Made by a program: the position numbers and the translations under genes. Below the pieces are notes generated by a model. The model saw only the letters and a list, made by a program, of their open reading frames with translations. It ran no database searches and had not been told where the DNA came from. From Halegenticoccus soli (lineage in GTDB: Archaea > Halobacteriota > Halobacteria > Halobacteriales > Haloferacaceae), in contig NZ_PEND01000013.1 in NCBI RefSeq assembly GCF_002844195.1, forward strand, positions 1 through 47,805: a stretch of DNA of 47,805 nucleotides, written 5' to 3'. Positions 1-47,805 of this stretch are shown piece after piece (within the stretch, counting starts at the first letter, position 1; each line of letters begins with the position of its first letter).

Positions 1-114
1 CGTTTTCGTAGTAGATGGCGCTTGGAACGTCGCCTAGAGCCGGGAACCGATCCCGCGCCTCCTCGGGCGACACGTCGTACAGCCGATCGGCCGGTGGGTG
101 ATCCGATTTCGCCC
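1..114. repeat. Terminal direct repeat, left copy
   Basis: These 114 bases are identical to 47692-47805. The repeat lies inside the oxidase gene that is cut by both window ends, so it looks like the overlap of a circular molecule rather than a biological repeat. A tandem duplication would give the same picture. Confidence 0.95.
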
Positions 115-439
115 GTCGGGCGTAGATACGTTTCCGACCTTCGGAGAACGCCGTATCGTCCCCCGAACGGCTGGCTACGAGGATGCCACACTGGCTGTAC
201 CCGGTCTCTTCTAATTCGGTCGTCAGCGAGCCGTAATAGCTCGCCGCCTCGACGGCGAACTCGTACCACGCTTCGGATTCGTGACGGCTGGTTTCGGGCG
301 AGACGATACCGGCTCCGGCGTCGGTCGCCCGACCGCGATCCCGTCTGTCGACGAGAAGTGTGCCGGCGCCGGCACTCGAAAGGTGGTATCCGATCGAAGC
401 GCCCACGATTCCCCCGCCGACTATTACGACGTCGTACAC
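1..439 (-). CDS. FAD-dependent amino-acid/amine oxidase (DadA/glycine-oxidase-like), N-terminal part
   Basis: This is the start of an oxidase whose remainder lies at 47018-47691. Reading from a GTG at 439-437 gives MYDVVIVGGGIVGASIGYHL, a classic N-terminal dinucleotide-binding GxGxxG motif, followed by a DR-rich second strand typical of FAD-dependent DAO-family oxidoreductases. The frame stays open through base 1 and, across the 114-base terminal overlap, continues without interruption into the right-end piece. The joined protein has 370 residues, normal for the DAO family. These enzymes oxidise amino or secondary amino acids (D-amino acids, glycine, sarcosine) to imino or keto products using FAD; the substrate cannot be read here. 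The GTG start is supported by a TATA box 24-31 bases upstream, which fits a leaderless transcript. A second DAO-family gene lies at 1516-2679. Confidence 0.88.
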   Translation of the reverse strand, partial: MYDVVIVGGGIVGASIGYHLSSAGAGTLLVDRRDRGRATDAGAGIVSPETSRHESEAWYEFAVEAASYYGSLTTELEETGYSQCGILVASRSGDDTAFSEGRKRIYARRAKSDHPPADRLYDVSPEEARDRFPALGDVPSAIYYEN

Positions 440-462
440 GTGACGGGTGACTTTGTATAGCC

Positions 463-470
463 ATATAAAA
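463..470 (-). promoter_or_regulatory. TATA box of the oxidase gene
   Basis: On the minus strand this reads TTTTATAT, ending 24 bases before the GTG start at 439. That spacing is standard for leaderless haloarchaeal transcripts and supports the GTG as the true start. Confidence 0.5.
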
Positions 471-649
471 CCGCACTGCGGTCCGAACGAGCTTCGCAGC
501 GAGGTGTAATCACGTCGACGTGGGACATCCGTACCGACAGCTGAGTTCCCCGACAGCGGAGACAGCGCACTAATCGCCGGTGCGAACGAGGAGCCGAGTA
601 CTGTTTTGGCGGGGATTCGGCCCAACGGGGGATATCACGTGGCGTGCGG

Positions 650-1129
650 TCATCCTTGTTGTCGGAACTGTTCGAGGACGCTGTCGGGAACCGGGTTGTA
701 GTACTGAAACGTCTCATCCGCACACAGTTCGTCGAAATCAGCGTCGGTAGTGAGGATGGCGTCGGCGTTGTGAGAGCGTGCGAGTGAGATGAGAACGCTG
801 TCGTAGACGTCGTGGTTCTTCTCGGCGCTAATCTCGTAGGCGGCGAGGAGAGCTTCTCGATCCGCCGAGACGATCTCAAGTGGCTGTCTCAGGAACCGCT
901 GAACGACGTTGCGAGCGCGGTGTGGTTCGACGGAGTACCGTTTCGTGAGCACATACTGAGCGCGAAATGGGAAGTAGTCGAACACGAGGAGACACGATTC
1001 TCCCGCGAAGCCTCGCTGGACGTACGGAAAGACGTACTCGTGCCCCGGATGATCGCCGAGTAGCGCGATTGCTATCGCGTTTACGTCGAGAAGGAGCCTC
1101 TCGAATTCGATCCGTTCCTTACCGTCCAT
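650..1129 (-). CDS. PIN-domain ribonuclease, VapC-like toxin
   Basis: This 159-residue protein begins at ATG 1129-1127; a longer frame exists but its extension is basic and falls inside the antitoxin gene. PIN features are a hydrophobic strand ending in Asp15 (LLLD), a central acidic position, and the C-terminal block HDVYDSVLISLARS followed by ILTTDADF, which carry the acidic residues that bind metal in PIN nucleases. VapC toxins cleave tRNA or rRNA when released from their antitoxin. The gene overlaps the upstream AbrB-type gene by 11 bases, the usual antitoxin-then-toxin order. The length is slightly above that of typical VapC proteins (about 130-140 residues). The family call is good, but whether the pair is active or addictive is inference. 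Confidence 0.82.
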   Translation of the reverse strand: MDGKERIEFERLLLDVNAIAIALLGDHPGHEYVFPYVQRGFAGESCLLVFDYFPFRAQYVLTKRYSVEPHRARNVVQRFLRQPLEIVSADREALLAAYEISAEKNHDVYDSVLISLARSHNADAILTTDADFDELCADETFQYYNPVPDSVLEQFRQQG

Positions 1130-1379
1130 TGTCGTCCTCGAGATCACCGAACATCGCTTCCCCCACGTCAAGGAAGGCCTCTTCACCCCACTCGTCCTTA
1201 TTCGACGAAATCGGCGTAAACTGCGGCCTGTTCGGTCGGAGGTGGATTTCGCCCTCCTCGAGGTTGATATCGAGATCGTCGCCCTCTCCGAGCTGGAGTC
1301 GATCGCGGATGTGCTTCGGGAGCGTGATTCGACCCCGGTCGTCGACCGTCACCGTTTCGCGCCCCGTGTTCGTACCCAT
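1119..1379 (-). CDS. AbrB/SpoVT-type antitoxin, VapB-like
   Basis: This protein has 86 residues. The first 50 form a swapped-hairpin AbrB/MazE-type DNA-binding domain, visible as TVTVDDRGRITLPKHIRDRL followed by a GDDLDI strand. The acidic C-terminal tail would wrap around and inhibit the PIN toxin encoded immediately downstream, whose start overlaps this gene's end by 11 bases. VapB proteins normally repress their own operon with the toxin as co-repressor; no operator is obvious. The pair sits between two FAD-dependent oxidase genes and is a plausible stability module for an accessory replicon or island. Confidence 0.85.
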   Translation of the reverse strand: MGTNTGRETVTVDDRGRITLPKHIRDRLQLGEGDDLDINLEEGEIHLRPNRPQFTPISSNKDEWGEEAFLDVGEAMFGDLEDDNGR

Positions 1380-1515
1380 CCTTACTCACCCACCAGTAAT
1401 TACCCCGGTTTGCAGAAAAGGTGTTGCGGTGCCCGTAGGTCTCCATCTCTATCGGACGCCACTGAGCGATCCGTATCGTTTTGTACTCCCTTTTCAAGTG
1501 TCCGAGTACACATCT

Positions 1516-2679
1516 ATGCCGACTCCCAATGACCGCGTCGTCGTGGTTGGCGCTGGCGTCTCGGGGCTTGCCATCGCCCGCGAACTCGCGCCCGACCACG
1601 ACGTTATCGTCCTCGACAAGGGCGGTGTCGCCGCAGACACGTCCTCCCGAGCGTCCGGGATGATCTCGCTCTCGCTCGAACCGTTCCCCGAGGAGTGGGC
1701 GTCGTTCGCCCTGTCGCAGTTCCGCGACCTCAACGGACGGGGCGTCTTCTCGTTCACGGAGCGCGAGACGGTTCGTCTCGTTCCCGAGGCGAACGCCGAT
1801 CTATACACCGACCAGGCACCCGACGGCGGGGAATTTCTCACCCGTTCCCAACTGGAGCGCAGGTATCCGGACTCGTTCGGCGACCTCTCGGCGTACGGGG
1901 GCGGTCTCGTCTACTGCGGGACCGGATTCCTCGACGCACTCGACTACGCAATGACGTTGAAGTGGGCCGCAGAACGGGACGGCGCGGAGATCTTCCGCGA
2001 CCACGAAGTGACGGACGTCCGGGTCGAAGACGGCACGGTGACCGGTGTCGAGACGGAGTACGGCCCTATCGACGCCGACTACGTCGTCTACGCGACTGGA
2101 TGGAAGACGCGGGACCTCCTCGCCGAGTACGTCGAACTTCCGGTGAGACCGCTCCGGTGGAACGCGGTCGTCATCGAACCCGATGATCCCCTTCCAGACG
2201 ACTGTCCGATGGGTTCCGAACCGACGATGCGGATATACTGGCGGCCGACCGCTCACGGGAACGTGCTCGTCGGCGGGAACGAACACCTCCTCGACGACCC
2301 CGAAGACGCGCCGATGGGCGTTCAACCGTCGTTCCGCGAACGCGCGGTCGAGGACGTCGCACCGCTGCTCGACGGGGTCGCTGCGGGGACCGTCCGCCGT
2401 GAAGATTGCTGTCCGACTGCGGACTGCGCCTCGCCTGACGGCCTTCCGATCATCGACGCCCCCGAGGAAGCGCCGGACGGGCTCGCGGTCGTGACCGGTC
2501 TTCACGGCCGGGGCGTCATGCTCTCGCCCGTGGCAGGACGCGCTGTACGGTCGCTGGTCACCGGTGAAGATTCACCGTTCCCGATGACCCAGTTCCGACT
2601 CGATCGATTCGATGATCGATCCGCCGATTTCGAGTATCGGAGTCACTGGGGGGCGGGGGAAGACGAGTCGATGTCGTAA
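1516..2679 (+). CDS. FAD-dependent oxidoreductase, DAO/DadA family
   Basis: This 387-residue flavoprotein starts at ATG 1516. The N-terminus carries VVVVGAGVSGLAIARELA, the Rossmann FAD-binding motif, followed by an acidic strand end (VIVLDKG) and then SSRASGMISL, where DAO-family enzymes bind FAD phosphates. The C-terminal block with GLPIIDAP and GLHGRGVMLSPVAGR matches the conserved FAD-proximal Gly-rich segment of the family. The likely activity is oxidation of an amino or N-methylated amino acid (sarcosine, glycine, proline or D-amino acid class) with O2 or an electron carrier as acceptor; the substrate is not readable. It is a paralogue of the gene spanning the window ends but clearly diverged. 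A strong hairpin plus T-run lies 25 bases downstream. Confidence 0.85.
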   Translation: MPTPNDRVVVVGAGVSGLAIARELAPDHDVIVLDKGGVAADTSSRASGMISLSLEPFPEEWASFALSQFRDLNGRGVFSFTERETVRLVPEANADLYTDQAPDGGEFLTRSQLERRYPDSFGDLSAYGGGLVYCGTGFLDALDYAMTLKWAAERDGAEIFRDHEVTDVRVEDGTVTGVETEYGPIDADYVVYATGWKTRDLLAEYVELPVRPLRWNAVVIEPDDPLPDDCPMGSEPTMRIYWRPTAHGNVLVGGNEHLLDDPEDAPMGVQPSFRERAVEDVAPLLDGVAAGTVRREDCCPTADCASPDGLPIIDAPEEAPDGLAVVTGLHGRGVMLSPVAGRAVRSLVTGEDSPFPMTQFRLDRFDDRSADFEYRSHWGAGEDESMS

Positions 2680-2703
2680 AGTGGACTCTTTTCCGACAGA
2701 GAT

Positions 2704-2728
2704 CCGAGGGGGAAGGCCCCTCGGTTTT
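2704..2728 (+). terminator. Hairpin with T-run after the oxidase gene
   Basis: There is a perfect 8-bp stem (CCGAGGGG / CCCCTCGG) with a 5-base loop, followed directly by TTTT, placed 25 bases after the oxidase stop codon. It fits an intrinsic-type terminator; archaea terminate mainly on T-runs. Confidence 0.55.
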
Positions 2729-2815
2729 CGGTGTGACGGTTTCCAGCCCGGGACAGTGGGCCGCGAGGTCTACTGTTATGGCTCCGCGGTGCGTATCAAT
2801 ACGCCGGTAATTACG

Positions 2816-5629
2816 ATGCCAGCATCTTCGAACGGGAGTGTCGTGCGACGGCTCCACGAACTGGGCACCGAAGATGTCGGCGTAGCCGGCGGCAAGGGTG
2901 CGAACCTATCCGCGCTGGCACGGGCGGGCCTCCCTGTCCCACAGGGGTTCGTCGTCACGACCGCCACCTACCGGGACCTCGTCGAGCCGCCCCGGATTCG
3001 GGAGGCAATCGATCGACTCGACGCGCTCGACGCCGCCGACACCGACACCCTCGCCGCGGCCGCGGCCGAACTCCGGTCGCTCATCCAGAGCCGGGAGCTC
3101 GGCGCGTCCGTCGAGACGGCGGTCGCCGACGCGATGGCGTCGTTCGAGAGCGCCGATTCCTTCGCCGTCCGGTCGAGCGCCACGGCCGAGGACCTGCCGA
3201 GCGCGTCGTTCGCCGGCCAGCACGAGACGTTCCTGGGCGTGGCGAGCGCCGACGTCCTCGACCGCGTCCGCGACTGCATGGCCAGTCTCTTCACCGACAG
3301 AGCGGTCACCTACCGGGCTCGCAACGGCGTCTCCCACGCCGACGCGGAGATGGCTGTCGTCGTCCAGCCGATGGTCGACGCGGCGGCCGCAGGCGTCCTC
3401 TTCACCGCGGACCCCGCGACCGGGAACCGACACGTCTCGGCAGTCGACGCGAGTTTCGGTCTCGGGGAGAGCATCGTCGCCGGCGACGTCACGCCTGATC
3501 ACGCGCTCGTGGACGCGCGGACCGACGAGGTGCTGGAGTACACCGTCGGCACGAAGACGATCGCCGTCGAGTTGCACGGGGACAGCACCGCGGGCGAGGG
3601 AACGTCGGGGATCGAAACCGAGGAGACGCCGACCGACGAAGGGGGCGGGATCAGGCGAGTCGAACTGCCGTCGGACCAACGGGAGTCGCGCGTGCTCACC
3701 GACGACCAGCTTCGCACGCTCGCCGGACTCGGTGAGCGGGTCGAAACGCTGCTCGGCGCGCCACAGGACGTCGAGTGGGCGCTCGCCGACGGGCACTTCG
3801 TTCTCCTGCAGTCCCGCCCAATCACGTCGTTGTTCCCGCGTCCGTCACCACCACCTGCCGACGACCGCCTCCACGTCTACGTCAGCATGGGCCACATGCA
3901 GGCGATGCCGGAGGCGATGCCACCGCTCGCCCGCGACGTCTGGCGGACCTATACCGGAAACGCACTCTCAGCCCTGGGTTTCGATGATTCCCTCCGCAAT
4001 CCGACGATCGAGGCCGGCGGGCGGATCTTCGTCGACGTCACCCCGTTCCTGCGCCACCCCTGGCTGCGATCCCGGCTGATCGAACGAATCGCCGCGATAA
4101 ACGAACCCATCTCCGCCGGGCTCGCCGCTATCGTCTCGCGACGCCCCGAGGAGTTTACGTCCCGCGGCGTCACCGTCGGCGCACTCCCGGGACACGTCGC
4201 GACGGCTGGGCGAGTAGCTCGACTGCTCGGCCCTGCAGTCCCGCGTATCGCTCGGAACCTTCTCGGTGCGTTGGCCGGCCGCGGGCCCACCCCCGACGAC
4301 GAGTCCTGGGCTCGCATGGGCGACCTGTTCGCCGGACAGGTCACCGACGCACCGACCCCCGAAGCCCGGGCCCGCGCCGTGTTCGAGACCATCGACTTCG
4401 GGCGTTTCTTCCGAGAGGCCTATCCCCGAATCAGCCCGTTGTTCCTCGCGTTCGCGCTCGGTGGCTGGCTCGCGCGGGCGTACCCCGATCAGCCCGAGGA
4501 CGTGAACGCGATCGGCCGAGGGTTCGAACGCGACGTCGTCACCCGCATCAACCTCGGCCTCGGAGACCTCGCCGACGTCGCCCGAGACCACCCGCGGGTC
4601 GCCGCGGCCCTGCGGGACGGCGCCTCCCTCGGGGACCTGGAGGACGTAGACGGCGGCGAGGCCTTCCGTGACGCGTTCGAGGGATTCCTCGCCGAGTTCG
4701 GACACCGTGGCACCGGCGAGATCGACCTCAGCAGGCCGCGCTGGCGCGAAGATCCGTCCGTGCTCCTCGCCGTCGTCCGGGCGAACCTCGCGGACGAGGC
4801 GGCGGGCGACCACCGCGAACGCATCCGGCGGCTCGCCGAGGAGGCCGAGGCGGCCGCCGCGCGCCTCGAAGCGCATGCCGACCACGGCCTGCTCGGCCCG
4901 CTTCGCCGCCGCTACGTCCGCCGGCTCATCCGCACGTACCGCGACACGGTCTACCTCCGGGAGTACCCCAAACAGGAGGCCGCCCGGGCGTTCACCGCGT
5001 GGCGGACGGCGCTGCTTGATGCTGGGGAACTGCTCGCCGCCGATGGACGACTCGACCGGCCGGACGACGTCTGGTATCTCCACAGGGACGAACTGTTCGA
5101 CGCGCTCGATGACGAGCGCGTGGACGTCGACATCGCCGCCCGCCGCCGGGAACACGCACGGAACGCCGACCTGGACGCCCCGCCCGTGTTGACGAGCGAG
5201 GGGGAAGCCGTCCGTGGGCAGGTGGACCGCGGAATGGTCCCCGAGGGGGCGCTTGTCGGTACCGGCGTGTCGTCGGGCGTCGTCGAGGGGGTGGCCCGCG
5301 TCGTCCGCGACCCGGCGGCCGCGACGGTGGAGCGCGGCGAGATACTCGTGGCGCCCTCGACCGATCCCGGGTGGACACCGCTGTTCCTGAACGCCGCCGG
5401 GCTGGTTTCCGAAGTCGGCGGCTCCGTCAGTCACGGTGCGCTCGTCGCCCGAGAGTACGGCCTGCCCGCCGTCGTTTCCGTGCCAGACGCGACGAAGCGG
5501 ATTCGGACCGGACAACGCATCCGTCTCGATGGAACCCGTGGCACGGTTGAACTGCTCGACGGACGGCCGGCGACCGCCGACGCGGAGCACGTCGAGCACC
5601 CCGAAACCGGTTCGGGTGGGGTCGAGTAG
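2816..5629 (+). CDS. PEP synthase / rifampicin-phosphotransferase-like three-domain enzyme
   Basis: This protein has 937 residues from ATG 2816. The N-terminal third is a pyruvate-phosphate-dikinase ATP-grasp domain, recognisable by GGKGANLSALARAGLPVPQGF, the FAVRSSATAEDLPSASFAGQ block and a QSRPITSL end near residue 340. A long central region of about 450 residues has no motif I can name. The C-terminal domain is PEP-utiliser-like, with GGSVSHGALVAREYGLPAVV carrying the phospho-histidine (His873). The family moves phosphate from ATP through a swivelling histidine to pyruvate or a small molecule. True PEP synthases are shorter and carry a conserved C-terminal PEP/pyruvate-binding barrel, which I do not see. 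A phosphotransferase of the rifampicin-modifying type or an uncharacterised subfamily is therefore more likely; the substrate is unknown. It ends 45 bases before a truncated permease. Confidence 0.75.
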   Translation: MPASSNGSVVRRLHELGTEDVGVAGGKGANLSALARAGLPVPQGFVVTTATYRDLVEPPRIREAIDRLDALDAADTDTLAAAAAELRSLIQSRELGASVETAVADAMASFESADSFAVRSSATAEDLPSASFAGQHETFLGVASADVLDRVRDCMASLFTDRAVTYRARNGVSHADAEMAVVVQPMVDAAAAGVLFTADPATGNRHVSAVDASFGLGESIVAGDVTPDHALVDARTDEVLEYTVGTKTIAVELHGDSTAGEGTSGIETEETPTDEGGGIRRVELPSDQRESRVLTDDQLRTLAGLGERVETLLGAPQDVEWALADGHFVLLQSRPITSLFPRPSPPPADDRLHVYVSMGHMQAMPEAMPPLARDVWRTYTGNALSALGFDDSLRNPTIEAGGRIFVDVTPFLRHPWLRSRLIERIAAINEPISAGLAAIVSRRPEEFTSRGVTVGALPGHVATAGRVARLLGPAVPRIARNLLGALAGRGPTPDDESWARMGDLFAGQVTDAPTPEARARAVFETIDFGRFFREAYPRISPLFLAFALGGWLARAYPDQPEDVNAIGRGFERDVVTRINLGLGDLADVARDHPRVAAALRDGASLGDLEDVDGGEAFRDAFEGFLAEFGHRGTGEIDLSRPRWREDPSVLLAVVRANLADEAAGDHRERIRRLAEEAEAAAARLEAHADHGLLGPLRRRYVRRLIRTYRDTVYLREYPKQEAARAFTAWRTALLDAGELLAADGRLDRPDDVWYLHRDELFDALDDERVDVDIAARRREHARNADLDAPPVLTSEGEAVRGQVDRGMVPEGALVGTGVSSGVVEGVARVVRDPAAATVERGEILVAPSTDPGWTPLFLNAAGLVSEVGGSVSHGALVAREYGLPAVVSVPDATKRIRTGQRIRLDGTRGTVELLDGRPATADAEHVEHPETGSGGVE

Positions 5630-5664
5630 GCTTCGAACGCCGATTTTTCTGCTTTCGATGGAGC

Positions 5665-6213
5665 CAACTTCCCTTGGGCACCCTCGCGACGCGGAACGAG
5701 CGAGCCAGGAACGTGGTGATGGGTATCGGAAACGTCTCGCAGACGATTCCGACGCTCGCCATCATCGCGCTCGTGTTTCCGCTCCTCGGTCTCGGGTTCC
5801 TTCCGGCCCTCGTCGGCTTGTTCACCTACGCGCTGCTCCCCGTCCTGACGAACACGGTCGCCGGCCTCGAGAACGTCGACGAGAGTACGGTCGAGGCGGC
5901 GCGCGGCATGGGGATGACCGACGCGCAGATCCTCCGGAAGATACAGCTGCCGCTGGCGCTGCCGGTCATCTTCGCGGAGATCCGCACGAGCGCGGTTCTC
6001 AGCGTCAGGACGGCGTATCTCGCCTTCTTCATCGGCGGCGGCGGACTCGGCGTCTGGGTCATCACGGGGATTTCGTTGTTCGACACCGCCCAACTCCTCG
6101 CCGGCGCGATTCCGGGGGCGCTGTTGGCGATCGGCCTTGACTCGCTGTTCGCGCTCGCAGAGAAGCAACTGAGCGCTGAGCGGCACAGTCAGCGGTCGTC
6201 GGCCGTCAACTAG
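5665..6213 (+). pseudogene. Glycine-betaine/choline ABC permease (OpuBB/ProW-like), 5'-truncated
   Basis: The frame encodes the core and C-terminus of a BPD-type inner-membrane permease: QTIPTLAIIALVFPLLGLG, the VEAARGMGM-TDAQIL coupling segment (the EAA loop contacting the ATPase), LPLALPVIFAEIRTSAV and a final GAIPGALLAIGLDSLFAL helix. Family members have about 30-50 further N-terminal residues with the first membrane helix. Here similarity begins only at about LPLGTLATR, and the sole start codon is a TTG at 5674, so the first helix is missing. The frame remains open upstream into unrelated sequence. No ATPase or substrate-binding gene is adjacent. I read it as a remnant joined by deletion to the PEP-synthase-like gene. 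A functional short form is possible but unlikely. Confidence 0.7.
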
Positions 6214-6395
6214 TCGAAAGGAGCCGGTCGAAACGCGGTAGAAATCCCACCCGCCGAAACGCCGGTCTCCCGTGCGCGTTCATGGACGGGGTAGACGCGA
6301 TCGGCGACCGCCTCTGCACCGTAGCGGATGAATCGCTCCGATTTCGAGCGGTGCCGGGCGTCCTCATCGCCCTGTTCGGCCGAGAGCGCATCGGG

Positions 6396-7697
6396 CTACG
6401 GCCAGAGCCCTCGTGCTTCGTGTGCTTCCGCGATACGGGACAGCGCGACGATGTAGGCCGCATCGCGCCAAGTGACGTCACGCCGCTCGAACTCCGATCG
6501 AACCGCCCCCCAGGCGGCCCGCATCTCCGCTTCGAGTTCGTCGTTCACCCGTTCGAGCGACCACGCTCGCCGATTGATGTCCTGGAGCCACTCGAAGTAG
6601 CTCACCGTGACACCGCCGGCGTTGGCGAGAATATCGGGAACCACCGCAACGTCTCGCTCGGCGAGGATCGAATCGGCCGTGGAAGTAGTCGGCCCGTTCG
6701 CACCTTCGACGACGAGATCCGCGGCAATCGCCGCCGCGTTCTCCTTTGTGATCACGTTCCCCAGCGCTGCGGGAATGAGTACGTCGACGTCGAGCGTGAG
6801 CAGTTCGTCGTTCGAAATGACGTCGTCCGCATATGTGGTGACGGCCTCCGGCTCCTCGTCGTGCGAGGGGACTGAGGCCGTATCGATCCCCTCCGGTTCG
6901 TACATCGCCCCATTCACGTCGCTGATCGCGACGACTGTCGCACCCCAGTCGTCGAGTAGTCGGGCAGCATTCGCTCCGACGCTCCCGTAGCCCTGGACCG
7001 CAACTGTCGTCTCCTCGAGCTGGCGGTCGTAGTACTCACAGACGAGCTGCGTGACGATCGCAACGCTTCGTCCGGGGGCTTCTTCACGGCCTTCGCTGCC
7101 GCCGACGACCGGCGGCTTGCCGGTGACGACGCCGGGCGTCGTTTCGCCCTCCTGCATCGAGTACGCGTCCATCAGCCACGCCATCGTCCGGGGATCCGTC
7201 CCCATGTCCGGGGCGGGAATGTCCTGGTTGGGGCCGATGACGTCACGGATCTCCTGTGCGAATCGACGCGTCAGCCGCTCTTTCTCTGCCGAACTCAGCT
7301 CCTTCGGGTTGACAGCCACACCGCCCTTGGCGCCCCCGAACGGGAGATCCATGACCGCGCACTTCCAGGTCATCCACATGCCGAGCCCGACACATTCGTC
7401 TCTGGTCACCTCGGGGTGGTATCGAAGCCCACCTTTGTACGGCCCTCTGACGCTATCGTGTTGGGCCCGATAGCCGGTGAACACCTCGACCGTCCCGTCG
7501 TCTCGTTCGATCGGGACCGTTACCTCGTGGACCTTCTTCGGGTACCTGAGCCGTTCGACGATACTCGGGTCAATCTCGAGTCGAGTAGCGGCGTGAGACA
7601 GCTGTCGGCGGGCCGTTTCGAGCGCCGATTCCGACTCCGTCGATTCTGCCGGTGCGTCTCCGGACCCGTCGTGGTCGCTCCTAGACGTCGATGCCAT
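6396..7697 (-). CDS. gdhA: Glutamate dehydrogenase (NAD(P)-dependent)
   Basis: This 433-residue enzyme starts at ATG 7697 ([10 protein letters not shown]); a longer reading frame upstream overlaps the zinc-ribbon gene and is not needed. Family signatures are [20 protein letters not shown] (substrate-binding region), the catalytic-lysine block [15 protein letters not shown], the [10 protein letters not shown] segment and the Rossmann motif [16 protein letters not shown] of the nucleotide-binding domain. It interconverts glutamate and 2-oxoglutarate plus ammonia in the cytoplasm, hexameric in relatives. Length is normal for archaeal GDH and nothing looks broken. It follows a 47-residue zinc-ribbon gene by 2 bases, so the two are almost certainly co-transcribed. 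Together with the amino-acid oxidases and asparaginase it gives the element a nitrogen-catabolism flavour. Confidence 0.95.
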
Positions 7698-7699
7698 GG

Positions 7700-7843
7700 T
7701 TATTCGAGCGGCATCTGCCGATTTCGCATCGGTTCGCCACAGTCGGGACACCGACCGGGGTTGTTTTCAGCGACGATGATGTTCCCACACTCGAAGCACT
7801 CGTACGGACTTTCTTCGCCGGGAGTCGTCTCGATATCTCTCAT
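7700..7843 (-). CDS. Small zinc-ribbon (rubrerythrin-like) protein
   Basis: This is a 47-residue protein beginning at ATG 7843. It has two CxxC knuckles, [10 protein letters not shown] and RCPDCGEPM, the arrangement of a rubredoxin/rubrerythrin-type or zinc-ribbon fold, and little else. It ends 2 bases before the gdhA start, so it is the first gene of a two-gene unit. Similar stand-alone ribbons are common in haloarchaea and are usually listed as rubrerythrin-like domain proteins. Whether it binds iron or zinc, and whether it contacts glutamate dehydrogenase, is unknown. Confidence 0.82.
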
Positions 7844-7955
7844 GGTTGGCCACGAGCGCCGGCAGGCGATCTGGGGCACTCTACACGGGAGTAATAAGTG
7901 TCTAAGGGAATAATCGGGGGTTTACTACCAAACCGCTCTCTGAATCCGTGGTTCG

Positions 7956-10838
7956 TTATTCAACGCCCCCGGCAGGAGCGGCAACGGAGCGGTTGGTCTC
8001 TTCGAAGAGCGTCGCAAACAGTTTGCGCTGGACGGTCCGAGCGTGCTTGTAGAACGCGGGCGGGGAGATCTCGAGCGTCTCCGCAACATCCTCTCCTGTG
8101 CTCTCGCGAGGCGATTCGAAGAACCCGCTGTAGTACGCTGTCTGGACCACCTCGAGCTGTCGCTCGGTCAGCTTCTCGAGGAACTTCGAGTAGAGGTCGT
8201 GCTCCATCGACTGATCGAGCGTCTGCTTAGCACGGAGTTCGACGGTGGAGAATGTCTCGCGAACGAGTCGCGTGATCATTCGAATGTCGATACTATCCGG
8301 AATCTCGATGACGAGCGTCGTGGTGGTCGGATCAGCGGTCGCCTCCCGGAAGACGGCGCCGTGATCGGCTAACTCCAGGGCGAGGAACGGCTGTGTGAGC
8401 CGTAATCGCAAGACGCCTCCGTCCCCATCTGCGCTGATCTGTTGGACGTCGTCGACCGCGACCAGCCGAGATGCCGCTTCGGCGACGTCCTCGGGAGATG
8501 CATCTTCGACGGTGACGAAGACGTAACTCCCCTCCGTGGATTGTTGGACGCCACCCTGATACGAGAGTGTACATGCCGCGTCCTGAGCGAGCCGTGAGAG
8601 GACGAACGTCGGGTCATCGATAACGAACTCGACGCGAGTTATCGACGTCGTGAGCAGCGCGTTCTTCCGCTCAAGCGCGCTGAGCGCAGACGCGATGGTT
8701 TCTCCGAGCTCGGCCAGGACGGCCTTCGCGGTGTCGTCGAACGCGTCTCGGGTCGGTGCGTAGACCGTTAATACGCCGTGGGTGAGATCGTTGTACGCGA
8801 GCGGAATACTCAGCACCGAGAGGTAGTCGCGAGCGAGCGCGTCTTTCCGCCACGGTTCGTCGCGGAGACCGGCGGCGACGTTCGTCACCATCGTCACGTC
8901 TCCGGTCCCCGCCGTTTTCCCGGCTGGCTCCGCATCTGAGCCGGCGATGGCGAACGACTGGCAGTCCAGATAGCCCTGTTCGCTTCCCGCCCAGGCTCGC
9001 GGTTCCACCGCGTCGCTCGTCGGATCGGCCGTCCCGATCCAGGCGAATCGAAACCGGTCGTCGGCGGTCAACAGTTCACAGACCGTATGGTCGATCTCCT
9101 CGCGCGTTTCGGCCTGGACGAGCGCCTGATCGATTTCCCGAATCGTCTCGTTGATGCGATTCAGATCGGTTAGCTGTTCGTTTTGTTGCTGGAGCGTGCG
9201 GTCCTGCTCACGGAGTCGTGACTCCCGGGTGATGCGGTCGAGAGCCGCTTCAGCCGTCGCTGCGAGGAGATCGGCCAGCTCCCGGGTCACATCGTCGAAG
9301 GCACCCACCTGATTCGAGCCCGCGACGAACACGCCGTGATTGCCGAGCGGGATGTAGGTCGCACTCCGGAGGTCAGTCGCCCTGTTTTCGAGTCGGTCTG
9401 CCTCGTGGACGTCGTCGAAAAACAGTATCTCGTCCTCGACGAAGCTGTAGCTCGGAAGCGTCTCTCCGTCGGCGCGAACGGCCGGAAGCGGTCCGTTCAG
9501 CTCTTTCATCGTCGCCGAGCGTGCTGCGGGCCGAAGGTCGTTGGCATCAGCATCGAAGAGATAGACAGCACTCGCATCGAGATCGAGGACACCGGGTGTG
9601 TCGTCGACGACGTGCTGGGCGATTTCCTGGTGGGTTTCGGCATAGAGGAAATCACGGGCGGTCTCGTGGAGCGTCGCAAGCGCTTCCTCGCGTTGCTTCC
9701 GTTTCGTAACGTCCCGACAGCTGAAGAGGAGCGTTCCGTCCTGAATCGAGACTTCGCGCACGTTGACCAAGAGCGTGTGCTCGCGCCCGGCTTTGTCGGT
9801 CGCCGTGCACTCGATGTTCTTGAGGACGCCGTTTTCCGCGAGTTGGTCGCGATCGACGAGCTCCTCACCGAGGAGCTCGTCGATAGTCCCCAGGTCGCGA
9901 ATCTCCGCGGCCGTATAGCCGAAGATGAAGTGGACGTTGGGACAGACGTAGGTGTACTCGCCGGCGTCGTCCGTGATGAGGACGGTGTCGGTCATGTTGT
10001 TGAGCGTAACGCGGTGAAGTTCCTCGGACTGACGGAGATTGCGCTCTAGATCGACACGCTCGGTGACGTCGACGCCCTCGACAACGATCGAGACGAGGTC
10101 ACCGCGTTCGTTATCGACCGGGCGTACGGAGAGATCGATGATGCGCGGATCGTCGAGGTGCGGCGGCTGTGGGATGACGGCGGTACCGAACGTCCCGTCG
10201 AGTGCGTTCTTCACGATCCGGTGCACCTCCGCCTCCGTCGTGTCCGCGTGCGACCACCACGGGAGCGTCCAGAATGGCTCGCCGACAAGAGTTTCGACGT
10301 CCTCGTCGATCATCTCCCGCGCCGTCTGATTCACGCGGGCGAGTGAGCCGTCCGGGTCGAGCACCCACGTCGCCGTCCGCGAATCGTTGAAGATCGCATC
10401 GAACTGTCTGGCGCGCTCTCGCCGGGAAATCGCCCGCTGTGCCGACCGAATCGCCCGTTCGGTTCGAGCCACCAGCTCCTCGATCATCTGGTCAGCCGAT
10501 TCCGTCAGTGCGACGTAATCGGTAACCCCGGCCCCGATGGCCTCACTGGCGATGGTTTCACTTCCGGACGTAGCGCCGATTATCACGGGGTGCGCGGCAG
10601 TTTCGTTGCGGATCTCTCTGAGCAGTTCGACTCCCGTCGTCTCGTCGAGCGCGTACTCGCTGATGAGACAGTCTGTGGCCCGCTTCCGGAAGACTTCGAG
10701 CGCCTCCGCTCCGGTTTGAACTCGCTGCACAGTCGCGTCAGTCCCAGTTTCGAGCGTCGCTGCGAATCGCCCGACCCACTCACTTGTTCCGACGAGTAGG
10801 ACGGCCGACGAATCAAGGACGGTGGGGGAAGACGCCAT
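7956..10838 (-). CDS. PAS/GAF sensory regulator with bacterio-opsin-activator and HTH-10 domains
   Basis: This 960-residue haloarchaeal one-component regulator has, in order: a receiver-like domain (about 10-130) in which the expected phospho-acceptor Asp is not evident (LISEYAL), a linker coiled coil, PAS (about 150-270), PAS (about 285-385, with YTYVCPNVHFIFGY), GAF (about 390-545), GAF (about 570-715), a bacterio-opsin activator domain (about 720-870) and a C-terminal HTH-10 DNA-binding domain (about 890-945), with LTERQLEVVQTAYYSGFF and the recognition region ISPPAFYKHARTVQRKL. Relatives sense light, oxygen or redox through PAS/GAF and activate transcription. No histidine-kinase domain is present. 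It stands alone between MBL-fold and zinc-ribbon genes on the same strand, so its targets cannot be read from context. Confidence 0.9.
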   Translation of the reverse strand: MASSPTVLDSSAVLLVGTSEWVGRFAATLETGTDATVQRVQTGAEALEVFRKRATDCLISEYALDETTGVELLREIRNETAAHPVIIGATSGSETIASEAIGAGVTDYVALTESADQMIEELVARTERAIRSAQRAISRRERARQFDAIFNDSRTATWVLDPDGSLARVNQTAREMIDEDVETLVGEPFWTLPWWSHADTTEAEVHRIVKNALDGTFGTAVIPQPPHLDDPRIIDLSVRPVDNERGDLVSIVVEGVDVTERVDLERNLRQSEELHRVTLNNMTDTVLITDDAGEYTYVCPNVHFIFGYTAAEIRDLGTIDELLGEELVDRDQLAENGVLKNIECTATDKAGREHTLLVNVREVSIQDGTLLFSCRDVTKRKQREEALATLHETARDFLYAETHQEIAQHVVDDTPGVLDLDASAVYLFDADANDLRPAARSATMKELNGPLPAVRADGETLPSYSFVEDEILFFDDVHEADRLENRATDLRSATYIPLGNHGVFVAGSNQVGAFDDVTRELADLLAATAEAALDRITRESRLREQDRTLQQQNEQLTDLNRINETIREIDQALVQAETREEIDHTVCELLTADDRFRFAWIGTADPTSDAVEPRAWAGSEQGYLDCQSFAIAGSDAEPAGKTAGTGDVTMVTNVAAGLRDEPWRKDALARDYLSVLSIPLAYNDLTHGVLTVYAPTRDAFDDTAKAVLAELGETIASALSALERKNALLTTSITRVEFVIDDPTFVLSRLAQDAACTLSYQGGVQQSTEGSYVFVTVEDASPEDVAEAASRLVAVDDVQQISADGDGGVLRLRLTQPFLALELADHGAVFREATADPTTTTLVIEIPDSIDIRMITRLVRETFSTVELRAKQTLDQSMEHDLYSKFLEKLTERQLEVVQTAYYSGFFESPRESTGEDVAETLEISPPAFYKHARTVQRKLFATLFEETNRSVAAPAGGVE

Positions 10839-11150
10839 TATTCGATACCTGGGGACCGACGGGAATGCAGCTTACCGCCGGTTCCGGCCCAGCCTTGCTG
10901 CTGTACTGGATCGAGATTCGCGCTCATTACTAGTCACCCATCAAACCGACAAGAGACAAAGGCGTTTGCTATTTAGCCCCAGAGGCAATCGCGGGTTGCT
11001 CGGTTATCCCCGTACCCTTCCGTTGGAACCGCCTCGCTTGGTATATCCTTTCGTTCGACGAACCGGTGACCCTCGTTCGGAGTACGTGTGTCGGCGTGAT
11101 TGTCGTCGGTGTCGCAGGTCTCCACCTCGCTTCTGGTGGTCACTGACTAC
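10839..11150. other. Intergenic region upstream of the sensory regulator
   Basis: I see no convincing coding frame in these 312 bases. The stretch separates the end of the MBL-fold gene from the start of the regulator on the minus strand, so it should hold the regulator's promoter; no TATA box at the expected spacing is clear. Confidence 0.4.
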
Positions 11151-12011
11151 CTACTGCCGAGCCGCATGTACTTCGAACCGATAGGTATCGCCGTGCTCGA
11201 CGTATGCAACACGGTCTTCGAGATCCGCCTCCCTGACCGCCTCTTTGAAGTCCGACAGCGGCGACTGGAAAACTTCGTAATCGTTATAGTGAATCGGAAT
11301 GTTCGTGTCCGCATCGAACAGTTCGACGGCCTCGACGCCTTGTTCTGCGTCCATCGTCAACAGGACGCCGAGGATTCTTGTCCCGCCCAGATGCAAGAGT
11401 GCGAGGTCGATGTGGGGGTAGCGCTCGGGAATCTCTTTGAGGGCATCGTGCATCACTGTATCCCCCGTGATAAATAACTGGAAGCGGGGCTGTCCCTCCT
11501 CTGGTTGGAATTCGAGCATGCTTCCCATGACGGGCGGAAGTGCCTTTTCGACCACAGGCGGGCCATGTCTGCCGGGCGTCGACGTGATAGCGAGTTCTAC
11601 GTCTCCCTTGCGGACAGTCATCTCCTCCCACGTGTCCAGTGGATACGTTTCGCGGAACCCCTTCTCTGCGAGTTCGTCAGCCGCGTGCTGAGTCGTCACA
11701 ATGGGGAGGCTTTGGTCGAGTTTCTCTTCGACGACGTGGTCGAAATGATCGCCGTGATAGTGTGAAAGCAGAACGAAGTCAATATCTGACGGGAGTTCTT
11801 CGATCTCGATGGCCGGGTCGGTCTTGCGCTCCGACCTGATACCGTACCCGAGGTGGACGTGGTCGCCGCTGTGCAGGAAGTTTGGATCGGTCAGGATTGT
11901 GAACCCGGCGTAGCGAATAATCACAGTGGCGGTCCCGACGAAGAAGATCGAACCACTCTCACGGTCAACGTCGCCGGTCTCTGGAGCCGGAAGGTCAAGC
12001 GTCTGGTTCAT
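11151..12011 (-). CDS. UlaG-like metallo-beta-lactamase-fold hydrolase
   Basis: This 286-residue protein starts from ATG 12011 (MNQTLDLP); an in-frame ATG at 12056 would add 15 residues, but that stretch overlaps an upstream small frame. The metal-binding signature is LLSHYHGDHFDH (His84, His86, Asp88, His89), with a later GRHGP histidine, ITGDTVMHD aspartate and a C-terminal IPIHYNDYEVF histidine. This pattern matches the UlaG/YtnP-like branch of MBL-fold hydrolases, which use two metals to hydrolyse lactones, phosphodiesters or related esters. The fold is sure; the substrate is not. A short membrane-type frame ends 8 bases upstream and may share the transcript. Confidence 0.88.
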   Translation of the reverse strand: MNQTLDLPAPETGDVDRESGSIFFVGTATVIIRYAGFTILTDPNFLHSGDHVHLGYGIRSERKTDPAIEIEELPSDIDFVLLSHYHGDHFDHVVEEKLDQSLPIVTTQHAADELAEKGFRETYPLDTWEEMTVRKGDVELAITSTPGRHGPPVVEKALPPVMGSMLEFQPEEGQPRFQLFITGDTVMHDALKEIPERYPHIDLALLHLGGTRILGVLLTMDAEQGVEAVELFDADTNIPIHYNDYEVFQSPLSDFKEAVREADLEDRVAYVEHGDTYRFEVHAARQ

Positions 12012-12019
12012 ACTCTCTT

Positions 12020-12241
12020 CTAGTTGGCCGCCTCCGCGTTCTGCGGACGTAGCCATTCCTGGAGGCGGTCGGAATGAATACCGAATCTGAGTCCTGTGAG
12101 ATATGACAGGAAACTCGAAATAAGTATCCACAGTACTCTTGGATGCTCTATGCCGATGTGTAAGATGGTATCAATCACACCCTCACTGTACAGGCTATCT
12201 GCATACAAGATTTTTGCCATATAGTCGAAGTGCCCGTTCAA
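12020..12241 (-). CDS. Possible small membrane protein upstream of the MBL-fold gene
   Basis: This 73-residue frame starts MNGHFDYMAKIL and has one hydrophobic segment (VLWILISSFLSYLTGL) and a Trp/Arg-containing tail. It ends 8 bases before the preferred start of the MBL-fold gene on the same strand, an operon-like arrangement. Base composition is lower in GC than its neighbours, which is unusual for a conserved haloarchaeal gene. I do not recognise the family; it may be chance. Confidence 0.35.
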   Translation of the reverse strand: MNGHFDYMAKILYADSLYSEGVIDTILHIGIEHPRVLWILISSFLSYLTGLRFGIHSDRLQEWLRPQNAEAAN

Positions 12242-12435
12242 CTGATTTGTGGGGACGTTAGGTAGTCTTCAGAGCGATGAGTGTAGCCATGATGCCGCTA
12301 GTTCCACGCAACGGAGTCACGATAATCGACACCGCGATCGAGACGGGATTCGATCTCAAATGAGACGCACCGAGTCGAAGGTTCGATCGAGCGAGGATAT
12401 GTATTTGAATATCCACCCAAACCGTTCATGTCCCA

Positions 12436-12450
12436 GGGACTTATAGTCCC
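12436..12450 (+). promoter_or_regulatory. Perfect inverted repeat before a small membrane-protein gene
   Basis: GGGACT-TAT-AGTCCC is a perfect 6-bp inverted repeat with a 3-base spacer. It lies between two in-frame ATGs (12428 and 12455), 4 bases before the second, so it could be an operator or mRNA hairpin and argues for the downstream start. An AT-rich TATA-like stretch (TATTTGAATAT) lies about 30-45 bases before it. Confidence 0.45.
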
Positions 12451-12454
12451 TCAT

Positions 12455-12640
12455 ATGAACTGGGGACAACGGTTAGAAGGAATCGGCGCGGGCTGGATAA
12501 TCCTCTTGGGCGTCCTCTTCTTTTTCTTTCCCGAACCAGTTACCTCATTCTGGGGCGCCATTCTGATACTCATCGGTGTGGGGATCTTTCTTGTCGGGTG
12601 GTGGCGCGATCGACAGGAGTCGGAAACTGTGACGGCGTAA
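12455..12640 (+). CDS. Small two-helix membrane protein
   Basis: This 61-residue protein starts from ATG 12455 (MNWGQRLEG); a start at 12428 would add nine residues but would put a perfect inverted repeat inside the coding sequence. Two hydrophobic helices, GWIILLGVLFFFFPEP and AILILIGVGIFLVGWW, are joined by a short loop and followed by a charged WRDRQES tail. This is the layout of small haloarchaeal integral membrane proteins of unknown function. It is isolated on the plus strand. Confidence 0.65.
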   Translation: MNWGQRLEGIGAGWIILLGVLFFFFPEPVTSFWGAILILIGVGIFLVGWWRDRQESETVTA

Positions 12641-12715
12641 TTGGCGATCCCACAGCGTACCTTTTGCTGCCGGGTACGGGCCGTGCCTATCGGCCTGCCT
12701 GTCCCTTCTGTGGTT

Positions 12716-12736
12716 CGAGACGGCGTCGCCGTCTCG
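12716..12736. terminator. Perfect hairpin between a membrane-protein gene and the tnpB remnant
   Basis: CGAGACGGC-GTC-GCCGTCTCG is a 9-bp perfect stem with a 3-base loop. It lies 75 bases after the small membrane-protein gene and beyond the 3' end of the convergent tnpB remnant. It could be a bidirectional terminator or part of the old IS end structure. Confidence 0.4.
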
Positions 12737-12889
12737 TCATCACAAAAGACCAGAGGTCTGCCGAACGACCACGGTGGACGGGCTCAACTGGAGAGATCAG
12801 TATTCTGTGGCCTCAGCCGTGTTCGTAGCCACGCACCGCGGTACCTGGTGAAACGAGACCTAGAGCGATACTTAGTGAACTACCCTACC

Positions 12890-13419
12890 CTACTCGCTCA
12901 CGGCTGACGCCGTTCGCTCCGTGAGGGGAGGGCTTCCTGCTTCCACGACGCGCTTTGCAGATACAGGAGTATCCACAGGGAGCGCAGTCTCCACAGGCGT
13001 TAATTCGGAGTATCCCACTCCTACGTCTTCGAGGCCACGAAAAAGAATGTTCCACGCCGCGTTCGCGTCCCTGTCCGCCTCAAATCTACAGGCGGGACAG
13101 GAGTGTTCACGGACCCACAACGGCTTGTCCGTCGAAACGCCGCACGCCGCGCACTCCTTGGTCGTCCCTCTCGGTCGACCGCCACGAAGTGCGTCCCCTC
13201 TCGCTCGCACTTATAGTCGAGCAACGAGAGGAAAGTTCGCCACGCCGCAGACGCCGTGTTGCGGCTATTCGACGGCGACTCCATCATCCTCTTCACGTTC
13301 AGGTCTTCAACTGCTACGAGGTCGTACTCCCGAGCGTAGTAGTTCGAGAGCTTGTGCAAGAAGTCGCGGCGCTTCCGTCGGAGGACGGCGTGACACTCCG
13401 CGACTCGACGCCCCATCAT
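12890..13419 (-). pseudogene. TnpB (IS200/IS605 family) remnant, 5'-truncated and frameshifted
   Basis: The upstream frame gives the middle of TnpB (ECHAVLRRKRRDFLHKLSNY, LVAVEDLNVKRMMESP with the RuvC-type Glu, then AAWRTFLSLLDYKCEREGTH). Near 13174-13180 it loses frame. A second frame carries the zinc-ribbon end (ECAACGVSTD, HSCPACRFEADRDANAAWNI with the last RuvC Asp) through to a normal-looking C-terminus ERTASAVSE. Reading VAVD-(P)RGTTKEC across the break fits loss of a single C in a CCC run. The N-terminal half is missing and the cut end abuts a half SDR gene. TnpB is the RNA-guided nuclease of IS605 elements; this copy cannot make it. No tnpA is present. Confidence 0.88.
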
Positions 13420-13762
13420 GAAAGAACAGGGTCACGGAGCGATTGTGAACATCTCCACCTTCTCAGCGTTCGAACCCGCAAGCGACTTCCCCGTTTCGTC
13501 GGTGCTTCGGGCGGGACTCGGAAGTTTCACCAAACTCTACGCCGATCAATATGCATCCGACCGCATCCGGATGAACTCCGTTCAGCCCGGGTTCGTCGAT
13601 AGTTACGAGATCGATGAAGAAACGAAGGAGGAGATCCCACTGGGGCGCTCCGCGAAGACCGCAGAGATCGCCGACGCAGTGGCGTACCTGCTCTCGCCGG
13701 CTGCGAGCTATCTAACGGGCCAGAACATTCGCGTCGATGGTGGCCTGACCTCGTCTGTGTAG
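13418..13762 (+). pseudogene. SDR-family dehydrogenase, N-terminal half missing
   Basis: The 114-residue frame is the C-terminal half of a short-chain dehydrogenase: GAIVNISTFSAFEPASDF (the strand ending in the catalytic Ser region), a helix with SSVLRAGLGSFTKLYADQYA, IRMNSVQPGFVDS, and the end SYLTGQNIRVDGGL that is diagnostic of the fold. The family is normally about 250 residues, and the cofactor-binding GxxxGxG half is absent. The frame begins exactly where the tnpB remnant begins on the other strand, so both were cut at one junction. It is probably non-functional. It follows the subclass in which the YxxxK block is atypical, so the substrate cannot be inferred. Confidence 0.8.
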
Positions 13763-13802
13763 ACGGACCGGACACCCTGGCGACGCTCTGTACTCGCCCA
13801 GC

Positions 13803-13926
13803 GAGAATACGTCGAGAAAGGTCAGCTCGACCGGCGTACCGACTTCTCCCTGATCGCCGACGTGTGCCGCAACGCCCTCAGAGAACGCCCGAGCAGGAAG
13901 TCCAGTACCTCCGAGAGACCGCCCCC
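13803..13926 (+). pseudogene. Winged-helix regulator fragment, frameshifted (copy B)
   Basis: One frame gives REYVEKGQLDRRTDFSL...ALRER and, after a frame change near 13888, EQEVQYLRETA. The joined fragment matches 24 of 38 residues of a second fragment at 19979-20122. Both resemble the wing and C-terminal helix of haloarchaeal winged-helix regulators. There is no start codon or N-terminus. It follows the truncated SDR gene by 40 bases, adding to the cluster of debris. Confidence 0.5.
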
Positions 13927-14097
13927 GCCTCCCTCCGAAAGTACGGCTTCCCCTTTCGGCGTTTACCCAGCTGTTCTTTCGCGTGTAGACAGAGCAGCTG
14001 TCTCCCCGTTCAATTACTATACCGCACTCGAATAATTTACTGTAGGATACTAGCAGAAAAGGTCTTAGTGGACTCTTCAGAACATCTGGAGAAGAAG

Positions 14098-14424
14098 ATG
14101 GCGTCACACCGACACACCGCGGTTGCAGCCCGAGCAATTCAACTCGCGATCCGAGAGGGGCTTTTCACGGCGTCGGACGTCTGTCGAACGCTCCGCCACC
14201 CGCCGATGCAACACGCTGTGACTCAAATTCTAGAGCACCTTGAAACAGAGGGGTGGATCGAGCGGGTCGACTCCGAGTCGTCTCTGTGGCGCGCAGGAGA
14301 CCTTGCAGCTCGGTACGGGAAGATGGACGACCACGCAAAGCGCCGGGCACGAGTTCGCGTGCGAAGCGCCGAACGTCCGCTCACCTCCTGGAGCAAACCT
14401 ACCGCAGAACGGCGACGCCGGTGA
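14098..14424 (+). CDS. Putative winged-helix DNA-binding protein
   Basis: This protein has 108 residues from ATG 14098, chosen because upstream in-frame sequence belongs to a broken fragment. The first 75 residues look like a helix-turn-helix/winged-helix domain: AIREGLFTASDVCRTLR, then a helix MQHAVTQILEHLETEGWIER and a wing reaching SSLWRAGDLA. A basic C-terminal tail (KRRARVRVRSAER) follows. Its stop overlaps the GTG start of a small zinc-ribbon gene (GTGA), so the two are translationally coupled. The pair may be a regulator plus zinc-finger partner; the family is not one I can name. Confidence 0.65.
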   Translation: MASHRHTAVAARAIQLAIREGLFTASDVCRTLRHPPMQHAVTQILEHLETEGWIERVDSESSLWRAGDLAARYGKMDDHAKRRARVRVRSAERPLTSWSKPTAERRRR

Positions 14425-14630
14425 CTCAGAGCACGGCTCAAGCCACTGTCTGTGCGATGTCACTTCACCTTCCCAAACGTGATCCTGGATGGGCGCGTGA
14501 TCGTCGCTGTCCGACGTGTGGCGAGCTCTCGTCGGCTACACGGGTAGCGCTCAACGGAACTGTCTTCGTCTGCCCAAACGGTCACCGCTGGTTTCGCGAG
14601 GCGGCCGTCGGCAGTGACCGGTCTCCGTAG
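14421..14630 (+). CDS. Small CPxCG zinc-ribbon protein
   Basis: This 69-residue protein starts from GTG 14421, which overlaps the stop of the preceding winged-helix gene; an internal ATG at 14457 would give 57 residues. It has the four-ligand pattern RCPTCGELSS ... VFVCPNGHRWF, with a CPxC knuckle and a C-P-N-G-H knuckle, typical of small haloarchaeal zinc ribbons. Coupling to the DNA-binding gene suggests they act together. No catalytic motif is visible. Confidence 0.65.
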   Translation: MTQSTAQATVCAMSLHLPKRDPGWARDRRCPTCGELSSATRVALNGTVFVCPNGHRWFREAAVGSDRSP

Positions 14631-14739
14631 ATCTCACACCCCGATATTGTCTCACGAGGTGTATCAGGACACCTCACGAAGAGGTACAGGCCGTCCGACG
14701 CCGCACGGGCGTTGCGACGACTACTGTTATCTTTCCTGG

Positions 14740-14761
14740 GATGGCCGCCCTCGCGGCCATC
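14740..14761. terminator. Hairpin between convergent genes
   Basis: GATGGCCGC-CCTC-GCGGCCATC is a 9-bp perfect stem with a 4-base loop. It lies between the zinc-ribbon gene ending at 14630 (+) and the membrane-protein gene ending at 14878 (-), where a shared bidirectional terminator would be expected. Confidence 0.5.
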
Positions 14762-14877
14762 TTCTACGGTCGCCTCTCTCCCGGTAATCCACTGAGACGG
14801 TGCATACAGAACTGTCCAGGAGGTAACGGGACTCACCTTGGCACAAAAAGTAGAACGGGCCACCGGTTCGGTCAACG

Positions 14878-15315
14878 TTACGCGCAGTTCGCCTCACAGC
14901 GGGAGACATCTGGATTGCCGTCCTTCAGGGTGATATCCTCGAGGACGAACCCGATGTCGTCGAACTTGACCGTGACGTCACACACCGTGTAGACGGTGTC
15001 GTTCCACGTGAGGTGGAGTCCGTAGATGCGGAACTCCGCGTTCTCGACGAGGTACGCTCGGTGATCGATGTGCGCGTCGGGCAAGCCGGGGCCGACCACC
15101 GACACGTGCTCCCAGGCGAAGACAGCGTCCTCGATCACGATTGTCTCGTTGATGAGCTTCACCTCGTCTGCACCTTCAGCCGGCGGTTCGCCCGCTGCGG
15201 TCATGCTGAACCCGATGAGTACCACACCGAGTAGCATCGCAACGACGACGAGGCTAACTACGGCTGAGATGGCACTCAAGGCTGTTCGTATCACTGGTAT
15301 ACACCTCGATTGCAT
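14878..15315 (-). CDS. Membrane-anchored or secreted protein of unknown function
   Basis: This 145-residue protein starts from ATG 15315. An N-terminal hydrophobic helix (AISAVVSLVVVAMLLGVVLI) precedes an extracellular-type domain of alternating strands: ETIVIEDAVFAWEHVSVVG, DHRAYLVENAEFRIYGLHL, YTVCDVTVKFDDIGFVLEDI, ending in CEANCA. Three Cys in the last 40 residues could form a disulfide. I recognise no family. The region upstream contains the long non-coding stretch before the beta-helix gene. Confidence 0.6.
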   Translation of the reverse strand: MQSRCIPVIRTALSAISAVVSLVVVAMLLGVVLIGFSMTAAGEPPAEGADEVKLINETIVIEDAVFAWEHVSVVGPGLPDAHIDHRAYLVENAEFRIYGLHLTWNDTVYTVCDVTVKFDDIGFVLEDITLKDGNPDVSRCEANCA

Positions 15316-16058
15316 TAAACGTCTTCTGAGGAGATGAATATGTCGAACGCGAAAGTAACGACGATCACTATCCACGCAGCCCTTCGACGCTGACGGCGTG
15401 CAGCTACGCGAAGAGTCTCGGCGTCTGTGGTGTCGCACCGAGGACCGGTCGTTTGGGGAGCGGCTCGCCGAAACCAGCGAAAAGTTTGATTGGGTCCCTC
15501 CGGCGTTCCGCGACCTCTCAGCCTGAGCTCTGGTGAATTCCTTCGCAGGGAACTACCGCATCGCTCGCATCGGTGGCCGCCACACCTATGCCATTCTGTA
15601 GCGTACGTCTACGTTGGGAGCCACCACGCCTGCGTTTCCTGTGCCGTCAAGGGTGCGGTGGCTCCCCTCGTCGCATTGGACACGCGAGGCCAGTGGCAGC
15701 ATGACCGGGCTGGCACGAGCACAGCCTCGGCAACTGTGATACTGGCCTCGCACTTGACGATTAGCTCTCCGGTAAGATCGTCTCGTTCACGGGAAACGCC
15801 TGGGGAAACCAGCGCCAAGCGCTCAAGGTCTTGTCTGGTCTTGATCCGTTGAGCAGGACAACGCCAGCGCGAAAGGCTTATCCAATGTATGAAGATCGGA
15901 ATGATAAGTATTCTACTATCGTTTAATCAATGCAAAAAGCGTATGGTAAAGGATTACACTCGTCTGAATAGACTGTAGAAAATCATCAAACCGGGCTCTA
16001 GCGGGCGCAGAAACATCCGACCGCGTGTGACCAGTTGAACGCAGAACGCAACCACCTC
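15316..16058. other. 743-base region without a convincing gene
   Basis: Frames here are short and do not look like haloarchaeal protein. The last 180 bases are AT-richer than the surroundings (around 15880-15960, with AAGTATTCTACTATCG) and probably hold the promoter of the beta-helix gene. I see no clear repeat, tRNA or IS end. Confidence 0.4.
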
Positions 16059-17417
16059 ATGACGAAAGACACGAACGATCTCGGAGAGCGAACAGGCTTC
16101 CGACCAACCAATTCGCGGCACACTTCCCAACAGACGCCCGGGGCGGAATCGCTCGCGAACGACCTGACCCGGCCAACGGATGAGAGAGCCGCCGTAGGAA
16201 CGGCAGCGAACGGGAACATTCAAAACCCGGCGATCCAGATCGGCCCGAAGTTGGATCTCGGGGGACGACTCATCGTCGGAAAGGGGCTCGCTTACGAGAC
16301 GATCGAGGCCGCCTGGAACGACGCACAGGACGGCGACAAGGTCTACGTCCACTCGTCGTACGACGCCCAGGAGGCGGGCGAACAGTTCCCAATCGTCCTC
16401 GATAACCGGGAGAAAGAAGTCACGCTCACCGGCGGGCATCCCTCTGGGTCGGTGATCGACGCGGGTGACACCGACACCAACGTCATCGAGGTCATCGGCC
16501 GGGGCCAGAGCGATTACCGCAACAACCCTCTCGTCCAGAATCTCAAAATCACGGGGGGCAATGTGGGCCTGCGAATTCGCGCGGCCCCCTACTCGATGTA
16601 CCAGAACCTCATCCTGTACCAGACGGGGTCGCACGGGGTGCAACTCGACGGCTACACGACAGACGACGGCCTCGAAAAGCGGACCTTCGGAGTCAATCTC
16701 CGCTACTGCGTGGCATGGGGCTGCGGCGGCAACGGCTTCCGCCTTGAAACCGATGCTGTCCCGAACAGCACGTCGTTCTACGGCTGTCACGCCATGTTTA
16801 ACGGACGGGCTGGGAGTGCGACGCTTCCGGGCGTGCAGATGCGTGGGTACTCGACGCGGTGGCACGGTGGCTCTATTCGGGGCAACGGCGGATTCGGCGT
16901 CGACGCTCGCGGCGGATCGGCACAGAGCGTCTACGGCACGTACTTCAAAGGAAACGGTGCGACGCGACAGTACCCGAGCGACGTCTACCTCTCCGAGACG
17001 GCGGTTGGCCACACGATCGAGGCCTGTTACTTCGACGGAACGTATTCGGTAGATTCGCCGAACGGACGATCTCGAGAGTACCGCGCGATCGTCGTCTCCG
17101 GCGCGCCGACCGTGTCGATCAAGAACACGACGTACCGGGGCTACGAGGACGCGTTCATCCTCGTCCGGAACGCTCGCGACGTCGACGTTCATGGACCGTC
17201 GCACGTCGGACTGGACAGCACCACGTTCGTCAGCACGTCGGGGTCGGTCCGACTCCGGAGCAATGAGGTCGTCCAAGAATCGGACCTGCGCGAGATCTCC
17301 GGCGGATACCGGGGCGATCTCGGCATCCACGACGGGTCGGGCGATGCCCGATGGGGGCTCGCGATATGGAACGGCCGAGAGTGGGTTAGCGCCATGAACT
17401 CGACAGTGATTCAGTAG
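16059..17417 (+). CDS. Right-handed parallel beta-helix (pectate-lyase-like) protein
   Basis: This protein has 452 residues from ATG 16059. After a 65-residue polar, Thr/Asn-rich N-terminus with no signal peptide, it shows the entry motif of pectate-lyase-fold proteins (LAYETIEAAWNDAQDGDKVYV, then a VTLTGGHPSGSVIDAG strand pair) and successive coil-like strands rich in Gly, Asn and aromatic residues (NLKITGGNVGLRIRAAPYSM, GVDARGGSAQSVYGTYFKGN). Such folds occur in polysaccharide lyases, surface proteins and viral tail spikes. No catalytic triad can be assigned. Lack of a Tat or Sec leader is odd for a surface enzyme and leaves room for a viral or cytoplasmic role. The next functional gene is a polysaccharide deacetylase. 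Confidence 0.75.
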   Translation: MTKDTNDLGERTGFRPTNSRHTSQQTPGAESLANDLTRPTDERAAVGTAANGNIQNPAIQIGPKLDLGGRLIVGKGLAYETIEAAWNDAQDGDKVYVHSSYDAQEAGEQFPIVLDNREKEVTLTGGHPSGSVIDAGDTDTNVIEVIGRGQSDYRNNPLVQNLKITGGNVGLRIRAAPYSMYQNLILYQTGSHGVQLDGYTTDDGLEKRTFGVNLRYCVAWGCGGNGFRLETDAVPNSTSFYGCHAMFNGRAGSATLPGVQMRGYSTRWHGGSIRGNGGFGVDARGGSAQSVYGTYFKGNGATRQYPSDVYLSETAVGHTIEACYFDGTYSVDSPNGRSREYRAIVVSGAPTVSIKNTTYRGYEDAFILVRNARDVDVHGPSHVGLDSTTFVSTSGSVRLRSNEVVQESDLREISGGYRGDLGIHDGSGDARWGLAIWNGREWVSAMNSTVIQ

Positions 17418-17783
17418 CCGCTGGGGCTTGGTTGGCGAACTCACCAGAGAACTTCCTCGTTGAGGGCCTCCAGGAACGATACGACGTCGTCTTCGGCGCA
17501 GATTGCGTACGCCGACGCTGACCGGTGTCCGTGGAAATCGTGGGTCTACCCAGTGACGCGGCTTGCCGGCGTACGCTACGTACTCGTTACCCTGGACGAT
17601 CTCGGGAACGGATACGAGCGCACGACCTCTCCCCCGGTGAAATCGATTCCCCATCGATTCTTGGTGCCGCTGCCCGTCTCTCACCGATCGCTATCGTCGG
17701 CATGCGCTCTCGGCTGTGAGCTCCACAGCGCAGGGACACGCTCCCACGAAGACGAAATCGCCCGATACCGACGGTGGCTCCGC
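17418..17783. other. Decayed region with a C-terminal gene fragment
   Basis: No full gene is visible. On the minus strand 17542-17441, a stop-free stretch after a TAG reads THDFHGHRSASAYAICAEDD and ends VVSFLEALNEEVLW, which looks like a real acidic haloarchaeal C-terminus, but no start or upstream domain joins it in frame. It is probably the tail of a lost gene; I cannot name the family. Confidence 0.35.
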
Positions 17784-17951
17784 TCAGAGCGGCACCTCTT
17801 CGAAAAACCCCTCGCGGAGATACTCCTCACGGGCGCCGCACGCTGGACACTGCGTGAGCGCGAGATACGCTGACGACCGTTCGACGGTCGGCGTCGACGC
17901 TGAACACGTGTGCGCCTCTACGGTACCGATCCACCGCGCAGGAATACACAA
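17784..17951 (-). CDS. Small zinc-knuckle protein
   Basis: This 55-residue frame begins at a TTG (17951-17949) just after an in-frame TAG. The sequence TVEAHTCSAS ... LTQCPACGAREEYLREGFFE carries one CPxC knuckle plus an upstream Cys, a pattern of haloarchaeal small zinc-binding proteins. The lack of an ATG/GTG leaves open that it is the 3' remnant of a longer gene. Codon use fits a haloarchaeal coding frame. Confidence 0.45.
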   Translation of the reverse strand: MCIPARWIGTVEAHTCSASTPTVERSSAYLALTQCPACGAREEYLREGFFEEVPL

Positions 17952-18063
17952 ACTGCGTCGCTAGCCGCTCGAAGGTCCGTTCTCTAACTGGTTACTCCGC
18001 GAGACGGTCTCGGGTGGGCGTGATACACTTTTTTCCCTCCGGTTACTGAAGGATATATCTGTC

Positions 18064-18963
18064 ATGGGAACCGTTGACGTTGCAATCGGAGTCGACGCCG
18101 ACTGCGTCGCCGGCTGGCTCGGCTCCTACGGCGGTGCGGATTCCCCCGCGGACCTCTCCCGGGGGCTGGCTGCCGGAAACGAGGGCATCCCGCGGATGCT
18201 CGCGCTCTTCGAGGACGAGAACGTCCGGACGTCGTGGTACGTCCCCGGCCACACGATCGAAACCTTCCGCGACGAGATCGAGGCGGTCGCCGACGCCGGT
18301 CACGAACTCGGAGTCCACGGGTACTCCCACGAGAACCCGACCGATCTCACGCGAGAACAGGAAGACGAGATCCTCGAGGTCTCGATCGATCTCATCGAGG
18401 ACGTCACCGGATCGGAGCCCGTCGGCCACCGTGCCAGCTGGTGGGAGTTCAGCGAGAACACGCCCGATCTCGTGGAAAAACACGGGTTCCTCTACGATAG
18501 CAGTCTGATGGAACGCCAGTTCGAGCCGGGCTGGCTGCGCAAAGGCGACACCTGGAAGAAGATCGACTACGACGAAAGCCCGCAGACGTGGATGGAACCC
18601 TACCAGTACGGCGAGGAGACCGACATCGTCGAGATCCCGATCAGTTGGTACCGGGACGACATCCCGCCGATGCTGTTCATCAAACAGCCGATCTACCACG
18701 CGGGGTATAAGGACCCGGAAATGATGTACGAGCAGTACTACAAACGCCAGTTCGATTACTTGTACAACAGGCGCGGCGCTGGCGTCTACACGTTCACGAT
18801 CCATCCCGACATCCACGGCTTGCCGCACATGATCCCCCTCCTCGAAGAGTTCATCCGGTACGTCAAGAGCCACGAGAACGCGCAGTTCGTCACCCTCGAA
18901 ACTATCGCCGAGAAATTCAGAGACGATCCGTCGGTGTACGAGAGCGAGAGCGGGTACGTCTGA
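18064..18963 (+). CDS. Polysaccharide deacetylase (NodB-homology domain, PuuE-like)
   Basis: This protein has 299 residues from ATG 18064. NodB-fold motifs are visible: VAIGVDADCVAGW (Asp11/Asp13, motif 1), RTSWYVPGHTIETF, and VHGYSHENP (His85 and His89, metal ligands), then GHRASWWEFS and a late TFTIHPDIHG histidine. This branch, seen in many archaea, resembles cytoplasmic PuuE/allantoinase-like deacetylases that act on amide substrates rather than chitin. There is no signal peptide, consistent with a cytoplasmic enzyme. It converges on the asparaginase gene with no spacer. Its likely substrate is an N-acetylated sugar or ureide; this is undetermined. Confidence 0.85.
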   Translation: MGTVDVAIGVDADCVAGWLGSYGGADSPADLSRGLAAGNEGIPRMLALFEDENVRTSWYVPGHTIETFRDEIEAVADAGHELGVHGYSHENPTDLTREQEDEILEVSIDLIEDVTGSEPVGHRASWWEFSENTPDLVEKHGFLYDSSLMERQFEPGWLRKGDTWKKIDYDESPQTWMEPYQYGEETDIVEIPISWYRDDIPPMLFIKQPIYHAGYKDPEMMYEQYYKRQFDYLYNRRGAGVYTFTIHPDIHGLPHMIPLLEEFIRYVKSHENAQFVTLETIAEKFRDDPSVYESESGYV

Positions 18964-19941
18964 TCAATCGGTCGACGCGAACGCGTCTCGGATCGCGTCC
19001 GCGTCGTCGAACGCTTCGAGCGCAAGTGCGAGCCGGTGTCTGGCCTGCGGTGCGGAGAGATCGCCGGCGAAGATAGCCCCGCACTCGCGGAGACGTTCGC
19101 CGCCCCCTTCTCCGCCGTAGACCGGCGCGACTCGCCCTTCGAGACAGCGCGACGTGACGACGACGGGAACGCCCACATCGATCGCGTCGCGAACGCGCTC
19201 GGCGATTCCCGCGGTCACGTTCCCGAGCCCCGTCCCCTCGATGACGAGGCCGTCTGCGTCGTGTTCGAGTGCGGCCGCAACCAGTTCGCCGGAGACGGCG
19301 CCTCCGCTCTTGATCGTGAAGACGGTCGCCGCGAGCGACGTCGCCTCGATCGGACGCGTCTCGCTTTTGGGGGGACGGTGAATCGAAACGCCGCTCCGAT
19401 CGACAGTCGCGACCGGTCCCGCGTTCCTCGATCGAAACGCCTCGAGAGCGGACGTGTGTACCTTCGTCACCGATCGCGCGCTGTGGATCTTCTCGTCGAA
19501 CGCGACGAACGTGCCGCCCGCGTCGCGCTCGACGAACGCAGTTGCCGCCCGAACGGCCGTGAGTGTATTGCTCGGTCCGTCCGGGCTCACCTCGTCGGGG
19601 CGGCGCTGAGCACCCGTCAAAAACACCGGTGTGTCCGGCTGTACAGTGACGTCGAGGTAGTAGGCCGTCTCCTCCATCGTGTCGGTCCCGTGGGTGACGA
19701 CCACGGCGTCGACCGCTGGGTCGGCGTCGAGCGCTCTCACCCGCTCGCCGATCGTCTCGAGCGTCGACCCGTCCAGTTCGTAGCTCGGTATCTGCGCGAC
19801 GTCTTCGACCGTGAGCGTAGCGTACGCCTCGAGTTCGGGAACGGCTTCGAGGAGTTGTGTCCCCGTCTCCGTCGGTCTCGCGCCGTTAGCCGCGTCAGTG
19901 CTTGCGATGGTCCCGCCCGTGCTGAGAAGGGTCACGTTCAT
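18964..19941 (-). CDS. L-asparaginase, type I-like
   Basis: This protein has 325 residues from ATG 19941. The two catalytic threonine blocks are intact: LLSTGGTIAST (Thr11) and VVTHGTDTMEETAYYLD (Thr83, Asp87), with the FDEKIHSARSVTKVH segment containing the third catalytic region. It hydrolyses asparagine to aspartate and ammonia. No leader peptide is present, so it is cytoplasmic. The archaeal tRNA amidotransferase subunit GatD shares this core but carries an N-terminal extension of about 80 residues that is absent here, so a free asparaginase is preferred. The gene ends base-to-base against the convergent deacetylase. Confidence 0.9.
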   Translation of the reverse strand: MNVTLLSTGGTIASTDAANGARPTETGTQLLEAVPELEAYATLTVEDVAQIPSYELDGSTLETIGERVRALDADPAVDAVVVTHGTDTMEETAYYLDVTVQPDTPVFLTGAQRRPDEVSPDGPSNTLTAVRAATAFVERDAGGTFVAFDEKIHSARSVTKVHTSALEAFRSRNAGPVATVDRSGVSIHRPPKSETRPIEATSLAATVFTIKSGGAVSGELVAAALEHDADGLVIEGTGLGNVTAGIAERVRDAIDVGVPVVVTSRCLEGRVAPVYGGEGGGERLRECGAIFAGDLSAPQARHRLALALEAFDDADAIRDAFASTD

Positions 19942-19978
19942 GTGGTCGCGTTCTTCGTCGACGACCCAAAAGGTACTC

Positions 19979-20122
19979 TATCAATTCGACGAAGGCTCCG
20001 TCGAGAAAGGGCAGACCGACCGGCGCACCAACTCCTCCCAGATCACCGACGAGGGCCGCACCGCTCTCAGAGAGCGTCGCGAGTGGGAGGATCGGTCCCT
20101 CCAAGAGACCGCGCTCGCCTAA
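19979..20122 (+). pseudogene. Winged-helix regulator fragment (copy A)
   Basis: The plus strand reads YQFDEGSVEKGQTDRRTNSS, then ITDEGRTALRERREWEDRSL and QETALA before a TAA. It looks like the wing and dimerisation helix of a haloarchaeal winged-helix regulator, without N-terminus or start codon. A diverged, frameshifted homologue lies at 13803-13926 (24 of 38 residues identical). It is squeezed between the asparaginase start and a small gene on the minus strand. Confidence 0.5.
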
Positions 20123-20186
20123 CGCCGAGAGTCGCACCGGAATTCCCCCTGTCAGAGTGAAGACTGGGGCCTCACGATGTCCGGGG

Positions 20187-20399
20187 CTAGGTAATGCGGA
20201 CCGCCTCGTCGACGTAGTAGATGTAGCCGCGGCTGTGGAGAACACTCAATAGCGCCTCAGCAGACTCCTCGCCGAACTCGGAAGCGACCACTGAGAGAGC
20301 TCGTTCGCGAGGTAGTTCACCACCCGCATTCTCGACCGGCGACCGAAGCACCTCAAGTGCCTCCTCGGCTCGCGGCGGGAGTGGCGTTTGAGGGTTCAT
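20187..20399 (-). CDS. Small winged-helix-like protein of unknown function
   Basis: This protein has 70 residues from ATG 20399 (MNPQTPLPPRAEEALEVL). Helix-helix-helix-hairpin character is seen: EEALEVLRSPVENAGGELPR, a second helix ALSVVASEFGEESAEALLSV, then HSRGYIYYVDEAVRIT as a possible wing. It resembles the many stand-alone haloarchaeal small helical proteins that may bind nucleic acid. Codon use is haloarchaeal. Context gives no function: a broken winged-helix fragment lies downstream and an IS-like hairpin region upstream. Confidence 0.6.
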   Translation of the reverse strand: MNPQTPLPPRAEEALEVLRSPVENAGGELPRERALSVVASEFGEESAEALLSVLHSRGYIYYVDEAVRIT

Positions 20400-20539
20400 C
20401 ACGAATACGTATCGCGGGCTGCGCCATAAATCTACCACCGTGCCGTGATTTTCGGATTTCGGTGCCTCTCAGCGGTTCCGTCCCCGGTTTTTTGTCCGGC
20501 GTATCGTCCCGAGTCTATCTCGTTGCCGAAGCGAAGCAC

Positions 20540-20560
20540 GCCTCCCGTCTCGCGGGAGGC
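20540..20560. other. Perfect hairpin in an intergenic region
   Basis: GCCTCCCG-TCTCG-CGGGAGGC is an 8-bp stem with a 5-base loop, in the gap between the small gene at 20187-20399 and the TumE-like gene. It may be a structured RNA or IS-derived end, given the second hairpin 90 bases further on. Confidence 0.4.
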
Positions 20561-20647
20561 ATCTTTGTCCTACATACCGTGTGCGATTTGCGCTTTTATT
20601 GGCGGTGCGAGCCTTTCGTGGAAGGAATTACAGAGGTTCGAGGAGAG

Positions 20648-20667
20648 CCCACGACTTCAGTCGTGGG
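20648..20667 (+). mobile_element. IS200/IS605-type end hairpin remnant
   Basis: CCCACGAC-TTCA-GTCGTGGG is a perfect 8-bp stem-loop followed by AGGAAGTCA. Hairpins of this type mark the ends of haloarchaeal IS200/IS605 elements and the 3' guide-scaffold RNA of TnpB. No tnpA or tnpB is attached here, so it is a solitary end or scar. It abuts the stop codon of the TumE-like gene. Confidence 0.45.
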
Positions 20668-20673
20668 AGGAAG

Positions 20674-21126
20674 TCAGGTTCCGTGGAGCCGTTCGACTCG
20701 GTCGCTCACCCAATCGAGGACGGCAAACAATGCGTCGAGGTGATGTGGGTCCAGCGACGACGGTTCGGCCTCGCCGGCGTCCGGCGGTGGGTGAAAATGG
20801 GTCCGCGGGGCGGCCGTTTTCGGATGCCGGTCCCATCGGCACTGGTACGGACTGGTCTCCCCGTCTCGTTCTTCGAGATAGTGAAACGAGTAGTCGCCGG
20901 TGACGAACCACCGGACGTCGATGCGGACGGCTGTGACGTCGGCCGGGTACGCGTTCGCGACGAGGTGGATCTGAAGGTGGCGGGGCGAAACACTCGACGG
21001 GTCGAACGCCCACTCGTCGACGAGGGGGTGAGTTGCAGCGCGCTGGGCGAGCGTCTGGAGCGTCGGCACGTCGAGGCGGCCCTCCGGAATCGGGTCAGCA
21101 CTACGTGAGTCTTCGTCGTCGGGCAT
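20674..21126 (-). CDS. TumE-like (DUF6516-related) putative toxin
   Basis: This protein has 150 residues from ATG 21126. The central section YSFHYLEERDGETSPYQCRW followed by a Trp-Asp-Arg-His, a THFHPPP motif and a terminal helix LDPHHLDALFAVLDWVSDRV resembles the small toxins of the TumE/DUF6516 type, whose hallmark is a YxxH...RWD...PHH pattern. It lies 13 bases after a winged-helix gene on the same strand, a two-gene arrangement I know from haloarchaea. Toxicity is inferred from family resemblance only. The family call is moderate because the similarity is judged by eye. Confidence 0.6.
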   Translation of the reverse strand: MPDDEDSRSADPIPEGRLDVPTLQTLAQRAATHPLVDEWAFDPSSVSPRHLQIHLVANAYPADVTAVRIDVRWFVTGDYSFHYLEERDGETSPYQCRWDRHPKTAAPRTHFHPPPDAGEAEPSSLDPHHLDALFAVLDWVSDRVERLHGT

Positions 21127-21139
21127 GCTGGCTCGCTCG

Positions 21140-21688
21140 TCACGCCGACGCCGACTTGCCGGTTCGACTGTCGGTATCCCCCTCGGCGCGGTGAGCCGCT
21201 TGTTGGAGGACTTCGAGGTCTTCGCGCACGCTCCGCCACCGCGTCAGCGCATCCCACTGTCCGTGGATCTCCTCGTGGTCGACGCCCTCGAACGCCGCCG
21301 GCGAGATCGCGTTGGGATCGGGCGCGTCGAACCGTTCCTGAAACGACCGGTCTTCCTCCAGAAGCGCGTCGACCTCCTCGCGCAGCTCGGCAGCGGAGTG
21401 CTCGCGCGCGAGCGCTTCGATTCGCTTCCAGCGTAGATACGATTCGTTGCGGCGGTACTCCGCAGGGCGGTCACCGCGGCGCTCGGCGATTCCCATCTCG
21501 ACGAGCTGCGAGAGGGCCGCGCGCGCGCCGTCAGCCGAACAGTCCGCGCGCTCGCCGATTTCGTTCGCGGTCGCGTAGCTCGTGGTCCCGGTGATGACGT
21601 CGTAGACGCGCTGGAAGGTGGTTCGCTCCTCCCGCCAGCGTGCACGAGCCTCGCCGGCGTGCCCCCCATTAGACGTCTCATCGCTCAT
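21140..21688 (-). CDS. Winged-helix protein (DUF7342-like), partner of the TumE-like gene
   Basis: This protein has 182 residues from ATG 21688. An N-terminal arm leads into a winged helix: FQRVYDVITGTTSYATANEI, ERADCSADGARAALSQLVEM and the wing GIAERRGDRPAEYRRNESYL. This is followed by a long helical region (LAREHSAAELREEVDALLEE) and an acidic C-terminus. It is the haloarchaeal DUF7342-type helix-turn-helix protein that often precedes a TumE-like gene. By position it could be the antitoxin or repressor of the pair. A TATA-like stretch (GATATATCC) lies about 35 bases before the ATG. Confidence 0.7.
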   Translation of the reverse strand: MSDETSNGGHAGEARARWREERTTFQRVYDVITGTTSYATANEIGERADCSADGARAALSQLVEMGIAERRGDRPAEYRRNESYLRWKRIEALAREHSAAELREEVDALLEEDRSFQERFDAPDPNAISPAAFEGVDHEEIHGQWDALTRWRSVREDLEVLQQAAHRAEGDTDSRTGKSASA

Positions 21689-21920
21689 ACGCGACCGTTC
21701 GTGACGGAAGAGGATATATCTTTCCCGTAGACGAAAAATATCGTCCGCCTCGGACAGCTCCTCGCCCGAGTGCTCACCGGAGGGACACCGGTTCCGACTC
21801 TGAGGTGAGAGTCGTTCAGACGCGTTCCCACGCCGAGTGATTTCGGGAATCGGCGCAGTCGCTTCCCATCCTAATTTAACGAGACAGTATTACGGTAAGT
21901 GACTCAGTGCTGAACAGCAG

Positions 21921-21926
21921 TTATAC
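21921..21926 (+). promoter_or_regulatory. TATA box of the Tat-secreted protein gene
   Basis: TTATAC lies 25-30 bases before ATG 21951, the spacing expected for a leaderless haloarchaeal transcript. Confidence 0.4.
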
Positions 21927-21950
21927 GTCTTCTCGTGGCACTCACACGTG

Positions 21951-22715
21951 ATGTCCGGACGCAGACTCTTCCGCCGAGAGGCGCTGAGAGGTATCGCAGC
22001 AAGCGGACTCACCGCCATAGGCGTCAGCTCTTCGTCCGTCGCGGCACAGACGGACAGTCGCTCGAAGCCGGTGATCGTCGACGACTTCGAAGACGGCGAC
22101 CTGAACGAATACCAGTTTGACAGGGGGCGCTCTGGCGCCGAAATCGCCTCTCGACCAGTATTCCGTGGATCGAACGCACTCGCGATCCGCGGCACAGACG
22201 CGGAACTCACCTCCACTTCAGGTTTGAAGCCGTACCCGAAGGCGGGAGACACGTTCGCCTGCTGGATCCGTGCGTCGGGTGGCGCAGACACCCTCCAGTT
22301 CTCGTACGGGGTGCAGAGCCCCGGGGATCGGTACTACGTGAAACTCAACTACCCGAACCAGGCGGTTCAGCTCTACCGGATCCAGAACGCGGGATCGCCG
22401 ACACGGTTCGGTGCAGCCAACCAGGGGTTCACACTCGCACAGGATCGGTGGTATGGGATCGTGATCACGTGGCACCGCGACGGTCGACAGATCGTGCGGC
22501 TCTTCGACGCTCAGGGGAACAAACTCACACAGTTCGCTGGGCGCGACAACACGTGGAAACGGGGCGGAATCGGGTACGACGCCTATCTCGCGTCCGGCGG
22601 CTCGGCGTATTTCGACTATGTGACGATTATCACCCCGCCGGATGACGGAAACGGCACCGGCGGGATGCTGAGAAAAGACACTGGTCATCGGAACAGCGGG
22701 AACGGCAACGGATAG
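21951..22715 (+). CDS. Tat-secreted concanavalin-like (LamG-type) protein, probably truncated
   Basis: This protein has 254 residues from ATG 21951; a GTG just before it is also possible. The leader SGRRLFRREALRGIAASGLT ends in SVAAQ, a Tat-type signal. A jelly-roll domain of about 180 residues follows: IVDDFEDGDLNEYQFDRGRS, then FACWIRASGGADTLQFSYGV and RWYGIVITWHRDGRQIVRLF, typical of LamG/family-16-like folds found on glycan-binding proteins. A low-complexity GNGNG linker then meets a TAG. Beyond it the frame keeps the same Gly/Asn-Asp composition, and another frame ends VFSFNLVRPRY with a stop, so a second part may have been lost. It probably binds or cleaves surface glycans. Confidence 0.7.
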   Translation: MSGRRLFRREALRGIAASGLTAIGVSSSSVAAQTDSRSKPVIVDDFEDGDLNEYQFDRGRSGAEIASRPVFRGSNALAIRGTDAELTSTSGLKPYPKAGDTFACWIRASGGADTLQFSYGVQSPGDRYYVKLNYPNQAVQLYRIQNAGSPTRFGAANQGFTLAQDRWYGIVITWHRDGRQIVRLFDAQGNKLTQFAGRDNTWKRGGIGYDAYLASGGSAYFDYVTIITPPDDGNGTGGMLRKDTGHRNSGNGNG

Positions 22716-22869
22716 GGCGACCATAACGGCCACACTGGCGATCCCGACAACGGAAACGGCACTGATCGCGGTGGACGATGGCGGTCCCGTCTTCAGTTTC
22801 AATCTCGTCCGCCCGCGTTACTGAGCAAGTGCGCAACCGGAGAAGTCGAGGAGGCGGTCAAAGCGCTGG

Positions 22870-23271
22870 TCACCCTTCGATGGGTGCCGTCGCGTCAGCT
22901 CGTTCGTATTTCGTTTCGAACTCCTGGATGAGCTGCCCCATCTTGGCGTACCAGTCGTTGAGCATCCGCTGCATGTTCTTGGAGATCTTCGAGGGATCGG
23001 TCGGCGAGTAGACGTGGTAGTAGCCGCCCTGCTCGTAATTGACCTGCTCTTTCTGGATGAACCCGGCCTGAAGCAGGCGCTGAACGGCGCGATAGGCGGT
23101 CGAACGCTCGCGATCGACCGCCTCCGCAAGTTCGTCGACGGTGAGTGGTTCCGCGGCGTCGACGAGCTCCTGGAAGCACTCTTTGTCGAGTTGCTTGAGC
23201 CCGTGGAAACACTCGAGGAGTCCCTCGCACTCCATGTCCTGCTGAAGTTGTTCGGCCATCGAATTCGGCAT
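22870..23271 (-). CDS. TrmB-like helix-turn-helix regulator of the sulfur cluster
   Basis: This protein has 133 residues from ATG 23271, or 129 from ATG 23259. A winged helix is clear: QLDKECFQELVDAAEPLTVD, ELAEAVDRERSTAYRAVQRL, LQAGFIQKEQVNYEQGGYYH. A C-terminal helix with NDWYAKMGQLIQEFETKYER could dimerise. Three Cys (in MECEGLLECFHG and DKECFQ) lie before and within the DNA-binding domain and could sense thiols or persulfide. It is the only regulator in the sulfur island. A perfect inverted repeat TTGTGCA-N5-TGCACAA sits 40-58 bases before its start, suggesting autoregulation, and related sites precede other island genes. The sensing role is inference. Confidence 0.78.
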   Translation of the reverse strand: MPNSMAEQLQQDMECEGLLECFHGLKQLDKECFQELVDAAEPLTVDELAEAVDRERSTAYRAVQRLLQAGFIQKEQVNYEQGGYYHVYSPTDPSKISKNMQRMLNDWYAKMGQLIQEFETKYERADATAPIEG

Positions 23272-23310
23272 TCGTATCGCGTTCAGCTAGGTACCAGGCC
23301 GGTAAAAGAC

Positions 23311-23329
23311 TTGTGCATAAGCTGCACAA
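23311..23329. promoter_or_regulatory. Candidate operator: TTGTGCA-N5-TGCACAA
   Basis: A perfect 7-bp inverted repeat with a 5-base spacer (TAAGC) lies 40-58 bases upstream of the TrmB-like regulator. TTGTGCACAA recurs at 32473-32482 (DUF302 gene) and the half site TGCACAA at 27707-27713 (DUF7512/TauE operon). It is the best candidate for the regulator's own binding site. Confidence 0.5.
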
Positions 23330-23345
23330 TTCTGCGCTATCTCAG

Positions 23346-23543
23346 TCAGCGATCGCTATCAAGGACGCTCCTTTCCGTGGAACCGCCGACGAATTGCGCC
23401 GCTCCCTCACACAGGTTCTGGTCGGGTGATCTGCGGGGTCCGCAACGCATCGACGCCGCGTCTCCCTGAACATCCGCGTTGACTTCGCTGACGATATCTT
23501 CAAACGCAATATCGGTCACCTCCGTCTCGATGTAGATCGTCAG
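23346..23543 (-). other. Possible remnant of a DUF302-like gene
   Basis: The frame reads TIYIETEVTDIAFEDIVSEV then NADVQGDAASM before the sequence loses protein-like character; there is only a CTG where a start would be. The opening resembles the N-terminus of DUF302 proteins such as the one at 32484-32870. Taken with the flanking bases it fills the gap 23272-23570, where I see no intact gene. Confidence 0.25.
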
Positions 23544-23570
23544 ACGTCAGCCCCTCTCCCACCGCTGATC

Positions 23571-24848
23571 TCAGTCGTCGCCCGAAAGGCTCGATGTTCG
23601 GAGTTCCGTGCTCCCGCTGGCACCGAATTCAGGATGGGTTTCCCGCATCCACACGACCGCAATACCGCCTGAGAGAAACATCGCGGCGGCGACGACGTAG
23701 AACGCGGCCTCCGTGGCGACGAGATCGGCCGTCGCGCCGATGAGTATCGCGCCGAAGCCGTAGCCGGCGTCGCGCCACATCCGGTAGACGCCGAGCCCGG
23801 TCGCACGCCAGGAGGGGTGTGCGGCGTCGCCGACGACCGTGATCAGGTTCGGGTAGAGCAGTGCCATCCCAACGCCCGTCACGCCGGCGGTCACGAGCCA
23901 AGGCCAGTAGCCGTCGACCAACACCGTCGCGAGCACGCCCGCTCCGGCGACGAACATCCCGGCGACGACGGGCGGTCGGCGTCCGACGTCGTCCGCAAGC
24001 TTCCCGGTATAGAGCTGGAGGACGCCCCAGACACCCCCGTAGACGCCGACGACGACGCCGACCTCGGCGACCGACAACCCGGCGGTCGTCAGATAGAGCG
24101 GGTACGCAATCCAGACGAGGGCGTCGACGAACTTCTCGACGCTCCCCGCCTGTGACGCCGCGAACAGCGTCCTGTCGCCCCACGTCGCACGCTTCAGTAT
24201 CGCCCGGAACGGCAGGTCGGCGTCTGCGTCGTCGGACTCGTTCTCGGCCTCGGCCCGTGCATAGGGGAGCGTTTCCTCGATAAGGAGAACCGAAACGACG
24301 AGTGCGACCACGATGACGCCCGCGAGGACGTAGAAGGGTGCGGGGCGGAGCCCGTACCGTGCCGCGAGGACGCCCGTTATCCAGGCACCGACGGCGACGC
24401 CCCCGTAGCCGAAGGCTTCGTCGAGTCCGACGGCGAAGCCGCGCGCGTCGCTCCCGGTGAGATCGATCTTCGCGTTCACGCTCATACTCCACGCGAGTCC
24501 CTGGTTGACGCCGAGCAGGACGTTTCCAACCGAAATCCACCACCAGTTCGTCGCGTAGATGAGAATGACGGGAATCGGCAGCGCGACGAGCCACCCGGCG
24601 ACGAGGATCGGTTTGCGTCCGTACGCTTCGGACCACTTTCCACCGTAGAGGTTGAGCAGGGCCTTGACGAAGCCGAAGCTCACCACGAACGAACCGATAA
24701 CGAGCACCGACTCGACGCCGAGAACGTCCCGTCCGAGCACGGGGACGACGTTTCGCTCGGCGCCGATAGTCAACCCGACCGCGAAGACGGTGAGCAGCTG
24801 GAGCGCGAACTGCGGCCAATTCCGTCGAATACCTTGACTGTATGACAT
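23571..24848 (-). CDS. MFS transporter in the sulfur cluster
   Basis: This protein has 425 residues from ATG 24848, with twelve predicted membrane helices. The major-facilitator signature between helices 2 and 3 is present (KWSEAYGRKPILVAGWLVAL), with its repeat after helix 8 (GKLADDVGRRPPVVAGMFV). The central loop (AEAENESDDADADL) is acidic as usual in haloarchaea. It begins 20 bases after a rhodanese/MBL-fold gene on the same strand, so the two form an operon. MFS carriers next to persulfide dioxygenases probably export or import a sulfur anion such as sulfite or thiosulfate; this is inference. Confidence 0.85.
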   Translation of the reverse strand: MSYSQGIRRNWPQFALQLLTVFAVGLTIGAERNVVPVLGRDVLGVESVLVIGSFVVSFGFVKALLNLYGGKWSEAYGRKPILVAGWLVALPIPVILIYATNWWWISVGNVLLGVNQGLAWSMSVNAKIDLTGSDARGFAVGLDEAFGYGGVAVGAWITGVLAARYGLRPAPFYVLAGVIVVALVVSVLLIEETLPYARAEAENESDDADADLPFRAILKRATWGDRTLFAASQAGSVEKFVDALVWIAYPLYLTTAGLSVAEVGVVVGVYGGVWGVLQLYTGKLADDVGRRPPVVAGMFVAGAGVLATVLVDGYWPWLVTAGVTGVGMALLYPNLITVVGDAAHPSWRATGLGVYRMWRDAGYGFGAILIGATADLVATEAAFYVVAAAMFLSGGIAVVWMRETHPEFGASGSTELRTSSLSGDD

Positions 24849-24868
24849 GGGGCGGCCGGTCCCGGGCG

Positions 24869-25993
24869 CTAGTTGGCCGCGCAGTTGTTCGGGCCGAGTT
24901 CGAGCGCTTCGACGTCGTCGCCGGGCTGTTCTCTGCCCCAGTTGATCTGCTTTATCTCGTTGTAGTTCGCGGGTTCGTCGGCGAGACTCTCGACGATGGT
25001 TTCGACGAACGCCTCCTCGTCGCCGTCTTCGACGTAGCTGAGGAGCTCATTGGTCGTCTCCGCGCGGAGTTCGCCGAGTTCGGTCGCCAGCGGCCGAATC
25101 TCTTCGTCGCTGAAGTGACCGGGGAGGACGACCGTTCCGTCGTCGAGGTCGGTCAGTCCGCCGAGGCTGTCGAACAGGTGACCCGCGGCCTCGCGGACGG
25201 CGTCCTCGGAGCTGTCCTCCAGATCGGGACGACCGACGCTCCGGAGGAACAGCGTATCTCCGGAGAGGAGGGCGTCGCCGTACTCGAAGGAGACGCTGCC
25301 GGGCGTGTGGCCGGGCGTGTGACGCACGTCGAGAGCGCGGTCGCCGACCTCGATGGCGTCGCCGTCTTCGATCTCGGTCACGCGGTCGAGCTCGCCGGCG
25401 TCCTCGCCGTGGAGGTAGTAGGGGACGTCGAGTTCGCCCGCGAGGCGCCGGGCGCCGGAGACGTGGTCGGCGTGCGCGTGCGTGTCCGCGACGCCGACGA
25501 TCCGGAGGTCGCGCTCGTCGGCCGCCGCCAGGTACTCGTCGATGTACTGCGTCGGATCGACGACGACGGCTTCGCCGCCGTCGTGGACGAGGTAAGAGAC
25601 GCAGCCCGTGCCGGGGCGGACGATCTGGACGACGCCGTCGACCGCGTCGATGTCGTACTGGCGGTGGACGCGCCCCCAGCCGTTCATCCCATCGTCGATG
25701 GATTCCGCGTCGTAGCCGTGCTCGCGGAGGAACTCGGCCGCACGCGCCGACGTGACGCCGGCGACGCAGACGACGGCGATCTTCTCGTCCTCGGGGAGTT
25801 CGTCGAGGCGATCTTCGAGCGTGGAGAAGTCGTACTCTAGGAGTTCGTCGTAGATTGGGAGGTTCGTGCTCCCTGGGATCCGCCACTCCTCGTAGTCCTC
25901 CTCCCGACGGACGTCGAGGAGGAAGACGTCCTCGGCGTCGTCGTTCTGGACTCGCTGTGCGACCTGCGACGGTGCGAGTTTAGTATTGCTCAT
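24869..25993 (-). CDS. Rhodanese / metallo-beta-lactamase fusion, persulfide-dioxygenase-like (1)
   Basis: This protein has 374 residues from ATG 25993. An N-terminal rhodanese domain carries FLLDVRREEDYEEWRIPGST and an active-site cysteine in AVVCVAGVTSA (Cys76). It is followed by an ETHE1/glyoxalase-II-type MBL domain: VVVDPTQYIDEYL, THAHADHVSG (His172, His174, Asp176, His177), RHTPGHTPGSV, LLSGDTLFLRSVGR and VVLPGHFSDE. The C-terminus ends in LELGPNNCAAN, shared with the paralogue at 29054-30241. Such proteins oxidise glutathione or low-molecular-weight persulfides to sulfite, with the rhodanese half moving sulfane sulfur. It leads a two-gene unit with the MFS carrier. Confidence 0.9.
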   Translation of the reverse strand: MSNTKLAPSQVAQRVQNDDAEDVFLLDVRREEDYEEWRIPGSTNLPIYDELLEYDFSTLEDRLDELPEDEKIAVVCVAGVTSARAAEFLREHGYDAESIDDGMNGWGRVHRQYDIDAVDGVVQIVRPGTGCVSYLVHDGGEAVVVDPTQYIDEYLAAADERDLRIVGVADTHAHADHVSGARRLAGELDVPYYLHGEDAGELDRVTEIEDGDAIEVGDRALDVRHTPGHTPGSVSFEYGDALLSGDTLFLRSVGRPDLEDSSEDAVREAAGHLFDSLGGLTDLDDGTVVLPGHFSDEEIRPLATELGELRAETTNELLSYVEDGDEEAFVETIVESLADEPANYNEIKQINWGREQPGDDVEALELGPNNCAAN

Positions 25994-26508
25994 CACGTAC
26001 ACAACTATACAATTCCAATGCCTTAAACTCGTTGGCTTCGGCCGGGGAACGCTCAAACTGATCGTTCAAATGTGCCCGATATGCCGGTTGAAGGCCCAGA
26101 AACACCGATTTCAGAAAATACCAGCGTGACACTCTAAACCGACGGCGCGTGGCGACGACCGCCAACTACCTCGCGGTCGTTCCACAACCGAAAACACGTG
26201 GGCGTCGCACGTTCGATGCCGCCGAGGACGGCTCCCTCGACGGACTCGCTCGCGTTGAGCGCCGGGCGGGCGGCTGGTCGTCGCAGGCCGGGCGGCTACC
26301 GGGACCGGTGAGAGCGGTCCTCCCGTCGCTGAGCGCCACACCGCCGAAGAGGCCGTCGATGCGCTGTGAAACCACGGGTTCACGGACGTCTTCGAAGCGA
26401 CACGATCGGAGACGTATCTCGTCATCGTCGTGAATACGTGACATCGCGTCGTGCTCGCACGGCCGTAGGGGTTGTTAGGTACGGATTCTATGGATTGATG
26501 GGGGCGGT
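25994..26508. other. Intergenic debris with a broken gene end
   Basis: No intact gene is visible. On the plus strand 26331-26441 reads ERHTAEEAVDAL, an in-frame TGA at 26367, then NHGFTDVFEATRSETYLVIV and VNT before a stop. The two halves join naturally if TGA replaces TGG (Trp) or another sense codon, so this is the decayed 3' end of a gene I cannot name. The left part holds the promoter of the rhodanese/MBL gene (TATAGTTGTGTAC before its ATG). Confidence 0.4.
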
Positions 26509-27504
26509 TCACGACGTGGTGAGTCGACACAACGTCCCTGTACGGTTTCCCCGGAGGCGACAGACGGCCGCGAGGACGACCGCACCGCTGACGAGGATCG
26601 CCGCGCCGAAGATGAGCACGATACTCGCCGTGTTGAGCGCGTCGATTCCGTACGCGGTCCCGAAGTTCTTTGCGGCGACTGCCAGACTTCCCGCGAGCAG
26701 CATCGCCGCGAAGTAGCCTTTGATCTCGTCTTCGTCGACGAGTTTCGTCGCGCCTGCTCCGATACGCGCCCCGAATGCGCTTCCGATGAGTAGTGAGGCG
26801 ACGACAGGGAGGGCGACTGCGTCAGCCTGCGCGTAGGCGAACGTGCCGTACGCGCCAGAGATCGTGATCTGGAGGATATCGGTTCCCACAGCAACTGCCG
26901 CCGGGACGCCGAGTCCGTACATCATCGCGGGCATCAGCAAGAATCCTCCACCGACACCGAGGAAGCCAGATAGCACACCGACTACGAACCCGATCGTGAA
27001 GACGATCACCCCAGAGACACGAATCTCCCCCTTCAATGTGACCATTGGCGGGAGTTCGATCGACTGCACTCTCTCGGAAAGATCGAAACTTGCGGATTCG
27101 TCGTTTGCAGAGCGGGCATCACGCAGGGTGAGAAGACCGACGGTAGCCAATAGACCGACGTACGCGATGCTGACGATCTGGTCTGCCATTCCAGTCGCTT
27201 CAAGGAAGAGGACGGCATGTTTGCCACCTTCAATTCCAATGGTCATGGCCACCGTCATGATGGCTGCTAGCTTGTAGTCAATTTGGCCGTGATTACGGTG
27301 TCTGAGCGCCCCGACGATGCTAGTTCCGAACACAAATGCGAGGCCACTTCCCACGGCCACTTTCGCCGGGTACCCCATGACCAACAGCGCAGGTGTGATC
27401 AGGAACGATCCACCCATACCAAAGAACCCGAAGAGAGTTCCGATCAGGAGACCGAATCCGACGAACACGCCGACCATCGTCATGCTCACTCCAAGCAAAT
27501 CCAT
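26509..27504 (-). CDS. TauE/SafE-family sulfur-anion permease (1)
   Basis: This protein has 331 residues from ATG 27504. TauE/SafE halves are visible: an N-terminal FGFFGMGGSFLITPALLVMG and a C-terminal repeat GFLGVGGGFLLMPAMMYGLG, each followed by the conserved (V/G)(G)S/T-D helix (AVAVGTDILQITISGAYG), with about eight membrane helices. Family members move sulfite, thiosulfate, sulfoacetate or taurine-related anions across the membrane. It is co-transcribed with a 49-residue partner whose stop lies 2 bases upstream. A second, shorter TauE at 42308-43189 is homologous but lacks a block of about 38 residues. Confidence 0.9.
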   Translation of the reverse strand: MDLLGVSMTMVGVFVGFGLLIGTLFGFFGMGGSFLITPALLVMGYPAKVAVGSGLAFVFGTSIVGALRHRNHGQIDYKLAAIMTVAMTIGIEGGKHAVLFLEATGMADQIVSIAYVGLLATVGLLTLRDARSANDESASFDLSERVQSIELPPMVTLKGEIRVSGVIVFTIGFVVGVLSGFLGVGGGFLLMPAMMYGLGVPAAVAVGTDILQITISGAYGTFAYAQADAVALPVVASLLIGSAFGARIGAGATKLVDEDEIKGYFAAMLLAGSLAVAAKNFGTAYGIDALNTASIVLIFGAAILVSGAVVLAAVCRLRGNRTGTLCRLTTS

Positions 27505-27506
27505 AA

Positions 27507-27656
27507 TTACTCTCCTTCAAGTGCTTCAAGCACGGTTGAGCTGGCGATGTGTGTGAGGATACCGTATCCAATGTACAGAGTGATAGCCTCGCCGAGGACG
27601 AGTCCAACCGTCGATACAGCCTCTACAGATCCACTTGTTAATCCAATTTCGAACAT
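27507..27656 (-). CDS. DUF7512-type small membrane partner of TauE
   Basis: This 49-residue protein starts from ATG 27656: MFEIGLTSGSVEAVSTVGLV followed by a second hydrophobic stretch and LEALEGE. The stop is 2 bases before the TauE start, with a GGAG-type ribosome site inside its last codons, so the two genes are coupled. Haloarchaeal TauE/SafE permeases are often preceded by a small one-helix protein of this type (DUF7512). It presumably stabilises or regulates the permease; no direct function is known to me. Confidence 0.8.
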   Translation of the reverse strand: MFEIGLTSGSVEAVSTVGLVLGEAITLYIGYGILTHIASSTVLEALEGE

Positions 27657-28093
27657 TTCAGTTCACCGTTAGCGTTCGGCTCTCTTTCGTGGAGTACATA
27701 CTATTCTGCACAATACTGGTTTGGGAGCACAGGGTGAAAACAGTTTTGGGAACATCGGACAATACTATATCCGGGTAACGAACCGATATCCATCCGTATG
27801 CAATGAATAAGTTATGAACGTCTCCTGGGTACGTGTCTAGATAGAATATACGCCTCACGAAGTATATCTACCAGTGCCCTGTGCCGTTCAGCATCCTAAA
27901 GGGCCAGAGATCGCCCAGTACGTTACCAGAAGGGACAGATCAGTATTTACAGGCGGTCGAGGCGCATGCCACGGGGCTTGACCCCCGAGGCGGTTCACGA
28001 TACCGATACAGCATTGTCGCTCTGAATAATCTCGACGGTAATGAGGAGAGTACTCAGTCTCCGGCCCTACTCGAGCAGAAGAGCGACAAAAAG
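27657..28093. other. Intergenic region between sulfur-transport operons
   Basis: Low-GC, with no convincing gene. It contains the upstream region of the DUF7512/TauE operon, including the half site TGCACAA at 27707-27713, 51-57 bases before the start, the same distance as the palindrome before the TrmB-like regulator. Confidence 0.45.
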
Positions 28094-28561
28094 TCAGTTG
28101 TCCGTTGCCGCCGCGTCAGCAGAGGTCGATGTCCGGGCGGTCCGCCAGTATCCCTGGGCGTACGCACCGAGGAACATTCCTGCGATAGCCCATAGGATCG
28201 GATAGTTGCCGATTCCGACGCTCGCGTACGCGGCCCCCGGACAGATACCGGAGACTCCCCAGCCGCCGCCGAAGATCGTCCCGCCAATGATGACGTTGCG
28301 GTCAAACCCCTTCAGCCGTCGGCGGTAGGCGTCACCAGTCAGTGGCGCCCGCTTAAGGGATCGCGTTGCGACAGCGAACGTAATTCCGGTGACGAGGGCC
28401 GCACCACCCATGACAAACAGGAGACCAAAGTCCTCGAATTGGAGGAAATCCAGTACGACTTCGGGGCGAGCCATCCCGCTGATCGCGAGCCCGAACCCGA
28501 AGATCAGTCCCCCGACATAGATGACTGACAGGAACCAGGGACCGCGTTCCTCGGTGTTCAT
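28094..28561 (-). CDS. YeeE/YedE-family (DUF6691) sulfur-transport half-protein
   Basis: This protein has 155 residues from ATG 28561, which overlaps the stop of the other half gene (ATGA). Four membrane helices carry the motifs LIFGFGLAISGMARPEVVLDF, GTIFGGGWGVSGICPGAAYA (with the conserved cysteine thought to handle thiosulfate) and GMFLGAYAQGYW. In bacteria the two halves are fused as YeeE/YedE, a thiosulfate uptake protein that hands sulfur to TusA. Here they are separate genes, as is common in archaea. It is the last gene of the unit rhodanese/MBL(2), YeeE half A, YeeE half B. Confidence 0.88.
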   Translation of the reverse strand: MNTEERGPWFLSVIYVGGLIFGFGLAISGMARPEVVLDFLQFEDFGLLFVMGGAALVTGITFAVATRSLKRAPLTGDAYRRRLKGFDRNVIIGGTIFGGGWGVSGICPGAAYASVGIGNYPILWAIAGMFLGAYAQGYWRTARTSTSADAAATDN

Positions 28562-29052
28562 GGCGTCACCCCGAGTGCCTGCACGAACTGAGCGGTTCCG
28601 ATAGCCACGGCAAGGAACGTCACGACGTTCACGAGCGATGTGCGCGAGAGTGAACCAGTGCCGCAGACACCGTGGCCTGAGGTACATCCCTTGCCGAGGC
28701 GGGTGCCGACCCCGACGAGAAAGCCGCCGCCGAGCAGCCGCCACCACTGAACCTCAGTTGTCCAGGTGCCCGGACCCAATACGAGCCCGTACAGGGCTGC
28801 GCCGCTGACAATGCCAGCAGTGAACACCAGTCGCCAGCCGCGTGACTGGATGTATTTGAAGCGGTTGAACCGTGGAACGTCCGAGACGTACGACAGCGTC
28901 GATTCGAGGAACGTGCTCGCTCCAGCGATGATACCCGTTGCGAGGTAGATGAACGCGACCCCGCCGCCGACGAGCAGCCCGCCAAGGAGATACGGCAGAA
29001 TTCCCCGCGGGAAGAACTCACTGAGTGCGACCAGTTGCACGAGTGAATCCAT
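28558..29052 (-). CDS. YeeE/YedE-family sulfur-transport half-protein with GKGCTSGHG motif
   Basis: This protein has 164 residues from ATG 29052. It carries several membrane helices and the signature RLGKGCTSGHGVCGTGSLSR, the cysteine-containing loop used in thiosulfate passage by YeeE/YedE proteins. It starts 1 base after the stop of a rhodanese/MBL gene and overlaps the next half gene by ATGA, so the three are one transcript. It forms a heteromer with the DUF6691 half in the membrane, by analogy with the fused bacterial protein. Confidence 0.88.
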   Translation of the reverse strand: MDSLVQLVALSEFFPRGILPYLLGGLLVGGGVAFIYLATGIIAGASTFLESTLSYVSDVPRFNRFKYIQSRGWRLVFTAGIVSGAALYGLVLGPGTWTTEVQWWRLLGGGFLVGVGTRLGKGCTSGHGVCGTGSLSRTSLVNVVTFLAVAIGTAQFVQALGVTP

Positions 29053-29053
29053 T

Positions 29054-30241
29054 TTAATTCGTCAGCGCCCCCTCACTGGCTGCACAGTTGTTCGGACCAA
29101 GTTCGAGTTCGAACGCTTCCTCGTCGTCGGACGATTGCTGTCCAAGGTTCGTCGCGATGATCTCCTCGTAATTGGCGGGACGCGGCGGCATGTTCGAGAC
29201 GACGAACTCGATGAACTCCCTTTTGTCCATCGAGAGTGCATCCATCGTCTCCTTTAGCTCGCCAAGCTCGGCTGTGTACGTTCCGTCGTCGTTGGGCGTC
29301 GCAGAGTCGCTGAAGTGTCCTGGTGCGATGATCGTATCGTCGGGCCGCGTCAGAATTTCCTCGGTGAGGCTCTCATAGAGCGTCTCTGCCGCGTTCTTCG
29401 CAGCCTCCGGATCCTCGAGGTCCGGCCGGGCGACACTCTCGGTGAAAAGCCCATCACCCGTGAACAGGACGTTCCCGACCATGTACGCGGTCATCCCTGT
29501 CGTGTGTCCGGGTGTGTGAATGACCTCTAACTCGACCTCGCCGACGGAGAGGGTATCGCCGTCAGAGACAGTCTCGTAGGGATGGTCGTATGTCACACCA
29601 CGGTTGGCGGCGGGCTCGGGCAGAACCATCGTCGCGTCAGTCTTCTCGGCGATGGTACGAAGACCGGAAATGTGATCGGCATGGATATGGGTATCGAGCG
29701 CATACTCGAGTTCAGTCCCTATCGCGCGCACGTCCTGGACGTACTCATCTGTGAACGCACGGAGCGGGTCGATGACGGCGGCTTCGTCGCCGGAAGCGAT
29801 GAGATATGCCAGACAGCCGCTGGATGGCCGCTGGTACTGGGCGATCGTAGCGTCGACGTTGACATCGAGTTCCGTGTACTCGTAGATGCGCGCCCAACCG
29901 TTCATTCCATGTTCGAGATGGTTAACGTCGTAACCTTCGTCCTCAAGCTGTTCGGCGACCATCTCGCTCGAGCCTCCCTTTGCACAAAGTACTGTGATTT
30001 TCTGTTCGTCAGGGAGATCTGCAAGCAGATCCTCTGGAATCCCCTCCAGCAGCTGGAAGTAAGGGTAGTTCACGATCTCAACGTTGTCACCGTTGATGTG
30101 CCACTCGTCGAAGTTCTCCTCTGAGCGGGTGTCGAGGATGAATACCTCCGCACCGCTGTCGATCTGCTCTTTGAGCGTTTCGGAAGTAATCGATTTAACC
30201 TCTCCTCCCATGTTCGAGAGGGTATCCTTGGTCATCGTCAC
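29054..30241 (-). CDS. Rhodanese / metallo-beta-lactamase fusion, persulfide-dioxygenase-like (2)
   Basis: This protein has 395 residues from ATG 30241; a later start at Met11 (MGGEVKSITS) is possible. The rhodanese domain has VFILDTRSEENFDEWHINGD and an active-site Cys86 in TVLCAKGGSSE. The MBL domain has DTHIHADHISG, IHTPGHTTGMT, LFTGDGLFTESVARPDLED and IIAPGHFSD. The C-terminus ends LELGPNNCAASEGALTN, matching the paralogue at 24869-25993. It heads the operon with both YeeE halves, which ties persulfide oxidation to thiosulfate import. The rhodanese Cys and the MBL metal ligands are present in both paralogues, so neither is obviously dead. Confidence 0.9.
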   Translation of the reverse strand: MTMTKDTLSNMGGEVKSITSETLKEQIDSGAEVFILDTRSEENFDEWHINGDNVEIVNYPYFQLLEGIPEDLLADLPDEQKITVLCAKGGSSEMVAEQLEDEGYDVNHLEHGMNGWARIYEYTELDVNVDATIAQYQRPSSGCLAYLIASGDEAAVIDPLRAFTDEYVQDVRAIGTELEYALDTHIHADHISGLRTIAEKTDATMVLPEPAANRGVTYDHPYETVSDGDTLSVGEVELEVIHTPGHTTGMTAYMVGNVLFTGDGLFTESVARPDLEDPEAAKNAAETLYESLTEEILTRPDDTIIAPGHFSDSATPNDDGTYTAELGELKETMDALSMDKREFIEFVVSNMPPRPANYEEIIATNLGQQSSDDEEAFELELGPNNCAASEGALTN

Positions 30242-30276
30242 TCATGGCTAACCGTGCGTTCCAAATAAGACTTTGC

Positions 30277-30292
30277 ATAGTAGTTCTACTAT
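30277..30292. promoter_or_regulatory. Perfect inverted repeat in the divergent promoter region
   Basis: ATAGTAG-TT-CTACTAT is a perfect 7-bp repeat lying in the 199-base gap between the rhodanese/MBL operon (-) and tusA (+). Just before it, AAGACTTTGCATA resembles the AAGACTTGTGCATA that spans the candidate operator at 23311. Likely a regulator site for both directions. Confidence 0.4.
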
Positions 30293-30440
30293 AGTACAAG
30301 ATTAGGTTCGGTATTCTCCCTCCCTAAGGCCGTCTATGGCCGTAAGGAACAGACTAGGGGAGACAGATGTGTTCGAATATCGAACTTCTACCGATACGCT
30401 TTTACACCTCGATCTGATATTGGGTAATGAAGTCAATACC

Positions 30441-30683
30441 ATGACTCAGTACGAAGTGACCGAAACGCTCGACGTGACGGGACAGAACTGCCCGATGCCG
30501 GTCGTCAAAACCAAACAGAACCTCGACCAGCTTGCCGAAGGAGATGTTCTCGAAGTCCTCGCGACGGATCCCGGAAGTATGAGCGACATCGCCGGCTGGG
30601 CGAAGACCACCGACGGCGTCGAACTCGTCGATCAGGTGGAAGACGACGACGTGTACAAGCACTACGTCCGCAAGACGGAGTAA
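30441..30683 (+). CDS. tusA: TusA-family sulfur carrier
   Basis: This protein has 80 residues from ATG 30441; the longer upstream frame has no protein-like content. The core motif LDVTGQNCPMPVVKTKQNL holds the sulfur-accepting Cys17 of CPxP. TusA takes sulfane sulfur as a persulfide and passes it to DsrE-type proteins or biosynthetic enzymes. A DsrE-like gene starts 6 bases after its stop, and YeeE, its usual source of sulfur, is encoded divergently. The start is in line with a leaderless or short-leader transcript. Confidence 0.93.
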   Translation: MTQYEVTETLDVTGQNCPMPVVKTKQNLDQLAEGDVLEVLATDPGSMSDIAGWAKTTDGVELVDQVEDDDVYKHYVRKTE

Positions 30684-30688
30684 CACCG

Positions 30689-31072
30689 ATGGACGAGATC
30701 GGAATCATCGTTTCTGACGACAGCCCGAAAAGCCTCGCAATGGCTATGAACCTCGGCCACACCGCGCTCGCGTCCGACATCGAGGTCATCACCTACTTCA
30801 CCTTCGACGGACTGACCCACCTGATGGAGGGTGAGAAGGACCTCTCAGAGATCGAACCTCTCCTCGACGCAGGGATGCCGAATCCGTACGACCTGCTCGA
30901 AGCGTTCGTCGCCGACGGCGGCGACCGCGTTTCGACGGTCGCCTGCACCACCACGCTCGATATGCTCGAGTGGGACCGGGATGCGATGGACGAGTCGGTC
31001 ACGACCAAGTTTGCAGGCGCGGCGACGTTCCTCGAAGAAGTAGACGACGCCGATCAGGTGTTCAGCTTTTAA
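30689..31072 (+). CDS. DsrE/DsrF-like sulfur-relay protein
   Basis: This protein has 127 residues from ATG 30689. A DsrE fold is indicated: EIGIIVSDDSPKSLAMAMNL, HTALASDIEVITYFTFDGLT, then VACTTTLDMLEWDRDAMDES with a Cys in the position used for sulfur transfer in DsrE/TusD relatives. It follows tusA by 6 bases and precedes the third relay gene by 3 bases. It probably accepts sulfur from TusA. The protein is complete. Confidence 0.85.
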   Translation: MDEIGIIVSDDSPKSLAMAMNLGHTALASDIEVITYFTFDGLTHLMEGEKDLSEIEPLLDAGMPNPYDLLEAFVADGGDRVSTVACTTTLDMLEWDRDAMDESVTTKFAGAATFLEEVDDADQVFSF

Positions 31073-31074
31073 GC

Positions 31075-31686
31075 CTGAGTTCGGACACGCCGCAGCAGAC
31101 GACTGATGCGACGGCTAACACAGATACGGCCGCCCTCAAGGTCCGCATCGAGGAACTTGAGTCGGACCTTGCCAACCTCCGCGCCGAGAGCGATGACGCA
31201 CAACCGAAGATATCGATCATCGAGACGAAGGGGATCCTCGATATGGCGTATCCTCCGCTCATCCTCGCGAGTACCGCTGCTGCCTTCGGCTGGGAGGTCA
31301 CCGTCTTCCACCCCTTCTGGGGGCTCGATATCCTCCACAAAGAACGCTCGGAGAACCTTCTGCTGAGTTCGGTCGGTAATCCCAACATGCCGGTGCCGAA
31401 CGCGATCGGCGCACTCCCCGGAATGGACAGCGTAACGACGACGATGATGCAACGGCGGATCGAGGACGACGATACGGCCACTATCGAGGAACTCATCGAG
31501 ACCTCGCTCGACACGGGCGTCGAGTTCCGAGCGTGCCGGATGACTATCGATTTAATGGGATACGGCCGAAGCCGACATCCAACTCCTCATCCGACTGATC
31601 CTCCGACTCCCCCATCGGACGACGAGACCGAGCAGGACCCTGGGCAGAGGCCTCACCGTACGTCTGCCGGCCCTGCTCGACACTAG
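31075..31686 (+). pseudogene. DrsE/DrsH-like (DsrE/F family) gene with altered start and out-of-frame C-terminal deletion
   Basis: The frame reads SSDTPQQTTDATANTDTAA, then KISIIETKGILDMAYPPLIL, ASTAAAFGWEVTVFHPFWGL and TATIEELIETSLDTGVEFRA, which is a clear DsrE/DrsH-like protein. Two features indicate damage. The codon where family members have ATG is CTG (31075), 2 bases after the dsrE stop. After MTIDLMGY (31563) the sequence leaves frame; the expected family ending appears in another frame as AEADIQLLI (31565 on), so about 20 residues and a frame were lost. Read-through adds a proline-rich tail to 31686. It is probably non-functional, although a short product cannot be excluded. Confidence 0.7.
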
Positions 31687-31799
31687 CGTTCGCAGTACAC
31701 CCGGACCGTGATCTCTTCCGGTCGTCAACTGTGGGTGAGAGCGCGGCGGTTTCGGTTCGTTGCTACGGTTGACGGCTTGTGATCGAACTGGAGGCGGCG

Positions 31800-32174
31800 C
31801 TAGTCGCGACGCCTGAGTGACTCCCGTCGAGTTTCGTATTCATCGTCGGTCAGCTCACCGCGGGCGTATGCGAGCCGGAGCTCCTCCAGCGCACGGTCTT
31901 CATCTCCGGTTGACCGGGTCGCTGCGCGGTAGATGAGGTAGCCTGCCCCGACGACGACTGTGAGGAACAGGAGTTGCGCGATGCTTCCGACGAGGAGCAT
32001 CCACGTGGGGGCGGTGTTCCCGTCTCCCCACATCCCACCCCACATTCCACCGCCCATCATTGAGCCGAAGCCCATCGCGCCGAATCCCATGAAGAACACG
32101 GGAAGGATGACGAGCGCGCCGAGCGCGATGAGCACGATCGTCACGAGCTGTTGATCTCTTGTATCTGTTGACAT
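31800..32174 (-). CDS. SHOCT-domain small membrane protein
   Basis: This protein has 124 residues from ATG 32174; a GTG 9 bases earlier is possible. Two membrane helices (VTIVLIALGALVILPVFFMG and LLVGSIAQLLFLTVVVGAGY) flank a Gly/Met/Trp-rich loop (GSMMGGGMWGGMWGDG) that could bind metal. The C-terminus is a SHOCT motif, LEELRLAYARGELTDDEYE. SHOCT modules are short oligomerisation segments common in envelope-stress proteins. It sits between the sulfur relay genes and the DUF302/copper oxidase unit on the opposite strand. The methionine-rich loop fits copper handling. Confidence 0.8.
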   Translation of the reverse strand: MSTDTRDQQLVTIVLIALGALVILPVFFMGFGAMGFGSMMGGGMWGGMWGDGNTAPTWMLLVGSIAQLLFLTVVVGAGYLIYRAATRSTGDEDRALEELRLAYARGELTDDEYETRRESLRRRD

Positions 32175-32472
32175 CGTAGTCACCAGCAGTGTAGGGTTCC
32201 CACACTACAGTTACCTAGTGATAGGCCGCGGCAGTTTAATGCACTTCCTGTTGCTTTGTCGCCGCGTATCTACCATCGAAACCTTCGATTCAAAAGTGCT
32301 CCCTCTGTCCAGTAACTGTCGGGGGAACATACGGTTCGACTTGACCCGTTGGGGAACGGACAGCGAGAATCCGTTGTCTGACCCCTACAGGTAAAACACT
32401 GGGTTGCCGTACGATCTCCCGTCTCTCTCGAAGCTACCGATACTCACACAACAGTAATGACTCTGGAACGCG

Positions 32473-32482
32473 TTGTGCACAA
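32473..32482 (+). promoter_or_regulatory. Candidate TTGTGCACAA operator before the DUF302 gene
   Basis: This is a perfect 10-base palindrome ending 1 base before ATG 32484. It repeats the half-site sequence of the inverted repeat at 23311-23329. Its position supports 32484 rather than 32457 as the start of the DUF302 gene and suggests control by the TrmB-like regulator. Confidence 0.5.
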
Positions 32483-32483
32483 T

Positions 32484-32870
32484 ATGGCGTACACCACGCA
32501 AGAACGAGTCACAGGAAAGTTCGATGATGTTGTCGCGCGGACGATATCGGCTCTAGAAGACGAGGGGTTCGGGGTTCTCTGTGATATCGACGTCCAAGCG
32601 ACCTTCGCCAAAAAACTCGACAAGGAATTCCGTCAGTACCGGATTCTCGGCGCGTGCAATCCCCAACTCGCCTATCAGGGGCTCGAAGACGAGATCGAGC
32701 TCGGTGCACTCCTGCCGTGTAACGTCATCGTGTACGAGGAGGACGATGGGACGGTCGTGGTTAGCGCGGTTGATCCGGGCCGACTTGTCGGTATCACAGA
32801 CAACCCCGACCTTGACTCGATTGCCGAGGATGTCTCCGAGCGATTCGAGCGCGCACTCGAGTCGCTGTGA
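32484..32870 (+). CDS. DUF302 protein
   Basis: This protein has 128 residues from ATG 32484; an ATG at 32457 would read through a palindrome. The DUF302 pattern is clear: KFDDVVARTISALEDEGFGV, then LCDIDVQATFAKKLDKEFRQ, the RILGACNPQLAYQGL core with Cys, and a LLPCNVIVYEEDDGTVVVSAV strand pair. DUF302 proteins are small stand-alone proteins often encoded beside sulfur or copper genes; their activity is unknown. Its stop overlaps the GTG start of the multicopper oxidase (GTGA), so the two are translated together, and the palindrome before the gene would control both. Confidence 0.85.
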   Translation: MAYTTQERVTGKFDDVVARTISALEDEGFGVLCDIDVQATFAKKLDKEFRQYRILGACNPQLAYQGLEDEIELGALLPCNVIVYEEDDGTVVVSAVDPGRLVGITDNPDLDSIAEDVSERFERALESL

Positions 32871-34381
32871 GTGACCAGCTGTCACCCTCACGCCGCCGAT
32901 TTCTCCAGATGCTGAGCGGAGCGGGCGTGAGCGCACTCGCAGGATGTTCGACAAGCGACAACTCACCGTCAACCGGGAACGCTCCGACTCTACCACCGCG
33001 TCCAGGCCCTTCTGAGCCGGCAGATGTGACCGCCGCACTACGTGCAGCACCGGGGCGGATCCAGCCGAGTGCAGACACGTCCGCTACGACCTGGCTCTAC
33101 GACGGGGAGTTCCCAGGTCCGGAACTCCGAGTGAGAGAAGGCGACGTGTTCGAAGTCGAGTTGACTAACGAACTCTCGGAGGGGATGACGATCCACTGGC
33201 ACGGCATCCCTGTGTCCAATGGGATGGACGGCGTTCCAAACGTGACTCAACAGCCAGTCACGTCTGGGAATTCATTTAGCTACAAATTCCGGGCAGAGCC
33301 CGCCGGCACGTACTTCTATCACAGCCACGTCGGCCTCCAGCTTGACCGTGGACTCCTCGCGCCGCTCGTCATCGAGGAACCTGACCCACACGTCGCATAC
33401 GACCGTGAGTATACTGTCGTCATTGACGATTATCTCAAGCGGTCGCCACAGCCGCTCTCGGAGTCTGGTTCCGAGGGCGGTCCATCAGGTAGTCAGGTGC
33501 CGCAAAGCGACGGCGGTCCCGGTGGGATGGGTGGTGGAGGTCCTGGTGGAATGGGCGGAGGTATGGGTGGCGGCCCCGGTGGAATGGGTGGTGTGATGGC
33601 TGCCAGACGGCCGCCGTACGCCGGGCTTCTTCTCAATGGTCGTTTGCCGACCGATCCGCGAACGTTCACGGTCCGGGAGGGAGAACGCGTCCGTTTTCGG
33701 TTCATCAACGCGAGCAGTGCGACACTCTTTCGGGTGCAGGCGGCTGGACATCCGCTCCGGATCACGCACGCTGATGGCCGTCCAGTCACCCCGGTTACCG
33801 TCGACTCGTTCGCTTTCGGATCCGGAGAACGCTACGATGCGATTGTCGCGGCCGATAATCCTGGCGCGTGGGAAATCCGAGCCGCGGCCGTCGATGGAGA
33901 CGAACCCCCTGCGAAAGCAATTCTCACATACGGCGGAAGTGAGCCACCCCAGTCACCGACACCACCATCAGCGGACGGAAACCAGCTGTCGTACAGCGAC
34001 CTCCAAGCGATCTCACCGCTCGACGGCGTGGATGGCAGTCCAGATCGAACGTTTGACCTGACGCTCTCGGCCGGCCAGCGATCCAACGAGTGGGCGATCG
34101 ACGGCCGAGCATATCCTGATGCGGATCCGTTTCGTGTCCAGAAAGGAGAGCACGTCCGAATCAGAATGGTGAATCACAGTCCTGTGATCCATCCGATGCA
34201 CCTGCACGGACACTTCTTCCAAGTGCAGGACGCCGTCAAGGACACCGTCGTTGTCCCCGGACACATGGGCGAAGTGACCTTCGACTTCGTCGCCGACAAC
34301 CCTGGGAGCTGGCTGTTCCACTGTCATAATCTCTATCACCTTGAGGCAGGAATGGCTCGCGTCATCCGGTATGTCGAGTAG
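32867..34381 (+). CDS. Multicopper oxidase with Gly/Met-rich insertion
   Basis: This 504-residue lipoprotein starts from GTG 32867, inside the stop of the DUF302 gene. The leader [22 protein letters not shown] is a Tat signal with a lipobox Cys27. Copper sites are complete: IHWHGIP (His110, His112), YHSHVG (His152, His154), [10 protein letters not shown] (His442, His445, His447) and [13 protein letters not shown] (His485, Cys486, His487, His491, Met496), where Cys486, His442, His491 and Met496 form the type 1 centre. Between domains, residues about 203-245 are an insertion of Gly-Gly-Met repeats not typical of laccases, which could bind or feed copper. It probably oxidises cuprous copper or phenols outside the cell. 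A copper-ATPase remnant follows. Confidence 0.93.
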
Positions 34382-34385
34382 CGCG

Positions 34386-34517
34386 ACTGAGTGATGACAT
34401 CAGGAGCCCACCCACGGCTGACGGGAGAAGAACTCCGATCGGAGCGAACGTGCCGGCGGCCAGGGGGATGGCGGAGACGTTGTACCCCGCAGCCCAGACG
34501 ATGTTCTCCTGCAAACT
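34386..34517 (-). pseudogene. Heavy-metal P-type ATPase, 3' remnant
   Basis: The minus strand reads [44 protein letters not shown], which is the last two membrane helices of copper/heavy-metal P1B-type ATPases (normally NLVWAxGYNVxAIPLA). Nothing of the catalytic DKTG or hinge domains is present. The fragment abuts the end of the multicopper oxidase and shows that a copper exporter once stood here. It fills the middle of the 378-base gap before the tandem-domain lipoprotein; the rest of the gap holds no gene. Confidence 0.8.
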
Positions 34518-34759
34518 CGTCGACGATTTCCACGGCTGGGTCACCGGAAGCAGGATAGTGAACACTAGACCGTCGGGAGCAAACGACCGCTCTCTCTTTG
34601 ATTACAGAGTGGTCGTGAATACGGCGACGGCGGAGAGACGGGCGCGCTGACGCCCTCAACCGCAAGAGAAGAACCTGTCTTATTAAACGATGGTACCGTT
34701 TCCAGACACAGAAATTCCTCTTAGCAGATTTAGGAACCGTGGGGAGTAGGGGACACGTC

Positions 34760-35776
34760 ATGGCGAACACTCACTGGGGTCGACGTCGAATTCTCAAACT
34801 CGCTGGTCCAGCGTTCTTTCTCGGCCTTGCAGGCTGTAGTTCACAACGGGACGACGCAGCGCCACAGTCAACGCCGGCCACCTCTCGCTCACCGCCGGCA
34901 AATGAATCGTCCGAAACGACTCCAACGCCAACTGAGACGGCACAAACCACTGAAACTGAACAACCGACTGAGACTCCGGGGTACGTCGAATACCACTGGC
35001 ACGGACAGCTGTTTTTCGAAATAGACGGAAAGCTGCTTGATTTCACCCAGCCACGGTACTTCCTCGAAACACTCGAGGCCGAGCACCCAGAAACGGTCTA
35101 CTTTCACTTCCACGAATCTGCGCACGGACCGAACGAGTGGAGCAATGAGAAGAAAGTCGTCACCTTTGAGCAGGGGCTCAATTTGCTTCCCGGGATCGCA
35201 TATCGGCAAGGCGCGAACGGGAATCACGTCGTAACGCACGAGGGAACGACCTATCGGGAGACCGACGCCGGCACGACTATCTCGATCGCCGAGGGAACAC
35301 GGGAGATCGATCCGGCCCAACACGACATACAGCACGGCGATGAGCTCTGGGTTCGTACCGAAACCTCACACTCGAAGTCAGCCACGTCTGAGACATCAGG
35401 CTTGCTCCTCGTCGATGTCAATAACCACCGTATTGACTTCTCTCATCGAAAGTACCAGAATATAGAATCCGATCGCTTCCGGTTTGAAGCCAGCTCAGCA
35501 CCGTACTATCGCTGGAGAAGCACCGAGTCAGTCACTCTCGAAGAGGTGTTCTCTATCTTGCCTGATGTCCGCTACGAACGAGGGCGTGGTGGACACAGTC
35601 TTACCTATTCTGGAGACGATGCACATAGTGGCACCTATCGACAGGCGGATGCCGGGACAACGATCACTTTCCGGCAGCGGATGACGGACATTGATCCGGC
35701 CTCGTATCAGTTAAAAAACGGAGATATTATCTGGGTGTACGTTCACACAGACACGGCACCTGATAACGAACACTAA
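34760..35776 (+). CDS. Tat lipoprotein with two tandem homologous His-rich domains
   Basis: This protein has 338 residues from ATG 34760. The leader GRRRILKLAGPAFFLGLAGC ends in a lipobox Cys26, followed by a Thr/Pro/Glu linker. Two copies of one domain of about 115 residues come next. The first has GQLFFEIDGKLLDFTQPRYF, VVTFEQGLNLLPGIAYRQGA and YRETDAGTTISIAEGTREID. The second has GLLLVDVNNHRIDFSHRKYQ, VTLEEVFSILPDVRYERGRG and YRQADAGTTITFRQRMTDID. The first copy is richer in His (EYHWHGQ, YFHFHESAHG), which suggests metal binding, while the second has lost most of these. I do not recognise the family. Position after a multicopper oxidase and an ATPase remnant points to extracellular copper binding, by inference. 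Confidence 0.8.
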   Translation: MANTHWGRRRILKLAGPAFFLGLAGCSSQRDDAAPQSTPATSRSPPANESSETTPTPTETAQTTETEQPTETPGYVEYHWHGQLFFEIDGKLLDFTQPRYFLETLEAEHPETVYFHFHESAHGPNEWSNEKKVVTFEQGLNLLPGIAYRQGANGNHVVTHEGTTYRETDAGTTISIAEGTREIDPAQHDIQHGDELWVRTETSHSKSATSETSGLLLVDVNNHRIDFSHRKYQNIESDRFRFEASSAPYYRWRSTESVTLEEVFSILPDVRYERGRGGHSLTYSGDDAHSGTYRQADAGTTITFRQRMTDIDPASYQLKNGDIIWVYVHTDTAPDNEH

Positions 35777-36128
35777 CAGCAACTCTGGCGGCGTCTTCGT
35801 TAGTGCTCCGCTGGGGACTAGCGACTGTTGGTTGGATACCTCCTATTGAATGGGAGCGGTGGGCATCCCAAGCGAGACGATATCTACTCGAACGGATCTA
35901 GCGACGAGCCGTTTTCGGAATGAGTCGATGAATCGCTCCTGTGGGTTCCTGGCCACGGCCTCTCGGCGCTGTTGACGAGTCGCCGAGTATGATACCGTCG
36001 GAGCGGTTGCTTCACCGTCGACACCCGTCCGCGGAATCGCTGAAAGCGCCAAGTCCTGTACCGCTACCGTTTCCAACTGGCGTTTGTGCGAGAGGGACGC
36101 GAAGGAACGTTACCCCCTCACGCGGGCG
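35777..36128. other. Intergenic region between convergent genes
   Basis: No gene is supported in these 352 bases. They separate the lipoprotein gene (+) from the His-rich membrane-protein gene (-). Short frames here are not protein-like. I see no strong terminator hairpin. Confidence 0.4.
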
Positions 36129-36914
36129 TTATGACGTGCCCGCCGATCTCTCCCCTGCCCAAAGGAGGTAGACGAGGATACCAATGAGGAGAAGTTGTGC
36201 TACTTTGTCAATACCTCCATACGTTTGCAGATGTGGCATGCCAGCCTTCCACCAGAGGACGAACTGTGTAGCTACGTATGGAATGCCAACGGCGTAGAGC
36301 AGGCGACGGTTGACACCCAGGAAGAACAGTACAGTTGCCCCGATGAATCCAAGTCCTGCGAGGAGCATCTGTACCTCACTATGCTGGAGGTAGAGGTAGA
36401 TGTGCACAGCCGCACTTACCAGGCTCAGTCCGATTACGGCAATATGCACGCTTTCGAGGTCCGAGAGGTGGTCTCGTCGTTTCCCGACCCAGTACGCCGG
36501 TGCCGTGGGAAGTGCTGCCACCGCTATTAATCCGATAATACCCGTCGCCCAGGTTAGCGGGTTCTCGGTGTGATGGCCACCACCGCTCGCTCCGTCATGG
36601 CGATCGTCGTTACTCTCGCCGGGGTGGTGCCCGTCATCTCCATTCGAATGCGTGACTCCGGGAGTCTCAGTGCGGCTGTGATGCCCATCGTCGGTATGGT
36701 GGTCACCACTCGCATCTGTCCCGTCGCGGCTGTCAGTCCCAGCAGCGTGATGATCGCCACCGTCACTGTGCCCGGTCGTGGTTTTGGATGCCGGCGTTGC
36801 CGTTCCGTTGCTGTGGTCTTCGTCGGCGAGGGCGGCACCGCTGGCAATAACTAGCAGTACCGTCAGGAGAACGACTAGTTTCGGAAGGTGTCGTCTGAGC
36901 GTGCGAAGCCTCAT
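36129..36914 (-). CDS. His-rich domain membrane protein
   Basis: This protein has 261 residues from ATG 36914 (six residues longer if ATG 36932 is used). A signal peptide or first helix (LPKLVVLLTVLLVIASGAAL) leads to an external segment of about 85 residues crowded with His, Asp, Gly and Ser (GDHHAAGT, GDHHTDDGHH, GHHPGESNDD, GGGHHTENP), and then four helices including LVSAAVHIYLYLQHSEVQML and LLAGLGFIGATVLFFLGVN. His-Asp repeats of this kind bind copper, zinc or nickel. The membrane part is not one I can name. It sits in the copper-linked stretch, and the His segment is the most obvious metal sponge in the window. Confidence 0.8.
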   Translation of the reverse strand: MRLRTLRRHLPKLVVLLTVLLVIASGAALADEDHSNGTATPASKTTTGHSDGGDHHAAGTDSRDGTDASGDHHTDDGHHSRTETPGVTHSNGDDGHHPGESNDDRHDGASGGGHHTENPLTWATGIIGLIAVAALPTAPAYWVGKRRDHLSDLESVHIAVIGLSLVSAAVHIYLYLQHSEVQMLLAGLGFIGATVLFFLGVNRRLLYAVGIPYVATQFVLWWKAGMPHLQTYGGIDKVAQLLLIGILVYLLWAGERSAGTS

Positions 36915-37250
36915 GTGCGGCTTGTGGTTCAATCATCGAAAGTAATACTATACGGTGCCTAAGCGGCGTTTGGAGACGTTTCGTTCTCTTTCGAGTAATC
37001 GATCCCACGAAGTGGATACGCTCTACCTCCTTTTTCGAACGACTATTTCATCTTCGCTCGTTCCGATACGTGTGTGGAGATAGCCTTCGGTCAGTTTCAA
37101 CGTATTCGCCTCACAGTGAGATACCAGTCCGCCAAGGTAAATAAGAGGGGTGTGGTTTTGCAGACTCTGTAAAGAGGCCGTTCTACTAATAAGTCGCCAC
37201 TACCAACACCCACTATCGTCGACTAAGAGCAACCGCGAATTCAACGTATC
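36915..37250. other. Divergent intergenic region
   Basis: This is an AT-richer 336-base gap between the His-rich protein gene (-) and the carbamoyltransferase gene (+), so it holds both promoters. No gene is seen. The end ACTAATAAGTCGCC, about 60 bases before the carbamoyltransferase ATG, is a weak TATA candidate. Confidence 0.4.
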
Positions 37251-39032
37251 ATGACCGCCTACACCCTCGCGTTCAAGCCCGCAATTGGTCTGTACGGCCA
37301 GCATGACCCTAGTGCCGCCCTCTTTGAGGCTGGGACGCCCGTCTTCGGCATCGAAGAAGAGCGCCTCTCCAGAAGCAAACATGCCGTCAATACGTTTCCA
37401 GAGCAAGCGATCGAGGCGTGTCTAGACCACCGTGATCTCGTGCTTTCCGACGTTGAACGGATACTTCTCCCGTACGATCCGCGGCTCCAGCGGAAGATTC
37501 TTCCTCACTACATCCGTGACGCGATGAGCCCGCCAGGAATCGTGGGAAAACTCTCTGCGTTGGAACAAACAGCGGTAACCCAAGCACAAGCACAGTTCAG
37601 GCCGGTTCATGAAATCACGTCACGATTGGCCGACATCGGGACGCCAGTTCCCCCTATCGAAACGAGGAGTCACCACGCGTGCCACGCCGCCAGTGCGTTC
37701 CACCCGTCTGGATTCGACCGGGCGCTTATCCTGACCATCGATGCAAAAGGAGAGTACGATTCGACTGTCGTGTGGTACGGCGATGAGACGGGCTTGAGAC
37801 GACTACGAACGTATGAGCATCCGAACAGCCTTGGGCTGTTCTTCGCGATCGTGACCGAGTACCTCGGCTATCGGATGTTCAACGGAGAGGGAAAGGTAAT
37901 GGGACTCGCACCCTACGGAAACGAAAATCCGGACATTGAACGCACGTTTCGACGCCTCGTCTCCACCGGCGTCGATTACGACGTAACCGACCTCACTAAA
38001 CGGTGGGGAACCGACCACGGGATAGCCCAACTTGAGCGAGCCTTTGGACGGCCTCGAAACGAATCGCCGGGGGACTTTGACCAGTGGGAAAAGAACTTCG
38101 CATACGTTGCACAGAAACTCCTCGAGGAGACAGTCCTCGATATCGTTGAGACGTACTCTTCTCGATTAGGTGTCCAGAAAGTTGGACTCGCTGGCGGAGT
38201 CGCGCTCAATTGCAAACTGAATAAACGCATCCGGGAGTCTCCTCGCGTAGACGATGTCTTCATTCAACCTGTCGCTCACGACGCTGGACTGGCCCTGGGT
38301 GCGGGGTGGCTCGACCAATCACCCTCCGAGGTGCCGAAAATGACGACTGTCTACCTCGGGCCGGAATTCTCCGACGAAGATATCCGTGAGATGCTAGAAA
38401 CGAACAAGATTCCGTACGGCAAACCAGCCAATCTGGAGCGGTACGTGGCTGAACGGTTGGCTAACGGGGCGCTCGTTGGCTGGTTCCAAGGGCGGTTAGA
38501 GATGGGGCCACGTGCACTCGGGAACCGGAGCATCCTTGCTGATCCCCGGACCGTCGAATCACGAGACAGCGTCAATCGGTTTGTCAAACACCGGGAAGAG
38601 TGGCGACCGTTCGCTCCGTCACTGCTTGAAGAAGCAGCACCAGACTACCTCGAAAACGCCGCCCCATCGCCGTTCATGATAGACGCGTTCCGCGCGAGGG
38701 ACGAACGGAAGAACGACATCGCAGCGGTGCTCCATCCGGCAGACGGTACGACTCGCCCGCAGACAGTAACTGCTGAGCAAAACCCCCGCTACTACCGCCT
38801 CATCTCCAAATTTGAATCGATTACCGGCGTACCGGTGCTCCTCAATACCTCGTTCAACGACCACGCGGAACCCATCGTAACGACGCCGGTAGAAGCGCTC
38901 AAAGACTTCTACGGAATGGGGCTCGATACGCTGGTTCTAGAGGATTTCGTCATAGAGAAAGCGCCAACGGAGGAGTCGGCCGGCGACATCACGGACCGGG
39001 GCTCTGCGATACTCAACCGGACTACCGAGTAA
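37251..39032 (+). CDS. NodU/CmcH-family carbamoyltransferase
   Basis: This protein has 593 residues from ATG 37251. An N-terminal ASKHA-type domain (YGQHDPSAALFEAGTPVFGI, SHHACHAASAFHPSGFDRAL, then LILTIDAKGEYDSTVVWYG) is followed by GLAGGVALNCKLNKRI, the QPVAHDAGLALGAGW block and a C-terminal YrdC-like carbamoyltransferase domain with GWFQGRLEMGPRALGNRSIL and LLNTSFNDHAEPIVTTPVEAL. The family O-carbamoylates sugars, antibiotics or aminoglycosides from carbamoyl phosphate. Haloarchaeal members usually sit among cell-surface glycan or secondary-metabolite genes, but here neighbours are copper and His-rich proteins, so the substrate is open. Confidence 0.9.
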   Translation: MTAYTLAFKPAIGLYGQHDPSAALFEAGTPVFGIEEERLSRSKHAVNTFPEQAIEACLDHRDLVLSDVERILLPYDPRLQRKILPHYIRDAMSPPGIVGKLSALEQTAVTQAQAQFRPVHEITSRLADIGTPVPPIETRSHHACHAASAFHPSGFDRALILTIDAKGEYDSTVVWYGDETGLRRLRTYEHPNSLGLFFAIVTEYLGYRMFNGEGKVMGLAPYGNENPDIERTFRRLVSTGVDYDVTDLTKRWGTDHGIAQLERAFGRPRNESPGDFDQWEKNFAYVAQKLLEETVLDIVETYSSRLGVQKVGLAGGVALNCKLNKRIRESPRVDDVFIQPVAHDAGLALGAGWLDQSPSEVPKMTTVYLGPEFSDEDIREMLETNKIPYGKPANLERYVAERLANGALVGWFQGRLEMGPRALGNRSILADPRTVESRDSVNRFVKHREEWRPFAPSLLEEAAPDYLENAAPSPFMIDAFRARDERKNDIAAVLHPADGTTRPQTVTAEQNPRYYRLISKFESITGVPVLLNTSFNDHAEPIVTTPVEALKDFYGMGLDTLVLEDFVIEKAPTEESAGDITDRGSAILNRTTE

Positions 39033-39299
39033 GGGCGGGCGTTAGACTCTGCTATCCGTACGTGGTATCTCAGTTCGAGCGTAATCTCTGTGTGGTATAC
39101 GTTCTGGCTTACGAGACACGAACTTCCTCACACTCTCTTTTGTAACCCAAAGAAGGAGGTGGCGATCTTTTACTCTCTCTATCGTCGTGTGACGACAGGA
39201 TCCCCGGTAGCGCCGCATTTTCCGATTTTCAGCCGGTAGTGACGGTTACTCCTCTTAGCGACAATCGGCATAAAGTTGGCAGTCGATAGGTAATATGCG

Positions 39300-39650
39300 A
39301 TGGCGCTCCAACAGATTTCCCACCTGACCGACGAGATGGCCGACTGCATCGACAACTGCTTCGAAGCAGCACAAGCGTGCGAATGGTGTGCCGATGAGTG
39401 TATCGGCCAGGGCGAAGAGATGGCTGAATGCGTTCGTCTCTGTCGCGATGTCGCCGACCTGACGACGGAGCACGCTCGGTTCATGGCCCGGAACTCGAAC
39501 TACAGCGCGGCGCTTGCGGAGGCTTGCGCCGAGGCCTGCGAGGAGTGCGCCGACGAGTGCGAACAGCACGACGACGAGCACTGTCAGGTCTGTGCGGACG
39601 TGCTCCGCGACTGCGCGGAGAGCTGCCGCACGATGATGCAGAAAGCCTGA
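39300..39650 (+). CDS. Four-helix-bundle copper-storage-like protein (Csp/DUF326)
   Basis: This protein has 116 residues from ATG 39300, with a TATA box (CATAAAG) 25-31 bases upstream. Fifteen Cys are arranged in CxxxC and CxxC steps along four helices (DCIDNCFEAAQACEWCADEC, ECVRLCRDV, EACAEACEECADECEQ, HCQVCADVLRDCAESC), the pattern of copper-storage proteins that line a bundle interior with Cu(I) thiolates. No leader peptide is present, so it is cytoplasmic. It would buffer Cu(I) alongside the oxidase encoded upstream. The gene is complete and isolated on its strand. Confidence 0.9.
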   Translation: MALQQISHLTDEMADCIDNCFEAAQACEWCADECIGQGEEMAECVRLCRDVADLTTEHARFMARNSNYSAALAEACAEACEECADECEQHDDEHCQVCADVLRDCAESCRTMMQKA

Positions 39651-40623
39651 ACGTCCCGTAAGTTATCGTCACCTTCTTTTAAGGTGCCCCGAGATCACTC
39701 CCAATCCACCCCGGTGAGGCTTCTCAAAAGATCCGTATTCCGATTTCATTCGGAGATGAGTGACCCGAGTCAAGACGACTTAGGACGAGCGTCTCTTCGG
39801 TAGTAGTCGGGCCTATCCGCCGTACGAGGAGCACCGTGACATCTCCCGCTTTGCGAAGAGCGGGAGAAGACTCGTTCCGGACGCGGATTTTCCGCCAACT
39901 CATCTGTGAGTACACTGTCACCGCCCAAACTGCGCGGTGTCTCGTTTACAACGAGTGTGGATAACGCGCTGTTTCATGATTTTCAAACGATAATAAGTCG
40001 CTACGTGGCTATCGGGACAGGGGTCGTCAGTTGTTTAAATACGGACGTCCTTCGATCAGTAACCCTGCCTAATCGCGCACGTACCGCCATAGAAATCCTG
40101 TCTGCCGTTTTCCGGAAGGAATTTCTCTGGGATGGTGCCTGAGCAAACAAAGAGGAAGGGCACGAAGCTCTCTTTCGGCCAAAGTATTACAAGCATATCC
40201 CTGTAACATTCAAAGTAGTAGATTCGTAAAGACGCCCTCCAGGCCAAGAGACCGCGTTACCTCCAGGCAACGTGAGTTAACTCGACGCGCTAGAATGGCG
40301 AAAACGGTGGAATTCACGCATCGGAGATCGTTTTGTGGTTGTGGCGAGTCAACCAAAAGACGATTTATGAGCGTGCGTAGTGGTAGAGATCCGTTTGGGC
40401 GTAACTTGCGTACCTTCCGAACACTGGTTTACTCGTGCTCGCTCAACAGTACAGTACACGCTAATTGCGTAATCACTCGCCATACGAGGCGGTTCTCACG
40501 TCGAACACATCGGAATCTGTCAGTGGGGCTATCTCCCGCGCGCAGAACATCGTATCAGACAGAATGGAAATATGGCGGACATTAAAAAGCCCCAAATGAG
40601 GGGAGACCGTAGGGGGAACCGTA
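39651..40623. other. 973-base region without a recognised gene
   Basis: Several short frames occur, none convincing. A perfect 9-bp hairpin (TCTCCCGCT-TTGCGAAG-AGCGGGAGA, 39842-39867) may be a terminator or IS-derived end. GC content is lower than average from about 39900 to 40600, which marks foreign DNA or a promoter/origin-like tract. I see no transposase motif. Confidence 0.4.
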
Positions 40624-40935
40624 ATGAGCGACGATACTGAGACAACCGAAGGCTACGTCATAGATGGGGGGTGTATCCGGAAGAACGCGCGCGACGAACT
40701 GCTCGAGAAAGCGCGAACGCACACGCGAGACTGTGCGTTGATGGGTCACTGTATTGAAAGCGGGTATGGGATCGTCACCGACGACGATCGGCTTGTACTG
40801 CTCGACTCAGAAGCCACACCGAAAGTTGTCGATACCGTCGAGAAAACGGACACGCAGGAAGGCATTCGCCTCCGCGTGAACCGCGAGAAACAGGACAATC
40901 AAATGGAGACAACGCGCGTCGAAGAGATCACGTAA
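40624..40935 (+). CDS. Small Cys-containing protein of unknown function
   Basis: This protein has 103 residues from ATG 40624, preceded by a GGGGG-type ribosome site. Cys17 (IDGGCIRK) and the pair Cys37/Cys43 (RDCALMGHCIESGYGI) precede a strand-rich part (TDDDRLVLLDSEATPKVVDT and a terminal TRVEEIT). The pattern of a C-x5-C followed by SGYG and a D-D-R strand resembles the small ligand-binding proteins found next to heavy-metal genes in bacteria, but I cannot assign the family. No membrane segment or leader is seen. Confidence 0.55.
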   Translation: MSDDTETTEGYVIDGGCIRKNARDELLEKARTHTRDCALMGHCIESGYGIVTDDDRLVLLDSEATPKVVDTVEKTDTQEGIRLRVNREKQDNQMETTRVEEIT

Positions 40936-41156
40936 CCGTCGACGAGGACCGCCTTTGCCCCGACGAAAGGATCTGCCGAGGCGTCATTCCCGACGTCGCC
41001 GCTGAGACAGTTCGGTCCCGCATCGTCTCGTCTTTCAATCGTACGCTCCGCGGCAGAACGCGTGGACGAGTTCGACGCCTGATCCTCGATGAGTGATCGC
41101 CCTGCCTGGGAGAGCTTGCACGTATAGCTGCCGAGTGTGGGGGTAAGTGGCTGAAC

Positions 41157-42167
41157 TCACGTGCGTTCTACAGAAGGCCATTGACGCGCATCAGCCTCGA
41201 TTAGTCCGAGTAATCGTCGCCGTCGGTCGTCTAACCGATCGAGAGAACGGGCGAACTCGTCGTCAGTTACAGTTGGGATGTCCGCCTCGCGGAGCGAAGC
41301 GAGGTCCGGCGCCGGCGGGGTACGAGCCGCGGGCGTGATGAACGCCTCGTTGAGCGTCTCCAGGTAGTTTTCGACGCTCGAGCGCGAATTTTTGAGTATC
41401 GCTTCGCTCAGTCGGTGGTGTTCGGGAACTCCGAAGCGGAGCAGAGTCAACGCTTCGTCGAGGATTGTGATACTCAGCGTCGGCGCCTGTTTGCGTTGAC
41501 CGCTAAAAAAGTAGTGGAGAATAGGATACGCTTTGTGATTCGCCGTGAGGGTGTTGAGCTGTGACGTGAACGTGTTTAGAGGGAGGTCGAGCCCTCGAAA
41601 CTCCTCGCCGTTCCAGCTCGTTCGAACGACCGTCTCGCTTTGCGTACCGAGACCGCTCACGTTACTCGCAAACGAGCGTTTCTGGGTGACTGCGTCGAGG
41701 ACTGAAAGGACATACGTGACGCTGAGCGTGACGAAAAGCATCCCGTTCGCCGTCGCAAGGACGGTGGCAATCTGCCAGACGCCGTCCCGCGGCGCGAAAT
41801 CGCCGTTTCCGAGGGTGAAGATCGTGTACCCGCTGAAGTAGAACCGTTCGATCCACGAGATAGGTCCCGCGCCACGAGTATCGATGAGCGCGCTCTCCGC
41901 ACTCGCAAAGATGAGCGTCCACCCGACCCAGAGAAGGGTAATCCACAGTGTGAGCCCACCGACAAGAATCAACGGGCCTGAGAGACTGAGTACGCGTGGG
42001 TGCTCTCCTCCGATTCTTCGAAGCGTTTGCCACGTCCGCGCCATCAGTCTGGACGTCAGCGGCCCAGCGCCCCCCTCCACCCAGAGCGTTGTCCAGAGGA
42101 GATCCACAACCCCACCGGTGAGAAGGGTGATACCGAGCGTGAGATACAGGAGGTCTATTCTACTCAT
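41157..42167 (-). CDS. Two-helix ion channel with GNGD filter
   Basis: This protein has 336 residues from ATG 42167 (MSRIDLLYLTLG). Membrane helices about 1-25, 65-90 and 130-155 frame a pore loop FSGYTIFTLGNGDFAP, equivalent to the T-x-G-(Y/F)-G-D selectivity filter of potassium channels but with Asn in place of Tyr/Phe. The C-terminal half (from about residue 175) is a soluble, helical domain ending in a basic ring (RLDDRRRRLLGLIE). It belongs to the Ion_trans_2 type. The Asn change may relax K+ selectivity. It is co-oriented with the second TauE gene, 140 bases apart, with no obvious operon link. Confidence 0.8.
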   Translation of the reverse strand: MSRIDLLYLTLGITLLTGGVVDLLWTTLWVEGGAGPLTSRLMARTWQTLRRIGGEHPRVLSLSGPLILVGGLTLWITLLWVGWTLIFASAESALIDTRGAGPISWIERFYFSGYTIFTLGNGDFAPRDGVWQIATVLATANGMLFVTLSVTYVLSVLDAVTQKRSFASNVSGLGTQSETVVRTSWNGEEFRGLDLPLNTFTSQLNTLTANHKAYPILHYFFSGQRKQAPTLSITILDEALTLLRFGVPEHHRLSEAILKNSRSSVENYLETLNEAFITPAARTPPAPDLASLREADIPTVTDDEFARSLDRLDDRRRRLLGLIEADARQWPSVERT

Positions 42168-42307
42168 GTCCCACGGACGAGATGTGACAACCAGCTCATT
42201 GAATTCTTTGGCTCGTGAGTGAACAACGGTAAATCTGGCTTGGGCTGCGAACCGGGTAGCAGCGCCAAAGCCGGGATACTCACAGATTTTCGGACGGAAG
42301 GACTCCA

Positions 42308-43189
42308 TCAGATCGGCTCTTCACGTCTGTTTCGTAGTCCAAGGTAGAGGGTCATCATACTGATCGCCAGTGCGCCACCAAGAAGAAGCGTTAGACTGAG
42401 CGTGTGGAGCGGTTCGATACCGTACGCGTGGCTTATCGTTTTGCTTGCGACGGAGACGCTTCCCAGGAGCAGCATGGCGAAGTGGATCGCTCGCTGCTGC
42501 CCGTAAACGAATACCCCGTACGCGCTGGATACCGTGATCTGAAAAATGTCTGTTCCAATAGCGACGGCACCCGGGACCGCTAGCCCGTACACGAGTGACG
42601 GCACCATGAGAAACCCACCGCCGACGCCCAAGAATCCGAAGAGAGAGCCGACGAGCGTCGCAATTGAGAGGACTACCCAGATCGATACATCGATACCCCC
42701 GCTAAGGGTGGTCAGCGGAGGAACGCGAACCCGTTCGAGAACGGAGGCAAGAGACGGCTGATCGGCGCGAGGACCTTCGTCATCGATCGCAGGATGCCGC
42801 CCGTCACGAACGACGAAGAGACCGACAGCGGCGAGGAGCACGACATACAGGAGGCTCACCACGAGATCGGCGAGTCCCGCGGCCGCCAGTACCAGGAGGG
42901 CTCGCTTCCCAAGTTCGATGCCAGCTGTCATTCCGATGATGAGCAAGAGGCCGAGTCTGTAGTCGATATGGTCGAGATCGCGATGGGTGAGGGTAGCAAC
43001 GAACGACGTCCAAAACACGAATGCAAGCCCGGTTCCGACGGCGGTTGGCGCTGAATGCCCGAGGACGAGGAGCGCGGGGGTAACGAAGAAGCTCCCGCCC
43101 ATCCCAAAAAACCCGAAGAGGATGCCGACGGTCAAACCGAACACGACAAATAACGCTGTGAGGGTGGCGCTCAGTTCGAAGAGACCCAT
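42308..43189 (-). CDS. TauE/SafE-family permease (2), with an internal deletion
   Basis: This protein has 293 residues from ATG 43189. It shares the two TauE repeats with the copy at 26509-27504: LFGFFGMGGSFFVTPALLVL and LFGFLGVGGGFLMVPSLVYG, and AIGTDIFQITVSSAYGVFVY. After that block the first copy has about 38 residues carrying GSAFGARIGAGATKLVDED, while this protein passes straight from VYGQQRAI to HFAMLLLGSVSVASK. The frame is kept, so a membrane helix and a conserved Gly-rich loop are missing (junction about 42484). It may be a damaged or minimal permease. Transport of sulfite or a similar anion is inferred from family. Confidence 0.82.
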   Translation of the reverse strand: MGLFELSATLTALFVVFGLTVGILFGFFGMGGSFFVTPALLVLGHSAPTAVGTGLAFVFWTSFVATLTHRDLDHIDYRLGLLLIIGMTAGIELGKRALLVLAAAGLADLVVSLLYVVLLAAVGLFVVRDGRHPAIDDEGPRADQPSLASVLERVRVPPLTTLSGGIDVSIWVVLSIATLVGSLFGFLGVGGGFLMVPSLVYGLAVPGAVAIGTDIFQITVSSAYGVFVYGQQRAIHFAMLLLGSVSVASKTISHAYGIEPLHTLSLTLLLGGALAISMMTLYLGLRNRREEPI

Positions 43190-43387
43190 GCACCTAGCAC
43201 ACGGCTGCGACCGACACAATTGTTTCTATCACGCCACTGTGTAGTCGTATCGAACATCGGGTAGCTCGACGCGACCGTCTATGAGCTGTGACCTTAGTTG
43301 AGTCATGCTCGACGTAGCCACGACCGACGGGTGTCGGGCAGTAATCAGTGTCGGACCGAACCGCTGTCAGTACTCCTCACCCCGTAT

Positions 43388-44032
43388 TTAATTGGCCGCT
43401 CGCTTCGGAACACGAAATCGTGCGAAGTAGCCGAACCGGTTCCCCGCTCGTTCGGTGAACTGAAATCCCCGTCGTTCGGCACGGTGCCGGAGCGCCTCGA
43501 ACGCGACAAAGTGCGGGTCAGGAACGAGTTCCCCGACGACGAGCCGACCGCCGGGTCTTAGAACGCGGATCAATTCCCGCAGCGCCTGGTTTTGGTCGGG
43601 GACTTCACCAAGCACGGTAACCAGGTATGCGGCGTCGAAGCTGTCATCCAGGTACGGGAGATTCTCTGCATCTCCCCGCATCGGCTCGACCTTCAGCCGC
43701 TCTTGTTGCGCTCGAATGCGCGTGTGGTCGAGCATTTCCTGCTGAATGTCTACCACGTGAAGCGCACCGTCTGGTTCGAGCCACCGGGCGACTGGCAGGG
43801 CATAGTAACCCGTACCGGGCCCCACTTCGAGGATGCGGTCGTCCGATTGCGGACGTAGAATCCCCCGCAGCCGTGATCGGGTTATGATGGGCCGGGGGAG
43901 GCCGATCCAGTATCGCTGTGAATAGGGGCACGGTGATGGATGCGTCCGCCACCAGAGTGTATACCCTACTCCGGCAAGAACGGCAAGACCAAGCAGACAT
44001 CCGACCAACCGACCTCGGGGTCGAGAAATCAT
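43388..44032 (-). CDS. Membrane-anchored class I SAM methyltransferase
   Basis: This protein has 214 residues from ATG 44032. An N-terminal helix (LVGCLLGLAVLAGVGYTLWW) anchors it, facing the cytoplasm with the catalytic part. Rossmann SAM-binding motifs are ILEVGPGTGYYALPVARWL (motif I), HVVDIQQEML (motif II), RGDAENLPYLDDSFDAAYLV (motifs III-IV) and ELIRVLRPGGRLVVGE. The UbiE/menaquinone-like subtype is suggested by the ENLPYLDDSFD string. The substrate is unknown. Fusion of a membrane anchor to this fold is somewhat unusual. Confidence 0.85.
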   Translation of the reverse strand: MISRPRGRLVGCLLGLAVLAGVGYTLWWRTHPSPCPYSQRYWIGLPRPIITRSRLRGILRPQSDDRILEVGPGTGYYALPVARWLEPDGALHVVDIQQEMLDHTRIRAQQERLKVEPMRGDAENLPYLDDSFDAAYLVTVLGEVPDQNQALRELIRVLRPGGRLVVGELVPDPHFVAFEALRHRAERRGFQFTERAGNRFGYFARFRVPKRAAN

Positions 44033-44639
44033 CCAGTTTGTATCTACGTAGTGGTTTAGGATTAACCCTCCGTCCGGGGTACACCGGCCTACAATCTGTG
44101 TACCATGGAGTTTAGGAAGCCTAAGGAAATTTCATTTGGGTCACCGAGCTATCGCACGGTATTCCTCAAAGTTCGCGAAACGACGCTACACGCAGATGCA
44201 TCAGATGATGCGTCAACAAACACAGGATTACGCGAAGATGCGTGCGTTGATGCAACAAATGCAGTCACAGCGGCAACACCAGCGGACACAGCAGACGCTT
44301 ACGGCGATGCTCCACACCGACGCAAACGATAACCGGCGTCTCGACTACCCCGGAGTTGACAGGCCATATCAGCGGGACGGCCAGCCGGTTACAGCAAACG
44401 CGCGAATCACGCTGTAACTGCTTTGCTCCTCTTCGTTCTGTAGGCGTAGTACACTGCGATGTTGAGCCGAACTGAGCACCTTGGCGTTTTTCGTTTTTGA
44501 CGTAGACGGGGATACCGGATACCTGTTTTAGCTACCAAGAACAGCGCAGGTCTGAGTCCAGAACCCAAACGTGAGTACCCGAAATCGTCGCGGTTTCTTA
44601 GCCGGAATACCGTTAATCGAAAGCGCCCTGTTACTATGT
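44033..44639. other. 607-base intergenic region with ambiguous short frames
   Basis: Two overlapping plus-strand frames exist here (44105-44332 and 44136-44417). The latter is Gln/Met-rich (MHQMMRQQTQDYAKMRALMQ) and the former Asp/Ala/Thr-rich; neither resembles a known family and I would not call either a gene. The last 100 bases should hold the promoter of the YHS permease. Confidence 0.35.
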
Positions 44640-45965
44640 ATGGATCGAAAAGAGTACGCCATCTTGACGGTCATTGCCCTGGCGACTGTCGGTATCGGGG
44701 TGATCACCGCGTCGAAACCGCTGGGCGCGTTCTTTGTCGAGAGTACTCGGCAGTTCGTGACGACAACCGTTTCGATGGCGTGGATCACGTGGTGGGCGCT
44801 GGTCGCGGGGTTCGCCATCGCGGGCGGGGTCGAAGCGTGGACATCGAACGAGGAGATCTCGGATCTTCTCGAGGGGCACGGTCCGCGCGAGATCGGGTAC
44901 GCGTCGCTGTTCGGGTCCGTCTCCTCGTCGTGTTCCTACAGCGCCATCGCCACGGCGAAGAACCTCTTCAAGAAGGGCGGATCGGCGGCGGCGACCCTCG
45001 GCGCGTTCATGTTCGCCTCGACGAACCTCGTCATCGAGATCGGCGCGGTGATCTGGATCCTCCTCGGGTGGCAGTTCCTGCTCGCGGACATCATCGGCGG
45101 ATTCATGCTCATCGGCCTCATGGCGCTCGGGTTCGTCTATCTCGTTCCAGACGAGGTCGTCCAGCAGGCGCGGCAGAACGTTCGTGATGAGGGCGAACCG
45201 ACGGCGCAGGATCCCGTCTGCGGGATGGAGGTCAACCCGGAGGAGGCGGACTACTCCACCGAATACGACGGGAAGACCTACTACTTCTGTTCGGAATCGT
45301 GTAAGGAGAGCTTTGATCCCGAAGAAGCCAACACGACCATCCGCGAGCAGGCGACATCGCTCTCGGGGTGGAAGGCGCTGGCCGACAAGCAGTGGAAGGA
45401 GTGGGGCATGCTCTGGGACGAGATCGCGATCGGGTTTATATTCGCAGGCCTCATCGCCGGATTTATCCCGGAGCACGTCTGGACATCGGTGTTCTCCGGG
45501 CCAGTGCTCGGACTCCCGGTGTACATCTTCTGGACGGCGGCTGTCGGCGCAGTCATCGGCGTCGTGACGTTCGTCTGTTCGGTGGGGAACGTCCCGTTCG
45601 GAGCGGTTCTCTGGACGAACGGTTTGCCCTTCGGGAGCGTTCTGAGTTACATCTACGCGGACCTCATCGTCCCGCCTATCATGGACGCCTATCGCGAGTA
45701 CTACGGGACGAAGTTTGCTGCCATCCTCTCAGGAATGATCTTCGTCTCAGCTGTCCTTACCGGCTTCGTCGTCCACTTCCTGTTCCTGGGTGCGGGCCTC
45801 ATCCCCGATCCGTCGACCGCGACAGTGACAGAGGTAAAAATCGAGCTGAACTACAAAATGGTCCTGAACGTGCTGGCGACCGGGTTCTTCCTGGTCCTCT
45901 ACTGGCTCCACCGCTCCGAGTCATCAGAGGGCAGCCACGGCGAGCACGCTCAGACGGCCGACTGA
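44640..45965 (+). CDS. Permease (DUF318/ArsP-like) with internal YHS metal-binding domain
   Basis: This protein has 441 residues from ATG 44640 (MDRKEYAILTVIAL). The N-terminal half has several helices and the family string GYASLFGSVSSSCSYSAIAT, typical of DUF318/ArsP permeases with a conserved Cys. A cytoplasmic YHS domain, DPVCGMEVNPEEADYSTEYD through TYYFCSESCKESF, is inserted near residues 190-240 and binds metal via Cys pairs. The second half repeats the permease with FVCSVGNVPFGAVLWTNGLP and three more helices. Some relatives export organoarsenicals; the YHS domain suggests a copper, silver or mercury link. It closes the metal island. Confidence 0.88.
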   Translation: MDRKEYAILTVIALATVGIGVITASKPLGAFFVESTRQFVTTTVSMAWITWWALVAGFAIAGGVEAWTSNEEISDLLEGHGPREIGYASLFGSVSSSCSYSAIATAKNLFKKGGSAAATLGAFMFASTNLVIEIGAVIWILLGWQFLLADIIGGFMLIGLMALGFVYLVPDEVVQQARQNVRDEGEPTAQDPVCGMEVNPEEADYSTEYDGKTYYFCSESCKESFDPEEANTTIREQATSLSGWKALADKQWKEWGMLWDEIAIGFIFAGLIAGFIPEHVWTSVFSGPVLGLPVYIFWTAAVGAVIGVVTFVCSVGNVPFGAVLWTNGLPFGSVLSYIYADLIVPPIMDAYREYYGTKFAAILSGMIFVSAVLTGFVVHFLFLGAGLIPDPSTATVTEVKIELNYKMVLNVLATGFFLVLYWLHRSESSEGSHGEHAQTAD

Positions 45966-47017
45966 CGCGTCTCGGATCCCTGCTCTACCCCTTCGATCGG
46001 TGAGTCATGAGGCTGAGAGGAAAGGGTATCGGAGGGGTTCGCCGATGGATACTTCGCGTTCCCTCTTCACGAAGTGTCTCCTCGTGCTCTCGCGAGGTGT
46101 GTCGACAGCTGCTCTCTTCGAGGAAGTGGTCGATCGCCTACCACGCATAGCTGTCGGAATTGTGGTTTCTATGGTGCTCTGAACCGTCAAGAGTGGACCC
46201 TCATAGATCTCGACCCTACGCCAGTTTTGTCTGGAGAGGTTTAGGCTGGTAGCTGACCGGGTGAATGTGCTCCCCGTCGGGCAGACGAAAACGTGCGGCA
46301 GTGAGAAGGAGCGCTGAGCATCTCCCTTTGGGCTCTCGATCTGTTGTCGCATAAGATCCGTTACGCACCCCAGCACGTGATCGTAATCAGAGCGACTAGG
46401 AGAAGCCACGGTCCGTGGCTTCTTCTCTCATACTTGAAGACCCAACCTATAGAGCGCAGCACCCCCAGTGGAGGAGACGGTAGTCTACAGATATAGTTGT
46501 ACTACGCCGCCTGGGCGTCCGGGTCATCACGGGGACTGTCACGAACGCTGAAAACCCGGCATAAGGTAAATGTATCGCCATAACTCAAACGGTGATTATC
46601 GCCCATACTTACCCTACTACGCTTAGTTAGGGTTCAAATCTCGATATATTGTCAATTTGCATCGGGCTCAGAAAACGGAAAATCGTTGTCAGCGCCGCTA
46701 ACGTCCTAACGAGGCCGTCTAAAACGGTATCAGCAAGGATCGGTAGGTATGTCCGTCGAGTATCGCTTGCCGTGGGCTGAGATCATACGGAGCTTGAACA
46801 CTTTTGTTGGCCAAGCAGCGTGACGAGCCTCGCTCAGGCCTCGTCGACTCCCCCGGTCGCTCACGAGGTATCTCGCTCGTCGCGGGCCTACCGAAGAGAG
46901 ATGACTGCCTTCGCGATCGCCGACTACGGTGCCCACGATGGGATCCGTATCGGGTCTCCAGGCGGTTCGGTACCGCCGGCGTCGATCGATCGAGTGCCGT
47001 ACCCATCGACCGGGTAG
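45966..47017. other. 1,052-base region without a recognised gene
   Basis: This is the longest gap. It contains a perfect 11-bp hairpin (AGAAGCCACGG-T-CCGTGGCTTCT, 46401-46423) and an AT-rich tract near 46560-46700 with ACCCTA/TAGGGT flanking repeats (46615-46631). On the plus strand 46820-47017, a GTG-started frame of 65 residues (AIADYGAHDGIRIGSP) ends base-to-base against the oxidase stop; it could be a real small gene or a fragment. I see no replication protein, tRNA or transposase here. On a circular element this is a reasonable place to look for an origin. Confidence 0.4.
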
Positions 47018-47805
47018 CTAGACGAATCGAGCCGGGGAGAACGCCGACGCGTCCGTATCCACGTTTTTCCCCAGTAGCATGTCGGCGACGATCTTTCCCG
47101 TGTACGGACCGAGCTGGAGTCCGGTCGGGCCGTGACCGGTTGCCAGATACGCCCCGTCGACCGACGGAACGGGGCCGATCACGGGTAAGCCGTCGGCGCT
47201 GAGCGGGCGGAGGCCGACATCGATCCCGTCGATAGCCGCTTCGGCGAGACCGGGCGCGACGCGTAACGCCTCCTGCAGCACTTCACGCACGCCGGCGGCG
47301 GTCGTGCGTGGAGCGAAGCCCGAACCGGTCTCGCGGGTGGCCCCGACCGCGACGCGGTTGTCGGGCCACGGCACGAAATAGTACCCTCCGTACGTGGTCA
47401 GAATCGGCCAGATCGACGTGTTCGTGTCGTGCAGATCGAGGTGGATCAGCTGTCCGCGCTGCGGTTCGACCGGGACGCGCGCGTTCAGTTGCTCCCCGAA
47501 CGCGCTGGACCACGCTCCTCCGGCGATCACGACGGCTGACGTTTCGTACGACCCGCTTTCGGTAACGATACCGGTGACGGCGCCCCGCGTTTCGGTTATT
47601 CGTTCGACGCTGTCGTGTACCGTTTCCAGTCCGTGGGTCGCCCCCGCCCGAAGGAGGGCGTTTTGCACCGCCGTCCCGTCGACGCGACCGGCGTTTTCGT
47701 AGTAGATGGCGCTTGGAACGTCGCCTAGAGCCGGGAACCGATCCCGCGCCTCCTCGGGCGACACGTCGTACAGCCGATCGGCCGGTGGGTGATCCGATTT
47801 CGCCC
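47018..47805 (-). CDS. FAD-dependent amino-acid/amine oxidase (DadA/glycine-oxidase-like), C-terminal part
   Basis: This is the continuation of the oxidase begun at 1-439; bases 47692-47805 repeat the first 114 bases of the window. The region gives VSPEEARDRFPALGDVPSAI, AVVIAGGAWSSAFGEQLNAR, the strand QRGQLIHLDLHDTNTSIWPI, the GGYYFVPWPDNRVAVGATRE segment and the C-terminal FAD-contact block DGAYLATGHGPTGLQLGPYT, which are consistent with the DAO family. Sequence after 47018 ends the gene with a TAG read on the minus strand. The protein made across the join is complete (370 residues). No separate start is needed at 47764, an internal GTG. Confidence 0.9.
   Translation of the reverse strand, partial: AKSDHPPADRLYDVSPEEARDRFPALGDVPSAIYYENAGRVDGTAVQNALLRAGATHGLETVHDSVERITETRGAVTGIVTESGSYETSAVVIAGGAWSSAFGEQLNARVPVEPQRGQLIHLDLHDTNTSIWPILTTYGGYYFVPWPDNRVAVGATRETGSGFAPRTTAAGVREVLQEALRVAPGLAEAAIDGIDVGLRPLSADGLPVIGPVPSVDGAYLATGHGPTGLQLGPYTGKIVADMLLGKNVDTDASAFSPARFV
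47692..47805. repeat. Terminal direct repeat, right copy
   Basis: Identical over 114 bases to 1-114; base 47692 corresponds to base 1. Trimming one copy gives a 47,691-bp circle. Confidence 0.95.

Follow-up and report, generated by a model that had tools for sequence, protein, structure and literature searches.

The two ends of the 47,805-bp window analyzed here, which is the entire contig C13 of a 15-contig, 4.6-Mb haloarchaeal assembly, carry the same bases, and this raises the question of whether the contig represents a circular molecule. A first-pass annotation had proposed a probable 47,691-bp circle, based on the identity of bases 1-114 with bases 47692-47805 and on a 370-residue oxidase frame running through the join. 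Both observations were reproduced. The 114 bp were the longest exact end overlap, chance identity was excluded, and the frame was recovered on the minus strand. Only part of the conclusion could be retained: a 47,691-bp loop exists in the assembly graph, but overlap and intact gene do not show a circle, because a second contig of the assembly, C3, has these ends too, and its gene is no less intact.

To trace the origin of the overlap, the contig ends of the assembly were compared. The 114 bases were also present at both the start and the end of C3 (561,319 bp), where C3 and C13 have exactly 127 bases in common start to start and exactly 127 end to end. The complete repeat at the node, R, is an exact 140-bp sequence that corresponds in C13 to 47679-47691 followed by 1-127. 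An overlap of exactly 127 bases also connects ten further contig-end pairs of the assembly, and contig C12 closes on itself with the same length, which puts the k-mer length k at 127. We take the assembler to be SPAdes, with its handling of loops and repeats, judging from this k value and from general knowledge. With a shared node sequence of 140 bp and k = 127, the end overlap is therefore 2 x 127 - 140 = 114. Thus, the length of the overlap is set by k and the repeat, not by the ends of a molecule, and repeat-induced assembly closure, one of three options offered by the first-pass annotation, explains it exactly. A cleanly closed circular contig would overlap itself by k, and its ends would lead only to each other; C13 overlaps itself by 114 instead of 127 bp, and both of its ends overlap C3 as well.

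We regard it as almost certain that a figure-eight repeat node caused the end overlap. Two oxidase genes in direct orientation, about 90% identical, share the exact tract R, and the assembler, at k = 127, did not decide between the two ways into R and the two ways out of it, releasing C13 and C3 as contigs that each begin and end on it. De Bruijn (SPAdes-type) assemblies behave in this way at repeat-cut loops: the overlap between one contig end and another is exactly k bases long, and the overlap of a loop with itself is 2k - L, L being the length of the repeat through which it passes. Contigs C11 and C2 form a second repeat-cut loop in the same assembly. The C3/C13 case differs from a plain repeat-cut loop in that two lobes close on one node, so that two topologies fit the graph, either a single circle of 608,896 bp or a pair of circles, of 47,691 and 561,205 bp. 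Hence, a circle is not established by contig ends that match and a frame that stays intact over the join, whereas comparing all contig ends and solving 2k - L separates repeat-cut loops from true circles.

The join lies in a gene for a 370-residue FAD-dependent oxidase, which is read on the minus strand from 439 to 1 and onward from 47691 to 47018 (Table 1). By sequence, the nearest solved structures were 6pxs and then glycine oxidases; the protein scored below the NCBIfam ThiO cut-off. C3 carries its oxidase gene in the same orientation, so that the two form a direct repeat, and both contain the 140-bp tract. The C3 and C13 blocks were 89.5% identical over 1,382 aligned columns. Beyond the block, no similarity between the two contigs was detected in the remainder of the flanking stretches, for which 5 kb were compared to either side, and the C3 neighbor on the upstream side of its oxidase differs from the PIN-domain (VapC-like) gene of C13. 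The oxidase frame was open in all four constructed joins (C13-C13, C3-C3, C13-C3, and C3-C13), and an open frame across the join is therefore uninformative on circularity. The joins can nevertheless be told apart by sequence: the base preceding R is G in C13 and A in C3, the base following it is A in C13 and G in C3, and the differences become denser at greater distance from R. Database searches yielded no close relative of the oxidase, the nearest full-length ones being 48-56% identical, which made a half-gene phylogeny pairing left with right halves impossible.

Table 1. Features at the ends of contig C13
Feature	Coordinates	Strand	Basis or remark
Last 127 bp of repeat R, common with the start of C3	1..127		identity over exactly 127 bp, start to start
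First 127 bp of repeat R, common with the end of C3	47679..47805		identity over exactly 127 bp, end to end
Right portion of the 1.38-kb block of homology with the C3 copy (89.5%)	1..607		C3/C13 comparison
Left portion of the 1.38-kb block of homology with the C3 copy	46933..47805		C3/C13 comparison
FAD-dependent (glycine/D-amino-acid-type) oxidase gene, 5' part	1..439	-	GTG start at 439
Same oxidase gene, 3' part including the stop codon	47018..47691	-	frame read across the join
PIN-domain (VapC-like) gene, upstream of the oxidase	650..1186	-	domain scan

The remainder of C13 contains several features of separate interest. At 6396-10845, a block of gdhB and a bacterio-opsin activator is kept on at least 12 haloarchaeal plasmids with 76-82% DNA identity. 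Many copies of a dispersed element, about 540 bp long and located in C13 at 12875-13412, occur in this genome and in a genome of the same genus, G001; the C13 element adjoins the remnant of a short-chain dehydrogenase (13418-13762) that starts in mid-domain. The segment 24869-31686 holds a sulfur-handling cassette with two rhodanese/metallo-beta-lactamase proteins, TauE, DUF6691/YeeE, and TusA, which resembles pNRC200 44812-48033.

The two oxidase copies were then inspected for signs of exchange. In their coding alignment, the identical run of 140 nt stood against a next longest run of 35 nt, and codon shuffling of the alignment reached a 140-nt run in 3 of 20,000 trials. Distant homologues were conserved at 26-50% within the tract, less than the 42-57% seen outside it; protein constraint therefore does not explain the identical run. 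The alignment thus points to a likely recent exchange between the oxidase copies, by gene conversion or crossover. Very efficient gene conversion between genome copies has been described for Haloferax, the tracts measured there being much longer (PMC8223754).

Replication and partition genes were compared as well. C13 contained no Orc1/Cdc6, no RepH-type relative, and no ParA-type partition ATPase. Contigs C2, C3, C11, and C12 each encode both Orc1/Cdc6 and ParA, with two Orc1/Cdc6 and two ParA genes on C3 and two Orc1/Cdc6 genes plus ParA on C11. Among haloarchaeal comparison plasmids of 33-57 kb, a small, hand-picked sample of seven of which four were read only to 50 kb, an initiator (Orc1/Cdc6 or a RepH relative) was found on all seven and ParA on six; pNG100 has no annotated ParA, which indicates that ParA is not strictly required. 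If C13 is a circle, it belongs to the size class of these plasmids (pNG100-pNG400 and others), but the seven inspected have Orc1/Cdc6 or RepH-type initiators, whereas C13 has none and lacks ParA as well. C13 may still have a diverged or novel initiator, or it may be served by initiators in trans. No iteron array was present among the listed C13 repeats of at least 20 nt, and the crude patterns applied for ORB origin-like repeats missed even known Orc loci, which makes them uninformative. The GC content of C13 (0.608) and C3 (0.585), both below that of C2 and C10 (0.69), does not discriminate.

In another approach, exact repeats of at least 127 bp were surveyed in 1.68 Mb of the assembly (C2, C3, and C10-C15). 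Apart from R, the repeats of measurable length were an inverted one of 251 bp and a direct one of 146 bp, both in C2, and one of 140 bp common to C2 and C11; C2 was assembled straight through all three. Some contigs showed end structures of their own. C2 (730,647 bp) has the same 127 bp at its start and end in inverted orientation, both ends entering one repeat from the same side. C15 (4,504 bp, including 424 N) has a 127-bp dovetail at each end, one connecting it to C1/C8 and the opposite one to C6/C9; C15 is an unresolved two-copy repeat, possibly an rRNA operon. C11 (95,633 bp) overlaps itself by 114 bp, owing to a 140-bp exact tract common to C2:633610-633749. This tract sits in a beta-helix gene with an 84% identical background, and triplet shuffling reached it in 0 of 5,000 trials; a third copy of the gene is located at C13 16035-17417, with 81-88% identity to those on C11 and C2. 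The identical tracts at C3/C13 and C2/C11 are equally long, 140 bp each.

The survey bears on the view that C13 resides permanently in a 608,896-bp megaplasmid (C3 plus C13), flanked by the two oxidase copies, and that the contig break is an assembly failure. The repeat node lets C3 and C13 join, and the distribution of replication and partition genes, none on C13 and two of each kind on C3, agrees with such an arrangement. However, since C2 crosses comparable repeats, one would expect a C13 that is only integrated to have been merged as C3-R-C13-R-C3, and repeats of 140, 146, and 251 bp were indeed resolved in this assembly. We consider this arrangement, which is the fixed form of the explanation preferred below, rather unlikely.

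The same results were weighed for C13 as a stable autonomous circular plasmid of 47,691 bp, with C3 as a separate circle carrying a homologous oxidase gene. A physical C13 circle is possible, given that comparable repeats of 140-251 bp on linear paths did not stop the assembler and C13 was nonetheless left unmerged from C3. A real circle could also look like C13, since the C11 loop, equipped with Orc1/Cdc6 and ParA genes, likewise overlaps itself by 114 bp. Against autonomy stand the missing Orc1/Cdc6, RepH, and ParA genes, given an initiator on every comparison plasmid, and the fact that the listed relatives of C13 are blocks on much larger plasmids of at least 135 kb. On balance, stable autonomy appears unlikely. 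Tandem amplification of a 47.7-kb unit within C3 would give the same graph, with extra C13 coverage, but it has no positive evidence and is very improbable. The chance that C13 is the genome of a phage or plasmid-prophage, about 47.7 kb long and terminally redundant, is negligible, and a phage origin was rejected: size and end redundancy are superficially similar, but the C13 ends are common to C3, Pfam and NCBIfam scans of the main ORFs found no phage structural, integrase, or terminase family, and there was no match for C13 1-25000 in a phage collection or for the join sequence in IMG/VR.

Taken together, C13 probably depends on the C3 megaplasmid, in a fixed or a switching form; this estimate covers both forms and overlaps with that for the permanent co-integrate. 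All probabilities expressed here for cause and physical state are judgements and were not computed. Replication of C13 would most likely rely on C3, with at least some of the DNA copies holding C13 as part of the 608,896-bp co-integrate. The 47.7-kb segment would be excised or re-inserted by homologous recombination within the tract that the oxidase genes have in common, and each product would keep an intact oxidase gene. An excised circle without its own initiator would need re-insertion or initiators acting in trans. The two conflicting lines of evidence would both be satisfied by coexisting fused and split forms, or by C3 with and without C13. A mixture or interconversion of C13/C3 forms comes not far below an even chance. 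Its specific version, in which the 47.7-kb segment loops in and out of the 561-kb megaplasmid via the 140-bp tract and both forms coexist in polyploid cells, is put forward tentatively. There is a slight chance that the state is none of mixture, fixed co-integrate, and fixed separate circle. In the one same-genus genome inspected (G001), no stretch bridges C13 and C3 ends.

The closest known counterpart of the looping proposed for C13 is found in Haloferax volcanii, where recombination between the direct repeats sod1 and sod2 split a chromosome in a strain that is polymorphic for the rearrangement (PMC6063281). As in that case, C3/C13 involves paralogous genes in direct orientation, between which recombination would turn one replicon into two and leave an intact gene on each product; homologous genes in direct orientation lie at both junctions, and signs of exchange are present. 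The two cases differ in the extent of identity, the sod1/sod2 repeats being essentially identical over about 600 bp, whereas only 140 bp are identical in the 1.38-kb C3/C13 block of about 90% identity. Furthermore, the sod1/sod2 products each had origins, whereas C13 carries no known initiator, and the C3/C13 recombination event is inferred. If the looping is true, C3/C13 would be the counterpart in nature, and a reversible one, to the rearrangement that sod1/sod2 underwent in the laboratory, and would provide a simple test case for changes of replicon number in haloarchaea.

Follow-up and report, generated by a model that had tools for sequence, protein, structure and literature searches.

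What does a lipoprotein built from two copies of one domain, only the first of which is rich in histidine, do beside a copper oxidase? The question is raised by a gene in a stretch of 47,805 nucleotides from the haloarchaeon Halegenticoccus soli (contig NZ_PEND01000013.1, positions 1 to 47,805; the whole stretch analysed is called the window here). A first-pass annotation had described the product as an extracellular lipoprotein with two tandem copies of an unrecognised domain and had proposed that the domain binds copper. The gene is laid out as follows.

34760..35776, plus strand: two-domain lipoprotein gene, ATG to stop, 338 amino acids; a longer reading from a GTG start at 34739 is open
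34760..34837, plus strand: Tat-like signal (RRR and a hydrophobic stretch) with the lipobox LAGC at its end, Cys26 (from the sequence)
34838..34975, plus strand: linker rich in Thr, Pro and Glu (from the sequence)
34982..35365, plus strand: domain 1, residues 75-202, predicted beta-grasp with the histidine cluster (BLASTP, model, alignment)
34994..35005, plus strand: HWHG (H79, H81), where strand 1 begins, invariant in 6/6 class A members
35102..35152, plus strand: FHFH...AHGPNEWSNEK (H116, H118, H122, W127, K131), invariant in 6/6 class A members outside the residues between FHFH and AHG
35393..35752, plus strand: domain 2, residues 212-331, predicted beta-grasp without the histidine cluster (BLASTP, model, alignment)
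35753..35773, plus strand: C-terminal tail with the end P-(D/E)-N-E-H (6/6 class A members)

Twin Arg and the AGC of the lipobox were read by eye in all six proteins of the group that we call class A (defined below), which supports their assignment as Tat-exported lipoproteins. At the level of sequence reading, the description of the product as an extracellular lipoprotein stands.

The two halves had also been described as aligned tandem copies that are diverging from each other. A BLASTP alignment of domains 1 and 2 (E 8e-20) spans 122 residues, with 31% identity and 54% positives, and their local alignment score was 170, against a mean of 28.2 (sd 4.7) and a maximum of 53 in 2000 shuffles of domain 2. 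One family profile matched each of the two copies separately. The annotation had named beforehand, as the outcome that would count against it, a structure prediction with no duplication; the AlphaFold model gave two separate domains, both beta-grasp. The comparison between copies, the model and the domain tree agree, and the duplication was borne out.

The model of both domains had a pLDDT of 86.6 and a pTM of 0.78, and domain 1 modelled by itself reached 95.1 and 0.88. In these models, strands at 7-16 and 54-58, a helix at 64-68/70 and strands at 91-94, 100-106 and 123-130 give the S1-S2-helix-S3-S4-S5 order of the beta-grasp fold. The leading structural matches to both domains were all beta-grasp. 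For both domains the best were 2v3n, a transcobalamin beta-domain (Z 8.6, rmsd 3.0, 96 aligned), and, with 91 residues aligned at Z 8.5 and rmsd 2.7, 3u7z, which is labelled 'putative metal binding protein'; chains of the ThiS/SAMP/Urm1 type and ubiquitin-like chains matched at about Z 5-6.8. With this aligner best Z values of 7-8 are common, and a Z near 8 barely exceeds the level of unmatched models; the strength of the fold assignment therefore lies in the leading rows coming from one family and in the coverage of the whole domain. A Foldseek search with the models returned nothing at E <= 0.001, and at the level of sequence neither the protein nor a 56-row profile matched a PDB entry at better than E 0.25.

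In the models, both domains are of the beta-grasp type and resemble the transcobalamin beta-domain. They share with DUF4430 and transcobalamin-type proteins (2v3n, 5np4, 3u7z) the predicted strand order, the best structural matches and a hairpin that is inserted after the helix and ahead of strand 3 (strands predicted at 74-78 and 84-88); a beta-hairpin before strand 3 is part of the definition of the transcobalamin-type group of the SLBB superfamily as given in section 6 of PMC1796856 and in a table in PMC1949818. In the passages of PMC1796856 consulted, histidine is not mentioned. The SLBB signature Gly in the turn before strand 3 was found in 60 of 72 unique domains of the family, domain 1 included. 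The second signature Gly, directly after strand 2, occurs in 32 of the 72, and domain 1 of the window protein differs from the group in having Lys at this place. Because one of the two signature glycines is missing, we describe the domain as resembling the SLBB group and have not filed it there.

That the domain was unrecognised holds for the window protein but not for its relatives. The window protein itself matched no Pfam family even at E 10, and NCBIfam gave chance-level matches to its signal and linker only. Two paralogues exceeded the Pfam ThiS cut-off of 22.5 bits (30.4 bits for L044 and 27.3 bits for L037), and 14 of 56 family domains matched ThiS at E <= 0.1. DUF4430 (PF14478) was matched by one of the 56 (E 0.0013) and not by the window protein, and was found in none of 59 haloarchaeal genomes scanned. 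When profiles were compared, that of the family aligned with the DUF4430 profile at a probability of 52% (E 1.4e-4, 61 columns; alignment A3, 21 of 25 loci, 22 having been processed and one dropped for stop codons) and with 19 ThiS-family rows at 68% (E 4.8e-5; alignment A4, 19 of 20 loci), values that give neither affiliation precedence. The ThiS, MoaD and SAMP sulfur carriers and modifiers are alike in being beta-grasp and in the Pfam ThiS matches of some family domains; unlike them, the window protein is predicted to be exported, lipid-anchored and doubled, and it ends in NEH and not in Gly-Gly. Kinship with cupredoxins or CopC was set aside, as neither was among the matches listed for the protein, an absence that is no proof.

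Relatives are widespread in the window's order. At E <= 1e-6 the profile of 56 domains hit 100 of the 293 genomes searched from this order; a single-sequence search hit 150 of the 293 at E <= 0.001, with some rows covering the signal region only. At the level of the phylum, five of 196 genomes matched, every one from the window's own order, and no relative outside the haloarchaea was found in these 196 genomes, a draw that held other genomes than some of the weaker-scoring ones in the 293-genome profile search. A full-length copy is missing from G456, a genome of the same genus. Family members carry the domain singly or doubled, and where an annotation was seen it was hypothetical or MoaD/ThiS (one class B paralogue is called 'MoaD/ThiS family protein'). 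Titles and abstract openings in the literature, with few subscription journals covered, held no description of the family or its function; in the main text of PMC9240420, which surveys the copper genes of Haloferax mediterranei, the words lipoprotein, MoaD and carbamoyl do not occur, nor do lipoprotein and secreted in PMC2948915.

Two doubled classes could be told apart by where the histidines lie. Class A, with the full cluster in domain 1, has six members: the window protein and those of L004 (Halomicroarcula rubra), L034, L035/L090 (Halorussus halophilus), L036 and L089 (Halorarius litoreus). Class B (n=12) has its cluster, HxHG, FHFE and WHAH, in the second domain and includes a paralogue in the window's own genome; the histidine placement in that protein (L044, gene 4292-5368, minus strand) and in 11 similar ones mirrors that of the window protein. 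A third doubled protein (L014/L041) has FHxH in both domains. Across the 72 unique domains of the tree, taken from 134 matched rows, G82 and W127 are present in all and H116 in 57. Alignment A1 comprised 15 two-domain proteins, those with longer loci, and A2 left out duplicate loci of the same gene.

The window protein has H79, H81, H116, H118 and H122 in domain 1 and a counterpart to none of the five in domain 2, as the annotation had noted. As a rule for class A this does not hold throughout: domain 2 of the Halorarius litoreus protein retains FHFH and AH, and by its sequence it appears to be an intermediate in site loss. In the tree, both class A domains group with single-domain proteins of the HxHG/FHFH kind, apart from class B (96/84). 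Since the tree splits the two classes, it favours separate duplications, after each of which one copy apparently lost the site, at opposite positions. An AU test rejected a tree in which the 18 histidine-keeping domains are held together (p 0.0225) and did not reject one in which the 18 histidine-poor domains are (p 0.137); a single origin of both doubled classes is disfavoured on these sequence comparisons.

All five histidines are identical in the six class A members. FHFH...AHGPNEWSNEK falls partly between strands 1 and 2 and partly on strand 2, and E126, W127 and E130, near the cluster, are also invariant. Many beta-grasp domains are adaptors, and it seemed conceivable that the two domains are protein-interaction modules whose histidines are structural or suit conditions at the surface. 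The cluster is indeed dispensable for the fold, as one domain in each doubled class lacks it. We nevertheless regard this explanation as improbable, because the five histidines are invariant in 6/6 members of a protein that otherwise varies (in class A, 86 of the 277 columns aligned over the mature part are invariant). The invariant histidines, together with fold relatives that bind cobalamin or are labelled as putative metal binding proteins, indirectly support metal binding by domain 1, and this part of the original proposal of copper binding is the better sustained. In the mature part of the six aligned class A proteins, the lipobox Cys was the only Cys or Met to be conserved. His-only sites fit Cu(II), Zn(II), Ni(II) or Co(II), not Cu(I). 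For copper in particular, the argument comes from the neighbouring genes. Those of the window are the following.

32457..32870, plus strand: DUF302 protein beside the oxidase (family match)
32867..34381, plus strand: CopA-type multicopper oxidase with a Tat-like signal (family matches)
36129..36932, minus strand: His-rich N-terminus and a DUF7475-like membrane part (DUF7475 E 2e-5, 25.2 bits, below the cut-off of 31.3)
37251..39032, plus strand: NodU-like carbamoyltransferase, partner of the class A lipoprotein (PF02543 E 2.2e-49, PF16861 E 3.3e-66)
39300..39650, plus strand: Csp1-like DUF326 protein for copper storage (TIGR04401 match at E 1.9e-9, short of the cut-off)

The copper oxidase that the annotation had placed close by is thus present as a CopA-type enzyme; it has a long Gly/Met-rich insert, which it shares with a relative on contig C7 of the same genome (L079). 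Copper-type genes were found near five of the six class A members. The L034 locus has a CopA-type oxidase, DUF302, a Csp-like DUF326 protein and ArsP; L090 has DUF302, an oxidase, thioredoxin, a plastocyanin-like protein and DUF411; L089 has three plastocyanin-like proteins and a Cu P-type ATPase; and L004 has a multicopper-oxidase-like ORF and a weak ZIP-like match. No copper gene was found at L036, either in an ORF scan or with copper queries over its 16 kb (the scan, shared with L004, covered 10 ORFs, eight of them from L036, apart from the flanks L123 and L124). Matches to the oxidase family number eight, four, two and two in four genomes, some of them being two pieces of one gene. As they are so few per genome, the closeness of an oxidase at such loci is unlikely to be due to chance, with the reservation that co-descent of the islands makes the loci dependent. 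The same queries found a copper-type neighbour at none of 11 class B loci, so that a tie to copper is not a property of the domain in itself. Gene neighbourhood at five of six loci makes copper the likely ligand.

These data bear on a second explanation, that domain 1 binds Zn, Ni or Co as part of a metal-scavenging surface lipoprotein and that the copper genes mark general metal-resistance islands. Zn or Ni would suit a His-only site equally well, the 11 class B loci gave no copper neighbour, and among the other genes of the window is one for an ArsP-like permease with a YHS domain, to which the weak ZIP-like neighbour at L004 may be added. Against this, copper-type genes recur at 5/6 class A loci, and we consider a metal other than copper unlikely.

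We slightly favour a model in which the class A protein takes part in copper handling by binding a metal, probably Cu(II), at a His-only site outside the cell, with domain 2 in a structural role. Tat would export the folded two-domain protein, and the lipid would anchor it in the membrane. The five histidines of domain 1, with the invariant E126, W127 and E130 nearby, would bind a divalent metal outside the cell, most likely Cu(II), given that no Cys or Met is conserved that could serve Cu(I). Domain 2, from the tandem duplication, would have lost the site and now be a structural or partner-binding half. Beside the CopA-type oxidase and the Csp-like storage protein, the protein may hold copper or hand it on, the direction of flow being presumed as well. 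Several results speak against this model: the lack of copper genes at L036 and at the class B loci, the missing full-length copy in G456, the failure of Foldseek to find a match and the scatter of the paired carbamoyltransferases described below. The working analogy is the CopA/CopC/Csp-type handling of copper outside the cytoplasm. It extends to a secreted candidate holder of copper beside a CopA-type oxidase; the fold is another one, and the candidate site is made of His only.

The oxidase was not retained as the constant partner of the lipoprotein, since a carbamoyltransferase is both closer and more constant. This enzyme has both the Carbam_trans_N and the Carbam_trans_C domain, like other NodU-like enzymes including StdF. 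Its gene adjoins that of the lipoprotein at five of the six class A loci with a gap of 2 to 18 bases, on the same strand in four and convergently in L089. The window's copy is 1474 bases downstream, beyond the minus-strand ORF. That ORF (36129-36932), which separates the lipoprotein gene from the carbamoyltransferase gene and is very rich in His in its N-terminal part, has a relative in the L034 island (14776-15225). The carbamoyltransferase was found in 51 of the 293 genomes at E <= 1e-100 and the class A lipoprotein in four, all four having both genes together, the window's with the gap. In a tree made from the last 600 residues (duplicate loci and ORFs under 500 aa left out), the six paired enzymes do not form a single clade, which indicates that the pairing was often lost or was made more than once. 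At 26 unpaired enzyme loci in other genomes (L050-L078 except L051, L066 and L067), 1.5-kb flanks gave no match to the copper-type queries; one of them, L076, matched the thioredoxin-like query. In the window's genome, both carbamoyltransferases at E <= 1e-100 are near a CopA-type oxidase. The second of these, on C7 (G000:C7:170378-172102; L079 4379-6148), is 79% identical to the window's and is directly followed by a second CopA-type oxidase (L079 about 6274-7899), with no lipoprotein of the family. In the preferred model, the adjoining carbamoyltransferase probably works in the same pathway as the lipoprotein.

A carA gene, for the small subunit of carbamoyl-phosphate synthase, lies just upstream of the pair on a Halorussus halophilus plasmid (L090, 10366-11424). 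This extra carA is a possible source of the substrate of the carbamoyltransferase.

The conserved enzyme could also point to a small organic molecule or a metal chelate as the ligand, corrinoid-like or a metallophore, which would sit in a transcobalamin-type cleft and be made or modified by the carbamoyltransferase. The closest solved folds are cobalamin carriers, carA stands beside the pair in Halorussus halophilus, and the hairpin predicted before strand 3 contacts the ligand in the transcobalamin clade as described in section 6 of PMC1796856. The invariant histidines, however, lie between strands 1 and 2 and not in this hairpin, and none of the neighbours examined is a transporter for chelate uptake. 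Such a ligand appears to us quite unlikely.

Alternatively, the lipoprotein might be the enzyme's own substrate, modified while still in the cytoplasm and ahead of export by Tat, for instance at Lys131 of NEWSNEK beside the histidine cluster or by way of recognition of the (D/E)NEH tail; the two genes would then form a maturation system giving an unusual, carbamoylated metal site at the surface. The gene pairing, the invariance of Lys131 and the tail in 6/6 members and the export of a folded protein would be consistent with this, and a NodU-like carbamoyltransferase, StdF, has been described as acting on a peptide lysine; in that account (PMC13174530) StdF differs in being fused to a peptidase and in having a RiPP precursor as its substrate. 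The same Lys is also present in the single-domain proteins L008 and L009, whose genomes (G045 and G022) are outside the 51 of 293 that bear the enzyme at E <= 1e-100, and the enzyme occurs in 51 genomes and the class A lipoprotein in four. Carbamoylation of the lipoprotein is accordingly very improbable in our judgement.

The fold is a known one and the histidine cluster a well-conserved feature; what is new beyond the sequence reading is the predicted beta-grasp fold, the wide haloarchaeal family and the carbamoyltransferase partner. A family present in roughly one in three of the sampled haloarchaeal genomes now has a predicted fold and a candidate metal site that can be tested. If confirmed, the site would represent a beta-grasp route to extracellular copper binding in archaea, and the paired domain without a site would serve as a natural internal control. 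The pairing also draws attention to an unexplained carbamoyltransferase within copper islands. An open stretch at 35829-36092 (minus strand), which follows the lipoprotein gene and precedes the ORF at 36129-36932, has no clear identity and is possibly the remnant of a gene.
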